Assembly (NCBI RefSeq): GCF_000186265.1
Contig: NC_014934.1
Location: 4,774,001 to 4,838,000 of the forward strand
DNA: 64,000 nt
DNA from: Cellulophaga algicola DSM 14237
GTDB lineage: Bacteria > Bacteroidota > Bacteroidia > Flavobacteriales > Flavobacteriaceae
Reading direction: 5' to 3'
Part shown: piece by piece, positions 1 through 64,000 of the stretch
How positions within the stretch are numbered: the stretch's first letter is position 1
Layout of the letters: each line of letters opens with the position of its first letter
Position numbers and translations under genes: made by a program
The notes under the pieces: model-generated
Seen by the model: only the letters and a program-made list of their open reading frames with translations
Told to the model about the DNA's origin: nothing
Databases searched by the model: none

Positions 1-118
1 CTGAATATAAGGAAATACAATGTTAAAGCCTTATAAACAAGTATTTCAGCTATTTAAGTCTTACTAACTTTAGTGTTTATTTAATCAATTTAGCTAGAAA
101 CCAGTGAAAAAAGCGTTT

Positions 119-172
119 GTTTACCGTTGTAACATTTGTAACATCACATAAATATTGTTTACAATGGTAAAC
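119..172. promoter_or_regulatory. Paired GTTTAC-N4-GTAAAC operator candidates at the XRE gene start
   Basis: A perfect inverted repeat GTTTAC-AATG-GTAAAC (157-172) overlaps the ATG at 164. A near copy, GTTTAC-CGTT-GTAACA (119-134), lies 38 bp upstream. Two-fold symmetric sites of this size at the gene's own start fit autoregulation by a dimeric HTH protein. The symmetry is seen directly; the function is inferred. Confidence 0.5.
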
Positions 173-622
173 TCAGAAGATTTTATTAAAAGACTAGAAA
201 AAATACTAGATTATTACGGATTGTCGGCAGCTGTTTTTGCAGATAAAGTATCTGTTCAACGCTCCGGTATATCTCATTTACTTTCTGGAAGAAACAAGCC
301 TAGTTTAGAATTTGTAATGAAAGTTGTAGACGCCTACCCTGAAGTTAACCTTTACTGGTTCTTAAACGGAAAGGGTACGTTTCCTCATAAACCTGAAAAG
401 CAAATTACTGCAACACCTCCTATACCAACCACACCTCCTCCAACTCCAGTGACGCCTGCTCAGAATCCTGTACCAGAAAAAGCTGAAGCAGCGCCTCCCG
501 CACCACAACTCCCTCTAGAATTCAAAGAAAAACTCATTGAAAAGAAAAGCAACGGAAAGAAGGTTATAGAAAAAGTTGTATTATTTTATGATGACGGAAG
601 TTTTGAAGCCTATCAAATTTGA
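164..622 (+). CDS. XRE-family helix-turn-helix regulator with proline-rich linker
   Basis: A short N-terminal Cro/C1-type helix-turn-helix (about residues 5-65, with FADKVSVQRSGISHLLSGR) is followed by a Pro/Thr-rich linker and a basic C-terminal segment. The open frame extends to a TTG at 155, but I chose the ATG at 164, which directly precedes the conserved HTH. This start lies inside a palindrome, GTTTACAATGGTAAAC (157-172), suggesting autorepression. It probably acts as a cytoplasmic DNA-binding protein; its targets are unknown. The family is common in flavobacteria, but I know of no assigned function. Confidence 0.85.
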   Translation: MVNSEDFIKRLEKILDYYGLSAAVFADKVSVQRSGISHLLSGRNKPSLEFVMKVVDAYPEVNLYWFLNGKGTFPHKPEKQITATPPIPTTPPPTPVTPAQNPVPEKAEAAPPAPQLPLEFKEKLIEKKSNGKKVIEKVVLFYDDGSFEAYQI

Positions 623-693
623 TCTGCAACAAACTCAACATTAAGAACGGTCTACTGTAGTACATCTCAACTAAATTTCTTTAATTTGCAGGT

Positions 694-1056
694 ATGAGAA
701 TTCGATTTTTTTTAGGGCTAATTATCGGCATCACTTTAGTGTCTTGCTACCAACCAGAACGCGATTGCAAACTTTTCAAAACGGGTGAATTTACTTTCGA
801 ATACATGGTAGATGGAGAAAAGAAGAATAGTACTTTTACAAGAACTGAGAAATATAGTATTGAGCGGTATGAGAACAAGGTAGACACTGCTACTGTTAGG
901 TGGCTAAGTGATTGCGAATTTATTTTAAACCCAAGCGACAACCAAACACCTATTCATTACAAAATACTATCCACCACAAAAGACGCTTACTTATTTGAGT
1001 ACGGGGTTGTTGGTAAAAAACAAAAATCTAAAGGAACTGCTACAAAAACTAACTAA
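694..1056 (+). CDS. Small conserved lipoprotein of unknown function
   Basis: The 120-residue product begins with a lipoprotein signal (hydrophobic stretch, then LVSC with the acylated Cys near residue 18). The mature part is small, polar and ends in a Lys/Thr-rich tail. Similar short proteins near the topoisomerase IV genes of flavobacteria are, to my recollection, often labelled 'DNA topoisomerase IV'. Nothing here resembles a topoisomerase, so I treat that label as a neighbourhood artefact. It probably sits in a membrane as a lipoprotein; its role is unknown. Confidence 0.7.
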   Translation: MRIRFFLGLIIGITLVSCYQPERDCKLFKTGEFTFEYMVDGEKKNSTFTRTEKYSIERYENKVDTATVRWLSDCEFILNPSDNQTPIHYKILSTTKDAYLFEYGVVGKKQKSKGTATKTN

Positions 1057-1752
1057 GAGCATTCAATTCCACTCAAAACCCCATAACACATTTTGTGTTT
1101 AAGTGTTTAATATCAAAGTAAATAGACTTGCATAGTTCTATTTAGCCATGAGTTTTATTACTTTTTTTTACTGAGAATTAAAGATCCGCAACAAAGACTT
1201 AATCTTCAACTTTTAAAACAAAAAATCTAAGGTTTTTTACAATTAGGCTTTATTTTCCTAATAACTTCCCTTTAAAAACTACAGACCAGTTAAAAGACAG
1301 ACTAGAGCTAGTTTTAAGCGCATATCCTGCATATTTATGCTTCGATAATAATAGTAATCACCCAAGCGCAAAAAACCCATTAAACCTTCTATTTTATTAA
1401 AAAAAAATGAAAGTATGGTCAAGTTGTATTATTTACAGATTTATTTTCTTTCTCCATAAGCCTAATCTAATAAACTACAGTAAATACGAATAAAGTAACC
1501 CTAATAATTTCAATATACTATTTAACAGCAATAGCGCTTCTTGCGTGCGCCTAGATGCAGCATCTACACTTAATATAAATATAGCTCTCCTTTTTCTTAT
1601 ATACAACCAAAACCTACGCTACAATTAAAAACATTGACATTTTTGATGGTTTTAAAATAACAGCCCTTAAATAACAATTTACTTTAGATATAAAAAAAAA
1701 GGACTCACATGAAATTTCATGTGAGTCCTTTTTTTATAAGAATATTTATAAA
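1057..1752. other. Gene-free AT-rich interval
   Basis: About 700 bp lie between the lipoprotein gene and the convergent hydroxylase gene. I found no tRNA and no open frame with a plausible start. Around 1250-1400 there is a stop-free stretch on the plus strand without a start codon, which may be chance or decayed coding sequence. The only clear element is the hairpin at its right end (1699-1735). Confidence 0.5.
1699..1735. terminator. Bidirectional intrinsic terminator
   Basis: A perfect palindrome (stem AAGGACTCACATGAA with its complement) is flanked by an A-run on the left and a T-run on the right, so it can terminate transcripts from either direction. It lies just past the stop of the minus-strand gene at 1753. 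Confidence 0.85.
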
Positions 1753-2712
1753 TTAGTTAGGCCTGGTATAGGCTACTTTTGAATCTTTACTTTCATGCTC
1801 TTTAAACAAGCGTTGTTGCTGTTTAACCGTCAATGTACTCCCATCATGACTCCAACCCGGAGGCCCAAAGATATACATTAACTTATGAGTTAATTTTGGT
1901 GTTTTTTTCATATCAGCCCATATATCCTTGAACTCGTGCGTAAGGATAACAATAGGATTGTTTGAGCTTGGCGCATGAATAACACCGTATTTTACATCAA
2001 TACTATCATCTAAAGGCAACCACGTACCAAACATTCTATCAAAAATATTTAAAAAACCTCCGTGGTTCTTATCCAAATACTCCACATTCTGGGCATGGTG
2101 TACTTGATGCATGGTATGTGTATTCATAAATCTCTCAAAAATACCAAGCTTAGGAAGTAAAACTGTATGAAGCTGGAATTGCCATAGCGCCTCTATTCCT
2201 AAACAAAAAACTACCATTTCTGGCTTAAACCCTATTGCAGGCATCCACATATAAAACAATGGTTTATACAAAAGTGTAAACCATCCATTACGTACCGCTG
2301 TTCCTAAATTGAAGTTATCTGACGAGTGATGCACAATATGTGCTGCCCATAATATTCTTATTTCATGATTAGCTCTATGAAACCAATAATACGTAAAGTC
2401 ATCCGCTAGCTGACAAAGCAACCATACATACCAAACATAACCAAAAGATTCATAGCCTAGAATATTTACATTTACGCCATTCACTGCAGGATTAAACAAC
2501 TCAAACACATACGTAAAAATTACGATGGCAGAAACAACTTTTAAAAGTGCCGCAAGTATCGCTGAACCTACGCCCATAAAACCACTTGCAAAAAGATCTT
2601 TCCAGTCGTACAAATCATGATGCTCTTCGTGATTTTTACTGTAGGTAAGTTCTAATAAAATAAAGATAATAAAGCACGGCGCACCGTAAACTAAAGGATT
2701 CGTTAATTCCAT
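1753..2712 (-). CDS. Fatty acid hydroxylase / sterol desaturase superfamily membrane protein
   Basis: The 319-residue integral membrane protein has several hydrophobic segments and the histidine boxes of the di-iron hydroxylase superfamily: HRANH, HIVHH and HQVHH, followed by NHGG. Family members insert oxygen into or desaturate lipid substrates at the inner membrane; the substrate here cannot be inferred. The gene stands alone, convergent with the preceding plus-strand gene and divergent in function from the mscL/parCE block upstream. A distant family member occurs at 48079-48954. Confidence 0.85.
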   Translation of the reverse strand: MELTNPLVYGAPCFIIFILLELTYSKNHEEHHDLYDWKDLFASGFMGVGSAILAALLKVVSAIVIFTYVFELFNPAVNGVNVNILGYESFGYVWYVWLLCQLADDFTYYWFHRANHEIRILWAAHIVHHSSDNFNLGTAVRNGWFTLLYKPLFYMWMPAIGFKPEMVVFCLGIEALWQFQLHTVLLPKLGIFERFMNTHTMHQVHHAQNVEYLDKNHGGFLNIFDRMFGTWLPLDDSIDVKYGVIHAPSSNNPIVILTHEFKDIWADMKKTPKLTHKLMYIFGPPGWSHDGSTLTVKQQQRLFKEHESKDSKVAYTRPN

Positions 2713-2788
2713 TTAAAAATTTTAATTTTTCAAAAGTACTACTATTCCTAATGAATGTAGACTTTGTTTAACATTTAAATTTTATGAC

Positions 2789-3214
2789 TCACTTTTTTTT
2801 AAGTAGTTCATTTTGCTCTTGCAGAAGTTTTTCCATACTCGATAAAAGCGCTATTTCCCTAGGCGTCTCTACATTCTTGTTCTTAGGGTCCTGGGCTTTA
2901 GTTTTAAATCTATTAAAGCCTTTTACGACAATAAAAATAGTAAACGCGACGATAACAAAGTCTATTAAGACCTCTACTAATTCCCCATAACCTATTGCTA
3001 CTTCGTCACTTGTACTTGTTGCAAGCCTTAAAATATACTTTTTCTCATGAAGATTTACACCATCCGTCAATAATGAAAGTGGCGGCATAATAATCTTTTT
3101 TACCAACACATTCACTACATTATTAAAAGCTGCTCCAATAATTACCCCAACAGCAATATCAATTAGATTACCTTTTATTGCAAAACTCTTAAACTCTTGG
3201 AAAAACTTTTTCAA
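2789..3214 (-). CDS. mscL: Large-conductance mechanosensitive channel
   Basis: This 141-residue inner membrane protein forms the pentameric channel that releases solutes on hypo-osmotic shock. Diagnostic features are the N-terminal FKSFAIKGNLIDIAVGVIIGAAF segment (first transmembrane helix, Gly/Ala-rich pore), the IIMPPLSLL turn, and a second hydrophobic helix near residues 80-100, followed by a charged C-terminal helix. Length matches the family. It lies 12 bp downstream of parC on the same strand and may be co-transcribed. Confidence 0.95.
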   Translation of the reverse strand: MKKFFQEFKSFAIKGNLIDIAVGVIIGAAFNNVVNVLVKKIIMPPLSLLTDGVNLHEKKYILRLATSTSDEVAIGYGELVEVLIDFVIVAFTIFIVVKGFNRFKTKAQDPKNKNVETPREIALLSSMEKLLQEQNELLKKK

Positions 3215-3226
3215 AGCGAATTCAAT

Positions 3227-5887
3227 TTAAAATAGTGAATCTGGAAAATCATCATCGTTCTCATTCTTTTTTGTTGGCGATGCTTCCGAATCTAAAGTTA
3301 TATTATCCTCTTCTTTAGCTGCGATAGCTACAGCAACTGTTTCTACTGGCTCCGGAGCTACATACGCTAAAGCCTCTAGGGCATCTACATTTTTAATCTT
3401 GTCTGCCGTAACTTGATTACCTAAAGCTTTTATTCCCTTAACTGCTATAAAATCTTCTACATCAATAGTTTGGTTAGGTTTTTGTTCTTTACCTCGTTGT
3501 TTAGAAAATTCTATTTCAAAAACAGGTCGCCAATCTGTAGAGACTATTTCTAAAACAGATTTAGGATGCTCCGATATAAATAATTCTTCTTTATTTTCAT
3601 TCTCTACCAAGAAACGTTTGATATAATAACGATCTTTTTCTCCTTCATAATAAACAGAAGACAAAGGTTTATTTGGAATCCATTTCTCCAAAACAATCAT
3701 ATCATCATCAAAATGTATGGTCATTTCAGGCAAGAAGGTTTTAACAAATCCTTTTTGAGTAATTACTAAAAGCCTATCTTCTCCTCTAAATTCCCCCAAC
3801 AATTCTCCTCTTGCATCAACATTTAAACGCCTTACAACATCATCAAACCAAATTTTACGAGGTTTTAAAGTAGAAACTCCTTTTTCTTTTAGTTCAATAC
3901 GTTTTATAGGATATTTTGTTACGATATTTCCTTTTGAGGCCCTGCCTTTTATCAAAATATCAGCAAAATCAATATCCCACTTTAACTTCTTAATACTACC
4001 CGCCTGACGCAATAAAACAGCTATTACTTCCGCCTCTCCGTTTGGATTCTCAGAAAAGTACAATACATCTGAATTAGCTGTACCATTCACTAAATCATAC
4101 ATTTTATCACGCGTTACTCCAGTAACATAGAATCTTTTAATATAACTAGGACCACCTTTACCATCTCTATAGACCATATTATAGATGGTACGTTTATCTT
4201 TTTTCTTAAATATGGCAACATGAATGATGTTTTTACCTACAAAAATCTTAGAGTCGACTTTTGTTATCATCATTTCTCCAGCTTTAGTCATGACAATAAT
4301 ATCATCTATATCACTGCAATCTCCAACATATTCATCGCGCTTCAATGAAGTACCTAAAAAGCCTTCTTCACGATTTACATATAATTTAGTATTTCTTATA
4401 GCTACTTTAGTAGCCTCAATATCATCAAATATTCTAATTTCTGATTTACGTTCGCGGTCTTTACCGTATTTTGACTTTAAGTTTTTGAAATAATCAATTG
4501 CAAATTCTATAATATGTGCTAAATGATTTTTTACTTCCGCAATTTTCTCTTCAAGACCATCTATAAGCTGTTGCGCTTTATCAATATCAAATTTTGAGAT
4601 ACGTTTTATACGAATCTCTGTTAATCGTGCTATATCTTCTTCTGTAACAGCCCGCTTAAGATGCTTAATGTACGGCTTTAAACCATCATCAATAGCTTTA
4701 ATAACACCTTCCCACGTCTCTTGCTCTTCAATATCTCGATAAATACGATTTTCTATAAAAATACGCTCTAAAGACGCAAAATGCCATTGCTCTTCAAGCT
4801 CTCTTAATTGCACTTCCAACTCTGCCCTTAACAATTCTACTGTATAATCCGTAGAACGCTGCAACATTTCTGTAACTCCAATAAATAAAGGCTTATTATC
4901 TTCAATGATACACCCTAAAGGTGAAATTGAAGATTCACACGCTGTAAAAGCATACAAGGCATCAATAGTTTTATCTGGCGATAAACCAGAAGGTAGATGT
5001 ATTAAAATTTCAACATCTGCCGCTGTATTATCTTCAATTTTACGAACTCTTATTTTACCTTTTTCATTTGCTTTTAAGATAGAATCTATTAAAGAAGAAG
5101 TGTTAGTACCATAAGGTATCTCATTAATAACCAGTGTACTTTTATCTAATTGTGATATCTTTGCTCTAACTCTTATTTTCCCCCCTCTAATTCCGTCATT
5201 ATAGTTACTAACATCTATAATTCCTGAAGTTGGAAAGTCTGGAAAAATGGTGAATTTCTGACCTTTCAAATGTTTTATCGAAGAATCTATTAATTCAATA
5301 AAGTTATGCGGCAGTACTTTTGTAGATAAACCTACTGCAATACCTTCTGCTCCCTGTGCCAAAAGCAATGGAAACTTAACCGGTAGATTTGTAGGTTCTT
5401 TTTTTCGACCATCATAAGAAGATTGCCATGCAGTAATTTTTGGACTAAAAACAACTTCCAATGCAAATTTAGACAAGCGCGCTTCAATATAACGCGAAGC
5501 CGCAGCACTATCCCCAGTAAGAATGTTACCCCAGTTTCCCTGTGTATCTATCAGTAAATCTTTTTGGCCAATTTGCACCATAGCATCCGCAATACTAGCA
5601 TCCCCATGTGGGTGATACTGCATCGTGTGCCCTACTACATTCGCTACTTTGTTATAACGCCCATCATCTAATTCCTTTAAGGCATGCATAATACGTCTTT
5701 GAACTGGCTTAAAACCATCTTCAATTGCCGGTACTGCACGCTCTAAAATTACATAAGAGGCATAATCTAAGAACCAATCCTTATACATTCCTGTAACTTT
5801 CGTTAAAGAATCTTGGGTATTTTCTTGGTTCTCTTGGTTATCCTGAGGCTCTAAATGTTCTTCGTTAAGCTCTTCATTCTCTTCCAT
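3227..5887 (-). CDS. parC: DNA topoisomerase IV subunit A
   Basis: The breakage-reunion subunit of the type IIA topoisomerase that decatenates daughter chromosomes. It contains the QRRIMHAL and HPHGD segments and the active-site Tyr in AAASRYIEARLS (near residue 130), a long coiled region, then C-terminal beta-pinwheel repeats. No GyrA box was seen, and parE lies immediately upstream (31 bp), so ParC is preferred over GyrA. Acidic N- and C-terminal tails are present. The residue corresponding to the quinolone-contact Ser after HPHGD is Ala. Confidence 0.93.
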   Translation of the reverse strand: MEENEELNEEHLEPQDNQENQENTQDSLTKVTGMYKDWFLDYASYVILERAVPAIEDGFKPVQRRIMHALKELDDGRYNKVANVVGHTMQYHPHGDASIADAMVQIGQKDLLIDTQGNWGNILTGDSAAASRYIEARLSKFALEVVFSPKITAWQSSYDGRKKEPTNLPVKFPLLLAQGAEGIAVGLSTKVLPHNFIELIDSSIKHLKGQKFTIFPDFPTSGIIDVSNYNDGIRGGKIRVRAKISQLDKSTLVINEIPYGTNTSSLIDSILKANEKGKIRVRKIEDNTAADVEILIHLPSGLSPDKTIDALYAFTACESSISPLGCIIEDNKPLFIGVTEMLQRSTDYTVELLRAELEVQLRELEEQWHFASLERIFIENRIYRDIEEQETWEGVIKAIDDGLKPYIKHLKRAVTEEDIARLTEIRIKRISKFDIDKAQQLIDGLEEKIAEVKNHLAHIIEFAIDYFKNLKSKYGKDRERKSEIRIFDDIEATKVAIRNTKLYVNREEGFLGTSLKRDEYVGDCSDIDDIIVMTKAGEMMITKVDSKIFVGKNIIHVAIFKKKDKRTIYNMVYRDGKGGPSYIKRFYVTGVTRDKMYDLVNGTANSDVLYFSENPNGEAEVIAVLLRQAGSIKKLKWDIDFADILIKGRASKGNIVTKYPIKRIELKEKGVSTLKPRKIWFDDVVRRLNVDARGELLGEFRGEDRLLVITQKGFVKTFLPEMTIHFDDDMIVLEKWIPNKPLSSVYYEGEKDRYYIKRFLVENENKEELFISEHPKSVLEIVSTDWRPVFEIEFSKQRGKEQKPNQTIDVEDFIAVKGIKALGNQVTADKIKNVDALEALAYVAPEPVETVAVAIAAKEEDNITLDSEASPTKKNENDDDFPDSLF

Positions 5888-5918
5888 GCAGAAAGAATCG
5901 TATTATTTTGGTTTATAA

Positions 5919-7775
5919 TTAGTTATCCTCTATAAGGTCTAACTCTACTTTAAGATTTTCTATAATAAATTTTTGGCGGTCTGGAGTGTTTTTACCCATA
6001 TAAAACTCCAATAAGGACTCTATAGACATATTCTTATCTAACATCACTGGCTCTAAACGAATGTCTTCACCGATGAAATGCTGAAACTCATCTGGAGAAA
6101 TTTCACCTAAGCCTTTAAATCGGGTAATTTCTGGTTTACCAGACAATGCTTCCATTGCCGCTTTTTTCTCCTCCGGACTATAGCAATAAAATGTTTGCTT
6201 CTTATTTCTAACTCTAAATAAGGGTGTCTGTAAAATATACAGGTGATTCTCTTTTATCAACTCAGGAAAAAACTGCAAGAAAAATGTAATTAATAGCAAG
6301 CGAATGTGCATCCCATCAACATCGGCATCTGTTGCTATTACAATTTTATTGTAACGCAAATCTTCCATTGAATCTTCAATATTCAGTGCCGCTTGCAATA
6401 AGTTAAATTCCTCGTTTTCATAAACGATTTTTTTACTCATCCCGTAGGAGTTCAATGGCTTACCTCTAAGACTAAATACAGCTTGTGTATTTACATCCCG
6501 AGACTTCGTTATTGATCCAGAAGCAGAATCTCCCTCTGTAATAAACAAAGTACTTTCTAAATACCTATTATTTTTAATATCTGCCAAATGTACCCGACAA
6601 TCGCGTAGTTTTTTATTATGTAAATTCGATTTTTTAGCTCTATCTCTTGCTAGCTTACGAATACCAGAAAGATCTTTACGTTCTTTCTCTGCCTGCATAA
6701 TTTTACGTTGCAGCTTTTCTGCGGTGTCTGGATTTTTATGAAGGTAATTATCAAGCTTAGTACCTATAAAATCATTGATATATGTTCTTACGGTTGGAAA
6801 CTCTCCTCCCATATCCGTAGAACCTAGTTTTGTTTTTGTTTGACTCTCGAAAACAGGTTCCATTACTTTAATTGCTATTGCAGAAATAATAGATTTCCGG
6901 ATATCAGATGCATCATAAGATTTACCATAGAAATCACGAATAGTTTTCGCTATCGCTTCTCTAAATGCTGACTGGTGCGTACCACCCTGCGTAGTATGTT
7001 GTCCGTTTACAAAGGAATGATACTCTTCACTATATTGAGTTTTACTATGTGTTATTGCAACTTCTATGTCATCACCTTTTAAATGAATAATTGGATACAA
7101 CATATCTTCCATGTTGTTATTATCCTCCAAAAGATCTTTTAGTCCGTTTTCAGAAAAGAATTTTTCACCATTAAAAACAATAGTCAACCCTGGATTTAGA
7201 TAAACATAATTTTTGAGCATTCGCTCTATATACTCGTTACGATACTTATATTTTTTAAATATTACTTCATCTGGGATAAAAGAAACTTTTGTTCCTTTTC
7301 TTTTTGAAGTTTCTCCCGGACCTTCTTCTTGCACCAAATTTCCTTGATGAAATTCGGCCGTCTTTAATTGATTATCCCTAGAAGACTCCACTTTAAAGAA
7401 GGTAGACAAAGCATTTACTGCCTTGGTACCCACCCCGTTTAGTCCTACAGATTTCTTAAAGGCGCGCGAATCATACTTACCTCCAGTATTCATTTTAGAC
7501 ACTACATCTACCACTTTACCTAAGGGAATACCACGACCATAATCACGAACAGAAACTAGATTATCTTTAATAGAGATATCTATAGTTCTACCTGAACCCA
7601 TTACAAATTCATCAATACAGTTATCTACTACTTCTTTCAATAAAATATAAATACCATCATCTGCAGAAGAACCATCGCCTAACTTCCCGATATACATACC
7701 AGGTCGCATACGAATATGCTCTTTCCAATCGAGTGAACGGATATTATCTTCTGTATAATCTGTATTTTCTGACAT
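5919..7775 (-). CDS. parE: DNA topoisomerase IV subunit B
   Basis: The ATPase subunit partnering ParC. The N-terminal GHKL fold shows EVVDNCIDE (catalytic Glu and Mg-binding Asn), DYGRGIP and [13 protein letters not shown]. The Toprim domain shows [11 protein letters not shown] and [12 protein letters not shown] (acidic metal ligands). The C-terminus ends in the RFKGLGE motif and a short tail. Its 618 residues fit ParE and are shorter than typical GyrB. It is the first gene of a parE-parC-mscL run on the minus strand. Confidence 0.95.
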
Positions 7776-7951
7776 GATTGGGGTTTCTTCGAAAGTGTTG
7801 CTAATATAACAAGTGTAATTGAAAGATGAAACATCCTGAAACGAAAGTAATCAACAATAGCAAATTAGTTTTTGTTGATAGGTCATAATTTCAAAATATA
7901 TCAAACGAATTTTGCTTTTTACAAAACATACATAAGCTACAATATACAACT

Positions 7952-8863
7952 TTAAACCTCGCTATTTTTACGTTTATTAAAGGCAACCAAAGTTACACCA
8001 AAAAGAACTACGCACATACCTATTGACTGTAAGAAAGTAACCCGTTCATCTAAAAAAACAAAAGCTAACAAAATTGTTGCTACTGGTCCTAAGCTTCCAA
8101 ATATAGAAAATGTTGAAGCCCCTAGACGCTCAATTGCTGCCGAAACCAAAAAAGAAGGAATTAAGGTACAAAAAATGGCCATTGTTAAACCTAAATAATA
8201 GACTTCTTTAGGATAATCAAAAAAGTTATAATCGCCTTTAATTAAAAAATGAATGATTACAACGATAGTAGATACAATCATTGCATACGAAGTAAATTGG
8301 AGTGTTCCAAACTTTGGAATTAACCAACCGCTGCCTACCAAATAGGATGCATAGGTAATTGCGCTAAACAAAATTAGACACCCGCCAAAAATTGTTCCCT
8401 CTCCCTTTAGACCTATTTCATCCCAGAAAGCGACTATGACCCCTAAATACGTGATTATAAGTGCTATTAATTGGTTTCTACTTAACTTCTTTTTAAAAAA
8501 CACCCATGAAATAAGCACAACTATCGTAGGGTATATAAAAAGTATAATTCGTTCTAAACCAGCTTTAATATACTGTAAACCTATAAAATCAAACAAACTA
8601 GCCAAATAGTAGCCTATAAACCCGAAGAAAACCAACCAAAACCAATCAATTTTCTTTATTATTTCTAGATGTGCTGGTTTTTTCCAAAACGCTATAACTA
8701 AATAGAATGGTAATGAAAATACCATTCTAAAAAGTAATAGTGTTAGATAATCTATATGGTATTGATAGGCAAGCTTTACAATTACTGCTTTAGCAGAAAA
8801 TAGAATAACTCCTAAAATTGCAAATACACCCCCTAACCTACTTGCCGATGAATTCTTGAACAT
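7952..8863 (-). CDS. EamA-family (DMT superfamily) exporter
   Basis: The 303-residue polytopic protein has about ten hydrophobic helices arranged as two EamA repeats (roughly residues 10-145 and 155-295), the second ending in GPVATILLAFVFLDERVT, a typical repeat signature. Such carriers usually export amino acids or other metabolites; the substrate is unknown. It is a single gene between parE and ychF, with no operon partner. Confidence 0.85.
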   Translation of the reverse strand: MFKNSSASRLGGVFAILGVILFSAKAVIVKLAYQYHIDYLTLLLFRMVFSLPFYLVIAFWKKPAHLEIIKKIDWFWLVFFGFIGYYLASLFDFIGLQYIKAGLERIILFIYPTIVVLISWVFFKKKLSRNQLIALIITYLGVIVAFWDEIGLKGEGTIFGGCLILFSAITYASYLVGSGWLIPKFGTLQFTSYAMIVSTIVVIIHFLIKGDYNFFDYPKEVYYLGLTMAIFCTLIPSFLVSAAIERLGASTFSIFGSLGPVATILLAFVFLDERVTFLQSIGMCVVLFGVTLVAFNKRKNSEV

Positions 8864-8940
8864 CTAAACAAATTTAAAAAGACGCATCTGTTCTAAACTT
8901 ACTTAGCTTAACAAAATACGATACCCAAAAAAATAATGGT

Positions 8941-10035
8941 TTAAACGTTAAATCTAAAGTGCATTACATCACCATCTTTAACAATGTACTCTTTACCTTC
9001 TACGCGCATCTTACCCGCTTCTTTTACTTTAGCTTCACTACCATGAGCTACATAATCATCATATGCAATAACTTCTGCACGGATAAATCCTTTCTCAAAA
9101 TCGGTATGGATAACTCCTGCCGCTTGTGGTGCAGTAGCTCCTACAGGAATAGTCCAAGCCCGAACCTCTTTAACTCCTGCTGTAAAATAAGTTTCTAAAT
9201 TTAGAAGTTTATAAGCTCCTCTAATTAATTTACCAGAACCAGGTTCTGAAAGTCCTAAATCTTCTAAAAACATCTGGCGTTCTTCATAAGTTTCTAGTTC
9301 CGTAATATCTGCTTCTGTTCCTACCGCTAAGAAAATTACTTCTGCATTTTCATGGGCCACCGCTGCTTTTACTTTTTCAACATAAGCATTTCCGTCAACA
9401 GCACTTTCTTCATTTACATTACAAACATACATTACCGGCTTATCTGTAATAAACTGTAGTGGATGAACAAATTCTTTACGATCTTCTTTTGCAATTTCAA
9501 TTGCTCTAACAGAAGTACCTTCCTCAAGCCCTTTTTTAACGGCTAATAAAACCGCTTCTTCTTTCTGCGCTTCTTTATTTCCTGTTTTAGCAGCTCTTTT
9601 TACTTTCTCAAGTTTTTTATCTACAGTTTCCAAATCTTTCAACTGCAACTCCATGTCAATCGTTTCTTTATCCCTTATTGGATCTACAGAACCATCAACA
9701 TGTACAATATTATCATCATCAAAACAACGTAAAACATGCAAAATAGCATCTGTTTCACGGATATTCCCTAAAAACTGATTTCCTAAACCTTCTCCTTTAC
9801 TTGCTCCCTTAACTAAACCCGCAATATCTACAATATCTACAGTAGCAGGTAATACACGCTCTGGATCTACTAATTCTTCTAATTTTTGTAATCTAGGATC
9901 TGGAACATTCACCACACCTATATTTGGTTCTATCGTACAAAATGGAAAATTAGCACTTTGTGCTTTTGCATTCGATAAACAATTAAATAGTGTGGATTTC
10001 CCCACGTTTGGTAACCCTACGATTCCTGCTTTCAT
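8941..10035 (-). CDS. ychF: Redox-responsive ATPase YchF (Obg-family)
   Basis: The 364-residue cytoplasmic P-loop NTPase has GLPNVGKST (P-loop), [13 protein letters not shown] (switch II) and a base-recognition motif NVNEES in place of NKxD, which fits YchF's known preference for ATP. A central coiled-coil (about 130-175) and a C-terminal TGS domain (about 280-364) follow. YchF binds ribosomes and is linked to oxidative stress responses. It is divergently transcribed from the ECF sigma gene. Confidence 0.95.
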
Positions 10036-10190
10036 CAGTTCTTTATTTTAAGAAAGTGCAAATATAATCTTTACCATTAAATATAAACACTACAACTGAT
10101 ATTAAAGAAAATTAAAAATAAAGTTGATTATACCTATAAAACTGTAATTATTTAACCTCTTAAATCATAAATAATCAATTATTTTACTAA

Positions 10191-10236
10191 TTTAACCTTT
10201 TTTTAACCTTTTTTTAACCTTAATGTTATACTTTTA
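10191..10236 (+). promoter_or_regulatory. Phased TTTAACC repeats and -7 box upstream of ECF sigma
   Basis: TTTAACC occurs at 10191, 10202 and 10213, an exact 11-bp period (about one helical turn), with another copy at 10151. A TAnnTTTA box (TACTTTTA, 10229-10236) follows nine bases after the last repeat, 20 bp before the ATG at 10257. The repeats lie over the likely -33 region, so a regulator binding one face of the helix is plausible. Confidence 0.5.
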
Positions 10237-10256
10237 AAATCTAACAAAATATTTTT

Positions 10257-10832
10257 ATGTCTATAAATAACGAAGAAATCATATGGTCCTTATTTTTACA
10301 AGGGGATACTAATGCATTCTCTTTATTGTTTAAAAAATATTATTCCTCACTTTATAATTACGGATTAAAGCTTTGCAACAACTCTTGCGTTACTGAGGAT
10401 TGTCTACAGACATTTTTTGTTTACCTCCATGATAATAGGAAAACTATAGGTGATGTAAAAAATGTTAAATCATATTTATTTATCTCTTTTAGAAGAGCTC
10501 TTTTTACTTCACTTAAAAAGGAACGAAATTTTACAGATTTTAATTCTGAGAAACAAAATTCTAATAGTTTTGCTTTTTCTCCAGAAGAATTAAAAATCGA
10601 TCAAGAAATCTCCTTTGCGCAAACGAGTTCTATTACCTTAATATTAAACACCCTTTCGCCAAGAGAAAGAGAAGTTATCTATTTAAAATATTACGGTGAA
10701 CTCTCCATGTCAGAAATTGCTACCACAATGGACATTTCTTACCAAAGTGTTCTAAACACGCTTCAAAAAGCTTTCTCGAAAATTAGAAAAACCATTGAAA
10801 ACAATATGCTTTCTGCTATTTTGAAAAAATAA
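10257..10832 (+). CDS. ECF RNA polymerase sigma factor
   Basis: A 191-residue sigma-70 family factor with region 2 (about residues 20-90, NAFSLLFKKYYSSLYNYGLKL and the DCLQTFF core-binding segment) and region 4 (about 130-180, LSPREREVIYLKYYGELSMSEIA as the DNA-binding helix-turn-helix). It heads a cluster with fecR and two TonB-dependent receptors. In this arrangement the sigma factor is released when the receptor signals through FecR, and then activates the receptor genes. Confidence 0.92.
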   Translation: MSINNEEIIWSLFLQGDTNAFSLLFKKYYSSLYNYGLKLCNNSCVTEDCLQTFFVYLHDNRKTIGDVKNVKSYLFISFRRALFTSLKKERNFTDFNSEKQNSNSFAFSPEELKIDQEISFAQTSSITLILNTLSPREREVIYLKYYGELSMSEIATTMDISYQSVLNTLQKAFSKIRKTIENNMLSAILKK

Positions 10833-10921
10833 TTTTATTTTTTTATAAATTCATAGGGTATAAAAAGCACACTCCCCTCTCTTTACTATTGTAACGGCAT
10901 AACTAGTTATTAAAATTAAGC

Positions 10922-11923
10922 ATGGAAGAGAGTAAACAACATCTTTTAGAGAATCTTTTAGAGGATACCTCATTTAAAAATTGGGTATATAAAAGAAATA
11001 GAAATGATGTAGCATTTTGGAATAAATGGATTGATGCAAATTCTGACTATGCTGAAATTGTATTTACTGCTCGGGATATCATATTGGGTATCAATTTTAA
11101 AAACAACACTCTTGAATCAGACTTTATTGAAGATAAGCTAAAAGACGTTTTATCTAAAATAGATACGAGCAAACCTGAATTTACTATTCCAACAAGAAAA
11201 TCAAAATTACCAAAATACATTCTAGCAGGAGTTACTTTTTTTATAGCAACCTTACTTCTTCTTTTTTACAATTTAAAGGAAAGCAATTCATACGTAGTTC
11301 AAAAAACCGGTTTTGGAGAAACTATAAATTTAAAATTATCTGATGGTACTACTGTGGTTTTAAATGGTAATTCAGAATTAAAATATGACGAACAAAACCC
11401 TAGAAATGTATTACTTCAAGGAGAAGCTTATTTTAAAGTAAAATCTAAACCCTCTACAAAAGCAAAATTCTGGGTAACCACAACCGATCTTAAGGTTGAA
11501 GTTTTTGGTACGCATTTTAATGTAAATACTAGAGATGAAAAAACAAAAGTACTCTTAGACGAAGGGTCAATACAATTAGAGCTAAAAAATGGATCTAAGA
11601 AAAAAATGAATCCAGGAGAAATTGCTATTTATTCTAACAAAAGTGACCTCTTTTCTCATAAAAAAATTAATTCGGACATGAATTATTCTTTTTGGAGAGA
11701 AGAAACCTTTGTCTTTAATAATATTTCTCTTTTAGAAGTGATGCACTACTTAGAAAATTCTTATGGTGTTACTACAGAATTTAAAACTGAAAAATCTAAA
11801 AAAATAATACTTACTGGAGGTATTCCAAACGGAAATTTGAAAATCTGTATTAAGGCTATAGAAAAATCTGCAGGAATAAAGATCAATCATATTGACAATA
11901 ACTTAGTAATTACGAACAACTAA
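10922..11923 (+). CDS. FecR-family anti-sigma factor
   Basis: A single-pass inner membrane regulator. A cytoplasmic N-terminal region (about 1-95) is followed by one transmembrane helix (YILAGVTFFIATLLLLFY) and the periplasmic FecR domain (about 120-240, with SDGTTVVLNGNSELKY, GEAYFKV and VFGTHFNVN). A C-terminal DUF4974/STN-like domain follows (about 255-333). It lies 89 bp after the sigma gene and 11 bp before the STN receptor, the standard Bacteroidota signalling order. Confidence 0.92.
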   Translation: MEESKQHLLENLLEDTSFKNWVYKRNRNDVAFWNKWIDANSDYAEIVFTARDIILGINFKNNTLESDFIEDKLKDVLSKIDTSKPEFTIPTRKSKLPKYILAGVTFFIATLLLLFYNLKESNSYVVQKTGFGETINLKLSDGTTVVLNGNSELKYDEQNPRNVLLQGEAYFKVKSKPSTKAKFWVTTTDLKVEVFGTHFNVNTRDEKTKVLLDEGSIQLELKNGSKKKMNPGEIAIYSNKSDLFSHKKINSDMNYSFWREETFVFNNISLLEVMHYLENSYGVTTEFKTEKSKKIILTGGIPNGNLKICIKAIEKSAGIKINHIDNNLVITNN

Positions 11924-11934
11924 AATTTACTATT

Positions 11935-14900
11935 ATGAACGGGAGAACTCCAACCAAAATACTGCTTCTATTCATTTATGTGGTAACACAAATAAATTAT
12001 GTTACTGCAAATGAACCCATTAACATTGAAAAGGAAGACGCAAAAATAGCATTAGCAACTTTCTTAGACGAAATAAGCAAGAAGCATACTGTTTATTTTA
12101 CCTATAACCCAGAAATTCTTTCAGGTTCATCCTTAAATCCTAAAGAGTACAATTATGATAAATTAGATAAAATCATTACTAAACTTGAAGAAAAAACAAG
12201 TTTTGATTTTGAATATCTAGGAAATAAATATTATGCAGTATATGGGAAAAAGAATGAACGAAGTATTCTTGAAAAAGTTAAGGTTAGAAAATCACAAGAA
12301 GTAAATACCTCTTTAAGTTTTTTAGCACTTCAAAATTCTGTTTCAGGAAAAATTACAGATCAAGATGGGATACCATTAGCAGGCGCTAATATTATTGAAA
12401 AAGGTACTACTAATGGAACAACAACAGATTTTGATGGCAATTATTCCATACCTGTGGGCGACGATGCAACTTTAGTTTTCAGTTATATAGGATATAACAC
12501 CACAGAACAAAAAATAGCAGGGAGAACTACAATAAATGTAAACTTAAACGAAGGAGAACAGTTAGATGAGATTATTATGGTTGGTAATCGCTCTAAACCT
12601 AGAACAGCCATTGAATCTGCAGTACCAATTGATAATATTGGTGTTGCTGAATTAAAAAGTACAGGGCAACCTACAGTAGATAAGATGCTTACTTACAAAG
12701 TACCTTCTTTTAATTCTACCAACCAAACCGTTTCGGATGCTACTGCTCATTTTGATCCTGCAGATTTACGTGGATTAGGACCTAGTAGAACTTTAGTTTT
12801 AATTAATGGAAAACGAAAAAACCAAAGCGCATTAGTATACATCAATGATACCCCCGGAAAAGGTGAAGTTGGTACTGATTTTAAAAGTATACCAGCCGCG
12901 GCAATTGAACGCATAGAAGTATTAAGAGACGGAGCTTCTGCACAATATGGATCTGATGCCATTGCTGGGGTAATTAACATGGTATTGAAAAAAGGAGTAG
13001 AATTCACAAGTGTTTCCGCAAATACTGGTATTACAACAGAAGGTGATGGATTTAATTTTGGAGTAGATTTAAATTCAAGTCTTACTATTGGGGATAATGG
13101 AGGTTATTTAAATTTAACCCTAGCTTTCTACAATCAAAATAAAACAGATAGATCAGGAACCCCAGGAGGAGATGGTCTTTTTGGTGGTCTATACAATTCA
13201 GGGCAAATTCCAATACAAGCTGCAGATGGCTTTTTAGCTTCAGATGGTCAAATTGCTACAGGATCACAAATTTTAAATGGCGAAACAGATTGGCAAAGGC
13301 AACATCCAGATCAAGGTGCTATTGTTGGCCAACCCGAATACTCAAAAGCAGATATCTTTTTCAATGCAGGAGTACCTTTTAAAAATGGTAATGGAGAATT
13401 TTATGCATTTGGAGGCTTTGACTATAGAGTAGGAACAAGTTTTGCTTTGTACAGAACTCCTTTCTGGCCAGGTGTTCCTGGACAAAATTCACCAGAAAAT
13501 AATCCTTTATTTGATGGAAATGGTCAATACCAAGGTTTTCAGCCCACTTTTGAAACAGATATAAGAGATAATAATTTTAGTGTAGGAATCAAAACTAAGC
13601 TTTTGGGCTTCAATGTAGATTTAAGTGGTACTTATGGAAGAAATGCGGTAGATTATACGGTAAGCAATAGTATTAACCCTGCACTAGGCGCAAATAGCCC
13701 TACAACATTTGATGTTGGCGCATATACGTTTAGCAACACTTTAAGCAATCTTGATTTTTCTAGAGGATTCAACACTTTAAATATCGGTTTTGGTGCCGAA
13801 ATACGAAAAGAACGTTTTACTGCTATAGCAGGTGAACCTGCATCCTATGTCTCTGGAGGAGTACAATCGTTCCCTGGATTACAACCATCCAATGCTGTTA
13901 TTGCCGATAGAAATAATTTTGGTGTTTACGGGGATTTAGAATGGGATATAACAGAAGCTTTTTTAATAGGTGGAGCCATTAGATTTGAGGACTTTAGTGA
14001 TTTTGGTAGTAACAGCTCTTGGAAAGTAAGCTCTAGATATTTATTCGGAGAAAGTAAAGGAGCTGTTAGAGCATCCTACAGCACTGGGTTTAGAGCACCA
14101 TCATTACATCAAATATATTTAAGCAATGTACAAACACTAGTTTCCGGTAATACGATATCTAACCAAGGAACATTTAACAATGTAGACCCAGTAATACGAG
14201 ACGGTTTAGGGGTACCACAATTAACTGCTGAAACTTCTAAAAATATTTCTGCAGGACTTACCTATAAAATTACAAATGACTTCACCTTAGCATTAGATTA
14301 CTACAATGTAAAAATGGATGACAGGGTACTTTTTACTGGCGAAATAGGATTTGATGGTGATAATGCTACTACTAATCCTGTGGAACAAATTTTATTAGAC
14401 AATTCAATAACAAGTCTCAAATTTTTTGTGAACGCAGTAAACACTACTACAAATGGTGTAGACTTAGTAGCTTCCTATAAGAATATCTCTATGGCCGGTG
14501 GTTATTTAAACACTACGCTTTCCGCAAATTATAATAAGACAGAAATTAAAGGAGAAATTAATGCTCCTACGATATTTACTGAAAATGGTTATGATATTTT
14601 TAATAGAAAAGAAAAATCGAGAATCATATCTGCCAGACCCAAGTCAAAAATACTTCTTGGCTTAGATTACACTATTAAAGACCTTACGTTTGTATTTAAC
14701 AACACGTATTTTGGAGAAGTAACGTGGCAACATGCTACAGATATTGATAAAGATCAAACTTTTTCTGGTAAAATTATTACGGACCTTATTCTCAACTATA
14801 ATTTTTCAAGTAAAATAAGCGCCAATGTTGGCGTAAACAATCTATTGAATGTATATCCTGACGAAATAGACAACAAAGGCGATGCTTCAACAGACCTAGG

Positions 14901-14985
14901 CGGTCGGTTTAAGTACCCATGGGAAGTAAATCAATTTGGGTTTAATGGTACCACACTAAGCGCTGGTATAAACTTCAAATTCTAA
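11935..14985 (+). CDS. TonB-dependent receptor with N-terminal STN signalling domain
   Basis: The 1016-residue outer membrane receptor has a signal peptide, then an STN domain (about 27-105) able to contact FecR, a carboxypeptidase-regulatory-like domain (about 135-210, ending VFSYIGYNT), a plug (about 225-345, LINGKRKN and RIEVLRDGASAQYGSDAIAGVINMV) and a beta-barrel ending in Phe. No SusD partner is present, so it is not an obvious glycan SusCD pair; its ligand is unknown. It shares strong sequence similarity with the next gene, indicating duplication. Confidence 0.92.
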   Translation: MNGRTPTKILLLFIYVVTQINYVTANEPINIEKEDAKIALATFLDEISKKHTVYFTYNPEILSGSSLNPKEYNYDKLDKIITKLEEKTSFDFEYLGNKYYAVYGKKNERSILEKVKVRKSQEVNTSLSFLALQNSVSGKITDQDGIPLAGANIIEKGTTNGTTTDFDGNYSIPVGDDATLVFSYIGYNTTEQKIAGRTTINVNLNEGEQLDEIIMVGNRSKPRTAIESAVPIDNIGVAELKSTGQPTVDKMLTYKVPSFNSTNQTVSDATAHFDPADLRGLGPSRTLVLINGKRKNQSALVYINDTPGKGEVGTDFKSIPAAAIERIEVLRDGASAQYGSDAIAGVINMVLKKGVEFTSVSANTGITTEGDGFNFGVDLNSSLTIGDNGGYLNLTLAFYNQNKTDRSGTPGGDGLFGGLYNSGQIPIQAADGFLASDGQIATGSQILNGETDWQRQHPDQGAIVGQPEYSKADIFFNAGVPFKNGNGEFYAFGGFDYRVGTSFALYRTPFWPGVPGQNSPENNPLFDGNGQYQGFQPTFETDIRDNNFSVGIKTKLLGFNVDLSGTYGRNAVDYTVSNSINPALGANSPTTFDVGAYTFSNTLSNLDFSRGFNTLNIGFGAEIRKERFTAIAGEPASYVSGGVQSFPGLQPSNAVIADRNNFGVYGDLEWDITEAFLIGGAIRFEDFSDFGSNSSWKVSSRYLFGESKGAVRASYSTGFRAPSLHQIYLSNVQTLVSGNTISNQGTFNNVDPVIRDGLGVPQLTAETSKNISAGLTYKITNDFTLALDYYNVKMDDRVLFTGEIGFDGDNATTNPVEQILLDNSITSLKFFVNAVNTTTNGVDLVASYKNISMAGGYLNTTLSANYNKTEIKGEINAPTIFTENGYDIFNRKEKSRIISARPKSKILLGLDYTIKDLTFVFNNTYFGEVTWQHATDIDKDQTFSGKIITDLILNYNFSSKISANVGVNNLLNVYPDEIDNKGDASTDLGGRFKYPWEVNQFGFNGTTLSAGINFKF

Positions 14986-14993
14986 CAAAGTAA

Positions 14994-15024
14994 GAATTTT
15001 ATGATTTAATAATACATAAAATTC
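14994..15024 (+). terminator. Intercistronic hairpin between the two paralogous receptors
   Basis: GAATTTTATG (14994-15003) pairs perfectly with CATAAAATTC (15015-15024) across an 11-base loop. There is no long T-run, so it may be a weak terminator or an mRNA processing or stabilising element rather than a full stop. Confidence 0.4.
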
Positions 15025-15104
15025 CTATAAATACTCACTATTTTATATCTTTCCTCACAACGAGATATAGCTTATTTACTAATTAATCTTTAAAATCACT
15101 ATTT

Positions 15105-18104
15105 ATGAAATTGACTAATTTATTACTTGTAACACTAGTTTTTAGTGTTACAAGCCTTTTCTCGCAAAGCGAGATAAAAGGAACCGTTAAAGACAGCGAT
15201 GGTATCCCCTTGGCGGGAGCAAATATTGTTGTAAAAGGCTCAACAAATGGAACGACAACAGATTTTGATGGTAATTATACCATTGAAGCAGTAAGTGATG
15301 GAACTTTGGTATTTAGTTACATTGGTTTTGAAACCAAAGAGAAGAAAATCGGAGGCCAATCAACAATCAATATAACCTTATCTGAAGGTAACCAATTAGA
15401 TGAGTTTATTGCTGTAGGCTCTAGAACTGCTCCAAGATCAAATACAGACTCACCTCTTCCTGTTGATGTTGTTGGCGCAAAAGATTTAACCTCTACAGGT
15501 CAAGCTTCTTTTGATAAAGCTTTACAGTATAAAATTCCATCTTTTAATACGGTACAAACTCCTGTTAATGATGCAACATCTTTATTAGATCCTTATGAAA
15601 TTAGAAACATGGGACCTTCTAGAACATTAATATTAATTAACGGTAAGCGTAAAAACTTAAGTTCTTTATTATATACTCAAACTTCTCCAGGCCGTGGTGA
15701 AACAGGTGCTGATATCTCTGCAATTCCTACTGATGCGATTAAAAGAGTAGAAATTTTACGTGATGGTGCTTCTGCTCAATATGGCTCTGATGCAATTGCA
15801 GGTGTAATGAACATCATTTTAAAAAATAGTGCTAATGAAGGTTCTGCAACTATTAGAACAGGTATCACTACTGAAGGTGATGGGGAAATGTTCGGTATTG
15901 CTGTAAACAATGGATCTAGTATTGGTGATGATAAAGGTTTTATTAACTATACTATTGATTTATCTAAAGTTAACCAATCAAATAGACCTGGTACTGTAAA
16001 TGCTGCTGGAGATGCTGCCGATTTCACATCTTCAAACCCTAACTCATATGGAAGTTACTTAAATGGTTCATTGCTAGGTGGAGTTGATTTAACTGGTTTT
16101 ACAGTTCCTCAAGCAGTTGATGAATTTACAAACAATTACGTTGGCACAGCAGATTACAACACACGTAATGCTGCTATTTTGGCCTCAAATGCTCAAGGAT
16201 TAGCTACTACAGAAGAATTTTTAGGAAGAAGACCAGATGCAGGAAATATTAATGGTTCTCCTGAAACTGCTTCCGCCAAATTTGAAATTAATACTGGTTA
16301 TGAATTAAGCGAAAACACTAACTTATATGCAAACGCTGCTTATGTATATAAAAAAGTAAATAGTTTTGCTAACTACAGAACTCCTTATTGGAAGCCATTA
16401 AGTGAAGGGTCTGAATATTTAGCAGATTTTTTCCCTGGTAACAACCCAAATACCGTAAATGGTTATGATGGTTATGTACCAACTTTTGAAGGTCTTTTAA
16501 CTGATTACAATGCTACAATTGGTTTTAAAACTGTAAAAAATGATTGGAATGTTGATGTTAGTTTTACAACAGGTGGTAACACTCAAACTTACAATGTAAA
16601 TAACTCGCATAATGCAAACGAAGTATATTCACCATCTACTTGGGTAGATGCAAATAGTAATGGTACTTTAGATGATGGAGAACTTTCTCAAGGTTCTGAA
16701 TTATATAGGTCAAACAGCCAAAGGTCTTTTAGTCCTGGTGGAACTAGCTTTTCTCACAATGTAGGAAACATTGATATATCTAGAATTTTATCTGATAAAA
16801 TTAGTATTGGGTTTGGTTCTGAATTTAGAACTGAAACATTTGAAATAATTGAAGGTGGTTTAGCTTCTTATGATGGTGGTGGAGCTGATTCTTTTGCTGG
16901 TAATAGCCCAGAAAACTCTGGTAAATTTAACCGTTATAATTTTGGAGGATATTTCGATATTGCTTACGATGTTTCAGATAATTTTTTACTGAATGGGACT
17001 ATTAGAACTGAAAATTATTCTGACTTCGGTAATGCTTTTGTTTGGAAATTAAGTTCTAGATATAAATTTTTGGATGATAAGGTAACTTTAAGAGGTTCTG
17101 TTTCAACAGGATTTAGAGCTCCTACTTTGCACCAAATTTACACTCAAAAAGCACAATATAGCTTTGTACCTGGTCAAGGTATTCAAGTTGGTGGTTTAGT
17201 TAACAACGTTTCCTCTACTGCTAACATACTTGGTTTACCTCAATTAGATGCTGAAGAATCTACTAACTTCACTGTTGGTTTAGGTGCCAAAATAAACAAA
17301 AACTTTAATGTTACTGTTGATTACTATAATATTGCTGTTAAAGACCGTATCGTATTAAGTACTGAAATTGGAGCTACTGCAACTGATGCTGTTGGAAACA
17401 GTATAGGTAATACTCCATTAGATCAAGTATTAAATAATAATAATTTAAGTGATATTAGCTTTTTTGTTAATGCATTAGATACTAAAACATCTGGAATAGA
17501 TTTTGTTGCAAACTACAAAAATATTAGTCTAGGAGACGGAACACTTGATTTCACTTTATCTGGAAATTACACAATTCAAAACGAACGAGATGGAGCTGTC
17601 AAAAACCCTCAATTAGTTGAAGACGCTGGTCAATCTGTAGTTAACGCTACTCAAGAAGCTTTATTCTTTACGTCTAGGCCAAAAACAAAGTGGATATTAG
17701 GAGCTAATTATAATATTAATAAATTCGGATTCTCTTTTAATAATACTTACTTCGGTAAAACCACATTTAAGCAACAAGGTTTAGACGAAAACTTAAGAAC
17801 AGAGTTTACTCCTAAAATTGTATCAGACTTAGGTGTTAATTTTAATGCTACTGAAAAACTTACAATAGCCTTAAACATCAATAACTTATTTAATGTTTTA
17901 CCTGAATGGGGCTTTAAAGCAGAAAATGCAGCAGGCCAAGCTTTAATTGATGATACTTCGTTAACATATTATGGAATAACATCTATTCAAGAGCAATCTA
18001 ATTTAATTACATTCAATCAACGTTACTCACAAATGACTTATGATGGTTACCATTTTAGTCAATTAGGAACTATGCTAAACTTATCCATTAACTATAGGTT
18101 TTAA
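15105..18104 (+). CDS. TonB-dependent receptor paralogous to the upstream STN receptor, lacking STN
   Basis: The 999-residue outer membrane receptor has a signal peptide (ending near SLFSQS), a carboxypeptidase-regulatory-like domain (about 22-100), a plug (about 110-235, RVEILRDGASAQYGSDAIAGVMNIIL) and a barrel ending in YRF. It aligns throughout with the preceding receptor but has no STN domain. Codons here favour GCT, ACT, GGT and TTA more strongly than in neighbours, hinting at high expression. It is probably the main transport receptor of the pair under the same sigma/anti-sigma control; the ligand is unknown. Confidence 0.92.
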   Translation: MKLTNLLLVTLVFSVTSLFSQSEIKGTVKDSDGIPLAGANIVVKGSTNGTTTDFDGNYTIEAVSDGTLVFSYIGFETKEKKIGGQSTINITLSEGNQLDEFIAVGSRTAPRSNTDSPLPVDVVGAKDLTSTGQASFDKALQYKIPSFNTVQTPVNDATSLLDPYEIRNMGPSRTLILINGKRKNLSSLLYTQTSPGRGETGADISAIPTDAIKRVEILRDGASAQYGSDAIAGVMNIILKNSANEGSATIRTGITTEGDGEMFGIAVNNGSSIGDDKGFINYTIDLSKVNQSNRPGTVNAAGDAADFTSSNPNSYGSYLNGSLLGGVDLTGFTVPQAVDEFTNNYVGTADYNTRNAAILASNAQGLATTEEFLGRRPDAGNINGSPETASAKFEINTGYELSENTNLYANAAYVYKKVNSFANYRTPYWKPLSEGSEYLADFFPGNNPNTVNGYDGYVPTFEGLLTDYNATIGFKTVKNDWNVDVSFTTGGNTQTYNVNNSHNANEVYSPSTWVDANSNGTLDDGELSQGSELYRSNSQRSFSPGGTSFSHNVGNIDISRILSDKISIGFGSEFRTETFEIIEGGLASYDGGGADSFAGNSPENSGKFNRYNFGGYFDIAYDVSDNFLLNGTIRTENYSDFGNAFVWKLSSRYKFLDDKVTLRGSVSTGFRAPTLHQIYTQKAQYSFVPGQGIQVGGLVNNVSSTANILGLPQLDAEESTNFTVGLGAKINKNFNVTVDYYNIAVKDRIVLSTEIGATATDAVGNSIGNTPLDQVLNNNNLSDISFFVNALDTKTSGIDFVANYKNISLGDGTLDFTLSGNYTIQNERDGAVKNPQLVEDAGQSVVNATQEALFFTSRPKTKWILGANYNINKFGFSFNNTYFGKTTFKQQGLDENLRTEFTPKIVSDLGVNFNATEKLTIALNINNLFNVLPEWGFKAENAAGQALIDDTSLTYYGITSIQEQSNLITFNQRYSQMTYDGYHFSQLGTMLNLSINYRF

Positions 18105-18123
18105 TTAGTAATTAGTCAACCTG

Positions 18124-18153
18124 AAAAGCTACCCTATCTGGGTAGCTTTTTTT
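18124..18153 (+). terminator. Intrinsic terminator after the receptor pair
   Basis: AAAAGCTACCC pairs with GGGTAGCTTTT across a five-base loop, followed by a T-run, 20 bp past the receptor stop. Confidence 0.9.
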
Positions 18154-18185
18154 ATTTACAACGGTATTATAAATTGTAATAACAA

Positions 18186-18222
18186 AAAGAGCCCGAACTA
18201 CATAAGTAATTCGGGCTCTTTA
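18186..18222 (-). terminator. Intrinsic terminator of the ferredoxin gene
   Basis: A 12-bp stem (AAAGAGCCCGAA / TTCGGGCTCTTT) lies 20 bp past the stop of the minus-strand ferredoxin gene, with an A-run on the left that reads as U in its transcript. Confidence 0.85.
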
Positions 18223-18242
18223 TTATTAGTTAAAACGTAATC

Positions 18243-18596
18243 TTATCCTTCTGGATGCATAAATTTTTGTTTACCTAACAAAACATCTTCCGTTTCTACA
18301 TGATCATCATCTGGTACACAACAATCTACAGGACATACAGCTGCACATTGCGGTTCTTCATGAAAACCAACACATTCTGTACATTTATCAGGAGATATGT
18401 AATATACTTCATCACTAATAGGTTCTTGAACAACATCTGCGTCTATTTCCTTACCATTAGGTAAAACAACCTGTCCTTTTAATGAAGTACCATCACTATA
18501 ACGCCATTCATCTGCTCCTTCATATATTGCAGTATTTGGGCACTCTGGTTCGCATGCTCCGCAATTTATACACTCATCAGTTATTATAATTGCCAT
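18243..18596 (-). CDS. fdx: Ferredoxin with two [4Fe-4S] clusters
   Basis: The 117-residue cytoplasmic electron carrier begins with [12 protein letters not shown] and has a second cluster motif, [18 protein letters not shown]. Together these supply the eight Cys ligands of a bacterial-type 2[4Fe-4S] ferredoxin; between them is an insertion of about 55 residues. The C-terminal half carries extra Cys (DCC) and acidic residues. It is divergent from the acyl-CoA reductase gene, a pairing I have the impression recurs in flavobacteria. Confidence 0.93.
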
Positions 18597-18634
18597 ATTT
18601 TCTTTTTCTTATCTAAATTAATTCCAGTATTTAT

Positions 18635-18664
18635 ATTGAATTTATTTCAGTATCTATACTTTTG
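18635..18664 (+). promoter_or_regulatory. Bacteroidota-type promoter for the acyl-CoA reductase gene
   Basis: TTG at 18635-18637, a 19-bp spacer and TACTTTTG (18657-18664) match the TTTG/TAnnTTTG promoter pattern of the phylum. The start codon follows at 18703. Confidence 0.6.
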
Positions 18665-18702
18665 CACAAAGGTAAAACCTAATACAATCCTATACAAATA
18701 TA

Positions 18703-19770
18703 ATGACAGACCATACACAACGAATTAAAGCTTTTGTTAAACTTGGTACTTTTTTTAGAGAATTTTGCGATTCTGCTAACAATATGGAAGATAAGTATGA
18801 GCATTCTACTGGTTCATTTAACACCTTAGAAGATAAAATTGCGTTAGCTAAACATAAAAATGGATGGTTTACACGAGAAAATATACTTTTTAGTTTTGCG
18901 AGTTGGGGTCAAGCACTAACAGAAGTAAACTTAAATTCTTGGCTAGCAACCTATAACTTTCAAGAAAATAATAGTCCTAAAACAGTTGCGCTTATTTTGG
19001 CTGGTAATATTCCATTGGTTGGGTTTCATGATGTTATTTGTGTTTTATTAACAGGAAACAAAGCTTTAATAAAACTTTCCTCTAACGACAACATTTTATT
19101 ACCACAGGTTGCTGCTATTTTGATAAATTTAGCTCCTGAGTTTAAAGGTTACATTCAATTTGAAAACGAAAAACTACCCGCCTTTGATAGTGTAATAGCT
19201 ACAGGTAGTAATAATACAGCACGTTATTTTGAACACTACTTCAAAGATAAGCCCCATATTATTCGCAAGAATAGAAATTCTGCAGCCGTATTAACAGGCA
19301 ATGAAACGGCTGAACAATTAAAAGCCTTAGGTGAAGATATTTTTCTTTATTATGGGCTAGGTTGCCGGAGTGTCGCTAAGCTTTTTGTTCCAAAAGAATA
19401 TAATTTTGATTTATTTTTTGAATCCTTATACGTATATCATCCCATAATTGAGCAAGCAAAATATGCAAACAATTATGATTATAATAAAGCCGTATACCTG
19501 ATGAGTAATTTTAAACTTTTAGAAAATGGATTCTTAATTTTAAAAAAGGATGAGAGTTACTCCTCGCCTATCGCTTCCCTTTTCTATGAAGAATATGAAA
19601 CTATAGAAATTCTAAAAGAGAAATTACGCGTAGATGAAGAAAAGATACAGTGCATTGTTTCTCAAGGTCTCTTTGATACTGAAGTTATTTTTGGACAAAC
19701 ACAAAGTCCAAAATTAACAGACTATGCAGATAATGTAGATACCATTGCTTTCTTGTTAAGAAACTCTTAG
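18703..19770 (+). CDS. LuxC-like acyl-CoA reductase
   Basis: The 355-residue cytoplasmic protein resembles the LuxC/acyl-CoA reductase family, which reduces fatty acyl groups to aldehydes with NADPH. Features are the Rossmann-type segment around residues 90-115 (ALILAGNIPLVGFHDVICVLL), SVIATGSNNTARYFEHYF, and the active-site Cys within FLYYGLGCRSVAKLFVPK. It lies upstream of serC and serA, with its own promoter. Its physiological substrate in flavobacteria is not established. Confidence 0.8.
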   Translation: MTDHTQRIKAFVKLGTFFREFCDSANNMEDKYEHSTGSFNTLEDKIALAKHKNGWFTRENILFSFASWGQALTEVNLNSWLATYNFQENNSPKTVALILAGNIPLVGFHDVICVLLTGNKALIKLSSNDNILLPQVAAILINLAPEFKGYIQFENEKLPAFDSVIATGSNNTARYFEHYFKDKPHIIRKNRNSAAVLTGNETAEQLKALGEDIFLYYGLGCRSVAKLFVPKEYNFDLFFESLYVYHPIIEQAKYANNYDYNKAVYLMSNFKLLENGFLILKKDESYSSPIASLFYEEYETIEILKEKLRVDEEKIQCIVSQGLFDTEVIFGQTQSPKLTDYADNVDTIAFLLRNS

Positions 19771-19899
19771 AATTTTTAGATAATCTACTTTAAATTGCAT
19801 AAATTTTATAACCTTTGTCAACTTAAATTTATTTTCTAGAATAAATTTTCAATAATTAGTCAAGGTCTAATAGGACCAAAAATTCAAAATAAAATACAA

Positions 19900-20964
19900 A
19901 TGAAAAAGCATAATTTTAGCGCAGGACCGTGTATATTACCACAAGAAGTTTTATTAAAAGCCTCTGAAGCAGTACAAGACTTCAACGGTTCAGGTTTGTC
20001 TCTTATAGAAATGTCTCATAGAAGTAAAGAATTTGTAGATATTATGGAGAATGCTAGAGCACTTGCCCTAGAACTACTTGGTTTAGAAGGTAAAGGCTAT
20101 AAAGCACTATTTTTACAAGGTGGAGCTAGCATGGAGTTTGTTCGTGTTGCATATAACTTATTGGAAACAAAAGCTGGTTATTTAAATACAGGTACCTGGG
20201 CAAATAACGCTATCAAAGAAGCTAAATTTTTCGGAGAAGTAGTTGAAGTAGCTTCTTCTAAAAACGAAAACTATAACCATATTCCAAAAATATTTGGTGT
20301 CCCTAACGATTTAGATTACTTACATGTAACTTCTAATAATACTATTTATGGAACTCAAATGAAAACGTTTCCAAAAGTAAATATTCCTTTGGTTTGTGAT
20401 ATGAGTTCTGATATTTTTTCTAAACAAATGGACTTTTCTCAATTCGATTTAATTTATGCTGGAGCGCAAAAAAATATGGGTCCTGCAGGAACAGAATTAG
20501 TGGTAATCAAAGAAGATATCTTAGGGAAAGTATCCCGTAAAATCCCTTCTATTTTAGACTACCAAGTGAGTATTGCTAAGGAAAGTATGTTTAATACCCC
20601 AGCAGTATTCCCTATCTATGTTTCTATGTTAACATTAGAATGGTTAAAAGGTATAGGTGGTATAGCTGTTATTGAAGAAATAAATAATAAAAAAGCACAA
20701 TTATTGTATTCTGAAATAGATTTGAATCCTTTATTTAAAGGCTATGCAAATATAGAGGACAGGTCTACAATGAATGCAACCTTCAGTATTACTGATGAGA
20801 AATTAAAGCCTGCTTTTGATGCCGCTTGGAAAGAAGCTGGTGTTAGCGGAATTAACGGTCATAGATCTATCGGGGGTTATAGAGCGTCTATGTACAATGC
20901 TTTAACACTAGATAGTGTTGGTGTATTAGTAGATGTTATGAGTGAGATGGAACGAAAAGGATAG
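19900..20964 (+). CDS. serC: Phosphoserine aminotransferase
   Basis: The PLP-dependent transaminase converts 3-phosphohydroxypyruvate to phosphoserine in serine biosynthesis and can serve pyridoxal synthesis. The protein starts with the family signature HNFSAGPCILP, has LFLQGGASMEF, and the PLP lysine in YAGAQKNMGPAG. The C-terminal GHRSIGGYRASMYNA is also characteristic. Its 354 residues match the family. The adjacent serA-like gene (52 bp downstream) supplies its substrate. Confidence 0.96.
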   Translation: MKKHNFSAGPCILPQEVLLKASEAVQDFNGSGLSLIEMSHRSKEFVDIMENARALALELLGLEGKGYKALFLQGGASMEFVRVAYNLLETKAGYLNTGTWANNAIKEAKFFGEVVEVASSKNENYNHIPKIFGVPNDLDYLHVTSNNTIYGTQMKTFPKVNIPLVCDMSSDIFSKQMDFSQFDLIYAGAQKNMGPAGTELVVIKEDILGKVSRKIPSILDYQVSIAKESMFNTPAVFPIYVSMLTLEWLKGIGGIAVIEEINNKKAQLLYSEIDLNPLFKGYANIEDRSTMNATFSITDEKLKPAFDAAWKEAGVSGINGHRSIGGYRASMYNALTLDSVGVLVDVMSEMERKG

Positions 20965-21016
20965 GTATAAACATTAAATAAATTTATTTGATGCTTTAAA
21001 ATTATAAAAATAAAAA

Positions 21017-21967
21017 ATGAGAATATTAGCAAACGATGGAATTTCACAAGCTGGGATTGATGCATTAAAATCAAATGGCTTTGAAGTTTTAACGGTAAAT
21101 GTTGCACAAAATCAACTTATAGATTACATAAATAAGCATAAAATTGAAGCACTTTTAGTACGGAGTGCTACCGAAGTTAGAAAAGATATAATTGACCAGT
21201 GCCCTGAACTAAGATTAATTGGTCGTGGTGGTGTTGGCATGGATAATATTGATGTGGCTTACGCTAAAGAAAAAGGGGTACATGTTATTAATACGCCTGA
21301 AGCTTCTTCTGAATCTGTTGCTGAGTTAGTTTTTGCTCATTTATACGGTGCTGTTCGCTTTTTGTATGATTCAAACAGAACTATGCCTTTAGATGGCGAT
21401 ACACGATTTAAAGACCTTAAAAAAGACTATTCAAGTGGGTCTGAATTGAGAGGTAAAACATTAGGGATTATAGGGTTTGGAAAAATTGGGCAAGCTACCG
21501 CTAAAATTGCGTTAGGAGTTGGCATGAAAGTACTTTATCATGATTCTGAAATTGAGGAAACTTCTGTGATTTTAAAATTTTACGATGATCAGACAATAAC
21601 ATTCAATTTAAAAAACCATAGCAAAGAAGACGTTTTAAAATCTGCCGACTTCATTACATTACATGTTCCTAAACAAAAGGCGTATGTTATTAGTAAAAAT
21701 GAATTTAAGCTAATGAAAGATGGTGTCGGTATCATCAATACAGCTCGTGGTGGCGCCTTAGATGAAGTAGCTTTGATAGATGCTATGGAATCTCGTAAAG
21801 TTGCTTTTGCAGGCTTAGATGTATATGAATCTGAACCAAAACCTGAAATAAAAATACTAATGCACCCTGATATTTCGTTAACTCCACATATTGGTGCAGC
21901 TACTAAAGAAGCTCAAGACAGAATTGGTGTCGAATTAGCAACTAAAATTAGCTCATTACTAAAATAA
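21017..21967 (+). CDS. serA: D-3-phosphoglycerate dehydrogenase-like 2-hydroxyacid dehydrogenase
   Basis: The NAD-dependent enzyme probably oxidises 3-phosphoglycerate, given its position after serC. It shows LGIIGFGKIGQATA (nucleotide-binding fold, about residue 150), NTARGGALDE (catalytic Arg), then Glu and the catalytic His in TPHIGAAT. At 316 residues it is a short form without the C-terminal ACT domain, so serine feedback of the E. coli type is not expected. An insertion with ILKFYDDQTITFNL follows the Rossmann core. Confidence 0.88.
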   Translation: MRILANDGISQAGIDALKSNGFEVLTVNVAQNQLIDYINKHKIEALLVRSATEVRKDIIDQCPELRLIGRGGVGMDNIDVAYAKEKGVHVINTPEASSESVAELVFAHLYGAVRFLYDSNRTMPLDGDTRFKDLKKDYSSGSELRGKTLGIIGFGKIGQATAKIALGVGMKVLYHDSEIEETSVILKFYDDQTITFNLKNHSKEDVLKSADFITLHVPKQKAYVISKNEFKLMKDGVGIINTARGGALDEVALIDAMESRKVAFAGLDVYESEPKPEIKILMHPDISLTPHIGAATKEAQDRIGVELATKISSLLK

Positions 21968-22046
21968 CAACCTTTTTCTTATCAAATAAGAAAGAATTTA
22001 CTTCTTTTTTGTAAATTAGAGAAAATAAAAAAACCAAAACTATAAA

Positions 22047-22682
22047 ATGTCAGGATTATTAGATTTATTAAGTGGCCCAATGGGCAAACAATTAATTAGC
22101 GGTGTTGCAGGGCAAACTGGAGAATCAGAAGGAAAAACTGCAAATGTACTTAGTATGGCTATGCCATTGTTATTAGGCGCTATGAAAAAAAACGTTTCTA
22201 CTCCAGAAGGTGCTCAAGGATTAATGAGTGCACTACAAGGTGGTAAACATGATGGAAGTATATTAGATAACCTAGGTGGTCTATTTGGTGGTGGAGTTGA
22301 TGATGCTGTAACCAATGATGGCGCAGGAATTTTAGGGCATCTTTTAGGTTCTAAACAAGAAAGCGTAGAAAGTGCATTAAGCCAAAAATCTGGTGTTGAT
22401 GCGGGATCTGTTGCTAATATTTTAAAAATTGCAGCTCCTATTTTAATGGGTTTTTTATCAAAACAAACTTCCCAAAACAATGTCAGTGATGCTGGTGGAA
22501 TGAATGCATTATTAGGCGGTATGCTTGGTGGTCAGCCTCAAGAAAACCAAAGTTTAATCACTTCTTTATTAGATGCGGATGGCGATGGTAGCATTTTAGA
22601 CGATGTTGCAGGAATGGTAATGGGTTCTAGTGGTAAAAAAGGTGGTATCGGAGGTCTTTTAGGTGGGCTTTTCGGAAAATAA
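22047..22682 (+). CDS. DUF937 family protein
   Basis: The 211-residue Gly/Leu/Met-rich protein has repeated helical segments such as VLSMAMPLLLGAMKKN and ILKIAAPILMGFLSKQ, and an acidic DADGDGSILDDVAG segment. This matches the DUF937 (YidB-related) family. No signal peptide or transmembrane helix is clear. Function is unknown. An intrinsic terminator follows closely, so it appears monocistronic. Confidence 0.8.
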   Translation: MSGLLDLLSGPMGKQLISGVAGQTGESEGKTANVLSMAMPLLLGAMKKNVSTPEGAQGLMSALQGGKHDGSILDNLGGLFGGGVDDAVTNDGAGILGHLLGSKQESVESALSQKSGVDAGSVANILKIAAPILMGFLSKQTSQNNVSDAGGMNALLGGMLGGQPQENQSLITSLLDADGDGSILDDVAGMVMGSSGKKGGIGGLLGGLFGK

Positions 22683-22703
22683 ACCTTCTTACATAAAATG
22701 ATT

Positions 22704-22737
22704 AAAAAGCTGGATAATTTCATATTCAGCTTTTTTT
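22704..22737 (+). terminator. Intrinsic terminator after the DUF937 gene
   Basis: AAAAAGCTG pairs with CAGCTTTTT around a 14-base loop and runs into T residues, only 14 bp before the next start codon. Confidence 0.75.
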
Positions 22738-22750
22738 GTATCTTAAAGCT

Positions 22751-23209
22751 ATGAAAAATAATGTATTTCGTTTAACTATTTTTATAGCCGCTATTATTTT
22801 ATTAGCATTGAGCTGTACAGGTACTAAAACATTAAATGACGTTTCTGATAAAGAAAATGAAGCTTTTCATCAAACAAAAGGGGATACAATTACTATTGCA
22901 GATGACGAAAGTGATTATGAAATTATCATTATTGAGCCTGGATTTAATTTTTGGCTGCAAAGCATTGCCAAATCAGAAGGGTATTATTCTCAAAATTATT
23001 TAGAGAACAGAAATGCAATCTGGGTCCTTGAATGGAACCAGAGAGTACAGCAACCCCAACGCTTTGATCCTAATTTATATGAAATGAGTATTAACTATAA
23101 TTCATTTACAGATTATGGTTATGAAGTAAACTATAAACTTTATAATTACTTTATTTATTTCCAAAGAAAATATAATCAACGCTTAGGTTCTTTTTATCCC
23201 CGTATATAA
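22751..23209 (+). CDS. Small lipoprotein, probable DUF6146 family
   Basis: I chose the ATG at 22751, which gives a clean lipoprotein signal (MKNNVFRLTIFIAAIILLALSC). The upstream extension to 22736 only adds residues before it. The mature protein has NAIWVLEWNQRVQQP and a Tyr/Asn-rich C-terminal segment (DYGYEVNYKLYNYFIYFQ), which I associate with DUF6146 of Bacteroidota. Function is unknown. It lies directly upstream of a DUF6787-like gene. Confidence 0.7.
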   Translation: MKNNVFRLTIFIAAIILLALSCTGTKTLNDVSDKENEAFHQTKGDTITIADDESDYEIIIIEPGFNFWLQSIAKSEGYYSQNYLENRNAIWVLEWNQRVQQPQRFDPNLYEMSINYNSFTDYGYEVNYKLYNYFIYFQRKYNQRLGSFYPRI

Positions 23210-23212
23210 TTT

Positions 23213-23220
23213 TATATTTG
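23213..23220 (+). promoter_or_regulatory. -7 promoter box for the DUF6787-like gene
   Basis: TATATTTG matches TAnnTTTG and sits 20 bp before the ATG at 23240. No clear -33 element was seen. Confidence 0.4.
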
Positions 23221-23239
23221 CAAGCGATTTAAAAATGCT

Positions 23240-23557
23240 ATGAAAAAATTAAAAGAACGCTGGGGAATAGAGTCTAACTTTGGTATTATCATGATTCTAA
23301 TTGTTTTCTCAGTTACAGGATCATCAGCACTAAAAATTGCGAGACCTCTTTTAGATTATATTGGATTTACACGAGATAATTTCTCAGATGATTGGTACTT
23401 TTCTGTACTCTATTGGACTGTTCGTATTTTAATCATTTTTCCTATCTATCAAATATTATTAGTAGCCTTTGGTTGGTTATTTGGTCAATTTAAATTTTTC
23501 TGGAATTTTGAGAAGAAAATGCTAGGCCGTTTAGGACTAGGGTTTCTTTTTAAATAA
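23240..23557 (+). CDS. Small membrane protein, probable DUF6787 family
   Basis: The 105-residue protein has two hydrophobic segments (about 15-35, IIMILIVFSVTGSSALKIARP, and 55-85) and a conserved C-terminal FWNFEKKMLGRLG. It resembles the DUF6787 family, which in my recollection often follows DUF6146 in flavobacteria. Probably located in the inner membrane. Function is unknown. Confidence 0.7.
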   Translation: MKKLKERWGIESNFGIIMILIVFSVTGSSALKIARPLLDYIGFTRDNFSDDWYFSVLYWTVRILIIFPIYQILLVAFGWLFGQFKFFWNFEKKMLGRLGLGFLFK

Positions 23558-23610
23558 TCTTATATCTTTCTTAACAATTTTATAGCTTTTACTTTTAGTA
23601 CCTTTGGATA

Positions 23611-23943
23611 ATGGGGAATAATTTTACCAACCTTTTTCTTTCCTGTATTGCAATTTGTCTTCTGGTAGCTTTAGGTATTCCTGATATTGCGAAGACATCT
23701 CATGCCATTTTTGAACATAAAGAACAAACCTGCCATGAAAAAACTAAAGTCCATTTTCATGAAACTGAATTTGATTGTGACTTTCAGAAATACCACATTA
23801 CAACGTATTTTACTCCAGAACTTTATAGCTTTACGCTAATTGAATCCAAATTTCATAGTACGGTAAATGACAAATTCTACTTTCTATTAAGCGAATTTCA
23901 ACAACTTCATTTCTCACTTAGAGGCCCTCCAATACACTCATAA
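23611..23943 (+). CDS. Small His-rich secreted or anchored protein upstream of a TonB receptor
   Basis: The 110-residue protein has one N-terminal hydrophobic segment (LFLSCIAICLLVALGIPDIA), then a His/Cys/Glu-rich stretch (HAIFEHKEQTCHEKTKVHFHETEFDCDF) suited to binding soft or borderline metals, and ends LRGPPIHS. Short proteins of this layout are often found before metal-related TonB receptors in flavobacteria. The function is inferred from composition and position only. A TACCTTTG box ends just 4 bp before the ATG. Confidence 0.65.
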   Translation: MGNNFTNLFLSCIAICLLVALGIPDIAKTSHAIFEHKEQTCHEKTKVHFHETEFDCDFQKYHITTYFTPELYSFTLIESKFHSTVNDKFYFLLSEFQQLHFSLRGPPIHS

Positions 23944-23990
23944 CTCTGCATTTAAAAGAATTAAAAATCATTTAAATTAAATATTTAGTT

Positions 23991-26210
23991 ATGAATAAAA
24001 TATATTTCTCATTGCTCTTAGCAATGTTAAACAGTTTTGTATATGCACAAAACTCACTTAAAGGCACCATCAAAGAAGCGGGCACAAATTTGCCATTAGA
24101 ACAAGTTTCAATTTATTTTCCTCAATTAGAAAAGGGATCAGTTACAGCTGCAAATGGCAGCTATGAAATTTTAAATTTACCCTCAGGAAACTTCAAAATC
24201 GTTGTTTCTTATATAGGATATCAAACAATATCTAAAGCTATCTTAATAGATGGCAAACAAATAATTAATGACTTTACATTACAAGAAAGTGCTATTGAAA
24301 TGGAAGAAGTTATTATTTCTACCCCTTTCCACAAATTACAGAGTGAAAATGTAATGAAAGTAGAGTATGCTAATATAAAAGATTTAAAAAACAAAGGGTC
24401 AATTACATTAGCTGATGGAATTTCTACTATTCCAGGAGTAGAAAGTGTTTCTACAGGTATTGGTATAGGAAAACCAGTAATTAGAGGCTTAAATGCCAAC
24501 AGAGTCTTAGTTTACACACAAGGCATTCGTTTAGAGAATCAACAATTTGGGGATGAACATGGCTTAGGTGTAAATGATGCAGGAATTGAAAGTGTTGAAG
24601 TCATCAAAGGACCTGCTTCCCTACTCTATGGCTCAGATGCTATGGGTGGTGTATTGTATTTAAATCCTGAAAAATTTGCATTTCCAAATTCTACTGAAAG
24701 CGATGTTAATCTCAATTATTTTACCAATACACAAGGAATTAGCGCAAATGCAGGAGTTAAAACTGCTACAGATAACTTCCGTTTTTTATTACGTGGAGCA
24801 ATTACTTCACATACTGATTACAAAACTGGTAATAATGAACGTGTAACAAATTCTAGGTTTAAAGAGTATGATATAAAATCTGGAATTGGATACCAAATCA
24901 CGAATTTTAAAACTGAAGTACGCTACAATTATAATAATTCTAATCTAGGAATACCAGAAGAAATAGGCGAACAAAGCACAAATAGAACACCTATAAAACC
25001 AAACCAGACAATAGATAATCATATTTTAAGCTCTAAAAGTAGCTTATTATTTAATGCCTCTATCCTTGATGTTACATTGGGGTATACTTCTAATATTAGA
25101 AAAGAATTTGAAGAAGATGAAGAGGGCGCTGCGCTACATATGAATCTAAATACTTTTAACTATAATATTCAATACCATGCCCCTAAATATGGCATCTTAG
25201 AAACTATTCTAGGCGCACAGGGCTTACACCAAAACAATAGTAATTTTGGAGAGGAGCTTTTAGTACCTGATGCGACCACCAATGATATTGGTTTTTTTGG
25301 CACTTCACATCTTCATTTTAATGAATTTAATGATATTCAAGTCGGCTTGCGCTATGATCACCGGACCATTAAAGGCGATGCTAACGGAACACTCGGAGAA
25401 GAAGGCTATATTGCTGCTTTAAATAGAGATTTTAGCAGTTTTAATGCTGCATTGGGATACAAAGCAAACTTTGCCACTAACTTTGTCGCTAGACTTAATC
25501 TCGCTACGGGGTTTAGAGCTCCTAACTTAGCAGAATTAACATCTAACGGAGTTCATGAAGGTACTAATAGGTATGAAATAGGAAATGCTAATTTAAAAAA
25601 TGAGCAAAATATACAGACTGATGTTGCTCTAGAATACAAAAATGAACATTTTGAAATTTATGCCAACGGATTCTATAATTCAATAAACGACTATGTTTTT
25701 ATTGCTCCTACAGGAGATGAAATAGAAGGTAACCAAGTTTTTGCGTACAACCAACAAAATGCCAATTTGTATGGAGGAGAGGCTGGGATTCATATTCACC
25801 CGCACCCTTTAGATTGGCTGCATTTTGAAAGCAGTTTTCAAACGGTACGCGGAAAGCTAAAGGATGGTGATAATCTTCCTTTAATTCCTGCAAATAGTAT
25901 TACAAATACGCTTAGAGGCGAATTTAATAAACGTTCTGGAGGTATAAATAGTGGATATACATTTATCACCTTAAAATCTGTATTTGAACAAGATCAAATA
26001 AGTCTTTTTGAAACAACAACAGATGGTTATAGCCTATTAAGTATTGGTTTAGGAGGTACTATCACTATTTTTAATAGTCCTATGGATCTAAGAATAAGCG
26101 GAAATAATTTACTGGACAAAAATTATGTATCACATTTATCACGCTTAAAATATGATGGCATTACGAATATTGGTCGTAATATTAGTTTAGGCATTAGCGT
26201 GCCACTGTAA
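23991..26210 (+). CDS. TonB-dependent receptor, possibly metal-related
   Basis: The 739-residue outer membrane receptor has a signal peptide (ending VYAQ), a carboxypeptidase-regulatory-like domain (about 22-100), a plug (about 120-230, SVEVIKGPASLLYGSDAMGGVLYL) and a barrel of 22-strand type. It is shorter than the SusC-like receptors and has no SusD partner. A surface segment contains HIHPHP. With the His-rich protein upstream, uptake of a metal or metallophore is plausible but unproven. Confidence 0.85.
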   Translation: MNKIYFSLLLAMLNSFVYAQNSLKGTIKEAGTNLPLEQVSIYFPQLEKGSVTAANGSYEILNLPSGNFKIVVSYIGYQTISKAILIDGKQIINDFTLQESAIEMEEVIISTPFHKLQSENVMKVEYANIKDLKNKGSITLADGISTIPGVESVSTGIGIGKPVIRGLNANRVLVYTQGIRLENQQFGDEHGLGVNDAGIESVEVIKGPASLLYGSDAMGGVLYLNPEKFAFPNSTESDVNLNYFTNTQGISANAGVKTATDNFRFLLRGAITSHTDYKTGNNERVTNSRFKEYDIKSGIGYQITNFKTEVRYNYNNSNLGIPEEIGEQSTNRTPIKPNQTIDNHILSSKSSLLFNASILDVTLGYTSNIRKEFEEDEEGAALHMNLNTFNYNIQYHAPKYGILETILGAQGLHQNNSNFGEELLVPDATTNDIGFFGTSHLHFNEFNDIQVGLRYDHRTIKGDANGTLGEEGYIAALNRDFSSFNAALGYKANFATNFVARLNLATGFRAPNLAELTSNGVHEGTNRYEIGNANLKNEQNIQTDVALEYKNEHFEIYANGFYNSINDYVFIAPTGDEIEGNQVFAYNQQNANLYGGEAGIHIHPHPLDWLHFESSFQTVRGKLKDGDNLPLIPANSITNTLRGEFNKRSGGINSGYTFITLKSVFEQDQISLFETTTDGYSLLSIGLGGTITIFNSPMDLRISGNNLLDKNYVSHLSRLKYDGITNIGRNISLGISVPL

Positions 26211-26235
26211 GCTTGTGAATAGTAATAAATCAAAG

Positions 26236-26266
26236 AGCGCTTAAACCAAGGTTTAAGCGCTATTTT
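26236..26266 (+). terminator. Intrinsic terminator after the TonB receptor
   Basis: AGCGCTTAAACC and GGTTTAAGCGCT form a 12-bp perfect stem with a two-base loop, followed by ATTTTT. Confidence 0.85.
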
Positions 26267-26362
26267 TAGTTAAATTCTCAAAAAAATCATCTAGTAGATA
26301 TACCTGAATTAATACCGTCTGAAAGTTGTTACACTTTTTTAACGGATATCATTAAAGCTAAT

Positions 26363-27586
26363 TTAGTATGCATCTTCTAAAATATCATTAAAATAATAAT
26401 CTTTAGGATTGTCAAGGTATTGTTTTGCTTTATCAAAATCACTTTCAGTTAAATAATGTAAATTCTGGAAACACAATTTTGCAAATTCAGAATTAATATC
26501 TACTAAACGAGGTGCTATTTTACCCTCTTTATCTTGTAAATCTTTTAAATATAAAGGACTTATTTCTCCTTTAGAATTTGCCGTAACAATACAACCACTT
26601 ATTCCTTCATCATACAGTTTTTTAACTCCTAGTCCCAATAAAGTACATAGCGTTAAATCAAACCCAATAGGCCTGCAACAGCGAAGTTCATACCCTAATT
26701 CAACTGGTCTACTTTTAATATTTACTCCTAGCTCCTTTAATTTACGTTGAACCAGCATATTAAAAATATGAGATTTACTTACATTACCAAGTTCAGGATG
26801 TCCGTGGTCATCATAGGTGAAATTAATACCGCAATTTTGGAGCTCTGAATCTGGCATAATATGAAAAATACCCTCACTGATTAGTGCTACCCCATAATTT
26901 ATGTTTTCTATTTTTCGTTTGATTATTGATGAAATAATTAAACGAACCACCTTATCAAAAGTCACTTCGGTTTTATTAAACATTTCTGGAATAACCATCA
27001 TTGGAAAATGACAACTGGCAGCAATACCAAAAGCTAAATGCCCTGCTGATCTACCCATGGTTGACATTACGAACCAATTCTGACTCGTACGCGCATCTTC
27101 ATATGTGGTATTACCAATCCTAACACCTTCATCTTTAGCAGAATGAAAACCAAATGTAGGATTTCTATCCGGTAAGGGAAGATCATTATCTATAGTTTTG
27201 GGTACATGAATATTGGCTATAGAAATATTTTCCTTAGATAGGTATGTTGTAATTCTATTAGCCGTAGAAGCGGTGTCATCACCGCCAATACTGACTAATA
27301 GTTTTACATTATTTTGAGCAAAAAGCTCTGTGTTGATTTTCTCATCACTTGGCTTAAACCTACTCATTATTAGTGTTGATCCACCACGACTGAATATACG
27401 ATCTGCATGTGCAAAATCAAATTCTTTTATTTCAGGGTTTTCAGAAAAAATTCCTTTAAAACCTTCATGTAATCCAAGAACTCGGTAGCCATCTTTCAAA
27501 AAGATTTTGGCAACTGTGCTTATCACAGCATTTATACCAGGTGCTGGGCCTCCGCCGCAAATAATTAATATAGATTTAGAAGCCAT
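26363..27586 (-). CDS. 6-phosphofructokinase with pyrophosphate-type signature residues
   Basis: The 407-residue PFK-A family enzyme shows GGGPAPGINAVI near the start, GGDD (101-104), PKTIDND (129-135) and STMGRSAGHLA. In this family, Asp after GGD and Lys before TIDND mark pyrophosphate-dependent enzymes, while ATP enzymes such as E. coli PfkA have Gly at both. It may thus use pyrophosphate and run reversibly. The gene is 18 bp downstream of kdgK, so it is probably co-induced by alginate products. Gluconeogenic flux from Entner-Doudoroff products is a reasonable role. Confidence 0.85.
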   Translation of the reverse strand: MASKSILIICGGGPAPGINAVISTVAKIFLKDGYRVLGLHEGFKGIFSENPEIKEFDFAHADRIFSRGGSTLIMSRFKPSDEKINTELFAQNNVKLLVSIGGDDTASTANRITTYLSKENISIANIHVPKTIDNDLPLPDRNPTFGFHSAKDEGVRIGNTTYEDARTSQNWFVMSTMGRSAGHLAFGIAASCHFPMMVIPEMFNKTEVTFDKVVRLIISSIIKRKIENINYGVALISEGIFHIMPDSELQNCGINFTYDDHGHPELGNVSKSHIFNMLVQRKLKELGVNIKSRPVELGYELRCCRPIGFDLTLCTLLGLGVKKLYDEGISGCIVTANSKGEISPLYLKDLQDKEGKIAPRLVDINSEFAKLCFQNLHYLTESDFDKAKQYLDNPKDYYFNDILEDAY

Positions 27587-27604
27587 TTTTTATATGTTTA
27601 TTAA

Positions 27605-28651
27605 TTATCTAGCTACTCTACCAGAAGCATCACCACCCATTAGTTTTTCAACTTCCGAAACAGTTGCTAAGTTAGCATCCCCTTTAATTGTATGTTTTAA
27701 ACAAGAAGCTGCAACAGCAAAATCTAATGCGTTTTGATCGTCTTCAGGATATTTTAATAATCCGTAAATTAATCCTCCCATAAAAGAATCACCACCACCT
27801 ACTCTATCTACGATATCTGTAATTTGGTACTGACGTGTTTCATACATTTTTTTCCCATCATATAAAACTCCGGCCCATGTATTATGGGATGCAGAAATAG
27901 AACCTCTTAACGTTGTAATAACTTTCTTAGCTCTTGGAAATTTCTCCATCATTTGCTTACATACAGATAAAAAAGCTTCTGCTTTTACCTCATGACCATT
28001 CTTATGTACATCTAAACCTTCTGGGTGAATTCCAAAATGCTTTTCTGCATCTTCTTCGTTCCCTAAGACAACATCACAATAAGAGGTAAGTTCAGTCATT
28101 ACTTTTTCTCTATGAGCATCATCACAGTAGGTCCATAATTTTGCTCTATAATTTAGATCTGTAGAAATAGTAACTCCCATTTCGCTAGCAATTTTCACCG
28201 CTTCTAAACATGCATCTGCAGCACCTTGAGAAATAGCTGGTGTAATACCTGTCCAATGAAACCAAGCAACATCTTTAAAAGCAGCTTTCCAATCTACCAT
28301 TCCAGGCTTAATTTCAGAAATTGCAGAATGTGCACGGTCATAAACCACTTTACTACCACGAGATACTGCTCCTGTTTCTAAGAAATAAATTCCTAAACGA
28401 TCGCCACCCCATACAATTTTATCAACGCCAACACCGCGCTTACGCATTTCCATCATTGCGCATTCTCCAATATCATTCTTTGGTAAACGCGTTACGAAAT
28501 CTACAGGAACACCATAGTTTGCTAATGATACTGCTACGTTAGATTCTCCTCCACCGTAAACAACATCAAAACTACTTGCTTGTGAAAATCTTAAAAATCC
28601 TTCTGGAGCTAAACGAAGCATAATTTCTCCGAACGTTACAACTTTTTTCAT
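27605..28651 (-). CDS. kdgK: 2-keto-3-deoxygluconate kinase (PfkB family)
   Basis: The 348-residue ribokinase-family enzyme has GGGESNVAVSLANYG near residue 33 and the C-terminal catalytic motif DRVGGGDSFMGGL (catalytic Asp). KDG kinase makes KDPG from the KDG formed by the nearby DEH reductase. The assignment as KdgK rests on family plus placement in the alginate locus. It heads a kdgK-pfk pair, and a LacI-type operator lies 37 bp upstream of its start. Confidence 0.88.
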   Translation of the reverse strand: MKKVVTFGEIMLRLAPEGFLRFSQASSFDVVYGGGESNVAVSLANYGVPVDFVTRLPKNDIGECAMMEMRKRGVGVDKIVWGGDRLGIYFLETGAVSRGSKVVYDRAHSAISEIKPGMVDWKAAFKDVAWFHWTGITPAISQGAADACLEAVKIASEMGVTISTDLNYRAKLWTYCDDAHREKVMTELTSYCDVVLGNEEDAEKHFGIHPEGLDVHKNGHEVKAEAFLSVCKQMMEKFPRAKKVITTLRGSISASHNTWAGVLYDGKKMYETRQYQITDIVDRVGGGDSFMGGLIYGLLKYPEDDQNALDFAVAASCLKHTIKGDANLATVSEVEKLMGGDASGRVAR

Positions 28652-28687
28652 TTTTTAGGTATTGTTTTAAGTTAAATATCAAATAGG

Positions 28688-28699
28688 TTAATCGATTAA
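28688..28699. promoter_or_regulatory. LacI-type operator upstream of kdgK
   Basis: The 12-bp palindrome TTAATCGATTAA is identical to the core of the site at the lacI promoter. It lies in the 154-bp divergent interval, 37 bp before the kdgK start. Confidence 0.65.
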
Positions 28700-28744
28700 G
28701 CAACTCATCAAATAAAAATCAAAACCTCTAATTACCAAAGCAGT

Positions 28745-28798
28745 TTTGATTCCTTAATTTAATTACAATATATTTGTTTAATCGATTAAGCAAATATA
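28745..28798. promoter_or_regulatory. lacI promoter with embedded operator palindrome
   Basis: TTTG (28745-28748), 20 bp, then TATATTTG (28769-28776) form a Bacteroidota-type promoter for lacI. A 30-bp imperfect palindrome (28769-28798, one mismatched pair) centred on TTAATCGATTAA covers the -7 box and carries TATATTTG on both strands. A bound LacI dimer would block it, implying autorepression. Confidence 0.65.
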
Positions 28799-28805
28799 GA
28801 AAAAG

Positions 28806-29828
28806 TTGGCAAATAAAAAAACTACAATAAAAGATATTGCAAACGCTTTAAGTATTTCTACTGCAGCTGTCTCTAAAGCATTACACGATGACTCTAGAAT
28901 TAGTATAAAAACTAAAGAAGCTGTTAGAAAAGTAGCGAAAGATTTAAACTATCAGCCTAATCACCTGGCAAGCGCTTTACGCCGTGGTAAAAGTAATTTG
29001 GTAGGGGTTATTGTTCCAAGGACTAATAGCAATTTTTTCTCATCGGTTATCCAGAATATTGAAGAAGTACTCAATAAAAAAGGGTATAATATTATTATTA
29101 CACAGTCTAATGAATCTTATCAAAAAGAGTGTCGGAATATTGATACCTTACTCTTTACCCAAGTAGATGGCATAATAGCTTCTATGGCTAATGAAACTAC
29201 TAACTTAGAATACTTCGAAAAAATTAAATCTAAGGGTATTCCGCTTATTTTATTTGACCGTGGAGAAAATGATTTGAACGTTGATTATATAGGAATCAAT
29301 GATTACGATAGTAGTCACATAATTATAGAACACCTAATAGAACAAGGATGTAAAAGGATTGCTCATATTGGAGGATACCGCCATACGCGTATTTTCAATA
29401 ACCGAATCAGAGGCTATATCGATGCTATTAAAAAACACAATTTACCTACAGATGATGAATTGTTGATTGAAAGTAGTCTTACCACAGAAGATGGTCGTAA
29501 AAAAATGCAACAACTATTAGATTTAAAAGAAAGGCCAGATGCCATATATGTTGCCAGTGACTATGCTGCTTTAGGAGCATTACAAGTGCTACAAGAAAAT
29601 AACATCAAGGTACCTAATGAGATTGCTCTAGTTGGTTTTGGCGATGAACCATTTACCGCTATGCTAACCCCTACCCTTTCTAGTATTAACCAACATAGTG
29701 AGGAAATTGGTAAATTAGCTGCAGAAACTTTTTTAAAACATGTGGATACTGAAGATTTAAAACAAACGCTTGACAAACAAATTTTACAAGCAGAACTAAT
29801 TATAAGAGATTCCTCAAAAATCTATTAA
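28806..29828 (+). CDS. LacI-family transcriptional regulator
   Basis: The N-terminal LacI HTH (TIKDIANALSISTAAVSKAL, hinge near residues 50-60) is followed by a periplasmic-binding-protein-like sensor domain. The start is a TTG at 28806. An in-frame TAG lies just upstream, and the HTH would be lost with any downstream ATG. It is divergent from kdgK-pfk and probably represses them and itself until a pathway sugar acid binds. The effector is unknown. Confidence 0.9.
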   Translation: MANKKTTIKDIANALSISTAAVSKALHDDSRISIKTKEAVRKVAKDLNYQPNHLASALRRGKSNLVGVIVPRTNSNFFSSVIQNIEEVLNKKGYNIIITQSNESYQKECRNIDTLLFTQVDGIIASMANETTNLEYFEKIKSKGIPLILFDRGENDLNVDYIGINDYDSSHIIIEHLIEQGCKRIAHIGGYRHTRIFNNRIRGYIDAIKKHNLPTDDELLIESSLTTEDGRKKMQQLLDLKERPDAIYVASDYAALGALQVLQENNIKVPNEIALVGFGDEPFTAMLTPTLSSINQHSEEIGKLAAETFLKHVDTEDLKQTLDKQILQAELIIRDSSKIY

Positions 29829-29834
29829 ACAAAA

Positions 29835-29876
29835 AAAGCTACAAGAAAGAAATTAAATTTCTAAACTTGTAGCTTT
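29835..29876. terminator. Bidirectional terminator between lacI and the SDR gene
   Basis: AAAGCTACAAG pairs with CTTGTAGCTTT, with A-rich sequence to the left, between convergent stops at 29828 and 29919. Confidence 0.75.
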
Positions 29877-29918
29877 ATTATTTAAAATGCACTGATTAAC
29901 TTAATATTAATCTGCTAT

Positions 29919-30692
29919 TTAGATTCCTAATGCTTGACCACCACCAATTTGGATAGTTTCTGCAGTAATAAAAGAGGCATCTTTACTTGCTAAGAAAGAA
30001 ACAACACCAGCAACATCTTCTGGTTGTCCTAATCTTCCTAACATAATATTATTTGCCCATGAAGCAAAAACTTCTGGTTTCGTTGCTTTAATTTGCGCGT
30101 GGAAAGGTGTATCAATAGTCCCCGGAGAAACTGCGTTTACTCTAATTCCGTATTCAGCTAAATCTTTAGCTAAAGCTCTAGTAATAGCATGAACACCTGC
30201 TTTAGAAGTACCGTAGATACCTGCTCCAGGTCCACCTGCTGTCCAACCTGCGTTTGATGTGTAGTTGATTATAGAAGGGTGATTTCCTTTTTTAAGAAAA
30301 GGGATTGCTGCTCTTGAAGCAAAAAATACAGAATCAAGATTTAATGCCATAACAAATCTGTAAAATTCAGTTGTCATTTCTTCAAATCTAGATCTTCCAC
30401 CTAAACCACCAGCATTGTTTACCAATACATCGATTCTACCATATTTATTTCCGATAGCAGTAATGTTTTCCGTTACAGCTTCATCTTTTGTAACGTCAAA
30501 ACCAAAATATTCAGCTTCAATTCCTTCAGCTTTAAGTTCTTCAACTCTTTTCGCTCCTGCTTCATCTTCGATACCGTTTAAAACAACAGTATACCCATCT
30601 TTACCTAATCTTTTTGCTACTTCAAAACCAATACCACCAGTTGCACCTGTTACTACAGCTACCATTCCTTTATTCTCACTCATTTTGTTCAT
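29919..30692 (-). CDS. SDR oxidoreductase, probable DEH reductase
   Basis: A 257-residue short-chain dehydrogenase with TGATGGIG (cofactor site, about 15-22), NNAG (92-95) and YGTSK (Tyr160, Lys164). In alginate catabolism such enzymes reduce 4-deoxy-L-erythro-5-hexoseulose uronate to 2-keto-3-deoxygluconate in the cytoplasm; I assign this role from context. An alternative start nine bases downstream (MSENKG) is equally plausible. It lies 39 bp after the MFS gene. Confidence 0.82.
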   Translation of the reverse strand: MNKMSENKGMVAVVTGATGGIGFEVAKRLGKDGYTVVLNGIEDEAGAKRVEELKAEGIEAEYFGFDVTKDEAVTENITAIGNKYGRIDVLVNNAGGLGGRSRFEEMTTEFYRFVMALNLDSVFFASRAAIPFLKKGNHPSIINYTSNAGWTAGGPGAGIYGTSKAGVHAITRALAKDLAEYGIRVNAVSPGTIDTPFHAQIKATKPEVFASWANNIMLGRLGQPEDVAGVVSFLASKDASFITAETIQIGGGQALGI

Positions 30693-30731
30693 TTTTATAT
30701 TTAAAAACTAATTCACTTAAACTATTCTATT

Positions 30732-32039
30732 TTATCTTTTTAATTTAGGCTTTAACGGTTCTATTTTAGGGCACAATACCCAAACTGCCATAAGTGCTAT
30801 CGCCGACAAAGCACCCCCTATTAAAAACGCAGATGTATAGTTCCCTCCTTTTGTTAATATAGGTATTAAGATCGTTAACCCAAAAGCTCCTAATTTGGCT
30901 GCTGTACCTGCAAATCCAGATAAAGTCCCAACTATTTTTCCACTGAACATATCACTAGGTAAGGTCTGAACGTTTCCTATAGCTGTTTGAAAACCAAATA
31001 ATAAAACTGCCATAATAATTACTGCATTCATTGCAGATCCAGGTGCTTTTAATAAGAAGAAACAAGGTATCATAATTAAACAACCTAATGTAATTACCAT
31101 TTTACGTGTTTTATCCACTGACCAACCATTACTCAATCTATTTTGAGCTAAAAGTCCTCCAAACCATGCTCCTAACATAGCTCCCACGTAAGGTACCCAT
31201 GCTGAGAAGGCAATTTCTTTAACATTTAAACCAAAAACCTCATTAAGATATATAGGAATCCAAACGATGAATAACCACCAGATAGGATCAATAGCTGCAG
31301 AAGCTATGATTACTCCCCAACTCTCTTTATGTTTAAGTAATTTTCCTGTGGTTGGATTATAACCATCATCATAGTCTCCATCTTCATCTATGTCTTGGTT
31401 TTTTTGACCAGAGAGAATATACTTTTTTTCATCTTCTGATAACCAAGGATGTTTTTCTGGTGATGACTTTACGATGAAAAGCCAAGGCAACAACCATAAT
31501 AAACCTAATAAACCAACACAAAGAAATATTGCTTTCCACTCTAAATAAGCAGATAGCAAGCCAATAACGGGATAAGCTACAATACCACCAATTGCAGCAC
31601 CCGAATTAAATATACCTTGAGCAAAAGCTCTTTCTTTGGTAGGGAACCATTCCGCGTTAGCTTTAGCTGCTCCTGGCCAATTACCAGCTTCTGCAATACC
31701 TAAGATTGATCTAAAAATTGAAAAACTTATCATGCCTTTTGCGAAAACATGAATCATTGTTGCTATAGACCAAATACCTATAGACAGTGCAAAACCAATT
31801 CTAGTACCTATCCAATCGAATATCTTTCCAAATATTGTCTGACCAGCAGCATAAGACAAGATAAAAACAGCTGATATGGTAGCATATATGACTTTTGTAT
31901 CATCCGGCCCCATTTCTGGAAATAAGTCTTTAGCAATGTTAGGCCAAAGCGCTCCAAAAGCTTGTCTATCTATGTAATTGATAACCGCAGCCAAAGCCAC
32001 GAGACATACTACCCACCATCTTAATCCTTTTACTTTCAT
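30732..32039 (-). CDS. MFS transporter, hexuronate-type
   Basis: The 435-residue inner membrane carrier has about 12 hydrophobic helices. It begins with RWWVVCLVALAAVINYIDRQ, typical of the anion:cation symporter branch that includes ExuT. AEAGNWPGAAKANAEWFP is a characteristic segment. In this locus it probably imports unsaturated uronate or DEH released in the periplasm. It is followed by the DEH reductase gene, likely in one transcript. Confidence 0.88.
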   Translation of the reverse strand: MKVKGLRWWVVCLVALAAVINYIDRQAFGALWPNIAKDLFPEMGPDDTKVIYATISAVFILSYAAGQTIFGKIFDWIGTRIGFALSIGIWSIATMIHVFAKGMISFSIFRSILGIAEAGNWPGAAKANAEWFPTKERAFAQGIFNSGAAIGGIVAYPVIGLLSAYLEWKAIFLCVGLLGLLWLLPWLFIVKSSPEKHPWLSEDEKKYILSGQKNQDIDEDGDYDDGYNPTTGKLLKHKESWGVIIASAAIDPIWWLFIVWIPIYLNEVFGLNVKEIAFSAWVPYVGAMLGAWFGGLLAQNRLSNGWSVDKTRKMVITLGCLIMIPCFFLLKAPGSAMNAVIIMAVLLFGFQTAIGNVQTLPSDMFSGKIVGTLSGFAGTAAKLGAFGLTILIPILTKGGNYTSAFLIGGALSAIALMAVWVLCPKIEPLKPKLKR

Positions 32040-32230
32040 AATCTCTTCCTTAATTATTACAACTTACTCAAATACTTAAATATCAGATAGTTAATTTAAG
32101 TTATTTTTAAAATTTAAAAATAAACACCTAACTAATAAAAATATTATTTTTAAAAGTCACCTGTTATCAAAAAAATTATATAGCTATTAACGCATTCTAA
32201 TCTTTGATTAAAATTATTTGCGATTGGTCT

Positions 32231-32950
32231 TTAATCTATTTTTATATCGTCTGTATTATAACAATACTGATATAGCATTTTAAAATGTATTTTCATTTTT
32301 TCTTTAGCCAATTGAGGGTTCTGAGATTCAATAGCTTCAAAAATTTCTGTATGTTCTTTTATTCCTAATAAGGATTGATTACTATTACATACATGATACT
32401 TCTCAAAATTGGTGATGATTTCAGGGGTAATAATTAACATAAAGGTATTCATAGAACTATTACCACTAGCCCTTGCTATGGCTAAATGAAATAATAAATC
32501 TTCTTGTACGGCATCCTTCCCATCTTTTACTTTTGCTTCATAAGCATCAAGAGCTGCTTTTAGCAATTTTAAATCTTCATCTGTTCTACGAAGGGCTGCT
32601 AATCTTACTGTTTTTAATTCTAATAAAATTCTAGTTTCTACCAATGACTTAAAACCAGGCTCCTCTAACCTTAGAATATCTTCTAGCATTCCGTCCATCG
32701 CGATTGCCCCAATATTTGCTATAAAAGTTCCACTTTGTGGCTTTGAATTTAGTAAACCATAAAACTCTAATTTCTGAATAGCTTCTCGTAAATTGCTACG
32801 ACTTACTCCGAATTTTTCTGAAAGCATTCTTTCTGAAGGTAGCTTATCACCAGGTTCAAGATTCTTATAACTTATAAGCTCTCTGATATTAGCTATAATT
32901 TCTTTTTGAATATCCTGATTTTCATTTTTGGCAATAATTTCTAACTTCAT
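32231..32950 (-). CDS. GntR-family (FadR-type, FCD domain) regulator
   Basis: The 239-residue regulator has a winged helix (about 30-85, GDKLPSERMLSEKFGVSRSNLREAIQKLEFYGLL) and an all-helical FCD effector domain (about 100-230) with conserved His residues for metal or ligand binding. Palindromes of TTGGT half-sites, typical for this family, lie at its own promoter and at those of susC and the PL6 gene, so it probably controls the alginate locus. The effector may be DEH or KDG. Confidence 0.9.
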   Translation of the reverse strand: MKLEIIAKNENQDIQKEIIANIRELISYKNLEPGDKLPSERMLSEKFGVSRSNLREAIQKLEFYGLLNSKPQSGTFIANIGAIAMDGMLEDILRLEEPGFKSLVETRILLELKTVRLAALRRTDEDLKLLKAALDAYEAKVKDGKDAVQEDLLFHLAIARASGNSSMNTFMLIITPEIITNFEKYHVCNSNQSLLGIKEHTEIFEAIESQNPQLAKEKMKIHFKMLYQYCYNTDDIKID

Positions 32951-32972
32951 AATAATAAAATGAATTCTAAAA

Positions 32973-32990
32973 TTGGTTAACCAGATTGGT
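32973..32990. promoter_or_regulatory. GntR operator at the gntR promoter
   Basis: TTGGTTAACCAG (TGGTTAACCA core, 32974-32983) is followed by a further TTGGT half-site at 32986-32990, between the start codon and a TATATTTT box on the minus strand. Consistent with autoregulation. Confidence 0.65.
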
Positions 32991-33159
32991 TTGTTAAAAA
33001 TATAACATTTATTTCGAGTATAAAAACATTATTTAGATTAAAAATCAACATATTTTAAATACTCAAAAAAGAGTTTATTACCCTGAAAATCAAGATCATA
33101 AACCACTATAATTAACTAACTCCAATTCTGTCTTATATATTTTTATATGCTAATAGATT

Positions 33160-34077
33160 TTAATGTGATACTTCTAGTTCGTAAAACTTGACTTTAGCAT
33201 GAGAATCTTTGTCTCTACTCTGAAAATAATTTCCTGCTTTAAAATAATTTTCAAAAACATTCCACCTATTTATATCTACTCCTTCATAAACGGCATATTC
33301 TGAATTATTTAAAATAACTACCATTTTACCTTTTTCTACTTTTATTTCAAGAGTGAATTTTCTAAAACCTACTTCGGTTGGAAAATTGTATCCTTCATCA
33401 TCATCCCAAGCTTCATCAAGTAAGATTGCTGTATTATTAACAAATTTATTTTTTAATACTTTAGTCTTGACTCTAATTTTTCCTTTGTCCCAATATATTT
33501 TTAAAATGGGTGGGGCATTATTGTCTTTTGCTCCTATTAATTCTTTTTGTTCATTGGTTAATCTACCATGAATTTGCATGATGATAACTCTATGGTATTT
33601 TCCATCAGCATCTTTGGTAACTTCCTCCATTGCTAATTTTCCTTTCATTCTAGCTCCTTGTTCAAAGGTCCAATTGGTATTGTTATCACCAGGAACCATT
33701 TGCTCTCTTAACTCACTTCTTGAATACTTGGTATTGTTTGTTTTAGAATCCGTAGGCAGTGCATGAAAAACGATAGCCCCTTTAGTAGAATCTATATACA
33801 TATAAGGTTTTGCTATTGCATTACTGGCAAAGTCTTTAATTTCAGGAGGACTTATTTCATAAGGCTTTCCAAAATCATTCAAAACAGGTAAAGTTACTTT
33901 CCAATGACTTAAATCTATTTTTGGAAGTCTTACTTTTTTACTTTTTTTCTTCTTCTTTTTCTTTTCCACCAAAATAACCGAATCTGTAACGCTACTTTTC
34001 ATTACTTGAGAAGTAGCGTTAACAGAAATAAGTAGTATAGTCAAAAAAACTATGAATTCTTTTCGGGTATTATTCAT
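33160..34077 (-). CDS. Polysaccharide lyase family 7 alginate lyase
   Basis: The protein cleaves alginate endolytically by beta-elimination. Three family motifs are clear: RSELRE (120-125), QIH (168-170) and YFKAGNYFQ (278-286). QIH is usually linked to action on guluronate-containing regions. I chose the ATG at 34077, which gives a normal signal peptide (FIVFLTILLISVNATSQ); the longer frame overlaps the preceding gene. No lipobox is present. A poly-Lys stretch (residues 39-45) links signal peptide and catalytic domain. It is last in the susC-susD-PKD-PKD operon. Confidence 0.93.
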   Translation of the reverse strand: MNNTRKEFIVFLTILLISVNATSQVMKSSVTDSVILVEKKKKKKKSKKVRLPKIDLSHWKVTLPVLNDFGKPYEISPPEIKDFASNAIAKPYMYIDSTKGAIVFHALPTDSKTNNTKYSRSELREQMVPGDNNTNWTFEQGARMKGKLAMEEVTKDADGKYHRVIIMQIHGRLTNEQKELIGAKDNNAPPILKIYWDKGKIRVKTKVLKNKFVNNTAILLDEAWDDDEGYNFPTEVGFRKFTLEIKVEKGKMVVILNNSEYAVYEGVDINRWNVFENYFKAGNYFQSRDKDSHAKVKFYELEVSH

Positions 34078-34084
34078 TTTATAA

Positions 34085-35524
34085 TTATGGTAGTTGAATA
34101 ACTTTAACATTATCAATCCATGCATCTGCTGGAGTCACTGCATAAAACATAATAGCAACTTCTCCACTAGAATTAGCTGTAAATGGAATTTGAACAATTG
34201 TACCGATACCATTAGTTGTATCCGAGAATTTCCCCTGAGCTACAAACCCTTCATTAAACCCTAAATTATCACCAAGATTATCAACAGCATCTGCTCCATC
34301 ATCATATTGACCGTCAAGAATTAAACCGACTACTTTTCTGCCACCTACTGGATCAGTCCCGCTATCACTCTTAATAGCATATTGATACTCTAAAACATAA
34401 GAAGCTCCAGGTGTTAAATTAAGTTCTTGATATGCATATCTAGAACTAGAAGTTCTAAATTCTCCTCCAGATTGACTTGAAGACCATTTAGCTCCTTTTG
34501 TTTTGCCTCCATTATCGGTGCCATCATAATTTAAATTAGAACCATCAGAACTAGAACCAAAAGGATTGGTGTCTCCATCTGTAAATGTTGACCATTTCCA
34601 GAAATCTGAACCATCTTCAAAATCACCATTTAGAATGGTTGATCCTATCATTCTTGACATATACATATTATCTACAGTAATTGTAGCATGATCATTTGCA
34701 GTACCTGTACTACCTAATTCAAATAATATCGTTTCAAATTGAACAACTGGTGATGAGAAATCTGTAGATAAGTCAAAATCAAGACTAGTCCACTCACCAT
34801 CAGTTAAATCAATATTATCAATAACATGACTTGTAGAATTTGTACTATCAACCAACGTTATTTTTAATTTATTTATACCGGTTGCAAATTCGGAATACAC
34901 ATCAAAATGTATATCATTTGATCCTACACCGCTATAAAAAGCATCCGCAGCAACAACTTCATCACTTAATGCAAAAACCCCTGTATCACTATGTAGTCTA
35001 GAAAATTCAATTAAATTGTTTCCAGATTCTAAAACTACCGCTTTACCACCAGTCCCAGATGAACCAAAAGAACTAGCATCAGTAAATATATTTAATAAAT
35101 TATATAATTTAACATCTGGTGAAGAAGGAGCATTATCTATAGATTGCACAGTATGATTCACTGTAATATCTTCTGTTTTGATAATATCACTCTGACCATC
35201 TGCTTTTGTAGTTACAGTTATCGTATAGTCTGCCGAAGCATCAATATTAGGATAATCGTAGAAAGCAGATTGGCCTTGTAATGCAGTTACAATACTTCCG
35301 CCATCTCCAAAATCAATTTCATAAGAATCAACTCCAACAGATAATGGTGTTACAGTAACAATAGTACCATCACCATTCGATTCTACCTCGAAACTTGAAA
35401 ACACACTTGTAGTTGTACCACCTGATGATTCTACTGGAGCAATTGTGATAAATTCATCGTCATCACATGACATCATAAGGCCTGTTATTAGCAGAGCACT
35501 TATTCCTTTATTTAATAAATTCAT
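34085..35524 (-). CDS. PKD-domain surface lipoprotein with carbohydrate-binding-like C-terminus
   Basis: A 479-residue lipoprotein (signal ending MMSC, then DDDE, an acidic motif often linked to surface export in Bacteroidota). A PKD-like domain (about 40-125) is followed by two beta-sandwich-like regions. The last (about 290-479, STILNGDFEDG to DAWIDNVKVIQLP) resembles CBM4/9-type carbohydrate-binding modules. It probably acts as a surface glycan-binding protein for alginate beside SusD. This role is from context. Confidence 0.8.
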   Translation of the reverse strand: MNLLNKGISALLITGLMMSCDDDEFITIAPVESSGGTTTSVFSSFEVESNGDGTIVTVTPLSVGVDSYEIDFGDGGSIVTALQGQSAFYDYPNIDASADYTITVTTKADGQSDIIKTEDITVNHTVQSIDNAPSSPDVKLYNLLNIFTDASSFGSSGTGGKAVVLESGNNLIEFSRLHSDTGVFALSDEVVAADAFYSGVGSNDIHFDVYSEFATGINKLKITLVDSTNSTSHVIDNIDLTDGEWTSLDFDLSTDFSSPVVQFETILFELGSTGTANDHATITVDNMYMSRMIGSTILNGDFEDGSDFWKWSTFTDGDTNPFGSSSDGSNLNYDGTDNGGKTKGAKWSSSQSGGEFRTSSSRYAYQELNLTPGASYVLEYQYAIKSDSGTDPVGGRKVVGLILDGQYDDGADAVDNLGDNLGFNEGFVAQGKFSDTTNGIGTIVQIPFTANSSGEVAIMFYAVTPADAWIDNVKVIQLP

Positions 35525-35627
35525 AATTTTTTGTTTGTTTATTTGTTTACTCCTAGATGTTGATAATATTAATGATGCTCAATACTATAAACCAATGTTA
35601 TCAACATGGGAAAAATGAATGTAAAAC

Positions 35628-35696
35628 TCCATTAATTAATATAGAAATACTTTTTATAAAATTAATTAAGCATTTCTATATTAATATTTTAATGGA
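35628..35696 (-). terminator. Long intercistronic hairpin between the two PKD lipoprotein genes
   Basis: Arms 35628-35648 and 35672-35696 pair over 21 bp with a four-base bulge. It lies immediately after the first PKD gene stop in the minus-strand transcript. There is no strong T-run, so partial termination or 3'-end protection of the susC-susD-PKD message is more likely than a full stop. Confidence 0.55.
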
Positions 35697-35704
35697 AACA
35701 ATAA

Positions 35705-36523
35705 CTATATTCTATCAATACTAATTTTAGAAAATCTAACTTCAGTACCTGCATATTCAATATTAAATCTTATGTTCTCTGTTTCATCACCTACTGTAAA
35801 TCTGAATGAAATTTCTTCATAACTAGAAGCACTAGCAGATAATGGAATAGCTTGACTAAGGATGTCATCTCCAGTATCAGTATCTTCAATTAAAAGTGCT
35901 CCAGCAGAAGTACCAGAAGATTTACTTACATACCAAAATGTAACTTCATAGGTAGCTCCTGAAACTACACGTATACTTTGATCAAGAAAGTTTGAGCTAC
36001 TACTTAATTTAGCAGCACCATTGTCATCTGGAGGTGTTGGAGAAGAACTTGCTGAATAAGAACTAGTAGTTCCTCTATCTACCCCGGCCCAAGGCGTTCT
36101 AGGATCACATAAGAAATCTTGACATTGAAAAGCTGCTACTAACTCATCTACAACTACGACATCTAAAGTAACCGTTGAAGATACGCCATTACCATCACTA
36201 GCAATTAATGTAACTGGGTATGTACCTTCACCAGCAAACTCATTAGAAGGATCTCTTTCTGTAGAGGTGGCTCCACTTCCAAAGTCCCATGCATAAGAAG
36301 CTGCTTCAGTAGAAAGATCTGTGAAGTTTATAAATTTGAAATTCTCTTGATCTGCTGTATAATCAAAGTTTGCCGCTGGAAATACAGTATCTTCTTTAGA
36401 TCCCGTATCTGCCAATTCATCTCTGAAAGTATCAGAACCAACACAACTAACAAAAGAACTTGTTACGATTATACTTGCAAGCAACAAGACTGTCTTGCGG
36501 AAAATATTTAGTTTATTTTTCAT
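35705..36523 (-). CDS. PKD-domain lipoprotein of the alginate SusCD cluster
   Basis: A 272-residue lipoprotein (signal ending SFVSC) with a PKD domain (about 45-125, with AASYAWDFGSG and YPVTLIASDGNG) and a C-terminal beta-sandwich that looks like a carbohydrate-binding module (ending EVRFSKISIDRI). It follows susD by 20 bp, in the position occupied by SusE/SusF-like or other surface glycan-binding proteins. Alginate binding at the cell surface is inferred. Confidence 0.8.
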   Translation of the reverse strand: MKNKLNIFRKTVLLLASIIVTSSFVSCVGSDTFRDELADTGSKEDTVFPAANFDYTADQENFKFINFTDLSTEAASYAWDFGSGATSTERDPSNEFAGEGTYPVTLIASDGNGVSSTVTLDVVVVDELVAAFQCQDFLCDPRTPWAGVDRGTTSSYSASSSPTPPDDNGAAKLSSSSNFLDQSIRVVSGATYEVTFWYVSKSSGTSAGALLIEDTDTGDDILSQAIPLSASASSYEEISFRFTVGDETENIRFNIEYAGTEVRFSKISIDRI

Positions 36524-36543
36524 AGTTTAATAGTATTTAGAGA

Positions 36544-37992
36544 TTAATATCCAGGGTTTTGTGTTAAAAGACCTCCGCTTATATTTATTTCTCTGGATGG
36601 AATAGGCAATAATAATTTTCTAGCATCAAAGATATACCCCATTTCAGTAGCGTGAGCACTCAATACAGCATCTGCAACACCGAATCTAAGTAGATCAAAC
36701 CAACGTTGATTTTCAAATGCTAACTCTACTCTTCTTTCTATTAAAAGATCTTCTTTAGTGATAATAGAAACAATAGTTGGTAAACCTGCTCTATCTCTCA
36801 CCGCTTGGAAAGAACTTAAAGCAGCAGCGTTGTTGGTCGATGCACCTCCAGCCATAATTGCTTCAACATGCATTAACAGCACATCTGCATAACGCAAAGC
36901 AATATAATCGTTACCCGCATCACGAGCACTTATACCGTACGTAGGAGGCGTAGTTGTTATGTCTGAACCTTCTGGTAAAAACTTTATTACTTCATTTGAA
37001 GTACCGAAAGTAATATAAGACTCTGCAGTTCTATTTCCTCCATATAGTGCAAAATCAGCAACTAAGTTATCATTAACAATGTTTTGACCATCTTCAGAAC
37101 CTGCACGAGTAGAAGAAGTAAATTCTGCTGAAAAACTTTGACTTTCAGCACTATTACCTGTTTCGTATTGAATAGCAAAAATGATTTCATCATTTAATTC
37201 ATCATAAAATACATCATGAAAATTACTTTCTAAATCGAAATTTGAGCTATTAATTATAGACTCACACAACTGTTGTGCAGAAGAATAATCAGGACTTGGC
37301 TGTGACATATATACTTTTGCCAAAATACCTTGTGCAGCAGCTTTCGATGCTCTTGACTTAGATGAATTATCTAAGACATTAACTGCTTCCTGTAAATCAG
37401 TCACAATTTGAGCATAAACTTGTGCTTCAGGGATTCTAGTAAAAAGAGATTCATTCTCTGTAGGCCCTACAACCGAAGTTACTAAAGGCACATCACCAAA
37501 CATTCTAACTAATTTAAAGTATGCATAAGCTCTTAAGAATTTAGCCTCAGCTGTATACTTTTCTTGATTACTTTCATCTGCAAATTCAATAAAATCTAAA
37601 AGATTGTTAGCTCTGAAAATAACTTCATACATAGAAGCATAATAATCTTCCGATTCTACATTATTTGCATTAACTACATACCTATGAAAATCAGCCTTAG
37701 AACCCTCTAGCGTTGCATTTCTAGTATTATCTGTACGGTGCTCAGTCAAAAGATGCTCAAATTGAACTCCTCTATTAACATCACCAATATTTGATTCTGT
37801 GTTACTGTTCACCCCTTGAAGGGCATCATAAATTCCAATAACTCCAGACAACACATCTGCATCTGATTGAAAGAAACCATCTACTGCAACTGCGGTATCA
37901 GGTAATGGGTTTAAGTACTCATCAGTATCACAGGAAACAAAAACGGATACGGATACGGATAGCGCAACAATTAAATATTTTATATGTTTCAT
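36544..37992 (-). CDS. susD: SusD/RagB-family surface glycan-binding lipoprotein
   Basis: A 482-residue outer-membrane lipoprotein (signal ending VFVSC, followed by DTDE). Its helical tetratricopeptide-like fold is typical of SusD, with AEAKFLRAYAYFKLVRMFGDVPLV and the conserved C-terminal segment LLPIPSREI...LTQNPGY. It forms the lid of the SusC transporter. Downstream of susC by 18 bp. The ligand is probably alginate oligosaccharide, given the surrounding lyases. Confidence 0.95.
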   Translation of the reverse strand: MKHIKYLIVALSVSVSVFVSCDTDEYLNPLPDTAVAVDGFFQSDADVLSGVIGIYDALQGVNSNTESNIGDVNRGVQFEHLLTEHRTDNTRNATLEGSKADFHRYVVNANNVESEDYYASMYEVIFRANNLLDFIEFADESNQEKYTAEAKFLRAYAYFKLVRMFGDVPLVTSVVGPTENESLFTRIPEAQVYAQIVTDLQEAVNVLDNSSKSRASKAAAQGILAKVYMSQPSPDYSSAQQLCESIINSSNFDLESNFHDVFYDELNDEIIFAIQYETGNSAESQSFSAEFTSSTRAGSEDGQNIVNDNLVADFALYGGNRTAESYITFGTSNEVIKFLPEGSDITTTPPTYGISARDAGNDYIALRYADVLLMHVEAIMAGGASTNNAAALSSFQAVRDRAGLPTIVSIITKEDLLIERRVELAFENQRWFDLLRFGVADAVLSAHATEMGYIFDARKLLLPIPSREINISGGLLTQNPGY

Positions 37993-38010
37993 AATTTTTT
38001 CTTTTTTTTA

Positions 38011-41000
38011 TTAAAAGTCAATGTTCACACCGAAAGTTACCGTCTTATATATAGGTGTACCCGCTCTCTGAGAACCATATGCTCTTGGATTACTACCATC
38101 TACATGTTCAGGGTTAAACCCATGATAATCATCTGCAGTTACATAAATTAAGTTTTGAGCCGTAGCATAAATCCTTAAGCCCTCTAAACCTATCTGATCT
38201 GTTACATCATTTGGAAAGTTATAGCCAAGGTTTACATTACGTAATGAAAAATAATCCGCACTAGCAATGACTTCACTTGTTAAAACTTTTTCTTGAATAA
38301 AAGAAACATCTGACACAAGACCATCAGCAACCGCTTCTAATTCTCCTCCACTTCTTGTTCTGTTTCCAAACCAATTGTAGAAATATTGATCTCCGATATT
38401 ATTCACTTGAGCACCTAAGCTACCTTGAACCATAAATGAAAAATCAAAATCACCTAACTTAAATTCATTAGTAAAACTATATACTAAATCTGGATAAGGA
38501 TTACCTAAAATTGTTTTGTCTTCCTCTGTAATTAAACCATCACCATTTAAATCTTTTACGATAGTATCATCAGATTGACCGTTAATTCGATTCCAAGGAT
38601 TATCAACATATGTTGTTCTAAAAGAAGTTTCATCAAAAGCTTCTTCATCTACCACATAACCCCAAAAAGAGGATATTGGCTCACCTATTCTGTTGATCCA
38701 TTGAGAATTTCTACCATAATCATCCTCAATTAATGCATTATTAGAATCACCGAAACTTAATAACTCATTTTTATTGGTAGAAGCTATGAATGTAGAATTC
38801 CAAGAGAATTTTTCGCCGGTTATATTTCTAGTTCTCACTTCTAGTTCAAATCCTGAGTTTTGTACTTCACCTAAATTTACAATACCACTATTGAAACCAG
38901 TAATGTATGAAACAGGATTATTTAATAATAACTCATCACTTGTTCTTTTATAATAATCTAAAGATCCTGATATTCTATTCTGAAGAAATCCGTAATCAAG
39001 TCCAATAGTCAATTCTTTCGAAGCTTCCCATTGCAATAACGCATTCGCAATATTGAGTGGAGAAACACCAGCAGCAATACTACCCTCATCAATTGAATTA
39101 GAATTTTGCAATAATGCTAAATAAGGCCAAGCATTTACAACATCATCACCTACATTAAAATTCTCAGCTCCAGTAAGTCCGTAACTAGCTCTAAACTTTA
39201 AAGTATTTACCGCCTCACTATCCAATAAGAAATTTTCTTTAGCAGCATTCCAACCTATAGATACCGCAGGAAAATTACCCCATTTAGATGCTATTCCAAA
39301 AACGGAACTACCGTCACGTCTAATAGATGCATTAAGTAAATATTTACCCGCATATGAATAATTAACTCTAGCAAAATATCCTAACTTTTTTAGCTCCGTG
39401 TTTGTTTCCGAAGGTAAATCAACTAAAGTAGCACCTTGAAAGTTTTTAAGTAAATCATTAGAAAAACCACTACCTGTAGTAATACTTTCTTCCGATTTTC
39501 TTTTTTGAATGGAAGCACCAACTAATACATTTAAATCATGATCATCATTAAATGTCTTAGAATAGTCTAAGGTATTATCGGAAATGATTCTAGTTCTAAA
39601 TCTGTTGGCCAAATAATATGCTGAATTACTAGCACCACTCGCATGGTACAATGTGCCGTCATACCTTGTTCTTTTTCGTTGCTCCAAAGTAACACCTAAT
39701 GATGTTTTAGCCGTAAGGCCATCCGCAAGTTCGTAGCTTAAATAAGTAGAGCCAAATAATTTCGTATTATACTCAAAATGCTCTCTCTCTACATATTGTG
39801 CATATGGGTTTGAATCACCAGAAGTACGAGGTCTACTTGCATCTCCATCACCATTTACATCCAGTTCTCTCAAGTGTTCTTCTCTAAAATAATCACCTAC
39901 TTGAACATCTGGAAAATAGTAATCATCAGTAGGGGAGTTTCTATTAACAAACTGCAGTGACTCTTCTGTATGATAAATAGGTAACCAAGGTGATTGACGT
40001 ATTGGATTATGTATTGACGTTGGCAAAGTTCTCTGCTTAGTATAAGATGGCGTCGCCCTAATACCAAATCTTACTTTATCACCAATTTTCGAATCTACTT
40101 TCATATTCGCCGAAAATAATTTGTAATCATCTGTAATTACAACACCTTCATCATGAAGGTATCTTAAAGAGGTACTAAACTTAGTATCTTCAGAACCACC
40201 TCTCGCTGATAAGGAATGACTAGTAACGTTTCCTCCATCGAAGAAAACATCTTGCCAACTTCTATCTACTCCAGTAGTAGCAACTAATAATTGCGCATAT
40301 TGCGTTTCATTAGTCAGTGTACCAGTTGCTGCTTGTTCTATTGCAGCCCAGCCAGCAACAGTTTGACTATAATCATCACTACCATGTGCTTCCTTAAAAC
40401 CTGTATACGTTTGATAGCTAAATTTTGTTTTTCCTGATTTACCACTTTTAGTAGTAATCAAAATTACACCATTAGAACCTTCACTACCATAAATGGCAGC
40501 AGAAGCTGCATCTTTTAAAACTTCAAAAGATTCTACATCGTTCATATCAAGATTTCCAAGAAAATCTGAACTCACAACAACTCCATCAATAACTAATGCA
40601 GGACCAGAATCAGCTGTTACAGATCCAACACCTCTAATAGTAATGGTTGGAGCGCCACCCGCCTCTGCATTTGTTGATTGAATATTTACCCCTGAAACTT
40701 GACCGATAAGCGCTTCATCAACTCTTGAAACAGCTATTTGATCTAAAGTTTCATTTGTCACCTTAGAAATAGAACCTGTAATGGTAGATTTCTTTTGAGT
40801 ACCATACCCTACCACAACAACTTCCTCTAATAAACTTGCATCCTCAGTTAGAGATACATTTACGGTTTGTTGGTTAGATATAGTAACTTTTTTATTCCCA
40901 TAGCCTATAGAAGAAAAGCTAATTATATCTCCTTTTTTAACAGTTATTTCATAATTACCATCAAAATCTGTAGCAGTACCTCTTGTTGTGGTAGCTACAA

Positions 41001-41133
41001 CAACACTTACTCCTGGGATAGGAACATTATTCGCGTCAGAAACAACACCTTTCAGTTGGTAGCTGTCCTGCGCATAAAGCGAAATATTAAGCAATGTTAT
41101 TGCAATTAATAATAGTTTAGTTTTTAAATTCAT
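38011..41133 (-). CDS. susC: SusC/RagA-family TonB-linked outer membrane transporter
   Basis: The 1040-residue protein has a signal peptide (ending LYAQ), a carboxypeptidase-regulatory-like domain (about 25-105), the TonB-box-like region VEVVVVGYGTQKKSTITGSI region (near 105-120), a plug with VESFEVLKDAASAAIYGSEGSNGVILITTK, and a 22-strand barrel ending in FGVNIDF. It imports oligosaccharides, here probably alginate oligomers, powered by TonB. First gene of the susC-susD-PKD-PKD-PL7 operon, with a leader of about 320 nt carrying GntR sites at its start. Confidence 0.95.
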   Translation of the reverse strand: MNLKTKLLLIAITLLNISLYAQDSYQLKGVVSDANNVPIPGVSVVVATTTRGTATDFDGNYEITVKKGDIISFSSIGYGNKKVTISNQQTVNVSLTEDASLLEEVVVVGYGTQKKSTITGSISKVTNETLDQIAVSRVDEALIGQVSGVNIQSTNAEAGGAPTITIRGVGSVTADSGPALVIDGVVVSSDFLGNLDMNDVESFEVLKDAASAAIYGSEGSNGVILITTKSGKSGKTKFSYQTYTGFKEAHGSDDYSQTVAGWAAIEQAATGTLTNETQYAQLLVATTGVDRSWQDVFFDGGNVTSHSLSARGGSEDTKFSTSLRYLHDEGVVITDDYKLFSANMKVDSKIGDKVRFGIRATPSYTKQRTLPTSIHNPIRQSPWLPIYHTEESLQFVNRNSPTDDYYFPDVQVGDYFREEHLRELDVNGDGDASRPRTSGDSNPYAQYVEREHFEYNTKLFGSTYLSYELADGLTAKTSLGVTLEQRKRTRYDGTLYHASGASNSAYYLANRFRTRIISDNTLDYSKTFNDDHDLNVLVGASIQKRKSEESITTGSGFSNDLLKNFQGATLVDLPSETNTELKKLGYFARVNYSYAGKYLLNASIRRDGSSVFGIASKWGNFPAVSIGWNAAKENFLLDSEAVNTLKFRASYGLTGAENFNVGDDVVNAWPYLALLQNSNSIDEGSIAAGVSPLNIANALLQWEASKELTIGLDYGFLQNRISGSLDYYKRTSDELLLNNPVSYITGFNSGIVNLGEVQNSGFELEVRTRNITGEKFSWNSTFIASTNKNELLSFGDSNNALIEDDYGRNSQWINRIGEPISSFWGYVVDEEAFDETSFRTTYVDNPWNRINGQSDDTIVKDLNGDGLITEEDKTILGNPYPDLVYSFTNEFKLGDFDFSFMVQGSLGAQVNNIGDQYFYNWFGNRTRSGGELEAVADGLVSDVSFIQEKVLTSEVIASADYFSLRNVNLGYNFPNDVTDQIGLEGLRIYATAQNLIYVTADDYHGFNPEHVDGSNPRAYGSQRAGTPIYKTVTFGVNIDF

Positions 41134-41247
41134 TTGTGATTTTGTTACGTTAGTACTATTGAGCTACTTCAATAGGATAAAATCTCCTATAGTATTTGCT
41201 TTACGTAATCACAATAATTTCAATGAAGAAGTTATTTATAAAAATAC

Positions 41248-41357
41248 TATTTTTGTAGTAGCATTTTAGTGTAAAGCAATAAATGTAATCTTAGTTACTT
41301 CCCTACGACAAGAAGTGATTCTAATAAGAGGACGAGCCCTAAGCTTGTCCTTTTTTT
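41248..41357 (+). ncRNA. Candidate antisense small RNA opposite the susC leader
   Basis: A TATTTTTG box (41248-41255) on the plus strand is followed about 75 bp later by a terminator hairpin, GGACGAG / CTTGTCC (41330-41350) with seven T residues. An RNA of about 95 nt would be antisense to the susC 5' leader. No -33 element is apparent. Antisense RNAs opposite susC-type genes are known in Bacteroides, but this one is only inferred. Confidence 0.35.
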
Positions 41358-41425
41358 ATTTTCTTTTTTCTAATAGCATCTTTTTTTTTATTTGGTTCAT
41401 AAATTGAGTTTTGAGTTAAAAAAAA

Positions 41426-41469
41426 TTTGGTTACCCAAATTGGTTGACCAATCTGAATAACCAAATATA
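41426..41469 (-). promoter_or_regulatory. susC promoter with tandem GntR operators
   Basis: On the minus strand, a TATATTTG -7 box (41469-41462) is followed by two palindromes, TTGGTTGACCAA (41440-41451) and TTTGGTTACCCAAA (41426-41439). The operators sit at or just after the expected start of transcription, as for a repressor. Confidence 0.7.
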
Positions 41470-41652
41470 TGTTATTACTTTGTTAAAAAAAAATATAAGT
41501 GGAATTTTTAGTCAGCTAAATTGATAATTCGATATTTTATTAATTAAAAATTGTCGTTAATGATAATTTCAAAGATTATTACTCCATGAAATCTTTGCAA
41601 CTTGTACTCATAATAGCTATTTAACCCTAGTAATGGCTAGCCGATTTTTTCC

Positions 41653-42027
41653 TTATGATTTATCTCCAAAATAAGATACCTCACCACCACTTAAAAAATC
41701 TTCTCTTACAGGACTAAAAGTATCAATTAGCTCTCCCTCTTCCAAACAAACAGCACTATGTAATAGATTAGGCTCAATATACACGCCATCTCCGCCTTCT
41801 ACAATTTGTTTTACGCCGTCAATTTCAAATTCAAATTTACCTGAAACACAATAGGTAGCTTGCGTATGAAAATGTTGATGTGGAGCTCCTAATGCTCCTG
41901 TTTCAAATTTTACTCTTACCATCATGATTTGATTATCATACCCTAAGAATTTTCTTGAAACTCCTCCGCCTAGAACTTCCCATTCCATGTCTTTTGTAAT
42001 GACGTATTTTTCACTAGATCTACTCAT
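41653..42027 (-). CDS. kdgF: KdgF-like cupin (unsaturated uronate linearisation)
   Basis: The 124-residue single-domain cupin has a metal-binding cluster of His50, His52, His54 and Gln56, with a further His at position 90 (EPNLLHSAV). KdgF enzymes speed conversion of 4,5-unsaturated uronates to the open-chain form that becomes DEH, which matches its place after PL6 and PL17. I chose ATG 42027; the longer frame would overlap the PL17 gene. No signal peptide, so it is probably cytoplasmic. Confidence 0.85.
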   Translation of the reverse strand: MSRSSEKYVITKDMEWEVLGGGVSRKFLGYDNQIMMVRVKFETGALGAPHQHFHTQATYCVSGKFEFEIDGVKQIVEGGDGVYIEPNLLHSAVCLEEGELIDTFSPVREDFLSGGEVSYFGDKS

Positions 42028-42049
42028 TTTTCTATTTTTTATGATTAAT

Positions 42050-44332
42050 TTATTTGAAACAATAAGGACCTGACCACTCATAATCCTTATTGTTAATTTT
42101 TAAGTTATGCTTTGCCTCTTTACCAGCGTTCGTGTTTGCTGTTATAAACAGTTTAGTAGTACCGTTTACATTGGTTATTGCTATCGCTGTATAATCTTCT
42201 GTATCTAAAACTACTTTTAATGCTGTAATAGCACTGTTAGAATTAACTGCAGATTCTGTAACTGGACTATAACTTCCGTGTGCTTCAATGGCAGAAACAA
42301 AAAGTGTGTTTTGAGTGTTTTTTCGCCTTAACATTAAAGCAGCTTCGCGTCGCAAATTAAATTCTGGATCGTTTGCACCAATTCTTGTAAAAAGTAACTC
42401 ATCCGTATTGCCTGTTATTGTTGTTAGTGTATAAAACTTACCTTTATTTAACCAAGAAAATTTAGTGTTCTCCGTTTCAGATTTCGCTGTACCTTCTACA
42501 TATAAATGTTGATACCCATTTTTGCTTCCCAAAGCTTTTAAGGTTTCCGGCACTTTATATTCGAAATTTGTATTCAATACTTGTCCTAAAAAGTAATACG
42601 GAAAATCATACTGATTTGCTTTATTAGAAACTACCTTCATAATATCTAATACATATGGTTTTTCAAAATCTGGATCTTTAATAATTGCCATCGTACGAAG
42701 CATTTCAGTTCCTGGATATGCATTTACTTCTTTTGCGCTAGCTGCTTGAACGTTATCATTTTCTGATGAAAAATAATGCAATACAGAATGGTTTTGACTT
42801 CCTATTTCATATTTCCCATTAAAATGAGACATTTCATTTTGTGTCACGGTATTGTGTGCAATCGTTTGTTTGGCCCAAGTTTTATTTTCCTTTAGGTAAT
42901 TCCCTCCCCCTTTTTGTTCGATATTTACAAAACGTGCTAAACCATAATCTTGAATCACTTCTTCCCCATTTTCATATAATGAATAGGATAACTTATCATA
43001 ATGCCCGTGACTAGAGCCTTGTGCTGCATATTTAAAAACAAGTTCTATGTCTTCATTTCTTAAAATACCAACTCCACCTTGTGTGCCCTCTGGTCCATCT
43101 GATAAGTTAATTGATTTTTTATCGAATGGTTTTGCCAATCCATTTTTTATACCAAGTGCAACTGCCAAGCCCGAATCATCTAATAATACTTTATTTTGTT
43201 TTTCAGCGATACTTAACAATCCTGGATCTTGTGTTCCAAAATAATACGAAATATCTGTCGCCGTAACTAAAGCATCATTATAGTAAGACATTCCTTTTTG
43301 ACCATCATTTAACGGAAAAAAATCACCATCTGCATCCGATAAATTTAGAAGAGCATTAATTGACTTCAATAACACTCCTTCTTTATACTCAAATATTTTT
43401 AATTCTGGTTTAACGTTATGTAATCCTTCCGCAAAAATTAAAAAAGGATACATCGCATAGCGTTGGTAATATGGTCCTTCATTATAATAACCATCTGGAG
43501 AGAAAGGCTCTTCTATATTCGCTAAAAAACCAGCTTTACCGTCTTTATTTAAAAAGCCCCCATCGTCATCTTTTTCTTTCGTATCTAATTTTAGATCTTT
43601 AATTCCGTATAAAGCACGATCAATTAATTCTTGGTCGTTCATTACCAAACCAATCATCCCAACAGCTGCATTTCCCCAAGTACTATGGTTGTGAACTCTT
43701 TGGTAAAATTGCGGACTATCTACAGATATATGATCTGCAAATGGTTTAAATAAGTTAGTTTCAAGTTTATTACGTTCTTCTTCAGATAAATAATTGTAGA
43801 CACAATCATACGCTTGACTCACATAAACCAACCAATTAGCATCATTTAAACATTGCCAAAATAATTTTCCTCGTGCATAAGATCTAGTTTTTGGATGCAA
43901 TGGCAATGTTTTATACATTGCTTCATATTGCATGAGCATGTCTTTTACGTATTTCGCATATTTTTCATCATCCAAAATTTGATATAAAACACCGGCTTTT
44001 TGCAATATTATCATATTACTCTTGTGCCTAACATGTGTATAACCCCCTGAATAATCTTCAGGAATTGGCGTATCTATCCCTAAAAAAATTTCAGCATCTA
44101 CCTCCTCCTGAACAGCTTTTAAAGTAGCATCAAAAATTGGAATATTCCCTAATTGTGCCCTAATATCTTTAACCCCTTGCGCTGTTAAAATTAAATTAGG
44201 GTGTGCTCCTTGCTCTGAGGCTGTCTTGTCTTCTTCTTTTGAAACTACCGTTACTTCTTCTTTACAAGAAAATAGGCTTATAAGGAGTACAGCAGGCACG
44301 AGTTTTAATGTGATACTTTGTATGAACTTCAT
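42050..44332 (-). CDS. Polysaccharide lyase family 17 oligoalginate lyase
   Basis: A 760-residue lipoprotein (signal ending LFSC) with an N-terminal (alpha/alpha) toroid and a C-terminal heparinase II/III-like beta-sandwich. Likely catalytic residues are Asn215-His216 in RVHNHSTWGNA and a Tyr in GYYNEGPYYQRYA (Tyr288 or 289); GSSHGHYDKLSYSL marks the C-terminal part. PL17 enzymes work exolytically and release unsaturated monomers, probably in the periplasm here. Placed 2 bp after the PL6 gene and 22 bp before kdgF. Confidence 0.93.
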   Translation of the reverse strand: MKFIQSITLKLVPAVLLISLFSCKEEVTVVSKEEDKTASEQGAHPNLILTAQGVKDIRAQLGNIPIFDATLKAVQEEVDAEIFLGIDTPIPEDYSGGYTHVRHKSNMIILQKAGVLYQILDDEKYAKYVKDMLMQYEAMYKTLPLHPKTRSYARGKLFWQCLNDANWLVYVSQAYDCVYNYLSEEERNKLETNLFKPFADHISVDSPQFYQRVHNHSTWGNAAVGMIGLVMNDQELIDRALYGIKDLKLDTKEKDDDGGFLNKDGKAGFLANIEEPFSPDGYYNEGPYYQRYAMYPFLIFAEGLHNVKPELKIFEYKEGVLLKSINALLNLSDADGDFFPLNDGQKGMSYYNDALVTATDISYYFGTQDPGLLSIAEKQNKVLLDDSGLAVALGIKNGLAKPFDKKSINLSDGPEGTQGGVGILRNEDIELVFKYAAQGSSHGHYDKLSYSLYENGEEVIQDYGLARFVNIEQKGGGNYLKENKTWAKQTIAHNTVTQNEMSHFNGKYEIGSQNHSVLHYFSSENDNVQAASAKEVNAYPGTEMLRTMAIIKDPDFEKPYVLDIMKVVSNKANQYDFPYYFLGQVLNTNFEYKVPETLKALGSKNGYQHLYVEGTAKSETENTKFSWLNKGKFYTLTTITGNTDELLFTRIGANDPEFNLRREAALMLRRKNTQNTLFVSAIEAHGSYSPVTESAVNSNSAITALKVVLDTEDYTAIAITNVNGTTKLFITANTNAGKEAKHNLKINNKDYEWSGPYCFK

Positions 44333-44334
44333 AA

Positions 44335-46668
44335 TTAGTTATTGGCAATAATTCCTATTTCTTTTTGGTCTGTTCCTTTTCCTAATAAAGAAGACTCTTC
44401 TGTTAATTCAAACGTTCCTTCTTTAAAAGTTGGTTCTATATTATAAAGGTTTTTTATATTATACTTTTCATCACCAGTCACTTCAATTTCACCTGACTTG
44501 TAATAATCATTATTTATAACATTTACAATTGGTTCTCCAACTACTAAGTGCATTTTTAAACCCTTAGTATTATTAAAAATATTGTTTTCTATATCATTTA
44601 CTTGAACACCATATAAAGACATCGCGGCGTTATATTTATTTTTCTTACCAAAACCTACATTATTGAACACATTGTGGTCTACTTCTAAAAATGGACCGAA
44701 AGTACTTTCATCTTTTCCACCTCTGTATAGCCTTAGAGCAGCACCTTCCATATCTGTAACGGTATTGTTTTTCATTAGCATATATTCAACATTATACGCT
44801 CCAATATCATCTGTTTCGGTATCTAACGCAGCAATGTGTCCAGAAATATTTTTGAATGTAGAATTTTGAATACTAATGGTATCTGCAAATGTTCCTTTAG
44901 ATACTCTTAAAACATCAAAAGAATGATTGACCACCATATCTTTAAATTCGCAGTTATCAATAAACAGCTTGTAATTGTCTAACATGGAATTTTTACTGGT
45001 ACTGATTACTGAATTACCAGCATAGTCTGGAGATTTTGTACCGTCAAAAGTTATATTTTCTAACCATAGACTTCCTCCATTTTGAATTTCAAAAGCCATC
45101 ATGCGTTCAAATAATATGGTTGCTTTTTTTGTTCCTGAGGTTTTAAATGTCAATGGGTGATTAATTTGAACCGCTTTCGTGATTAAATAGGTTCCACCCT
45201 CTTCTAATGCTATAATATCTCCAGCTTCAGATTCTTTTACAATCTCGTATAAGGTATTAATCCCAGCGTCTACTTTTATTGTTTTTCCTGAGTTTAGAGC
45301 AACACCTGTATCTGCTTTAGAATACCAAGTTGTTCCTGTATTTTCTTTGGTCGCTATATTTGGACTAATCGTAACCTTATTTTTTATTTTAGCTGAAGTA
45401 GGAATCAAGAACCCTTGTTCGTTTTTAACTAAAGTGATTGCCGCATTTTCAAATCCGCTAGAAATACTCGTTTCTCCATTTTCACCTAAAAGATTATCTT
45501 TAAATGTAATACCACTTATATCAGCATCAATAGTAAATATGTCTTTTATCTTATCATTATAAATGATATTTCCAGAAAACTCAGAAGTTCTTGGTGCTTG
45601 ACTTCTTTCAGAATCATTTCCAGCTCCAAATAAGATATGATCACAATTAATAAACGTGTTGTTGTTTGCTTTGGAATTAATTACGGGCACATAACGATTT
45701 GGAGATGAATTTGGAACACCATTCATCATTACAAAGGCTCCTCTAAAACGGTATCCTGTTAAACCAATATGGTAGTTATTAATTACGGTTTGTTTTTCGT
45801 TAATAATACGAACACCTCCAGTGCTTGGTTTTCCGTTACCAATAAAAACGTTACCATCTACTAAGGTTTCATTTCCATGACGCATGGTTAAGGTTCCTGT
45901 GCATTCAAAAAATGTATTGTATTTAAAAGTATTTTGACAAGATTTGTTAGATATAATTTCGTGTTCGCCATTGGTTCTATCAAAATAGTTAGATTCCACC
46001 AAGGTATTAGAGTTTTCTAAAGCTGTATGACTAGTACCTATGCGTAATGTTTCTCCTCCATTATTTCCAAAGGTTGGACGTGGGCCAAAATAATTGTGAT
46101 CAATTTTATGATTATTCTGTATGCTTTCTTTTGTATCTAAACCAACAATCATGGTTACCCCTAAATTCTTTTTACCTACAATATGATTGTGATCTATACG
46201 GTTATTTTTACCATAAATGGTAACCCAGTAATCTTGCACTTGACGTTCTGGATTATTAAAATTATCAATAACACATTCTGTTAAACGTGAATTGTTAGCC
46301 ATTTCTTCTCTGTTTTTTCTAAAAGAAACAACAGCATTTGTTGGTGTGTATCCATTTTTAAAAACAAGCCCACTAACAATTAAATGCTCACCCGCTAATT
46401 GAAGATTTGAAGCGCCTTCTAAAATTACCTTTCCTTTATCTTCTACTGTTAATGTAATAGGATTTTCGTTAGTTCCTTTACCCTCAAAAACAAGTTCTGC
46501 ATCTTTCCAAATACCGTTTGCCAAAACAATAGAATCTCCTGGTTGTAAATTCTTAACCATTTCATTAAATTCTTCGACATTATTTGCCATCTCAATTTTT
46601 TGAGATTCTGGATTACAAGAAGTGAACACCACCACGAGTAATATTATTGACAATACACTATGTTTCAT
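44335..46668 (-). CDS. Polysaccharide lyase family 6 alginate lyase, two-domain form
   Basis: A 777-residue lipoprotein (signal ending FTSC) with two parallel beta-helix domains (about 25-410 and 450-777), like the long PL6 enzymes of marine bacteria. The N-terminal domain keeps the catalytic Lys in ISNKSCQN (Lys242) and Arg in TMRHGN (Arg263). It cleaves alginate, probably poly-guluronate or oligomers, and works with PL17 downstream. It is first in a PL6-PL17-kdgF operon whose promoter carries GntR sites. Confidence 0.9.
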   Translation of the reverse strand: MKHSVLSIILLVVVFTSCNPESQKIEMANNVEEFNEMVKNLQPGDSIVLANGIWKDAELVFEGKGTNENPITLTVEDKGKVILEGASNLQLAGEHLIVSGLVFKNGYTPTNAVVSFRKNREEMANNSRLTECVIDNFNNPERQVQDYWVTIYGKNNRIDHNHIVGKKNLGVTMIVGLDTKESIQNNHKIDHNYFGPRPTFGNNGGETLRIGTSHTALENSNTLVESNYFDRTNGEHEIISNKSCQNTFKYNTFFECTGTLTMRHGNETLVDGNVFIGNGKPSTGGVRIINEKQTVINNYHIGLTGYRFRGAFVMMNGVPNSSPNRYVPVINSKANNNTFINCDHILFGAGNDSERSQAPRTSEFSGNIIYNDKIKDIFTIDADISGITFKDNLLGENGETSISSGFENAAITLVKNEQGFLIPTSAKIKNKVTISPNIATKENTGTTWYSKADTGVALNSGKTIKVDAGINTLYEIVKESEAGDIIALEEGGTYLITKAVQINHPLTFKTSGTKKATILFERMMAFEIQNGGSLWLENITFDGTKSPDYAGNSVISTSKNSMLDNYKLFIDNCEFKDMVVNHSFDVLRVSKGTFADTISIQNSTFKNISGHIAALDTETDDIGAYNVEYMLMKNNTVTDMEGAALRLYRGGKDESTFGPFLEVDHNVFNNVGFGKKNKYNAAMSLYGVQVNDIENNIFNNTKGLKMHLVVGEPIVNVINNDYYKSGEIEVTGDEKYNIKNLYNIEPTFKEGTFELTEESSLLGKGTDQKEIGIIANN

Positions 46669-46681
46669 CCTGTTAGTTTAA

Positions 46682-46733
46682 TTGGTTCACCAAATTGGTT
46701 TACCAAATATATGCATATTTAACTTTTAAGCAA
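46682..46733 (-). promoter_or_regulatory. PL6 operon promoter with tandem GntR operators
   Basis: TTTG, 19 bp, then TATATTTG (box at 46711-46704) reads on the minus strand toward the PL6 gene. Two perfect-spaced operators, TTGGTTCACCAA (46682-46693) and TTGGTTTACCAA (46695-46706), follow, the second overlapping the -7 box. This geometry indicates repression. Confidence 0.75.
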
Positions 46734-46872
46734 AAAATAAGACTAAAATGTATTGATTTAATAAAATATTGAAATTATTTCTGTTAAAATATGAGTATAC
46801 GCTCAAATTAAGGAGCATAGCATCTATGTTTTTTACCACCTTATAAAGCAAACACTGTTTCAATATTATCCT

Positions 46873-46880
46873 TAAATTTG
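46873..46880 (+). promoter_or_regulatory. -7 promoter box of the Crp/Fnr-family gene
   Basis: TAAATTTG matches TAnnTTTG and lies 32 bp before the ATG at 46913. No clear -33 element. Confidence 0.4.
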
Positions 46881-46912
46881 AGATTCATTATTTTTTCTGA
46901 ATTCTACCTTAT

Positions 46913-47545
46913 ATGATAAAAGATTTAATTGATAATTACGGAACTATTTTTGAAAAAGAACTAATTGAAGAAATTGTTCAAGTAGGAACTTTTAAAGAAG
47001 TACCCGAAGGTTTTAAATTAATTGAAATTGGTGAATACATTAAAAGTATGCCTTTACTAATTTCTGGGGCTATAAAAATATTAAGAGAAGATAAAGATGG
47101 TGATGAACTCTTATTGTATTATTTAGAAAAAGGAGATACCTGTTCTATGACGCTCAGCTGCTGCTTATCACAATCTATTAGTGAAATTAGAGCTATAGCG
47201 GAAACAGAAACTAAATTAATCATGGTTCCTGTTCAAAAAATGGAAGAATGGACAGCGAAATATAAATCCTGGCGAAATTTTGTTTTTGAAAGTTATCACA
47301 ATAGGCTAACCGAACTTTTAACTACTATTGATTCTATAGCTTTCCAGAATATGGATGAACGCTTATTGGGATATTTAAAAGAAAAAATCAGAATTACAAA
47401 CGACAGCACCATACATAACACACACCAACAAATAGCTTACGATTTACACAGTTCTAGAGTAGTAATTTCTAGACTATTAAAAAAACTAGAAGAATTAGGA
47501 AAAATAGAATTACACCGTAATTTCATCAAAGTAATTAATTTATAA
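46913..47545 (+). CDS. Crp/Fnr-family transcriptional regulator
   Basis: The 210-residue regulator has an N-terminal cyclic-nucleotide-binding-like beta-barrel (about 20-120) and a C-terminal winged helix (about 150-205, HQQIAYDLHSSRVVISRLLKKLEELGKI). Cys77, Cys83 and Cys84 lie together in the barrel (DTCSMTLSCC), which suggests redox or metal sensing, but no Fnr-type N-terminal Cys cluster is present. Palindromes near the rhodanese, sulfite dehydrogenase and cydA promoters are likely targets. Confidence 0.9.
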   Translation: MIKDLIDNYGTIFEKELIEEIVQVGTFKEVPEGFKLIEIGEYIKSMPLLISGAIKILREDKDGDELLLYYLEKGDTCSMTLSCCLSQSISEIRAIAETETKLIMVPVQKMEEWTAKYKSWRNFVFESYHNRLTELLTTIDSIAFQNMDERLLGYLKEKIRITNDSTIHNTHQQIAYDLHSSRVVISRLLKKLEELGKIELHRNFIKVINL

Positions 47546-47550
47546 GTTGT

Positions 47551-47594
47551 GTAACTTATGTTACTTCCATTTTTATAAACAACCCTTAATTTTA
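47551..47594 (+). promoter_or_regulatory. Crp/Fnr-type activator site and promoter upstream of the rhodanese gene
   Basis: GTAACTTATGTTAC (47551-47564), 22 bp, then TAATTTTA (47587-47594). The spacing puts the palindrome centre near -41 and matches two other promoters in the window exactly. Confidence 0.65.
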
Positions 47595-47599
47595 CAATA

Positions 47600-47688
47600 A
47601 TAAATTAAAACTATTTAGTAGTTTAAAATTTATTGGTTGGTTGTTTTAATGGAAGTAGTAATGTGGTTGTGACTACTTCCTTTTTTTT
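47600..47688 (+). ncRNA. Candidate Crp/Fnr-activated small RNA or attenuated rhodanese leader
   Basis: From the promoter box at 47587-47594 transcription should begin near 47600. A terminator hairpin follows, GGAAGTAGT (47651-47659) / ACTACTTCC (47672-47680) with eight T residues, ending 15 bp before the rhodanese ATG. The product would be about 88 nt. It could be a free small RNA or an attenuator of the downstream gene. Alternatively it is only the terminator of the crp gene. Confidence 0.45.
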
Positions 47689-47703
47689 AAAAATATATAA
47701 ATT

Positions 47704-48042
47704 ATGTCATTCTTAAATTTTCTATTTGGAACTGCTAAATCCGATAGTATAAAAACTATAAATGCTGCAGAATACAAAGTCGCTATTACCACTAAAAATA
47801 TTCAATTAGTAGATGTTAGAACTCCTAATGAATACGCTAAAGGTGCTATTAAGAAGGCGGTTAATATCGATTTCTTCAATGCTTCTTTTTTTGAAAGTGC
47901 TTTTAATAAATTTAATAAGGAAGCGCCGATCTATATCTACTGTCAATCTGGTATGCGAAGTAAAAGAGCAGCCAAAAAGCTCGACAAAATGGGTTTTACA
48001 ACTATAATTGATTTAAAAGGTGGCTATATGGCCTATGCATAA
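47704..48042 (+). CDS. Rhodanese-like sulfurtransferase
   Basis: A 112-residue single-domain rhodanese with LVDVRTPNEYAKGAI and active-site Cys80 in YCQSGMRSKRAA. Such proteins carry sulfane sulfur on the Cys and take part in thiosulfate or persulfide transfer. There is no signal peptide, so it is probably cytoplasmic. Its promoter matches that of the nearby sulfite dehydrogenase operon, which suggests a shared sulfur or oxygen response. Confidence 0.9.
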   Translation: MSFLNFLFGTAKSDSIKTINAAEYKVAITTKNIQLVDVRTPNEYAKGAIKKAVNIDFFNASFFESAFNKFNKEAPIYIYCQSGMRSKRAAKKLDKMGFTTIIDLKGGYMAYA

Positions 48043-48088
48043 AATAACTAAGGTTAAGATTAAAAACCTTAACCTTAGTTATTTTTTA
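48042..48088. terminator. Bidirectional terminator between convergent genes
   Basis: A 17-bp stem, AAATAACTAAGGTTAAG with its complement, separates the rhodanese gene from the minus-strand hydroxylase gene and overlaps the latter's stop region. Confidence 0.85.
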
Positions 48089-48954
48089 ACCCCTCTAAAA
48101 CCTTCCATATTCTGGTGAATAAAATCTTTAGGAAACTCATCATCACCCTTAAATCCTAACTCAATAGTACCACTTTCTTCAGGGATATAATTTGTTTTAA
48201 ATATATAATCCCAAATACTTAAGCTTATACCAAAGTTTACACCATAGGTGCCCTTGGGTAAATCATAGGCATGATGGTACAAATGCATTACTGGATTATT
48301 TACAAGATATTTAAAAGGGCCCCATGTAATTTTTATGTTCGAATGATTGAAATGGCCTATTGTAATTGCTATAAAATGAACAATATAAGCTTGTTCTGGC
48401 TCAAAGCCCCCCAAGATCATAACCCCAAAAGTTTTTAATGGTTTGTATAAGATATTTTCCATCCAATGATACCTTAAATGAGCAGCAAAGCCCATCTCTT
48501 TTACGCTATGGTGTACTTTATGAAAATTCCACAAAAACTCATATTTATGAAGCAAGGTGTGCGTAAACCACTGTACAAAGTCTAAAATAATAAAGAATAG
48601 TAGTAATTGCGCCCAATTAGGCCAATTAGAAAAATCTATTAATGTAAGGCTAGATGCGCTAATTCCTAAGTCTGAAAAGAACTTTTCTAATATTTTATAA
48701 AATCCACTTATCACAATTACAAAAAGGAAGAAATTAAAAAACATATAAAAACCATCTAACCAAAAATCTTTTCTGAAAACAGACTGATTTTTTCGCCATG
48801 GGAATGCAATTTCTAAACCCCAAACTAGTGTTGAGATTAAAATTAATCCCCAAAAATAATTCGTATACCAAGGCACTTCAAAAGTTATAGATTTCCAAGT
48901 CCAATTAATGGTACCCATAAAGGTTTTTATAAAAATAGTTGCATACTCTTCCAT
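48079..48954 (-). CDS. Fatty acid hydroxylase / sterol desaturase superfamily membrane protein
   Basis: A 291-residue membrane protein with histidine boxes HTLLH, HKVHH, HFNHSN and HLYHH, ligands for a di-iron centre, and several hydrophobic helices. It differs clearly from the protein at 1753-2712. It sits last in a run after the molybdoenzyme and cytochrome c genes (11 bp after the cytochrome), so it may be part of the same electron-transfer unit; the substrate is unknown. Confidence 0.85.
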   Translation of the reverse strand: MEEYATIFIKTFMGTINWTWKSITFEVPWYTNYFWGLILISTLVWGLEIAFPWRKNQSVFRKDFWLDGFYMFFNFFLFVIVISGFYKILEKFFSDLGISASSLTLIDFSNWPNWAQLLLFFIILDFVQWFTHTLLHKYEFLWNFHKVHHSVKEMGFAAHLRYHWMENILYKPLKTFGVMILGGFEPEQAYIVHFIAITIGHFNHSNIKITWGPFKYLVNNPVMHLYHHAYDLPKGTYGVNFGISLSIWDYIFKTNYIPEESGTIELGFKGDDEFPKDFIHQNMEGFRGVKK

Positions 48955-48965
48955 TCTAACAAGCT

Positions 48966-49448
48966 CTATTCTTTGAGTTCATACCATTCTACATTTTCTA
49001 AATTAGCTCTACGTCCTATTTGATTAGGCGCATAATACGTACTCAAATAATTTAATATAGGTTCTTCATTTACTCCTAAATCCCATAAATTCTGAGTTTC
49101 TTGCATCCATCTAATTGTTGCTAACCATTTTTCTTTAGACATTCTATTCTGCGTCACTAATTTAGCGGAATGACAACTGGTACAATTTTGCACGACCAAC
49201 AGCAATCCCTCACCTTCTACAAAACCTGTTCGCACATGAATACCATTTTCTATTTTGTCTAAATCGTCTTCCTGAGTGGGCACCTCAACATAATCAGGAG
49301 GTAGCACTGGGGAATTGGTCGTACTAGTTGTAGCATCCTTAATCGTAAAAAAAAGAATTATGAGTACGCCTATAAAACCTATCAGTAGAATTGTTAATAG
49401 GGTATGAATACCCTTAACGCTTTGTTTAAATTTTTCCTCTACTCCCAT
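48966..49448 (-). CDS. Membrane-anchored c-type cytochrome, probable sulfite dehydrogenase subunit
   Basis: The 160-residue protein has one N-terminal helix (LLTILLIGFIGVLIILFF) that anchors a periplasmic domain, with the heme site CTSCH (Cys89, Cys92, His93) and Met103 as possible distal ligand. It is adjacent to the molybdoenzyme gene (1 bp apart or less), matching the SorA-SorB arrangement in which a cytochrome accepts electrons from sulfite oxidation. Confidence 0.88.
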   Translation of the reverse strand: MGVEEKFKQSVKGIHTLLTILLIGFIGVLIILFFTIKDATTSTTNSPVLPPDYVEVPTQEDDLDKIENGIHVRTGFVEGEGLLLVVQNCTSCHSAKLVTQNRMSKEKWLATIRWMQETQNLWDLGVNEEPILNYLSTYYAPNQIGRRANLENVEWYELKE

Positions 49449-50669
49449 TTAAACAACTTTAACAGCAATTCTATGACATGCATTATTTAAATATCCTTTA
49501 GGATTCCAGCCGGGAACAAGCATAGGTTGAGAAAGCCCATCGCTATCTGTCGCTTTTGCCCATACCTCATAATACCCTTTTTGGGGAAATTGTATTTGAG
49601 CAGAAAAATGTTGCCATGCAAAACGATTCACTTCTTTCTCTAAAGCACAACTACTCCACGTACTACCAAAATCAATAGAATATTCAACCTTAGAAACATT
49701 TAATTCTCCCGCCCATGCATGACCTCTAATGGTTAATTGCTTATTTATACTTAAAGTAGCTCCAGATTTAGGATAGGTTACTAAAGACTTTACAGGCATA
49801 GATTCTATTATGCGCATATCTTCTTCTTTAACTGTGGTACCGGGTGCCACAGGATTTTTAGGAACTTTATAAGAGCTGCCTGTCATTTTCTCTCCGTCAT
49901 GTACTATATTCCGAACACTAATTCTATTCAACCATTTTCCAGAAGCAGAGGCGGGATAACCACCGGCTATAAGCCGCAATGGGTAGCCATGAGTTAACGG
50001 AATATCTTCTCCGTTCATTTTAAAAGCTAAAATAGTTTCCTCTTGTAAGGCTTTTTCTAAGGGCACCCCACGTGATATAGGCTCTTTACTAGGATCTCCA
50101 CTTAAATGTGTGTCTGCAGCATGATACCCAATATAAACTGCGTTTGGTTTTAGTCCTACCTCAGCCAAAACATCTTTTAAACGAATTCCCGTCCATTTTG
50201 CTGAAGATACCGCTCCGATAGTCCATTGATTGCCTTTTGCAGGCGGATTAAACTCACTACGCCCATTCCCTCCACATTCTAAGGTTAGCTGATAGGTATA
50301 ATGTTTAAATTTGGACTTAAGTTCACTTAACGTAAATATCTTTTTAGTAGTTACAGATTCCCCTTCTAAAGTTAAAGTCCAATTCTCAAAATCTATATGT
50401 TCAGGGATTTTTCCATTATTACGAATAAACATTGCAGAATTAGGAGTAACCTTATCGTCTAATACATGTGCCTGTGCTTCTATATTCCAAGGCTTATCAT
50501 TTAACACAAGCATATCCTTATCTAAATTAAATAATTTAAAAGGATCTGTTTCTTGTATTGCTAAGGGGATATAGGCCTCTGGAAGTAAATTTCCAAACAC
50601 AATATCTATTCCTAGAATTCCTGTCAGCGTAGCTAAAGATGACCTTGTAATAAACTTTCTTCTTTCCAT
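49449..50669 (-). CDS. Sulfite oxidase-family molybdopterin enzyme
   Basis: A 406-residue periplasmic molybdoenzyme with a Tat-like leader (ERRKFITRSS), the sulfite oxidase fold and the Mo-ligating Cys132 in LTLECGGNGRSEF, then a C-terminal Ig-like dimerisation domain (about 290-400). It is closest in layout to SorA/SoxC proteins. Sulfite oxidation with electrons passed to the adjacent cytochrome c is the most likely reaction; SoxC-like roles cannot be excluded. It begins the operon. Confidence 0.88.
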   Translation of the reverse strand: MERRKFITRSSLATLTGILGIDIVFGNLLPEAYIPLAIQETDPFKLFNLDKDMLVLNDKPWNIEAQAHVLDDKVTPNSAMFIRNNGKIPEHIDFENWTLTLEGESVTTKKIFTLSELKSKFKHYTYQLTLECGGNGRSEFNPPAKGNQWTIGAVSSAKWTGIRLKDVLAEVGLKPNAVYIGYHAADTHLSGDPSKEPISRGVPLEKALQEETILAFKMNGEDIPLTHGYPLRLIAGGYPASASGKWLNRISVRNIVHDGEKMTGSSYKVPKNPVAPGTTVKEEDMRIIESMPVKSLVTYPKSGATLSINKQLTIRGHAWAGELNVSKVEYSIDFGSTWSSCALEKEVNRFAWQHFSAQIQFPQKGYYEVWAKATDSDGLSQPMLVPGWNPKGYLNNACHRIAVKVV

Positions 50670-50694
50670 AGGATCACATCGTAGTTTAAGCTTC

Positions 50695-50738
50695 TAAAAA
50701 TACTGAATTTTAGGCTACATTTAGGTAACAATAGTTAC
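50695..50738 (-). promoter_or_regulatory. Crp/Fnr-type activator site and promoter of the sulfite dehydrogenase operon
   Basis: On the minus strand GTAACTATTGTTAC (50738-50725) is followed after exactly 22 bp by TATTTTTA (50702-50695), 25 bp before the start codon. Confidence 0.65.
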
Positions 50739-50781
50739 AGAAGACGATAGAAGCCGCAAATACGTTAAATAACTTAAATAT

Positions 50782-50825
50782 GTAACCAATGTTACCTTCG
50801 AAGTTAGGTTTGATGCTTATTTTTA
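50782..50825 (+). promoter_or_regulatory. Crp/Fnr-type activator site and promoter of cydAB
   Basis: GTAACCAATGTTAC (50782-50795) is followed after exactly 22 bp by TATTTTTA (50818-50825), 32 bp before the cydA ATG. Confidence 0.65.
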
Positions 50826-50857
50826 TCCTCACAATTACGCCTTTAAAATTTTAGCTT

Positions 50858-52189
50858 ATGGAAGACATGCTTTTCTACGATAGAATACAATTTGCATTCA
50901 CAATCACCTTTCATTATTTGTTCCCACAACTTACCATGGGATTATCTCTTTTGATAGTTTATTACAAAGGAAAATTTTTGTTTAACAAAGAAGAAATTTA
51001 CAACGACGCTGCTAAATTTTGGATGAAGATATTTGCTTTAAATTTCGCAATGGGTGTTGTTACTGGTATTCCAATGGAATTCCAATTTGGAACCAATTGG
51101 GCTAAATTTTCTGAACTTACTGGAGGTATTATAGGACAAACACTTGCCATGGAAGGCATGTTCTCATTTTTCTTAGAATCTTCATTTCTAGGGCTTTTTA
51201 TTTTTGGAGAAAAACTATTAGGTCACAAACTACATTTTGTAACAGGCTTCTTGGTATTCTTAGGTTCTTGGGCGAGTGGTTATCTAATTATTGCTACGCA
51301 TTCCTGGATGCAACACCCTGTTGGCTTTGAAATTTTAGAAAACGGAAAATTTGTCTTGACTAATTTTGGTGCCTTGTTTTCTAACCCCTGGTTGCTCCCT
51401 TCTTATTTACACAATCAATTAGCCTCTTTAGTTACCGCCTCATTTGTAATGGCCGCTATTGGTGCCTTTTATATTTTAAATGATAAGCATCATGCTTTTG
51501 GCAAATTATTTGTAAAAACTGGAGTGATTTTTGGCTTTGTTGCTAGTGTCTTGGTTGCCGTTCCTACTGGAGATCTAGCTGCGAAGAATGTGGTAAAATA
51601 TCAACCTGCAACTTTTGCTGCAATGGAAGGAATTTTTGAAACGGAAGAAGGTGGTTCAGAGATTGTTTTAATTGGTCAACCCAACATTGTTGATAAAAAA
51701 TTAGACAACAAAATTGCAGTACCTAACATTTTAAGTTTTCTAACATATCAAAAGTGGGATGCGCAAATAAAAGGTTTAAATGAATTTGATGAAGCTGTAC
51801 ATCCTACAAATATCCCAGGGCTGTATTATGCCTATCATATTATGGTTGGTTTAGGGACCATTTTTATTGGATTATTATTCTTTGCTATTGTGCAATTATT
51901 TAGAAAAAAATTATACGAAACAAAATGGATTCTATATTCCTTGGTCTTTCTCTTACCTTTTCCTTATATCGCCAATACTATGGGCTGGTATACCGCAGAA
52001 TTAGGCAGACAGCCTTGGTTGGTGTTTAATTTGCTAAGAACAAGCGCAGGTGCTTCTCCAACAGTATCCGCTGGAAATACACTTTTTACACTTTTAGGAT
52101 TCGTAGGTCTATATCTACTGCTTGGATTACTATTTTTAATATTGGCGGGTAAAATAATTAACAAAGGACCTCAACTTGTAAAACACTAA
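50858..52189 (+). CDS. cydA: Cytochrome bd ubiquinol oxidase subunit I
   Basis: A 443-residue polytopic membrane protein that binds the three hemes of cytochrome bd. The b595 ligand is His19 in QFAFTITFHYLFPQLTMG; other conserved segments are FQFGTNWAKFSE, GWYTAELGRQPW and the Gln-loop region. It is shorter than E. coli CydA (about 520), consistent with the short Q-loop form. The operon is presumably activated by low oxygen through the adjacent regulator site. Confidence 0.96.
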   Translation: MEDMLFYDRIQFAFTITFHYLFPQLTMGLSLLIVYYKGKFLFNKEEIYNDAAKFWMKIFALNFAMGVVTGIPMEFQFGTNWAKFSELTGGIIGQTLAMEGMFSFFLESSFLGLFIFGEKLLGHKLHFVTGFLVFLGSWASGYLIIATHSWMQHPVGFEILENGKFVLTNFGALFSNPWLLPSYLHNQLASLVTASFVMAAIGAFYILNDKHHAFGKLFVKTGVIFGFVASVLVAVPTGDLAAKNVVKYQPATFAAMEGIFETEEGGSEIVLIGQPNIVDKKLDNKIAVPNILSFLTYQKWDAQIKGLNEFDEAVHPTNIPGLYYAYHIMVGLGTIFIGLLFFAIVQLFRKKLYETKWILYSLVFLLPFPYIANTMGWYTAELGRQPWLVFNLLRTSAGASPTVSAGNTLFTLLGFVGLYLLLGLLFLILAGKIINKGPQLVKH

Positions 52190-52191
52190 TT

Positions 52192-53268
52192 ATGGAACTA
52201 TTTTGGTACATCGTTTTAATGACCATGCTTGCGGTTTATGTTATCTTAGATGGCTATGACTTTGGAGCTGGAATTATTCATCTATTCTTTGCTAAAACAG
52301 AAAAAGATAAAAAAGCAATTACAAATTCCATTGGCCCTTTCTGGGATGCAAATGAAGTATGGTTAATTGCCACTGGAGGTGTTTTATTCTTTGCCTTCCC
52401 TACACTTTATGCCTCTTCTTTTAGCGGGTTTTACTTGCCCCTAATGATGATCTTATGGCTATTAATCTTTAGAGCAATAGGCTTAGAACTCAGAGGACAG
52501 GTACATAATGCTATGTGGGAAGCTATTTGGGATAAAGCCTTTGGGATCTCTAGTTTACTTTTAGCTTTATTTTTTGGGGTTGCTCTAGGTAATATTGTTC
52601 GTGGCGTAAACTTAGGTATCGTTACAGAAGGCGTATCTACACAAGAGGCTCATTACTTTTTTCTCCCGTTGTGGAACCCTACATTTAGTCCGCAAGCAGA
52701 ACACTTAGGAATCCTTGATTGGTTTACAGTATTATTAGGTATAATCGGTGTAGTTTCCCTAACCATACACGGCGCCAACTGGATTATTTTTAAAACAAAT
52801 TCTGATCTTAATGAAAAATTAAAGACCGTTATTTTTAGACTGAATTTTGTATTGCTTGCTTTGGTCATCATCTCCTTATCTGTTTGGCATGTTATAGAAC
52901 CTAAACCATTTCAAAATTTCTTAAGCACTCCATGGCTTTGGATTTTCCCGCTACTCACTTTTATTGGTTTATTTGGGCTGTTTAATGTCAAAAAATTTAA
53001 AAGAGATGGATTGGGATTTTTGTTTTCTTCCGTATTCTTATTTGGAGGATTAACCACAACAGTAGCATCAATTTTTCCAAAGGTATTACCCTCTACAAAT
53101 GATATAAATCCTAGTTTAACCATTTACAACGTCGCTGCAGACGAATATGGCCTTTCCGTAGGTATTTATTGGTTTGTTATTGCAATTGTACTTGTAGCCA
53201 TCTATATGATCATTCAATACAGGGTTTTCAAAGGTAAAATGGATGATGTTGGATATGGAGAGCATTGA
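52192..53268 (+). CDS. cydB: Cytochrome bd ubiquinol oxidase subunit II
   Basis: The 358-residue membrane partner of CydA, with eight or more helices. It begins with LFWYIVLMTMLAVYVILDGYDFGAGI and has GPFWDANEVWLIATGGVLFFAFPTLYA, both family signatures. It lies 2 bp after cydA in the same operon. No small CydX-like frame was seen downstream. Confidence 0.95.
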   Translation: MELFWYIVLMTMLAVYVILDGYDFGAGIIHLFFAKTEKDKKAITNSIGPFWDANEVWLIATGGVLFFAFPTLYASSFSGFYLPLMMILWLLIFRAIGLELRGQVHNAMWEAIWDKAFGISSLLLALFFGVALGNIVRGVNLGIVTEGVSTQEAHYFFLPLWNPTFSPQAEHLGILDWFTVLLGIIGVVSLTIHGANWIIFKTNSDLNEKLKTVIFRLNFVLLALVIISLSVWHVIEPKPFQNFLSTPWLWIFPLLTFIGLFGLFNVKKFKRDGLGFLFSSVFLFGGLTTTVASIFPKVLPSTNDINPSLTIYNVAADEYGLSVGIYWFVIAIVLVAIYMIIQYRVFKGKMDDVGYGEH

Positions 53269-53385
53269 TGGTATTCAAAGCTTCTTTAAATAAAAGTTAA
53301 CTCTTCCATTTTATCGTTCTTGAAGCAATATCATTCTTGTTCTTGACCTAAATTTTACCTTTAAATGTGATGTATAGCTACTTAT

Positions 53386-53440
53386 AAAAAACAAAAATCT
53401 GTATGTTAAAATTAATTTTTACACCAATCTTAACATACAG
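53386..53440 (-). terminator. Terminator of the aspartate decarboxylase operon
   Basis: CTGTATGTTAA (53399-53409) pairs with TTAACATACAG (53430-53440). The A-rich run on the left reads as U in the minus-strand transcript, about 60 bp past the stop at 53500. Confidence 0.65.
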
Positions 53441-53499
53441 ACAAACTAATAAATCAACGCTACTATTTCCCTAAAAATATGCTATTCCAAAAGGATATT

Positions 53500-55095
53500 T
53501 TATTTATTCTGAAACTCATTATAATATTCATCTAGGATATCATTTATGAGGATGCTAATTTTCTCAAAGTCTTCAGCATAAGAATTGGCAAGTGAGAATC
53601 TTATAGTCCAATCAGGCCCATCAAAACCACCTCCTGGCATGGCTACAATAGATTCTTCTTCAGCCAAACGTATTACTGGATCTAAAGCATTGTAATTTTC
53701 ACCAACCCATGTACTAAATTCTTCACTGTATTTATCTTTTGCTAAATTTAAGAAATCAACTAAAGAGTAATAATATGCAGCGTTTTTATTATCAGCAGAA
53801 ATTAATGGGGAGCCAGGTAAATCTTTATATAACTTGTCATATCTATTTCTAACCAATTTTTTTACAGCTGTTTTATACTTGCCTTCTGTATCAATCAAAG
53901 TCGCTAAAGAAAATAGCGTCATTTGAATTTGTTGAGGCGTAGATAAACCAGCTGTGTGATTTAAAGCAACACTACGACTGTCTGCAATAAAACGATCTAT
54001 CATTTTTATACCATCAGGATTTAAAGAAATTGTTTCATAACGCGCTCGCAATTCTATTTTATCTTCCTCCGGTAGCTTGGCAAGCATTTTATCAAAAATA
54101 TTATTTTCATTAAGCGCTATTACTCCAAGTCTCCAACCTGTAGCACCAAAATATTTTGAAAAGGAATACACCAAAATCGTGTTCTCTGGTGCTTTGATTG
54201 CTAATGATGTAAAGTTCTCTGTAAAAGAGCCGTAAACATCATCTGTTAGCAAGATTAAGTCTTGTCTATCTTTTGCAATTTTTGCAATTTTATCCAAGGT
54301 TTCATCACTCAATTTAACTGAAGGAGGATTACTCGGGTTAACTAAAAAGAATGCCTTTATTTTGGGATCTTTTAGTTTATCGATTTCAGCATCTGGAATC
54401 TGCCAATTATTGTTCTCGTCAGCATTAATAAGAACCAGATTTAATTTATAATCATTTAATACGGGCATTTCGAAATACGGCGTAAATATTGGTGTACCAA
54501 TTGCAATGGTATCTCCAGCTTTTAAGAACTTGTTTTCTTTCAATGAATTGAAAATGTATACCATGGCAGCTGTGCCTCCTTCTGTTGCAAAAATATCGTA
54601 TTTTGATTCTGGAGTTGTATTTCCAGCACTCATTTCCTTCATTAAATAAGCATGAGTGATCGTTTCAGCATTCTTTAACATTCTTCCTGGTTCAGGATAA
54701 TTGTTTCCTATAATACCATTAACCCATTCAAACATTAAATCGTCTGAATCCTCACTATAATTTTCTATTGCAAACTGAAATAAATCGTTCAGATAACGCA
54801 ACCCTATTACATTCTTGTTTAAGGCTAAATAGGCTTGAAACCTTTTGGTAATACCGTCTTTATCTGTAATACCTCCAAAACCATCTAAATTCTGAAATTG
54901 TCTTTTACTTTCTTCTAAGCCAAAGAGACCTAGTTGAAAAAAGGCATCTCTAGGTTTTGTAGCGATCCAGTTAGGGTTACCTCTACCGGCATTTATCATT
55001 GAATGCTGGTGATTTGATTTTGCTAATTTTATTAATGTATCTTTTACTTCAAAAGGACTCAACGTGTTTAATTCTACTTCTTCTTGTTTTTTCAT
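53500..55095 (-). CDS. Aspartate 4-decarboxylase (bifunctional aspartate aminotransferase)
   Basis: A 531-residue PLP enzyme that converts L-aspartate to L-alanine and CO2. The aminotransferase fold shows FLVNPSNPPSVKLS, TDDVYGSF and the PLP lysine in YSFSKYFGATGWRLG. The length matches the aspartate beta-decarboxylase family rather than ordinary transaminases (about 400). It lies 19 bp after the aspartate:alanine antiporter gene, which supports the assignment. Confidence 0.92.
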   Translation of the reverse strand: MKKQEEVELNTLSPFEVKDTLIKLAKSNHQHSMINAGRGNPNWIATKPRDAFFQLGLFGLEESKRQFQNLDGFGGITDKDGITKRFQAYLALNKNVIGLRYLNDLFQFAIENYSEDSDDLMFEWVNGIIGNNYPEPGRMLKNAETITHAYLMKEMSAGNTTPESKYDIFATEGGTAAMVYIFNSLKENKFLKAGDTIAIGTPIFTPYFEMPVLNDYKLNLVLINADENNNWQIPDAEIDKLKDPKIKAFFLVNPSNPPSVKLSDETLDKIAKIAKDRQDLILLTDDVYGSFTENFTSLAIKAPENTILVYSFSKYFGATGWRLGVIALNENNIFDKMLAKLPEEDKIELRARYETISLNPDGIKMIDRFIADSRSVALNHTAGLSTPQQIQMTLFSLATLIDTEGKYKTAVKKLVRNRYDKLYKDLPGSPLISADNKNAAYYYSLVDFLNLAKDKYSEEFSTWVGENYNALDPVIRLAEEESIVAMPGGGFDGPDWTIRFSLANSYAEDFEKISILINDILDEYYNEFQNK

Positions 55096-55114
55096 ATTCT
55101 TATTTTTGAATGTT

Positions 55115-56812
55115 CTACGGAATTAACGCTATAATAACTGGACCCCATAATGTTAAAAATATATTTGCAACAGCATAGGTCATGGTAAATGTGGGCACAG
55201 GTGTTGCATTTTTGGTTTTGTCCAATAGAGCAGAAAATCCTGGATTAGAACTTCTACTACCCGTAAGTACTCCCAATGCTTCGACAGGGTTTTTGATTTT
55301 AAGTACATAATAATTAATTACGAATTGCACGATCATAGGTAGCATAGTTACCAAAATCCCTAAAAGAAACAAGGTTACCCCACTTTTCAAGATGGCTTGA
55401 AATGCAGGTGCTCCTGCATTTAAACCTACAATACCCACAAATACGGCCAAACCAATTGTTTGAATAAAATTGGCCGCTCCCACATTTATTCCACCTAGTT
55501 TTGGATATTTGGTTTTTAAAAACCCAATTAGCAAACCTGAAACCAAACAGCCCAGACCCGCACCCAATGCAAGTGATGTCCCATTTATTTCGAAACCAAT
55601 TTGGCCAATTAAATACCCCACTACCATTCCCAATCCAAGGACAACAAAATCTGTGGTTTTAATTGATGGTGGCTTGTATCCAATTTCTTTCTCAATTCTA
55701 TCCAAGTCCTTTTTCTTACCAACCAATTCAATTTCATCCCCTTTATGGATTTCCGTTTTATCTAAAACTGGCAATTGGTGAGACATTCTAGTAATGGATT
55801 TAATATAAACTCCATGTCTTTTATCTATATCCAATTTCTTCAAGACCTGTTCTAGCGTTAAACCTGTTAGTTTTTTATTGGTTGCGATTACGTGTCTTAC
55901 TTCTTCTGTTAAGTCAATATTTGGCCCAAATTCTGAGATTTCTTCTCCGATGTTGAATCCTACTTTTGAAAATGCGGTAATTAAACCCGTAACGAATAAA
56001 ATGTCGTCTTCATTAATTATTGTACTGGCACTAGGTTCCGTATTCTTTTTATTATTTATAATAAGTTCAACCGTTAAGTTAGAATTGAATTCTGTTTCAA
56101 ATTCAAGAACACTTTTGTTTAAAAATTTGGACGTTTTTATAATTTTATATACCCGAGTATCAATTCTTTTAATAGGATCAAATTCTCCTTCTTCCAATTC
56201 TTTACTACCACCTAACTTTATAGCTAATTTTTTTGCTTCAGCCCTAATATCCCATTTCATGACGATTGGAATAATGGAAACCATTAATATGGGGCCAATA
56301 GAACCAAAAATATAAGTGATGGAGTAACCAACGGCAACATTCATTTTTAAATTTTTGGATACATCTACTGCTAACCCTAGTTTATCTATGGCTTCTCCTG
56401 CCGTACCAATTATTGCCGATTGCGTTAAACCTCCAGCAGCTAAACCGGCGGCCATGCCTTTATCTAAGCCAAACCAAATAGCCAGTCCTAGAACGGCAAA
56501 AAGTCCCATAGCGGTCATTAAGAATGCTGCTAATAAATATTTAAGGGATGATATTTTTAAGGAAGCGAAGAATTGCGGACCACCTAAATACCCTACCATA
56601 AAAATAAATAAAGCGAAAAAAAGACTTTTAACTTCATCGCTAATTTCAATTCCACCGACTTGGCCGAGAATTACTGCGGCAATTAACGTACCTCCAACAC
56701 CACCAAGTGAGAATTTTCCAATTTTGAATTTTCCTACAAAAAAACCTATTGCAATCGCTAGAAATAACGTGAAATAAGGGAAGTTTCTAAGTTGATTATA
56801 AATGATTTCCAT
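55115..56812 (-). CDS. aspT: Aspartate:alanine antiporter
   Basis: A 565-residue inner membrane exchanger of the AspT/YidE family. Two blocks of hydrophobic helices (about 1-180 and 380-565) flank a cytoplasmic region with TrkA-C-like domains (about 210-370). Exchange of aspartate for alanine, with decarboxylation inside, moves net charge and consumes a proton, so it yields proton motive force in known systems. Placed directly upstream of the decarboxylase. Confidence 0.9.
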   Translation of the reverse strand: MEIIYNQLRNFPYFTLFLAIAIGFFVGKFKIGKFSLGGVGGTLIAAVILGQVGGIEISDEVKSLFFALFIFMVGYLGGPQFFASLKISSLKYLLAAFLMTAMGLFAVLGLAIWFGLDKGMAAGLAAGGLTQSAIIGTAGEAIDKLGLAVDVSKNLKMNVAVGYSITYIFGSIGPILMVSIIPIVMKWDIRAEAKKLAIKLGGSKELEEGEFDPIKRIDTRVYKIIKTSKFLNKSVLEFETEFNSNLTVELIINNKKNTEPSASTIINEDDILFVTGLITAFSKVGFNIGEEISEFGPNIDLTEEVRHVIATNKKLTGLTLEQVLKKLDIDKRHGVYIKSITRMSHQLPVLDKTEIHKGDEIELVGKKKDLDRIEKEIGYKPPSIKTTDFVVLGLGMVVGYLIGQIGFEINGTSLALGAGLGCLVSGLLIGFLKTKYPKLGGINVGAANFIQTIGLAVFVGIVGLNAGAPAFQAILKSGVTLFLLGILVTMLPMIVQFVINYYVLKIKNPVEALGVLTGSRSSNPGFSALLDKTKNATPVPTFTMTYAVANIFLTLWGPVIIALIP

Positions 56813-56946
56813 ACTCTTAATTTTTGATTACTACTAATTAATGTCCTTGATCAAAGATGATTGATAGCTGTGAAATATTGATGATAAGTAACATCATAAT
56901 CTATTCTCCCTCATTTATATCTTTGAGATAACTTCTAATACCAAAG

Positions 56947-56985
56947 CATGTTTAAATAGTTAAACTTTAGAACTATTTAAACATG
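56947..56985 (-). terminator. Strong intercistronic hairpin between porin and antiporter genes
   Basis: CATGTTTAAATAGTT (56947-56961) pairs perfectly over 15 bp with 56971-56985, loop nine bases; outer CTAATA/TATTAG can extend it. No T-run follows, so it may set relative mRNA levels within the operon rather than end it. Confidence 0.45.
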
Positions 56986-57050
56986 TATTAGTTCATCGTT
57001 GAGTTTAGGTCTTTCCACATTGTAGTATTATTATAATACCTGTAAGAATT

Positions 57051-58232
57051 TTATAAAAATTTCAGTGGTGCTATAAAACCAACCATTACCTGCCCAGTAG
57101 AAGAATCGTTTAAATCATACGTCGTCTTAGCTGTGTTGGAGTATTTATAATCCCTTCCTATATATGAGGCGAAAAATTTTAGGTTTAATTGTTTAAAGGG
57201 ATAAAATTCCAAGGTTGGAATTACCCCCCATGCTGTGCGTATATGATCATTACTAACGGCTGTGTCTAAGTTGCCTTTCCAATAAGAATCACTTACCATA
57301 CCTATTACTGTGACATTCCATTTTGGAGCAAAGTTGTATTGCACCCGTAGCCAATGTTCAATATAGTCCGTTTTTAACGCTGTATTTGGTAAGTAACTTT
57401 CCGGGATTAAACCTGAAACTACGCCAAGTCTATCAAGGTCATCTTTCATATATTTAAAATCATATTGAATCAATACTTTTTTTAGGTTTAATTGATTACC
57501 CAAAGCGATGTACTGCACTTGTTTTTCACTAGCTTCAGTGATTAGGGAATAACTCCAAAACGTAGAGAGTAATCCTTTTGCAAAACTCCCCCTCCAGTTA
57601 CCAACAAAAGCAGCAGGAAATTTTGCAGCTTCAATATCTGGAGCATTGTCATATAATTCATCAAAAGTCTTTGTTCTAGCATTCAGCACTTGGAATGTAA
57701 ATTGTTGTTCTTTAGGTGCATTCCAGGTGAACTGTGCTCCTGTTAAAAAATTATCTGCATTTTCAACAATATCATTATATTCATAGATATCGATAGGATT
57801 CATATCAAATTCATACCCTCCATAATCGGCACACATTTTACCAAAAGCTAAACTAAATTTGTCTGATAAATTAATCCCCACGAAAATCATATCCACTGAA
57901 TGATCTACATTATCTACAGATTGAACTGTAGGAGTTCTTGTGTATCTATCACGAAACCGAAAAAATACGGTATTATCTAAGACCATGCCTTTTACTTCAA
58001 GGCGAAATTGATTCATAGCAAAATTACTACCCGTGTAATCACCATCTTGAAAATTGCTGTTGTTCGCGTATTGCATATTCGCAATAACATTTACATTTTG
58101 TAAAATTTTCGCCTTATCAACTGATATTATTGGCTTAGCGCGATTAATTAAACTATCGGATTGTTTATGCAACTGCGCATTCGTATGGATAGCAAAAAAC
58201 ATAAGTACGCCTAATAATATAATTTTTTTCAT
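57051..58232 (-). CDS. Porin, phosphate-selective porin O/P-like family
   Basis: A 393-residue outer-membrane beta-barrel with a clean signal peptide from ATG 58232 (MKKIILLGVLMFFAIHTNAQ). The longer open frame has no signal at its start. Alternating aromatic/polar strands and a C-terminal aromatic-rich end (IAPLKFL) fit a porin. It lies 25 bp after the asparaginase gene, so it may admit amino acids such as asparagine or aspartate rather than phosphate. Confidence 0.78.
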   Translation of the reverse strand: MKKIILLGVLMFFAIHTNAQLHKQSDSLINRAKPIISVDKAKILQNVNVIANMQYANNSNFQDGDYTGSNFAMNQFRLEVKGMVLDNTVFFRFRDRYTRTPTVQSVDNVDHSVDMIFVGINLSDKFSLAFGKMCADYGGYEFDMNPIDIYEYNDIVENADNFLTGAQFTWNAPKEQQFTFQVLNARTKTFDELYDNAPDIEAAKFPAAFVGNWRGSFAKGLLSTFWSYSLITEASEKQVQYIALGNQLNLKKVLIQYDFKYMKDDLDRLGVVSGLIPESYLPNTALKTDYIEHWLRVQYNFAPKWNVTVIGMVSDSYWKGNLDTAVSNDHIRTAWGVIPTLEFYPFKQLNLKFFASYIGRDYKYSNTAKTTYDLNDSSTGQVMVGFIAPLKFL

Positions 58233-58257
58233 AATATTATAATTTAAATTGGTTGTT

Positions 58258-59316
58258 TTAATATTTGAAAAAATAATTCTGTAACGTTTCTTTTTCTTTA
58301 GACTGTGTAAGACCAAGCATTAATAATATTCTTGCTTTTTGTGGGTTAAGATCATCACCTACTATGGAGCCAATCTTTTTGTCATCAGTTTCATCATTCA
58401 AAATAACTCTTCCCGTTGGTACTCTTGAAGCTCGGCATACAGCGACTCCTTTATTTGTCGCCTTCATTACTGCGGCAGTATTTATTTCATTAAGATTTCC
58501 ATCTCCTAATCCTGCAGTGACAATACCATCAACTTCTGCTTTTACATAGGCATTTATAGCCACATCTGATACATCTGCAAATAATAGAACGACAGCAACA
58601 TTTGGAAGTTTATCCAATTTGGTAACATCAAAGGGTGTGTTTTTATTTGCAGCTCTTAATTCTGTAGTATAATATCTTACCGTTTCACCAAGTACTTGTC
58701 CCATTGGTCCTGTATTCGGTGCTGTGAAAGCATCTACATGTGTTGTATTTGTTTTTACTACTTCCCTTGCATCTAAAATACTACCATTAAAAACAACCAT
58801 AACACCCTTTTCTTTAGAAAGAGGATCTGCAGCTACCTGAACTGCATTGTATAAATTTTTTGGACCATCTGAGCTCATGGCAGTACCAGCACGCATTGAA
58901 CCTGTTAGTATAACAGGATTACTATATCGGTTAGTGAGGCTCAAAAAATAGGCTGTTTCTTCCATAGTATCCGTACCATGAGTGATGACAATACCATCTG
59001 CTTCATCATTTTTAAAAATTTCATCAATACGTTTAGCTAACTTTAACCAAATGGCAACAGTCATATCTTGGCTACCTATATTTGATACTTGTTCAGCAGA
59101 GAGTGTCGCTAATTTATCAATTCCTGGAACTGCATCTATCATGTCGTTGATAGGTGTTACGCCAGCTTGATAACCCGCAGCGTTAGGAGAAGTGCCTTTT
59201 CCTGCAATAGTACCGCCTGTAGCGAGTATTTTAATACGTGGAAGTTGCTGTGCAAATAAATTGCTACTAATAAATGCCATTAAAAGTAATGCGAACATTT
59301 TTTTAACTTTTTTCAT
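58258..59316 (-). CDS. ansB: Type II (periplasmic) L-asparaginase
   Basis: A 352-residue enzyme hydrolysing asparagine to aspartate and ammonia. It has an N-terminal signal peptide (ending SSNLFAQ), the first catalytic Thr in ATGGTIAGKG and the second motif HGTDTMEETA. Signal plus length fits the periplasmic type. It heads the run ansB-porin-aspT-decarboxylase, so it supplies aspartate to the antiporter. Confidence 0.95.
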   Translation of the reverse strand: MKKVKKMFALLLMAFISSNLFAQQLPRIKILATGGTIAGKGTSPNAAGYQAGVTPINDMIDAVPGIDKLATLSAEQVSNIGSQDMTVAIWLKLAKRIDEIFKNDEADGIVITHGTDTMEETAYFLSLTNRYSNPVILTGSMRAGTAMSSDGPKNLYNAVQVAADPLSKEKGVMVVFNGSILDAREVVKTNTTHVDAFTAPNTGPMGQVLGETVRYYTTELRAANKNTPFDVTKLDKLPNVAVVLLFADVSDVAINAYVKAEVDGIVTAGLGDGNLNEINTAAVMKATNKGVAVCRASRVPTGRVILNDETDDKKIGSIVGDDLNPQKARILLMLGLTQSKEKETLQNYFFKY

Positions 59317-60392
59317 TTTTACTTTTTTAAAATATTATTCAATTATTTGATAATTAAATCTTGAATACTATTTAAGAATAATAGTATCTAGCCTAATTAT
59401 CGGATTAATCAGACTAATGCGAATAGCCACTATTATTAATAAATAAATATATCCAAAGATTTCTATGACAAAATTATCCCTATAGAGAAGTAAAGAGCAT
59501 GATCTACATCAGTCTTAAAAAAATGGCTTAATTAAGTATTTAATTTGTTATTTATTAGTGGCGAAGTCAAATTATATTTTTTCCATTTATTCTTTCGAAC
59601 CTTCTGTTTCACAAGTCTTTAAATAGCTACAAAGAATTCTTATTTAACCTAAAAGGAAATAATTAATGCCCCAATCTTACTAATTGGATGTAATAAAATT
59701 GGGAAAACTTTATAGTTTAACGATTACTTTACCAACCGTTCTTCCTTTTTCAACTTCGGTATGAGCAGCTGCCATTCTTTAGTATTTGAACACCTCTACA
59801 TCTTACAAGCATAAAAACTATAGTGAAAAGCTGAATATTCTTTGATGTACTCAGGTTACATCTTCATAAAATTCAATATTTTCAACGGATACAGTTTATT
59901 TCGATTGAAAATTTACCATCTTGATACTAGTATTGTTTTAGCAATTTGCCAAAAGAGCCAAGAAAAATTTAAAAATTGCTTTTTCTAATACTGGTTGTTA
60001 GTTAAATGTAGATTATTATTAAATTTCAGGTATAAAATTCAGATACTGCTTTAAGTCAACAATCGCAGTAAAACCGCCTTATAGACTCAAATTATATTAC
60101 TAACACTTGGTTCAATTAATGTAATCATTGGCTCTTGAACACCCGTATCAATACTTTTTACAACCGATATAATTTTTTTTGATTGGATAATTCTACCTTA
60201 GATTTTTTTACTTTGCTGTAAATGTCTTTTCAGTTTTATGTGAAGTAACTACTACCAATCTCACAATTATTCCTGAGCATAACAATGTACTCATATTTGT
60301 TTTTATTTTTTTGAAGCAAAGTTGCTGTATTAATACAGCTATTTAATAACACAAAAAAACCCTTCATAGTAAATTCATCCAAATTAGGGAAC
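59317..60392. other. Gene-poor interval with decayed coding sequence
   Basis: Over 1 kb without an intact gene. It holds an inverted repeat near ansB (ATACTATT/AATAGTAT, 59365-59387), the C-terminal remnant of an oxidoreductase (59710-59775), and around 60019-60160 short minus-strand frames with stops between them that may be further remnants. A 60-codon frame at 60236-60418 looks spurious. Confidence 0.5.
59710..59775 (-). pseudogene. C-terminal remnant of a zinc-type/quinone oxidoreductase gene
   Basis: The minus strand encodes MAAAHTEVEKGRTVGKVIVKL then a stop, which matches the C-terminal end of medium-chain NADPH:quinone/alcohol dehydrogenases (AH..E.G...GK.V). An in-frame stop lies just upstream and the rest of the gene is missing, so this is a relic. 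Confidence 0.6.
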
Positions 60393-60662
60393 CTAAATTT
60401 TAAGTTTAGGTTTAACAAAATAATGTTCTCGCTTTTTTGTTTTATACAGGGTTAAAGTTGCCATAACAGACCAAATTAAATTAGAAACAAATGAAGGCAA
60501 AGCATCATAGTAATAACAATTAATTGCAATTAAAAGCGCACCAAAAAGATTCAAGTACTTTGCGTAGTTAACATACTTATTATTCTCTACAAGTGTTAGT
60601 CCATAAGCTAGCACTAAAAAGCCAGAACCTGACCATCCTAATACATCAATTAATAATTTCAT
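60393..60662 (-). CDS. Small membrane protein, CBU_0592-like
   Basis: An 89-residue protein with three hydrophobic segments, starting LIDVLGWSGSGFLVLAYGLTL and including YLNLFGALLIAINCYYY and SNLIWSVMATLTLY. The pattern resembles the small CBU_0592-type membrane proteins. Function unknown. It is downstream of the AraC gene on the same strand but separated by 117 bp. Confidence 0.7.
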   Translation of the reverse strand: MKLLIDVLGWSGSGFLVLAYGLTLVENNKYVNYAKYLNLFGALLIAINCYYYDALPSFVSNLIWSVMATLTLYKTKKREHYFVKPKLKI

Positions 60663-60779
60663 CTCGTCAAATTTGTTTAATTTATTGGGGTTAAATTATA
60701 CCGCAAATTTGCGCTAAGAGAGTTAAACGTTTATGATAAAAAAGCTACTTAAAATGGTATTTTTACGCCCGATGTAAAA

Positions 60780-61673
60780 TTAATTTCCAAACTTATTTCT
60801 AAATTCTATTGGCGTTGTTGTTTGGTGTTTTTTAAAATATTTTACAAAATTAGTCGGCTCTTCAAATCCAAGGGTGTACCCTATTTCTTTTACACTATCT
60901 GCTGTATGCACCAATAAGCGTTTAGCCTCTAGAATAACTCGGGCATCAATCATTTGTTTGGGAGTAACATCCATAACCTTTAAAGTGGCATTGTTTAAAC
61001 GTTTTTGAGTAACATTTAATTGATCGGTATACTTGGTAACCGATTTCTGAAAATGAAATTGCTTATCTAACAGGTTTCTAAACTTAATTACGCAATCTAA
61101 ATCTGATCCTTTGCTTATAATAGCACTATGCTGATTTTGCCTTTCTCTTTCTGAAAATAACAGCAAATTTTTAAGGTGATTTCTAAGAATATCTGACTGA
61201 TAAATATCTGTAACCTTACTTAACTCCGTTGCTATAAAACGAAATAAATTATTAAAAAGAGATGTTCGTTCCTGAATTTGAATTGTAGAAATCGCATACA
61301 AATCATTGAACAGCATACTGCTTCTTAAAAAACGAGTGTCTTCTTCTGTTTTGCAAAAAAAGTTATCCGTAAATAAAAGAATTTCACCTTCTATTTGTAC
61401 TGTTTCATCAAAACACTGAATACTATTTTTATCTACAAATAAAAGTGTATTTGGTTGTATTTTAATGAGATTAAAATCTACCATATGTTTTGAAATTCCT
61501 TTTTTGAACCATATAATTTGATAGAAATCTGTTCTTTGCGGCTTAATTAAATCCTTGCGGAAATCTTTATATAAAGTCGCTAAGCTTTTAATTTCAAACT
61601 CATGAGGAAGACCTTCCTTAAACACGTATTTTTCTATATCCTGATTCACCCTAAAAAAAATTATCGGTTCCAA
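60780..61673 (-). CDS. AraC-family transcriptional regulator
   Basis: A 297-residue regulator with an N-terminal cupin-like sensing region (about 35-120) and a C-terminal double HTH (about 195-290; LNVTQKRLNNATLKVMDVTPKQMI and VKEIGYTLGFEEPTNFVKYFKKHQTTTPIEFR). It is adjacent to the hydroxyproline epimerase-like gene and may regulate it, though no operator was identified. Confidence 0.9.
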   Translation of the reverse strand: MEPIIFFRVNQDIEKYVFKEGLPHEFEIKSLATLYKDFRKDLIKPQRTDFYQIIWFKKGISKHMVDFNLIKIQPNTLLFVDKNSIQCFDETVQIEGEILLFTDNFFCKTEEDTRFLRSSMLFNDLYAISTIQIQERTSLFNNLFRFIATELSKVTDIYQSDILRNHLKNLLLFSERERQNQHSAIISKGSDLDCVIKFRNLLDKQFHFQKSVTKYTDQLNVTQKRLNNATLKVMDVTPKQMIDARVILEAKRLLVHTADSVKEIGYTLGFEEPTNFVKYFKKHQTTTPIEFRNKFGN

Positions 61674-61847
61674 GCTACGGCATTTATAAGAACTACACCT
61701 CTTAGCCCCGAATTTTAAGCGCTAAAATTAATAATCGCACTCTTTTCAATTTTAAATTGAACGCAAAAACTCTCTTATCAAAAACAGCAACTACATTATG
61801 CAATTATAAGAAGTAAAAAATTAAAATTGAAAGAAATAAGATGTTTC

Positions 61848-62855
61848 TTACAGCACTTGAAACCCGTGTGCATAGGGGTCGTCGTCATCTATAAGAATAG
61901 TATTATACCCGTATATTTTTGCCCAACCTTGTATACTTGGAATGATAGCTTTCTTACCCTCAAGCGTGGTTTCCTCTTCTATTCTACCTATAAACTGAGA
62001 GCCAATATAACTTTCATGAATAAATTTTTCTCCTTTATTTAATTTTCCTTTAGCATGCCATTGTGCCATTCGGGCAGAAGTTCCGGTACCACACGGGGAT
62101 CTATCAATAGCTTTATCTCCGTAAAATACGGCATTACGTGCAGTAGCTTCTGAAGAAATAGTATTTCCTGTCCATAAAACATGACTTACATCTCTAATCG
62201 TTTTATCTTCGGGGTGAATAAATAAATTTGGATATTTTTTATTAATTTTAGATCTAATTTCTTGACTAAACTGCACTAGTTTACCCGCTGAAAAATCTTG
62301 AATTCCCTTAAAATTTTCCTGTGGATCTATAATTGCATAGAAATTACCTCCATAAGAAACATCAAAAGTTAGTTCTCCTAAGCCTGTACAGTCTATAGTT
62401 AAGTTTGTTTCTGCTAAATAAGATTTTACATTCGTAAGCTTTACCCAATCTACTTTATTTCCTGTCTGTTGGTATTCAATTAATACTAAACCAGCGGGAG
62501 TTTCCATTCGCACATGACCTGGTATTTTAGGGCTAATCAATCCTTCTTCTATCCCTATAGTTATTGCTCCTATGGTGCCATGCCCACACATAGGTAAACA
62601 ACCGCTAGTTTCTATAAACAAAATTCCAAAGTCATTTGCAGGATTAGAAGGTGCATAAAAAATACTTCCACTCATCATATCATGACCTCGAGGTTCAAAC
62701 ATTAACCCCTTCCTAATCCAATCAAATTCGGATAAAAAATGCTGCCGTTTCTGACTCATATTTTCGCCTATCAAATTAGGTCCTCCTCCTGCTACCACAC
62801 GTACAGGATTCCCGCAGGTATGTGCATCCACACAAAAAAAAGTTTTACTAGCCAT
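61848..62855 (-). CDS. 4-hydroxyproline 2-epimerase / proline racemase family enzyme
   Basis: A 335-residue cytoplasmic enzyme with both catalytic Cys of the racemase/epimerase group: Cys90 in PMCGHGTIG and Cys255 in DRSPCGTGTS. Dehydratase relatives have Thr at the second position, so epimerase or racemase activity is favoured. Hydroxyproline epimerisation is the commonest role in such gene settings, but substrate choice cannot be read with certainty. Confidence 0.85.
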   Translation of the reverse strand: MASKTFFCVDAHTCGNPVRVVAGGGPNLIGENMSQKRQHFLSEFDWIRKGLMFEPRGHDMMSGSIFYAPSNPANDFGILFIETSGCLPMCGHGTIGAITIGIEEGLISPKIPGHVRMETPAGLVLIEYQQTGNKVDWVKLTNVKSYLAETNLTIDCTGLGELTFDVSYGGNFYAIIDPQENFKGIQDFSAGKLVQFSQEIRSKINKKYPNLFIHPEDKTIRDVSHVLWTGNTISSEATARNAVFYGDKAIDRSPCGTGTSARMAQWHAKGKLNKGEKFIHESYIGSQFIGRIEEETTLEGKKAIIPSIQGWAKIYGYNTILIDDDDPYAHGFQVL

Positions 62856-63011
62856 AGTATATCAATAAATAGTTTTAATGCTCTTTCAACAAACAATTTA
62901 CGATTAAACCTTCATTCTGCTTTTCACTACCATAGATTTTTTGTTTGATTACTCAAAAGTTCATTGTTTTCATTATTTTTGAAAAGACTAATTATTTAAT
63001 TGAGCACCAAA

Positions 63012-64000
63012 ATGAAAAAAATAGCATTTGTTGTGACCTTACTAGCCATGGCTTGTAATTCTTCACAGAAAACCGTTTCTGAGACGACAACAGAAACAAT
63101 CGCTACAATGAACCCGAAACCTTTTGCGGAAACTATTACGGAAGCAGAGTTAAAAGATCATTTGTACATCTATGCCTCTGATGAGTTTGAAGGCAGAGAA
63201 ACTGGCAAGCCAGGACAGAAAAAAGCTGTGGCATATCTTGAAGAACAATATAAGAAAATGGGAATCCCTGCAGCACAGGCCGATGGAAACTATTTTCAAA
63301 ACGTACCATTAACAGTAAGTAAACTTCCTGAAGGCACTATTACAATTAACGGCAAAACGTACAAGAATGGAGAAGGTCTTTTAACATTCACTTCTGCTGA
63401 AGGAAATTATAGTGAACTTGCTTATGCTGGTTTTGGTATTGAAGACGAAAAATATTCCGATTATAGCACTATTGATGTTACAGATAAAATAGTTTTGATA
63501 AAAGCGGGTGAACCTATGAATGCGGATGGAACCTATGTCATTTCTGGCAGTGCCGAAAAATCTGTTTGGAGCAACCTATCTGAATCCGTAGCTAAAAGGT
63601 TTGAAGCTGCCCAGGCTAAAGGAGCTAAAGGCGTTTTATATTTTGATGAAAACAATTTTGCACGTTTTGAGAGTCGTTTTGACTACATGAAAAAGAATGA
63701 CAGCGGAAGAATGGAAATTAAAGAAGATAACTCAGATACTTTCTTTAACTTTTTTATTAATGAAAATATCGCAAATGCCATCTTACCAAACATCAAATCT
63801 GAAAATAAAGCGAAAATCGTTCCTTCTAAAATAGACTTAGCTATTAAAAGTTCTGATGAGGACATAAATTCTGAAAATGTTGTTGCTATTTTAAAAGGTT
63901 CTGAGAAGCCCAATGAATACGTCATTATATCTTCACACTTAGACCATATTGGTGTTACAAAAGACGGTGAAATAAATAATGGAGCTGATGATGATGGCTC
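63012..64000 (+). CDS. M28-family metallopeptidase, truncated by the window end
   Basis: An open frame from ATG 63012 runs to the window edge without a stop. It encodes a lipoprotein (LAMACNSS), an N-terminal segment LYIYASDEFEGRETGKPGQKKAV typical of secreted M28 aminopeptidase-like proteins, a PA-like insert, and near the end SHLDHIG and NGADDDG, which carry the first zinc ligands (His and Asp). It would hydrolyse peptides outside the cytoplasm. The rest lies beyond the window. Confidence 0.88.
   Translation, partial: MKKIAFVVTLLAMACNSSQKTVSETTTETIATMNPKPFAETITEAELKDHLYIYASDEFEGRETGKPGQKKAVAYLEEQYKKMGIPAAQADGNYFQNVPLTVSKLPEGTITINGKTYKNGEGLLTFTSAEGNYSELAYAGFGIEDEKYSDYSTIDVTDKIVLIKAGEPMNADGTYVISGSAEKSVWSNLSESVAKRFEAAQAKGAKGVLYFDENNFARFESRFDYMKKNDSGRMEIKEDNSDTFFNFFINENIANAILPNIKSENKAKIVPSKIDLAIKSSDEDINSENVVAILKGSEKPNEYVIISSHLDHIGVTKDGEINNGADDDG

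Follow-up and report, generated by a model that had tools for sequence, protein, structure and literature searches.

Within the Crp/Fnr family, FNR and FnrP act as class II activators, control cydAB-type targets and recognise the operator TTGAT. FNR-type sensors carry a [4Fe-4S] cluster with four cysteine ligands, three of which lie near the N terminus, and regulators with three-cysteine clusters also exist. In the class II activator arrangement, the operator is centred at -41.5, with TG at -34/-33. CstR, in turn, is a CsoR-type regulator. Together with FisR and BigR/SqrR it is described among the persulfide-sensing regulators of sulfide detoxification (PMC7315123, PMC9774590). HcpR2 regulons, also governed by Crp/Fnr proteins, are reported to have the operator consensus GTAACnnnnGTTAC and predicted members that include hcp (PMC1274295).

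The regulator described here is encoded in the window, that is, the whole 64-kb stretch of the Cellulophaga algicola genome that was analysed (Table 1). It has class II activation, as predicted from promoter geometry, and cydAB-type targets in common with FNR and FnrP, but lacks the four-cysteine cluster of FNR, and its operator is GTAAC rather than TTGAT. With FisR, BigR/SqrR and CstR, as these are described in the cited sources, it shares the kinds of targets, namely, SQR, persulfide dioxygenase, TauE and YeeE/YedE. SqrR, BigR and CstR sense through cysteines, and the regulator has three invariant ones; however, FisR is a sigma-54 activator and SqrR/BigR are ArsR-type repressors, whereas the regulator is of the Crp/Fnr type with class II geometry. 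The best match among solved structures, 3dv8, is an uncharacterised Crp/Fnr protein with cysteines aligned to Cys77 and Cys83, but it lacks Cys84 and has Glu in place of Val183.

The closest resemblance in operator is to HcpR2, and the sites could be plain HcpR2 operators, with the regulator being of the HcpR2 nitrosative-stress type. The published consensus is exactly the palindrome found here, both proteins belong to the same family, and both have a residue other than Glu at the position of CRP Glu181 (correspondence read from the HMMER alignment). Nevertheless, this residue is Pro in HcpR2, as described, versus Val183 in 81/81 close sequences of the regulator, and the targets are mostly genes of sulfur detoxification. 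Moreover, searches for hcp (TIGR01703 at E 0.001) matched 5/14 control genomes but neither the Cellulophaga genome nor a single one of 100 family genomes; in the phylum, hcp is present in 33/148 genomes, all 33 from other families. The short flanks of 30 Bacteroidota hcp loci contained no Crp-type ORF (170-280 aa) and no exact palindrome. We consider an HcpR2 identity very unlikely.

Table 1. Coordinates of candidate regulator, predicted promoter elements and putative target genes within the window
Feature	Position	Strand	Details
Crp/Fnr-family regulator, 210 aa	46913-47545	+	PF00027 and HTH_Crp_2
Operator 1, GTAACTTATGTTAC	47551-47564	+	5' of rhodanese gene; exact match, weight-matrix score 35.1
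-7 box TAATTTTA	47587-47594	+	22 bp past operator 1; predicted +1 ~47599
Terminator-like leader element	47633-47688	+	3' of promoter, 5' of rhodanese ATG
Single-domain rhodanese (sulfurtransferase), 112 aa	47704-48042	+	PF00581, E 6.3e-21
Fatty-acid-hydroxylase-family protein	48079-48954	-	sor operon gene 3; PF04116
SorB-like c-type cytochrome subunit	48966-49448	-	NF052246, E 4.4e-5, under cut-off
SorA-like molybdopterin sulfite dehydrogenase	49449-50669	-	PF00174, PF03404
-7 box TATTTTTA, sulfite dehydrogenase operon	50695-50702	-	22 bp past operator 2; predicted +1 ~50690
Operator 2, GTAACTATTGTTAC read on - strand	50725-50738	-	5' of sorA; exact match, score 32.2
Operator 3, GTAACCAATGTTAC	50782-50795	+	5' of cydAB; exact match, score 33.2
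-7 box TATTTTTA, cydAB	50818-50825	+	22 bp past operator 3; predicted +1 ~50830
cydA, cytochrome bd oxidase subunit I	50858-52189	+	PF01654, E 4.6e-141
cydB, cytochrome bd oxidase subunit II	52192-53268	+	PF02322, E 3.3e-80

Promoter architecture in the window

The initial annotation had pointed out three promoters in which a GTAAC-N4-GTTAC palindrome is followed after 22 bp by a -7 box. All elements lie where they were claimed to be, far above chance expectation, and exact pattern search of the 64 kb finds the palindrome at these three places and no others. A weight matrix was trained on 195 distinct sites from the window and 80 relatives, the three sites of the window being members of the training set. 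The next-best score within the 64 kb is 9.6, and no place scores above 9 across 16 other stretches of the same genome (74,164 bp). The flavobacterial promoter box is described as occupying -12 to -5 (PMC9723704), which, combined with the 22-bp spacing, puts the palindrome centre at -41.5 from the predicted starts, in agreement with the value of about -41 proposed earlier for a class II position; TG at -34/-33, placed by the same box position, is preserved in the sites. Judged by operator position, the three promoters are thus of a predicted class II Crp/Fnr type. The regulator might instead repress these promoters or act as a dual regulator, considering that an operator extending to about -35 could also block the polymerase. 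Yet a centre at exactly -41.5 with the preserved TG is the arrangement of a class II activator, making this alternative quite improbable.

A further element, composed of UUGGUUGGUU (47633-47642), a stem (47651-47660/47671-47680) and a T-run, is found in the rhodanese leader. The stem is supported by two-sided changes in 10/10 pairs among 30 chosen sequences. A covariance model shows that the same UUGGUUGGUU-plus-hairpin form recurs at the ends of other genes in the family; therefore, a dedicated small regulatory RNA was rejected and the hairpin is read as a terminator-type element. An Rfam search yielded just a sub-threshold PreQ1 match lying within the regulator ORF.

Motif conservation in the genome and the family

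Genome-wide, Cellulophaga contains 14 exact palindromes versus 6 for the reversed pattern. With TAnnTTT required 21-23 bp away, seven places remain versus 0 for the reversed control, and six of the seven have a spacing of exactly 22; the seventh, with a spacing of 23, is inside an ORF. The whole-genome scan suggested in the initial annotation hence returns six composite sites at 22 bp, all intergenic (one overlaps the final four bases of the sulP ORF), versus none in the control. The remaining eight exact palindromes fall within ORFs and lack TAnnTTT at 22 bp. Relaxed searches drown in background: palindromes with one mismatch show no excess over the control (164 versus 230 reversed), and the signal of the composite is lost at up to two mismatches (41 versus 39), so that within the single Cellulophaga genome, information can be drawn only from exact or near-exact sites. 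Four composite sites with one mismatch are listed in this genome. One, at position 1007151, lies 5' of a DUF983 gene, two are in or across ORFs, and one is the sor palindrome in the opposite reading.

The 80 related stretches contain 232 palindromes, as opposed to 6, 0 and 2 for rearranged versions of the pattern, and boxes number 201 at offset 22, whereas each of the other offsets between 0 and 44 has 0-10. Operator, box and the distance between them are conserved, but the spacer is nearly unconserved, suggesting selection on the geometry rather than mere relatedness. In 100 family genomes, composite sites number 208 versus 5 in reversed controls. Chance scatter of the motif is rejected on the genome-wide, offset, 100-genome and weight-matrix counts.

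The regulator and its cysteines

The adjacent Crp/Fnr protein, with Cys77, Cys83 and Cys84, had been named as the natural candidate for binding these sites, and the family comparison favours it. The composite site is present in 57/59 genomes with a close copy of the regulator versus 2/24 with a weak homolog or none (Fisher p 1e-15, among 100 family genomes); in genomes with intermediate homologs, the exact site is found in only 9/17. A composite site occurs within the fetched 6-kb flanks of the regulator gene in 79/80 relatives, and 50/209 scored sites have the regulator gene downstream, 17 directly and 33 past an intervening ORF. In Cellulophaga itself, the stretch from 44254 to 47551 contains no palindrome even when two mismatches are allowed, so the regulator's own promoter is without a site. 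Among stretches encoding homologs of 46-52% identity, 11/15 carry a drifted or exact composite site. Two homologs of 34-37% identity with REVISR helices (L239, L241) also have a similar site nearby, and the correspondence between helix and operator is therefore not clean. Such sites near low-identity homologs, as well as the 15 matches to cNMP-binding domains in the genome, speak for binding of the sites by a different Crp/Fnr paralog. We regard this as most unlikely, given how closely presence of the regulator predicts the site and how often the two are neighbours. Altogether, the sequence comparisons support the view that the sites form a truly co-regulated set.

The regulator has a single match in its own genome at E<=1e-20. 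Its only cysteines form the motif C77-X5-C83-C84 in the phosphate-binding-cassette region, and its recognition helix reads SSRVVISR. C77, C83, C84, V183, S186 and R187 are invariant in 81/81 close sequences. CRP contacts cAMP through Glu72, Arg82 and Ser83. These align with Met79, Ile89 and Ser90 of the regulator, so that the Glu72 and Arg82 contacts are not kept; since position 89 is Lys in 68/81 relatives and Ser90 is retained, the nucleotide pocket has been lost less completely in the group as a whole than in the Cellulophaga protein. In the AlphaFold model (mean pLDDT 80.8), the cysteine loop 74-84 is below 50, and inter-cysteine distances are thus unreadable. The conserved cysteine pair characteristic of thiol-based persulfide sensors is present in all 81 close homologs. 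Because all three cysteines are invariant, persulfide sensing by Cys77/83/84 appears likely. Among the homologs of 46-52%, 13/15 with sulfur-related neighbours keep the three cysteines; the exceptions are L230, without Cys83 and Cys84 despite a sulfur neighbour, and L228, without Cys84.

Regulon content

In the window, the SorA-like protein matches NF052245 (E 8.3e-71) under the curated cut-off, and the SorB-like protein has no Pfam match but contains a CTSCH heme-binding motif. The order sorA-sorB-fatty-acid hydroxylase is also found in two related stretches (L109 and L115). Across the family, genes downstream of the sites are largely sulfur-handling: they encode persulfide-dioxygenase-like enzymes, rhodaneses, SorAB, TauE, SulP and YeeE, together with SQR-like proteins, efflux systems, peroxiredoxin, cytochrome bd and often the regulator itself. 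Of a set of 65 sites, 19 have a downstream ORF that is not in the reference set, and 7 have none. A YeeE-like gene adjoins the gene for the 46-52% homologs in 15/15 stretches, joined nearby by TauE and MBL-rhodanese genes in 13/15. A close relative of the motif-associated SQR was not found in the Cellulophaga genome, where the one match is weak and partial (34% over 110 residues). For the TolC, DUF983 and fatty-acid-hydroxylase targets, a role in sulfur metabolism is only putative. The small regulon of three operons proposed initially is a real set, but larger than thought, with six exact composites and the DUF983 near-match, and relatives hold many more operons under the motif than Cellulophaga.

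The initial annotation had also joined sulfur metabolism to high-affinity oxygen respiration. Sulfide, persulfide and sulfite handling is borne out by the targets; the high-affinity-oxygen reading of cydAB fits less well. Under that reading, the same activator and regulon would respond to low oxygen or NO via an Fe-S cluster held by the three cysteines and another ligand, the sulfur genes being included because sulfide accumulates at low oxygen. Three invariant cysteines could hold a cluster, and cydAB is a classical low-oxygen target, but the protein has only three cysteines, none of which belongs to an N-terminal cluster like that of FNR, cydA lies downstream in just 3/209 and 2/65 sites of two sets, sulfur genes being far commoner, and hcp was not found in the 100 family genomes searched. 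An oxygen or NO signal is accordingly considered unlikely. Cytochrome bd seems to make a better fit as an oxidase resistant to sulfide than as part of a response to low oxygen, because cydAB of A. baumannii, described as refractory to H2S, is reported to rise in the presence of sulfide (PMC7315123). From gene content, the set is read here as a sulfane-sulfur oxidation regulon, not a low-oxygen one.

Proposed mechanism and implications

From the motif, its spacing, regulon content, regulator co-occurrence and cysteine conservation, all of them computed, we infer a model of binding, direction of activation, exact enzyme reactions, and the signal with its chemistry. Within the degenerate nucleotide-binding pocket, sulfane sulfur (persulfide or polysulfide) would modify one or more of Cys77, Cys83 and Cys84. 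At sigma-A promoters, where the operator would mostly take the place of the -33 element, the regulator dimer would bind T-GTAAC-N4-GTTAC-TG with its centre at -41.5 and contact RNA polymerase, turning on genes for oxidation and clearance of sulfide-derived sulfane sulfur. Persulfide would be converted to sulfite by MBL-rhodanese enzymes and rhodaneses, and sulfite to sulfate by SorAB; TauE, SulP, YeeE and TolC/RND proteins would move sulfur compounds across membranes, and cytochrome bd, being sulfide-resistant, would sustain respiration. We hold it probable that the regulator is a class II activator of sulfane-sulfur clearance genes, with persulfide or polysulfide as the most likely signal.

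A search of the open-access literature, which leaves most subscription papers outside its scope, found no regulator of the sulfide response in Flavobacteriaceae. These bacteria are numerous in seawater and on algae, habitats in which reduced sulfur, sulfide included, is common. Naming a likely regulator, its operator to the base and a target list makes the question of the sulfide response directly testable. For GTAAC-N4-GTTAC, published for hcp control, nitrosative stress should not be the default reading. In marine Flavobacteriaceae, a three-cysteine Crp/Fnr protein probably activates the genes leading from reactive sulfur to sulfate, along with respiration genes, through a fixed promoter layout, which suggests a reactive-sulfur sensor from a protein family so far without that known role. 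If the sensing step holds true, Crp/Fnr proteins would join the known persulfide sensors, and a Crp-type protein would work without cAMP or the classical four-cysteine Fe-S cluster. On balance, we lean towards the view that a C-X5-C-C Crp/Fnr activator, whose former nucleotide pocket would serve as a sulfane-sulfur sensor, governs, as a master switch, both the detoxification of sulfide and sulfide-resistant respiration in much of the Flavobacteriaceae.

Operator and promoter geometry

The initial annotation placed three GTAAC-N4-GTTAC palindromes upstream of the rhodanese gene, the sulfite dehydrogenase operon (sorA) and cydAB (cytochrome bd), each at the same distance from a −7-type box. All three are perfect, lie at the positions claimed and are the only ones in the 64 kb searched, with the box TAATTTTA or TATTTTTA at exactly 22 bp past each palindrome. 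Genome-wide, the palindrome occurs 14 times versus 6 for the reversed pattern used as control; in the scan for palindrome plus box, TAnnTTT follows at 21–23 bp in seven places versus none in the control. Six of these, all intergenic, have a spacing of exactly 22 bp, and one shares the final four bases of sulP; the eight remaining palindromes, among them the seventh combination with its spacing of 23, are within ORFs. One-mismatch palindromes are not commoner than the control (164 versus 230), and composite sites (palindrome and box) with up to two mismatches number 41 versus 39, so that in a single genome the signal is confined to exact or near-exact composites. In Bacteroidetes promoters, the −33 element ends at −34/−33. 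Passages of a study on Flavobacterium psychrophilum place its sigma-A box TAnnTTTG at −12 to −5 (PMC9723704); by analogy, the conserved TG after the palindrome would fall at −34/−33 and the 22-bp spacing would put the palindrome centre at −41.5, in agreement with the suggested class II position near −41.

Coordinates of the features discussed
Feature	Location	Strand	Remarks
Regulator gene	window 46913–47545	+	210 aa
Predicted start, rhodanese	window ~47599	+	from palindrome–box spacing and box position in passages of PMC9723704
Predicted start, sorA	window ~50690	−	same basis
Predicted start, cydAB	window ~50830	+	same basis
Leader element	window 47633–47688	+	between promoter 1 and rhodanese start codon
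Two lyase-like genes	window 42050–46668	−	760 and 777 aa
MBL-fold + rhodanese protein gene	L002:2464–3870		own genome, downstream of composite site
SulP transporter gene	L002:4014–5738		own genome, downstream of composite site
TolC-type outer-membrane efflux gene	L008		own genome, downstream of composite site
DUF983 gene	L188:2060–2461		own genome, away from regulator
DUF983 gene	L013:5604–5990		directly before regulator gene
Cys-protein/DoxX-like/DsrE-like operon	L122:945–2255		under operator

Sulfur transfer, sulfite oxidation and cydAB do share the site, as annotated; the regulon is larger than the three operons proposed, with exact composites before three further targets (MBL-rhodanese, SulP and TolC genes). 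The MBL-rhodanese protein is only weakly similar to the sulfur-transferase/dioxygenase Blh, at 57 bits against a cut-off of 625, and the label persulfide-dioxygenase-like is therefore a reading from its domains and neighbours. GTGAC-N4-GTTAC, with one mismatch and the box at 22 bp, precedes a DUF983 gene (PF06170) in C. algicola. Small DUF983 proteins with paired cysteines are found under the operator both here and in L013, a regulator locus from another genome. No site was seen upstream of the regulator gene itself in C. algicola. Beside the regulator, two adjacent genes have by eye the look of polysaccharide lyases, perhaps with alginate as their target.

Conservation of the site and its co-occurrence with the regulator

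The best relative of the regulator, at 99% identity, is a protein of Cellulophaga baltica DSM 24729. Of 263 confirmed relatives, the best 80 were taken together with up to 6 kb of flanking sequence (948,195 bp in total). These stretches contain 232 palindromes versus 6, 0 and 2 for three rearranged versions. On both strands, TAnnTTT lies 3′ of the palindrome 201 times at offset 22 versus 0–10 times at each other offset from 0 to 44, and the composite at 22 is present in 79 of the 80 stretches (absent from L086). The logo of 206 distinct contexts reads T-GTAAC-YWWK-GTTAC-TG, about 20 unconserved bases, then TAnTTT(G/A). Contexts had been selected by palindrome and TAnnTTT; conservation of the flanking T (97%), of T and G at positions 14–15 (66% and 62%) and of the final G/A was independent of that selection. 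Since the spacer varies in sequence at constant length, common descent does not by itself account for the pattern.

Composite sites are present in 68 of 100 genomes of Flavobacteriaceae (208 sites versus 5 reversed). They occur in 57 of 59 genomes with a regulator match at E ≤1e-65, 9 of 17 at E 1e-65 to 1e-50, 1 of 8 with a weak match and 1 of 16 with none (Fisher p 1e-15 for the first group against the last two, the middle 17 genomes being left out), which strengthens the case for the adjacent Crp/Fnr protein as the candidate regulator. One protein of C. algicola, among 15 cNMP-binding-domain matches, matches the regulator at E 1e-20.

Targets across the family

Near the regulator, 209 sites with a downstream ORF were counted, C. 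algicola included. Their targets are rhodanese/MBL-rhodanese (77 sites), the regulator gene at a distance of up to 450 bp (50; 17 directly and 33 across another ORF, of 90 residues or more), TauE (32), SulP (14), peroxiredoxin (9), FA-hydroxylase and SQR-like proteins (4 each), and cydA, sorA and TolC (3 each); the rest form small groups, and 9 sites have no ORF. Domain checks on single representatives gave PF01925 for TauE, PF00578 for peroxiredoxin, PF04143 for YeeE-like, PF11127 for YgaP-like and DUF983 for the L013 intervening ORF; the SQR-like representative matches type III sulfide:quinone reductase at E 2.7e-66, below the cut-off.

Elsewhere, 55 stretches from other family genomes, chosen non-randomly and mostly as isolated places among the matches listed, contain 65 composite sites. 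Of these, 39 precede an ORF or operon with a match in the reference set (proteins from the target groups near the regulator; E 1e-5), 19 precede ORFs outside it and 7 have no ORF downstream. Among the 19, Pfam/NCBIfam searches of the ORFs named here (the others being judged at most by eye) gave thioredoxin-9 (L125, L133), DsrE-like (L127, and L123 below cut-off), DUF302 (L128) and a PhsA-like molybdoenzyme (L135, below its cut-off), with no match for L154 and the first ORF of L122. Proteins of about 205 aa from the thioredoxin-9 family are recurrent operator targets, identified by Pfam in L125 and L133 and by eye in L118, L136, L143 and L152. The L122 operon encodes a small protein with Cys and no Pfam match, plus two proteins named by eye, one a DoxX-like membrane protein and the other DsrE-like; similar ORFs are seen by eye in L111 and L144.

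Twenty stretches with more distant homologs were fetched, 15 at 46–52% identity and five at 34–37%. All 15 of the former keep the helix S-R-V-V-(I/V)-S-R and a YeeE-like neighbour, joined in 13 by genes for TauE and an MBL-rhodanese protein; the set of three cysteines is complete in 13, L228 being without Cys84 and L230 without Cys83 and Cys84. Weight-matrix sites above 9, drifted (TGTGAC-N4-GTCACA, for example) or exact, accompany 11 of the 15. R-E-V-I-S-R is the helix in four of the five remoter homologs, and no gene of the sulfur reference set neighbours any of these; L238, the remaining one, combines R-V-V-V-S-R with TauE, peroxiredoxin and MBL-rhodanese-like neighbours. Because sites above 9 also lie near three of these five (L238, L239 and L241, the last with the highest score, 26.7), the groups are not separable by helix sequence alone.

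The rhodanese leader

The rhodanese leader contains an element composed of UUGGUUGGUU, a stem and a T-run. It lies 65–118 bp 3′ of the palindrome in the window and in L011, L012, L014, L030, L033, L047, L056, L061, L079 and L087; in L020, L038 and L051, such a hairpin is 5′ of the site instead. In thirty leaders chosen from 53 hits, both-sided changes affect 10 of 10 stem pairs (44 cells versus 11.8 ± 2.8 shuffled), the stem having been picked on the same alignment. A covariance model matches in 43 of 100 family genomes; many of 30 loci examined are just past a gene end, and 12, on the opposite strand, are unplaced. We interpret the leader element as terminator-type; attenuation of rhodanese expression and release of a short RNA are both possible functions. 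In L162–L187, the same box, then a hairpin and T-run, stands directly 3′ of several unrelated Flavobacteriaceae genes, as if intrinsic terminators of the family carried a conserved upstream box.

Relation to HcpR2 and putative signal

The operator equals the HcpR2 consensus in the published passages (PMC1274295), so the DNA word was already known. These passages tie the HcpR2 motif to hcp and to a Glu181-to-Pro change; by contrast, the regulator has Val at this position, and hcp was not found in the 100 family genomes. Abstract beginnings and passages of the literature yielded no description of this regulator subfamily with its sulfur regulon. According to excerpts of a 2026 preprint, HcpR of Bacteroides acts together with an RNA (PMC13370916).

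All 81 close homologs carry Cys77, Cys83 and Cys84. The AlphaFold model is good except in the cysteine loop, where confidence is absent. Met79 and Ile89 of the C. algicola regulator align with the cAMP contacts Glu72 and Arg82 of CRP, although 68 of 81 relatives have Lys at residue 89. According to passages of PMC9774590, SqrR and CstR sense reactive sulfur via sulfur bridges between cysteines. Cytochrome bd fits the sulfur target set through sulfide resistance, cydAB being upregulated with sulfide in A. baumannii according to passages of PMC7315123. From the promoter geometry, the regulator would be a class II activator; as its targets dispose of persulfide and sulfite, its cysteines are invariant and two cAMP-contact positions are changed, its signal is probably reactive sulfur, perceived via the cysteines.
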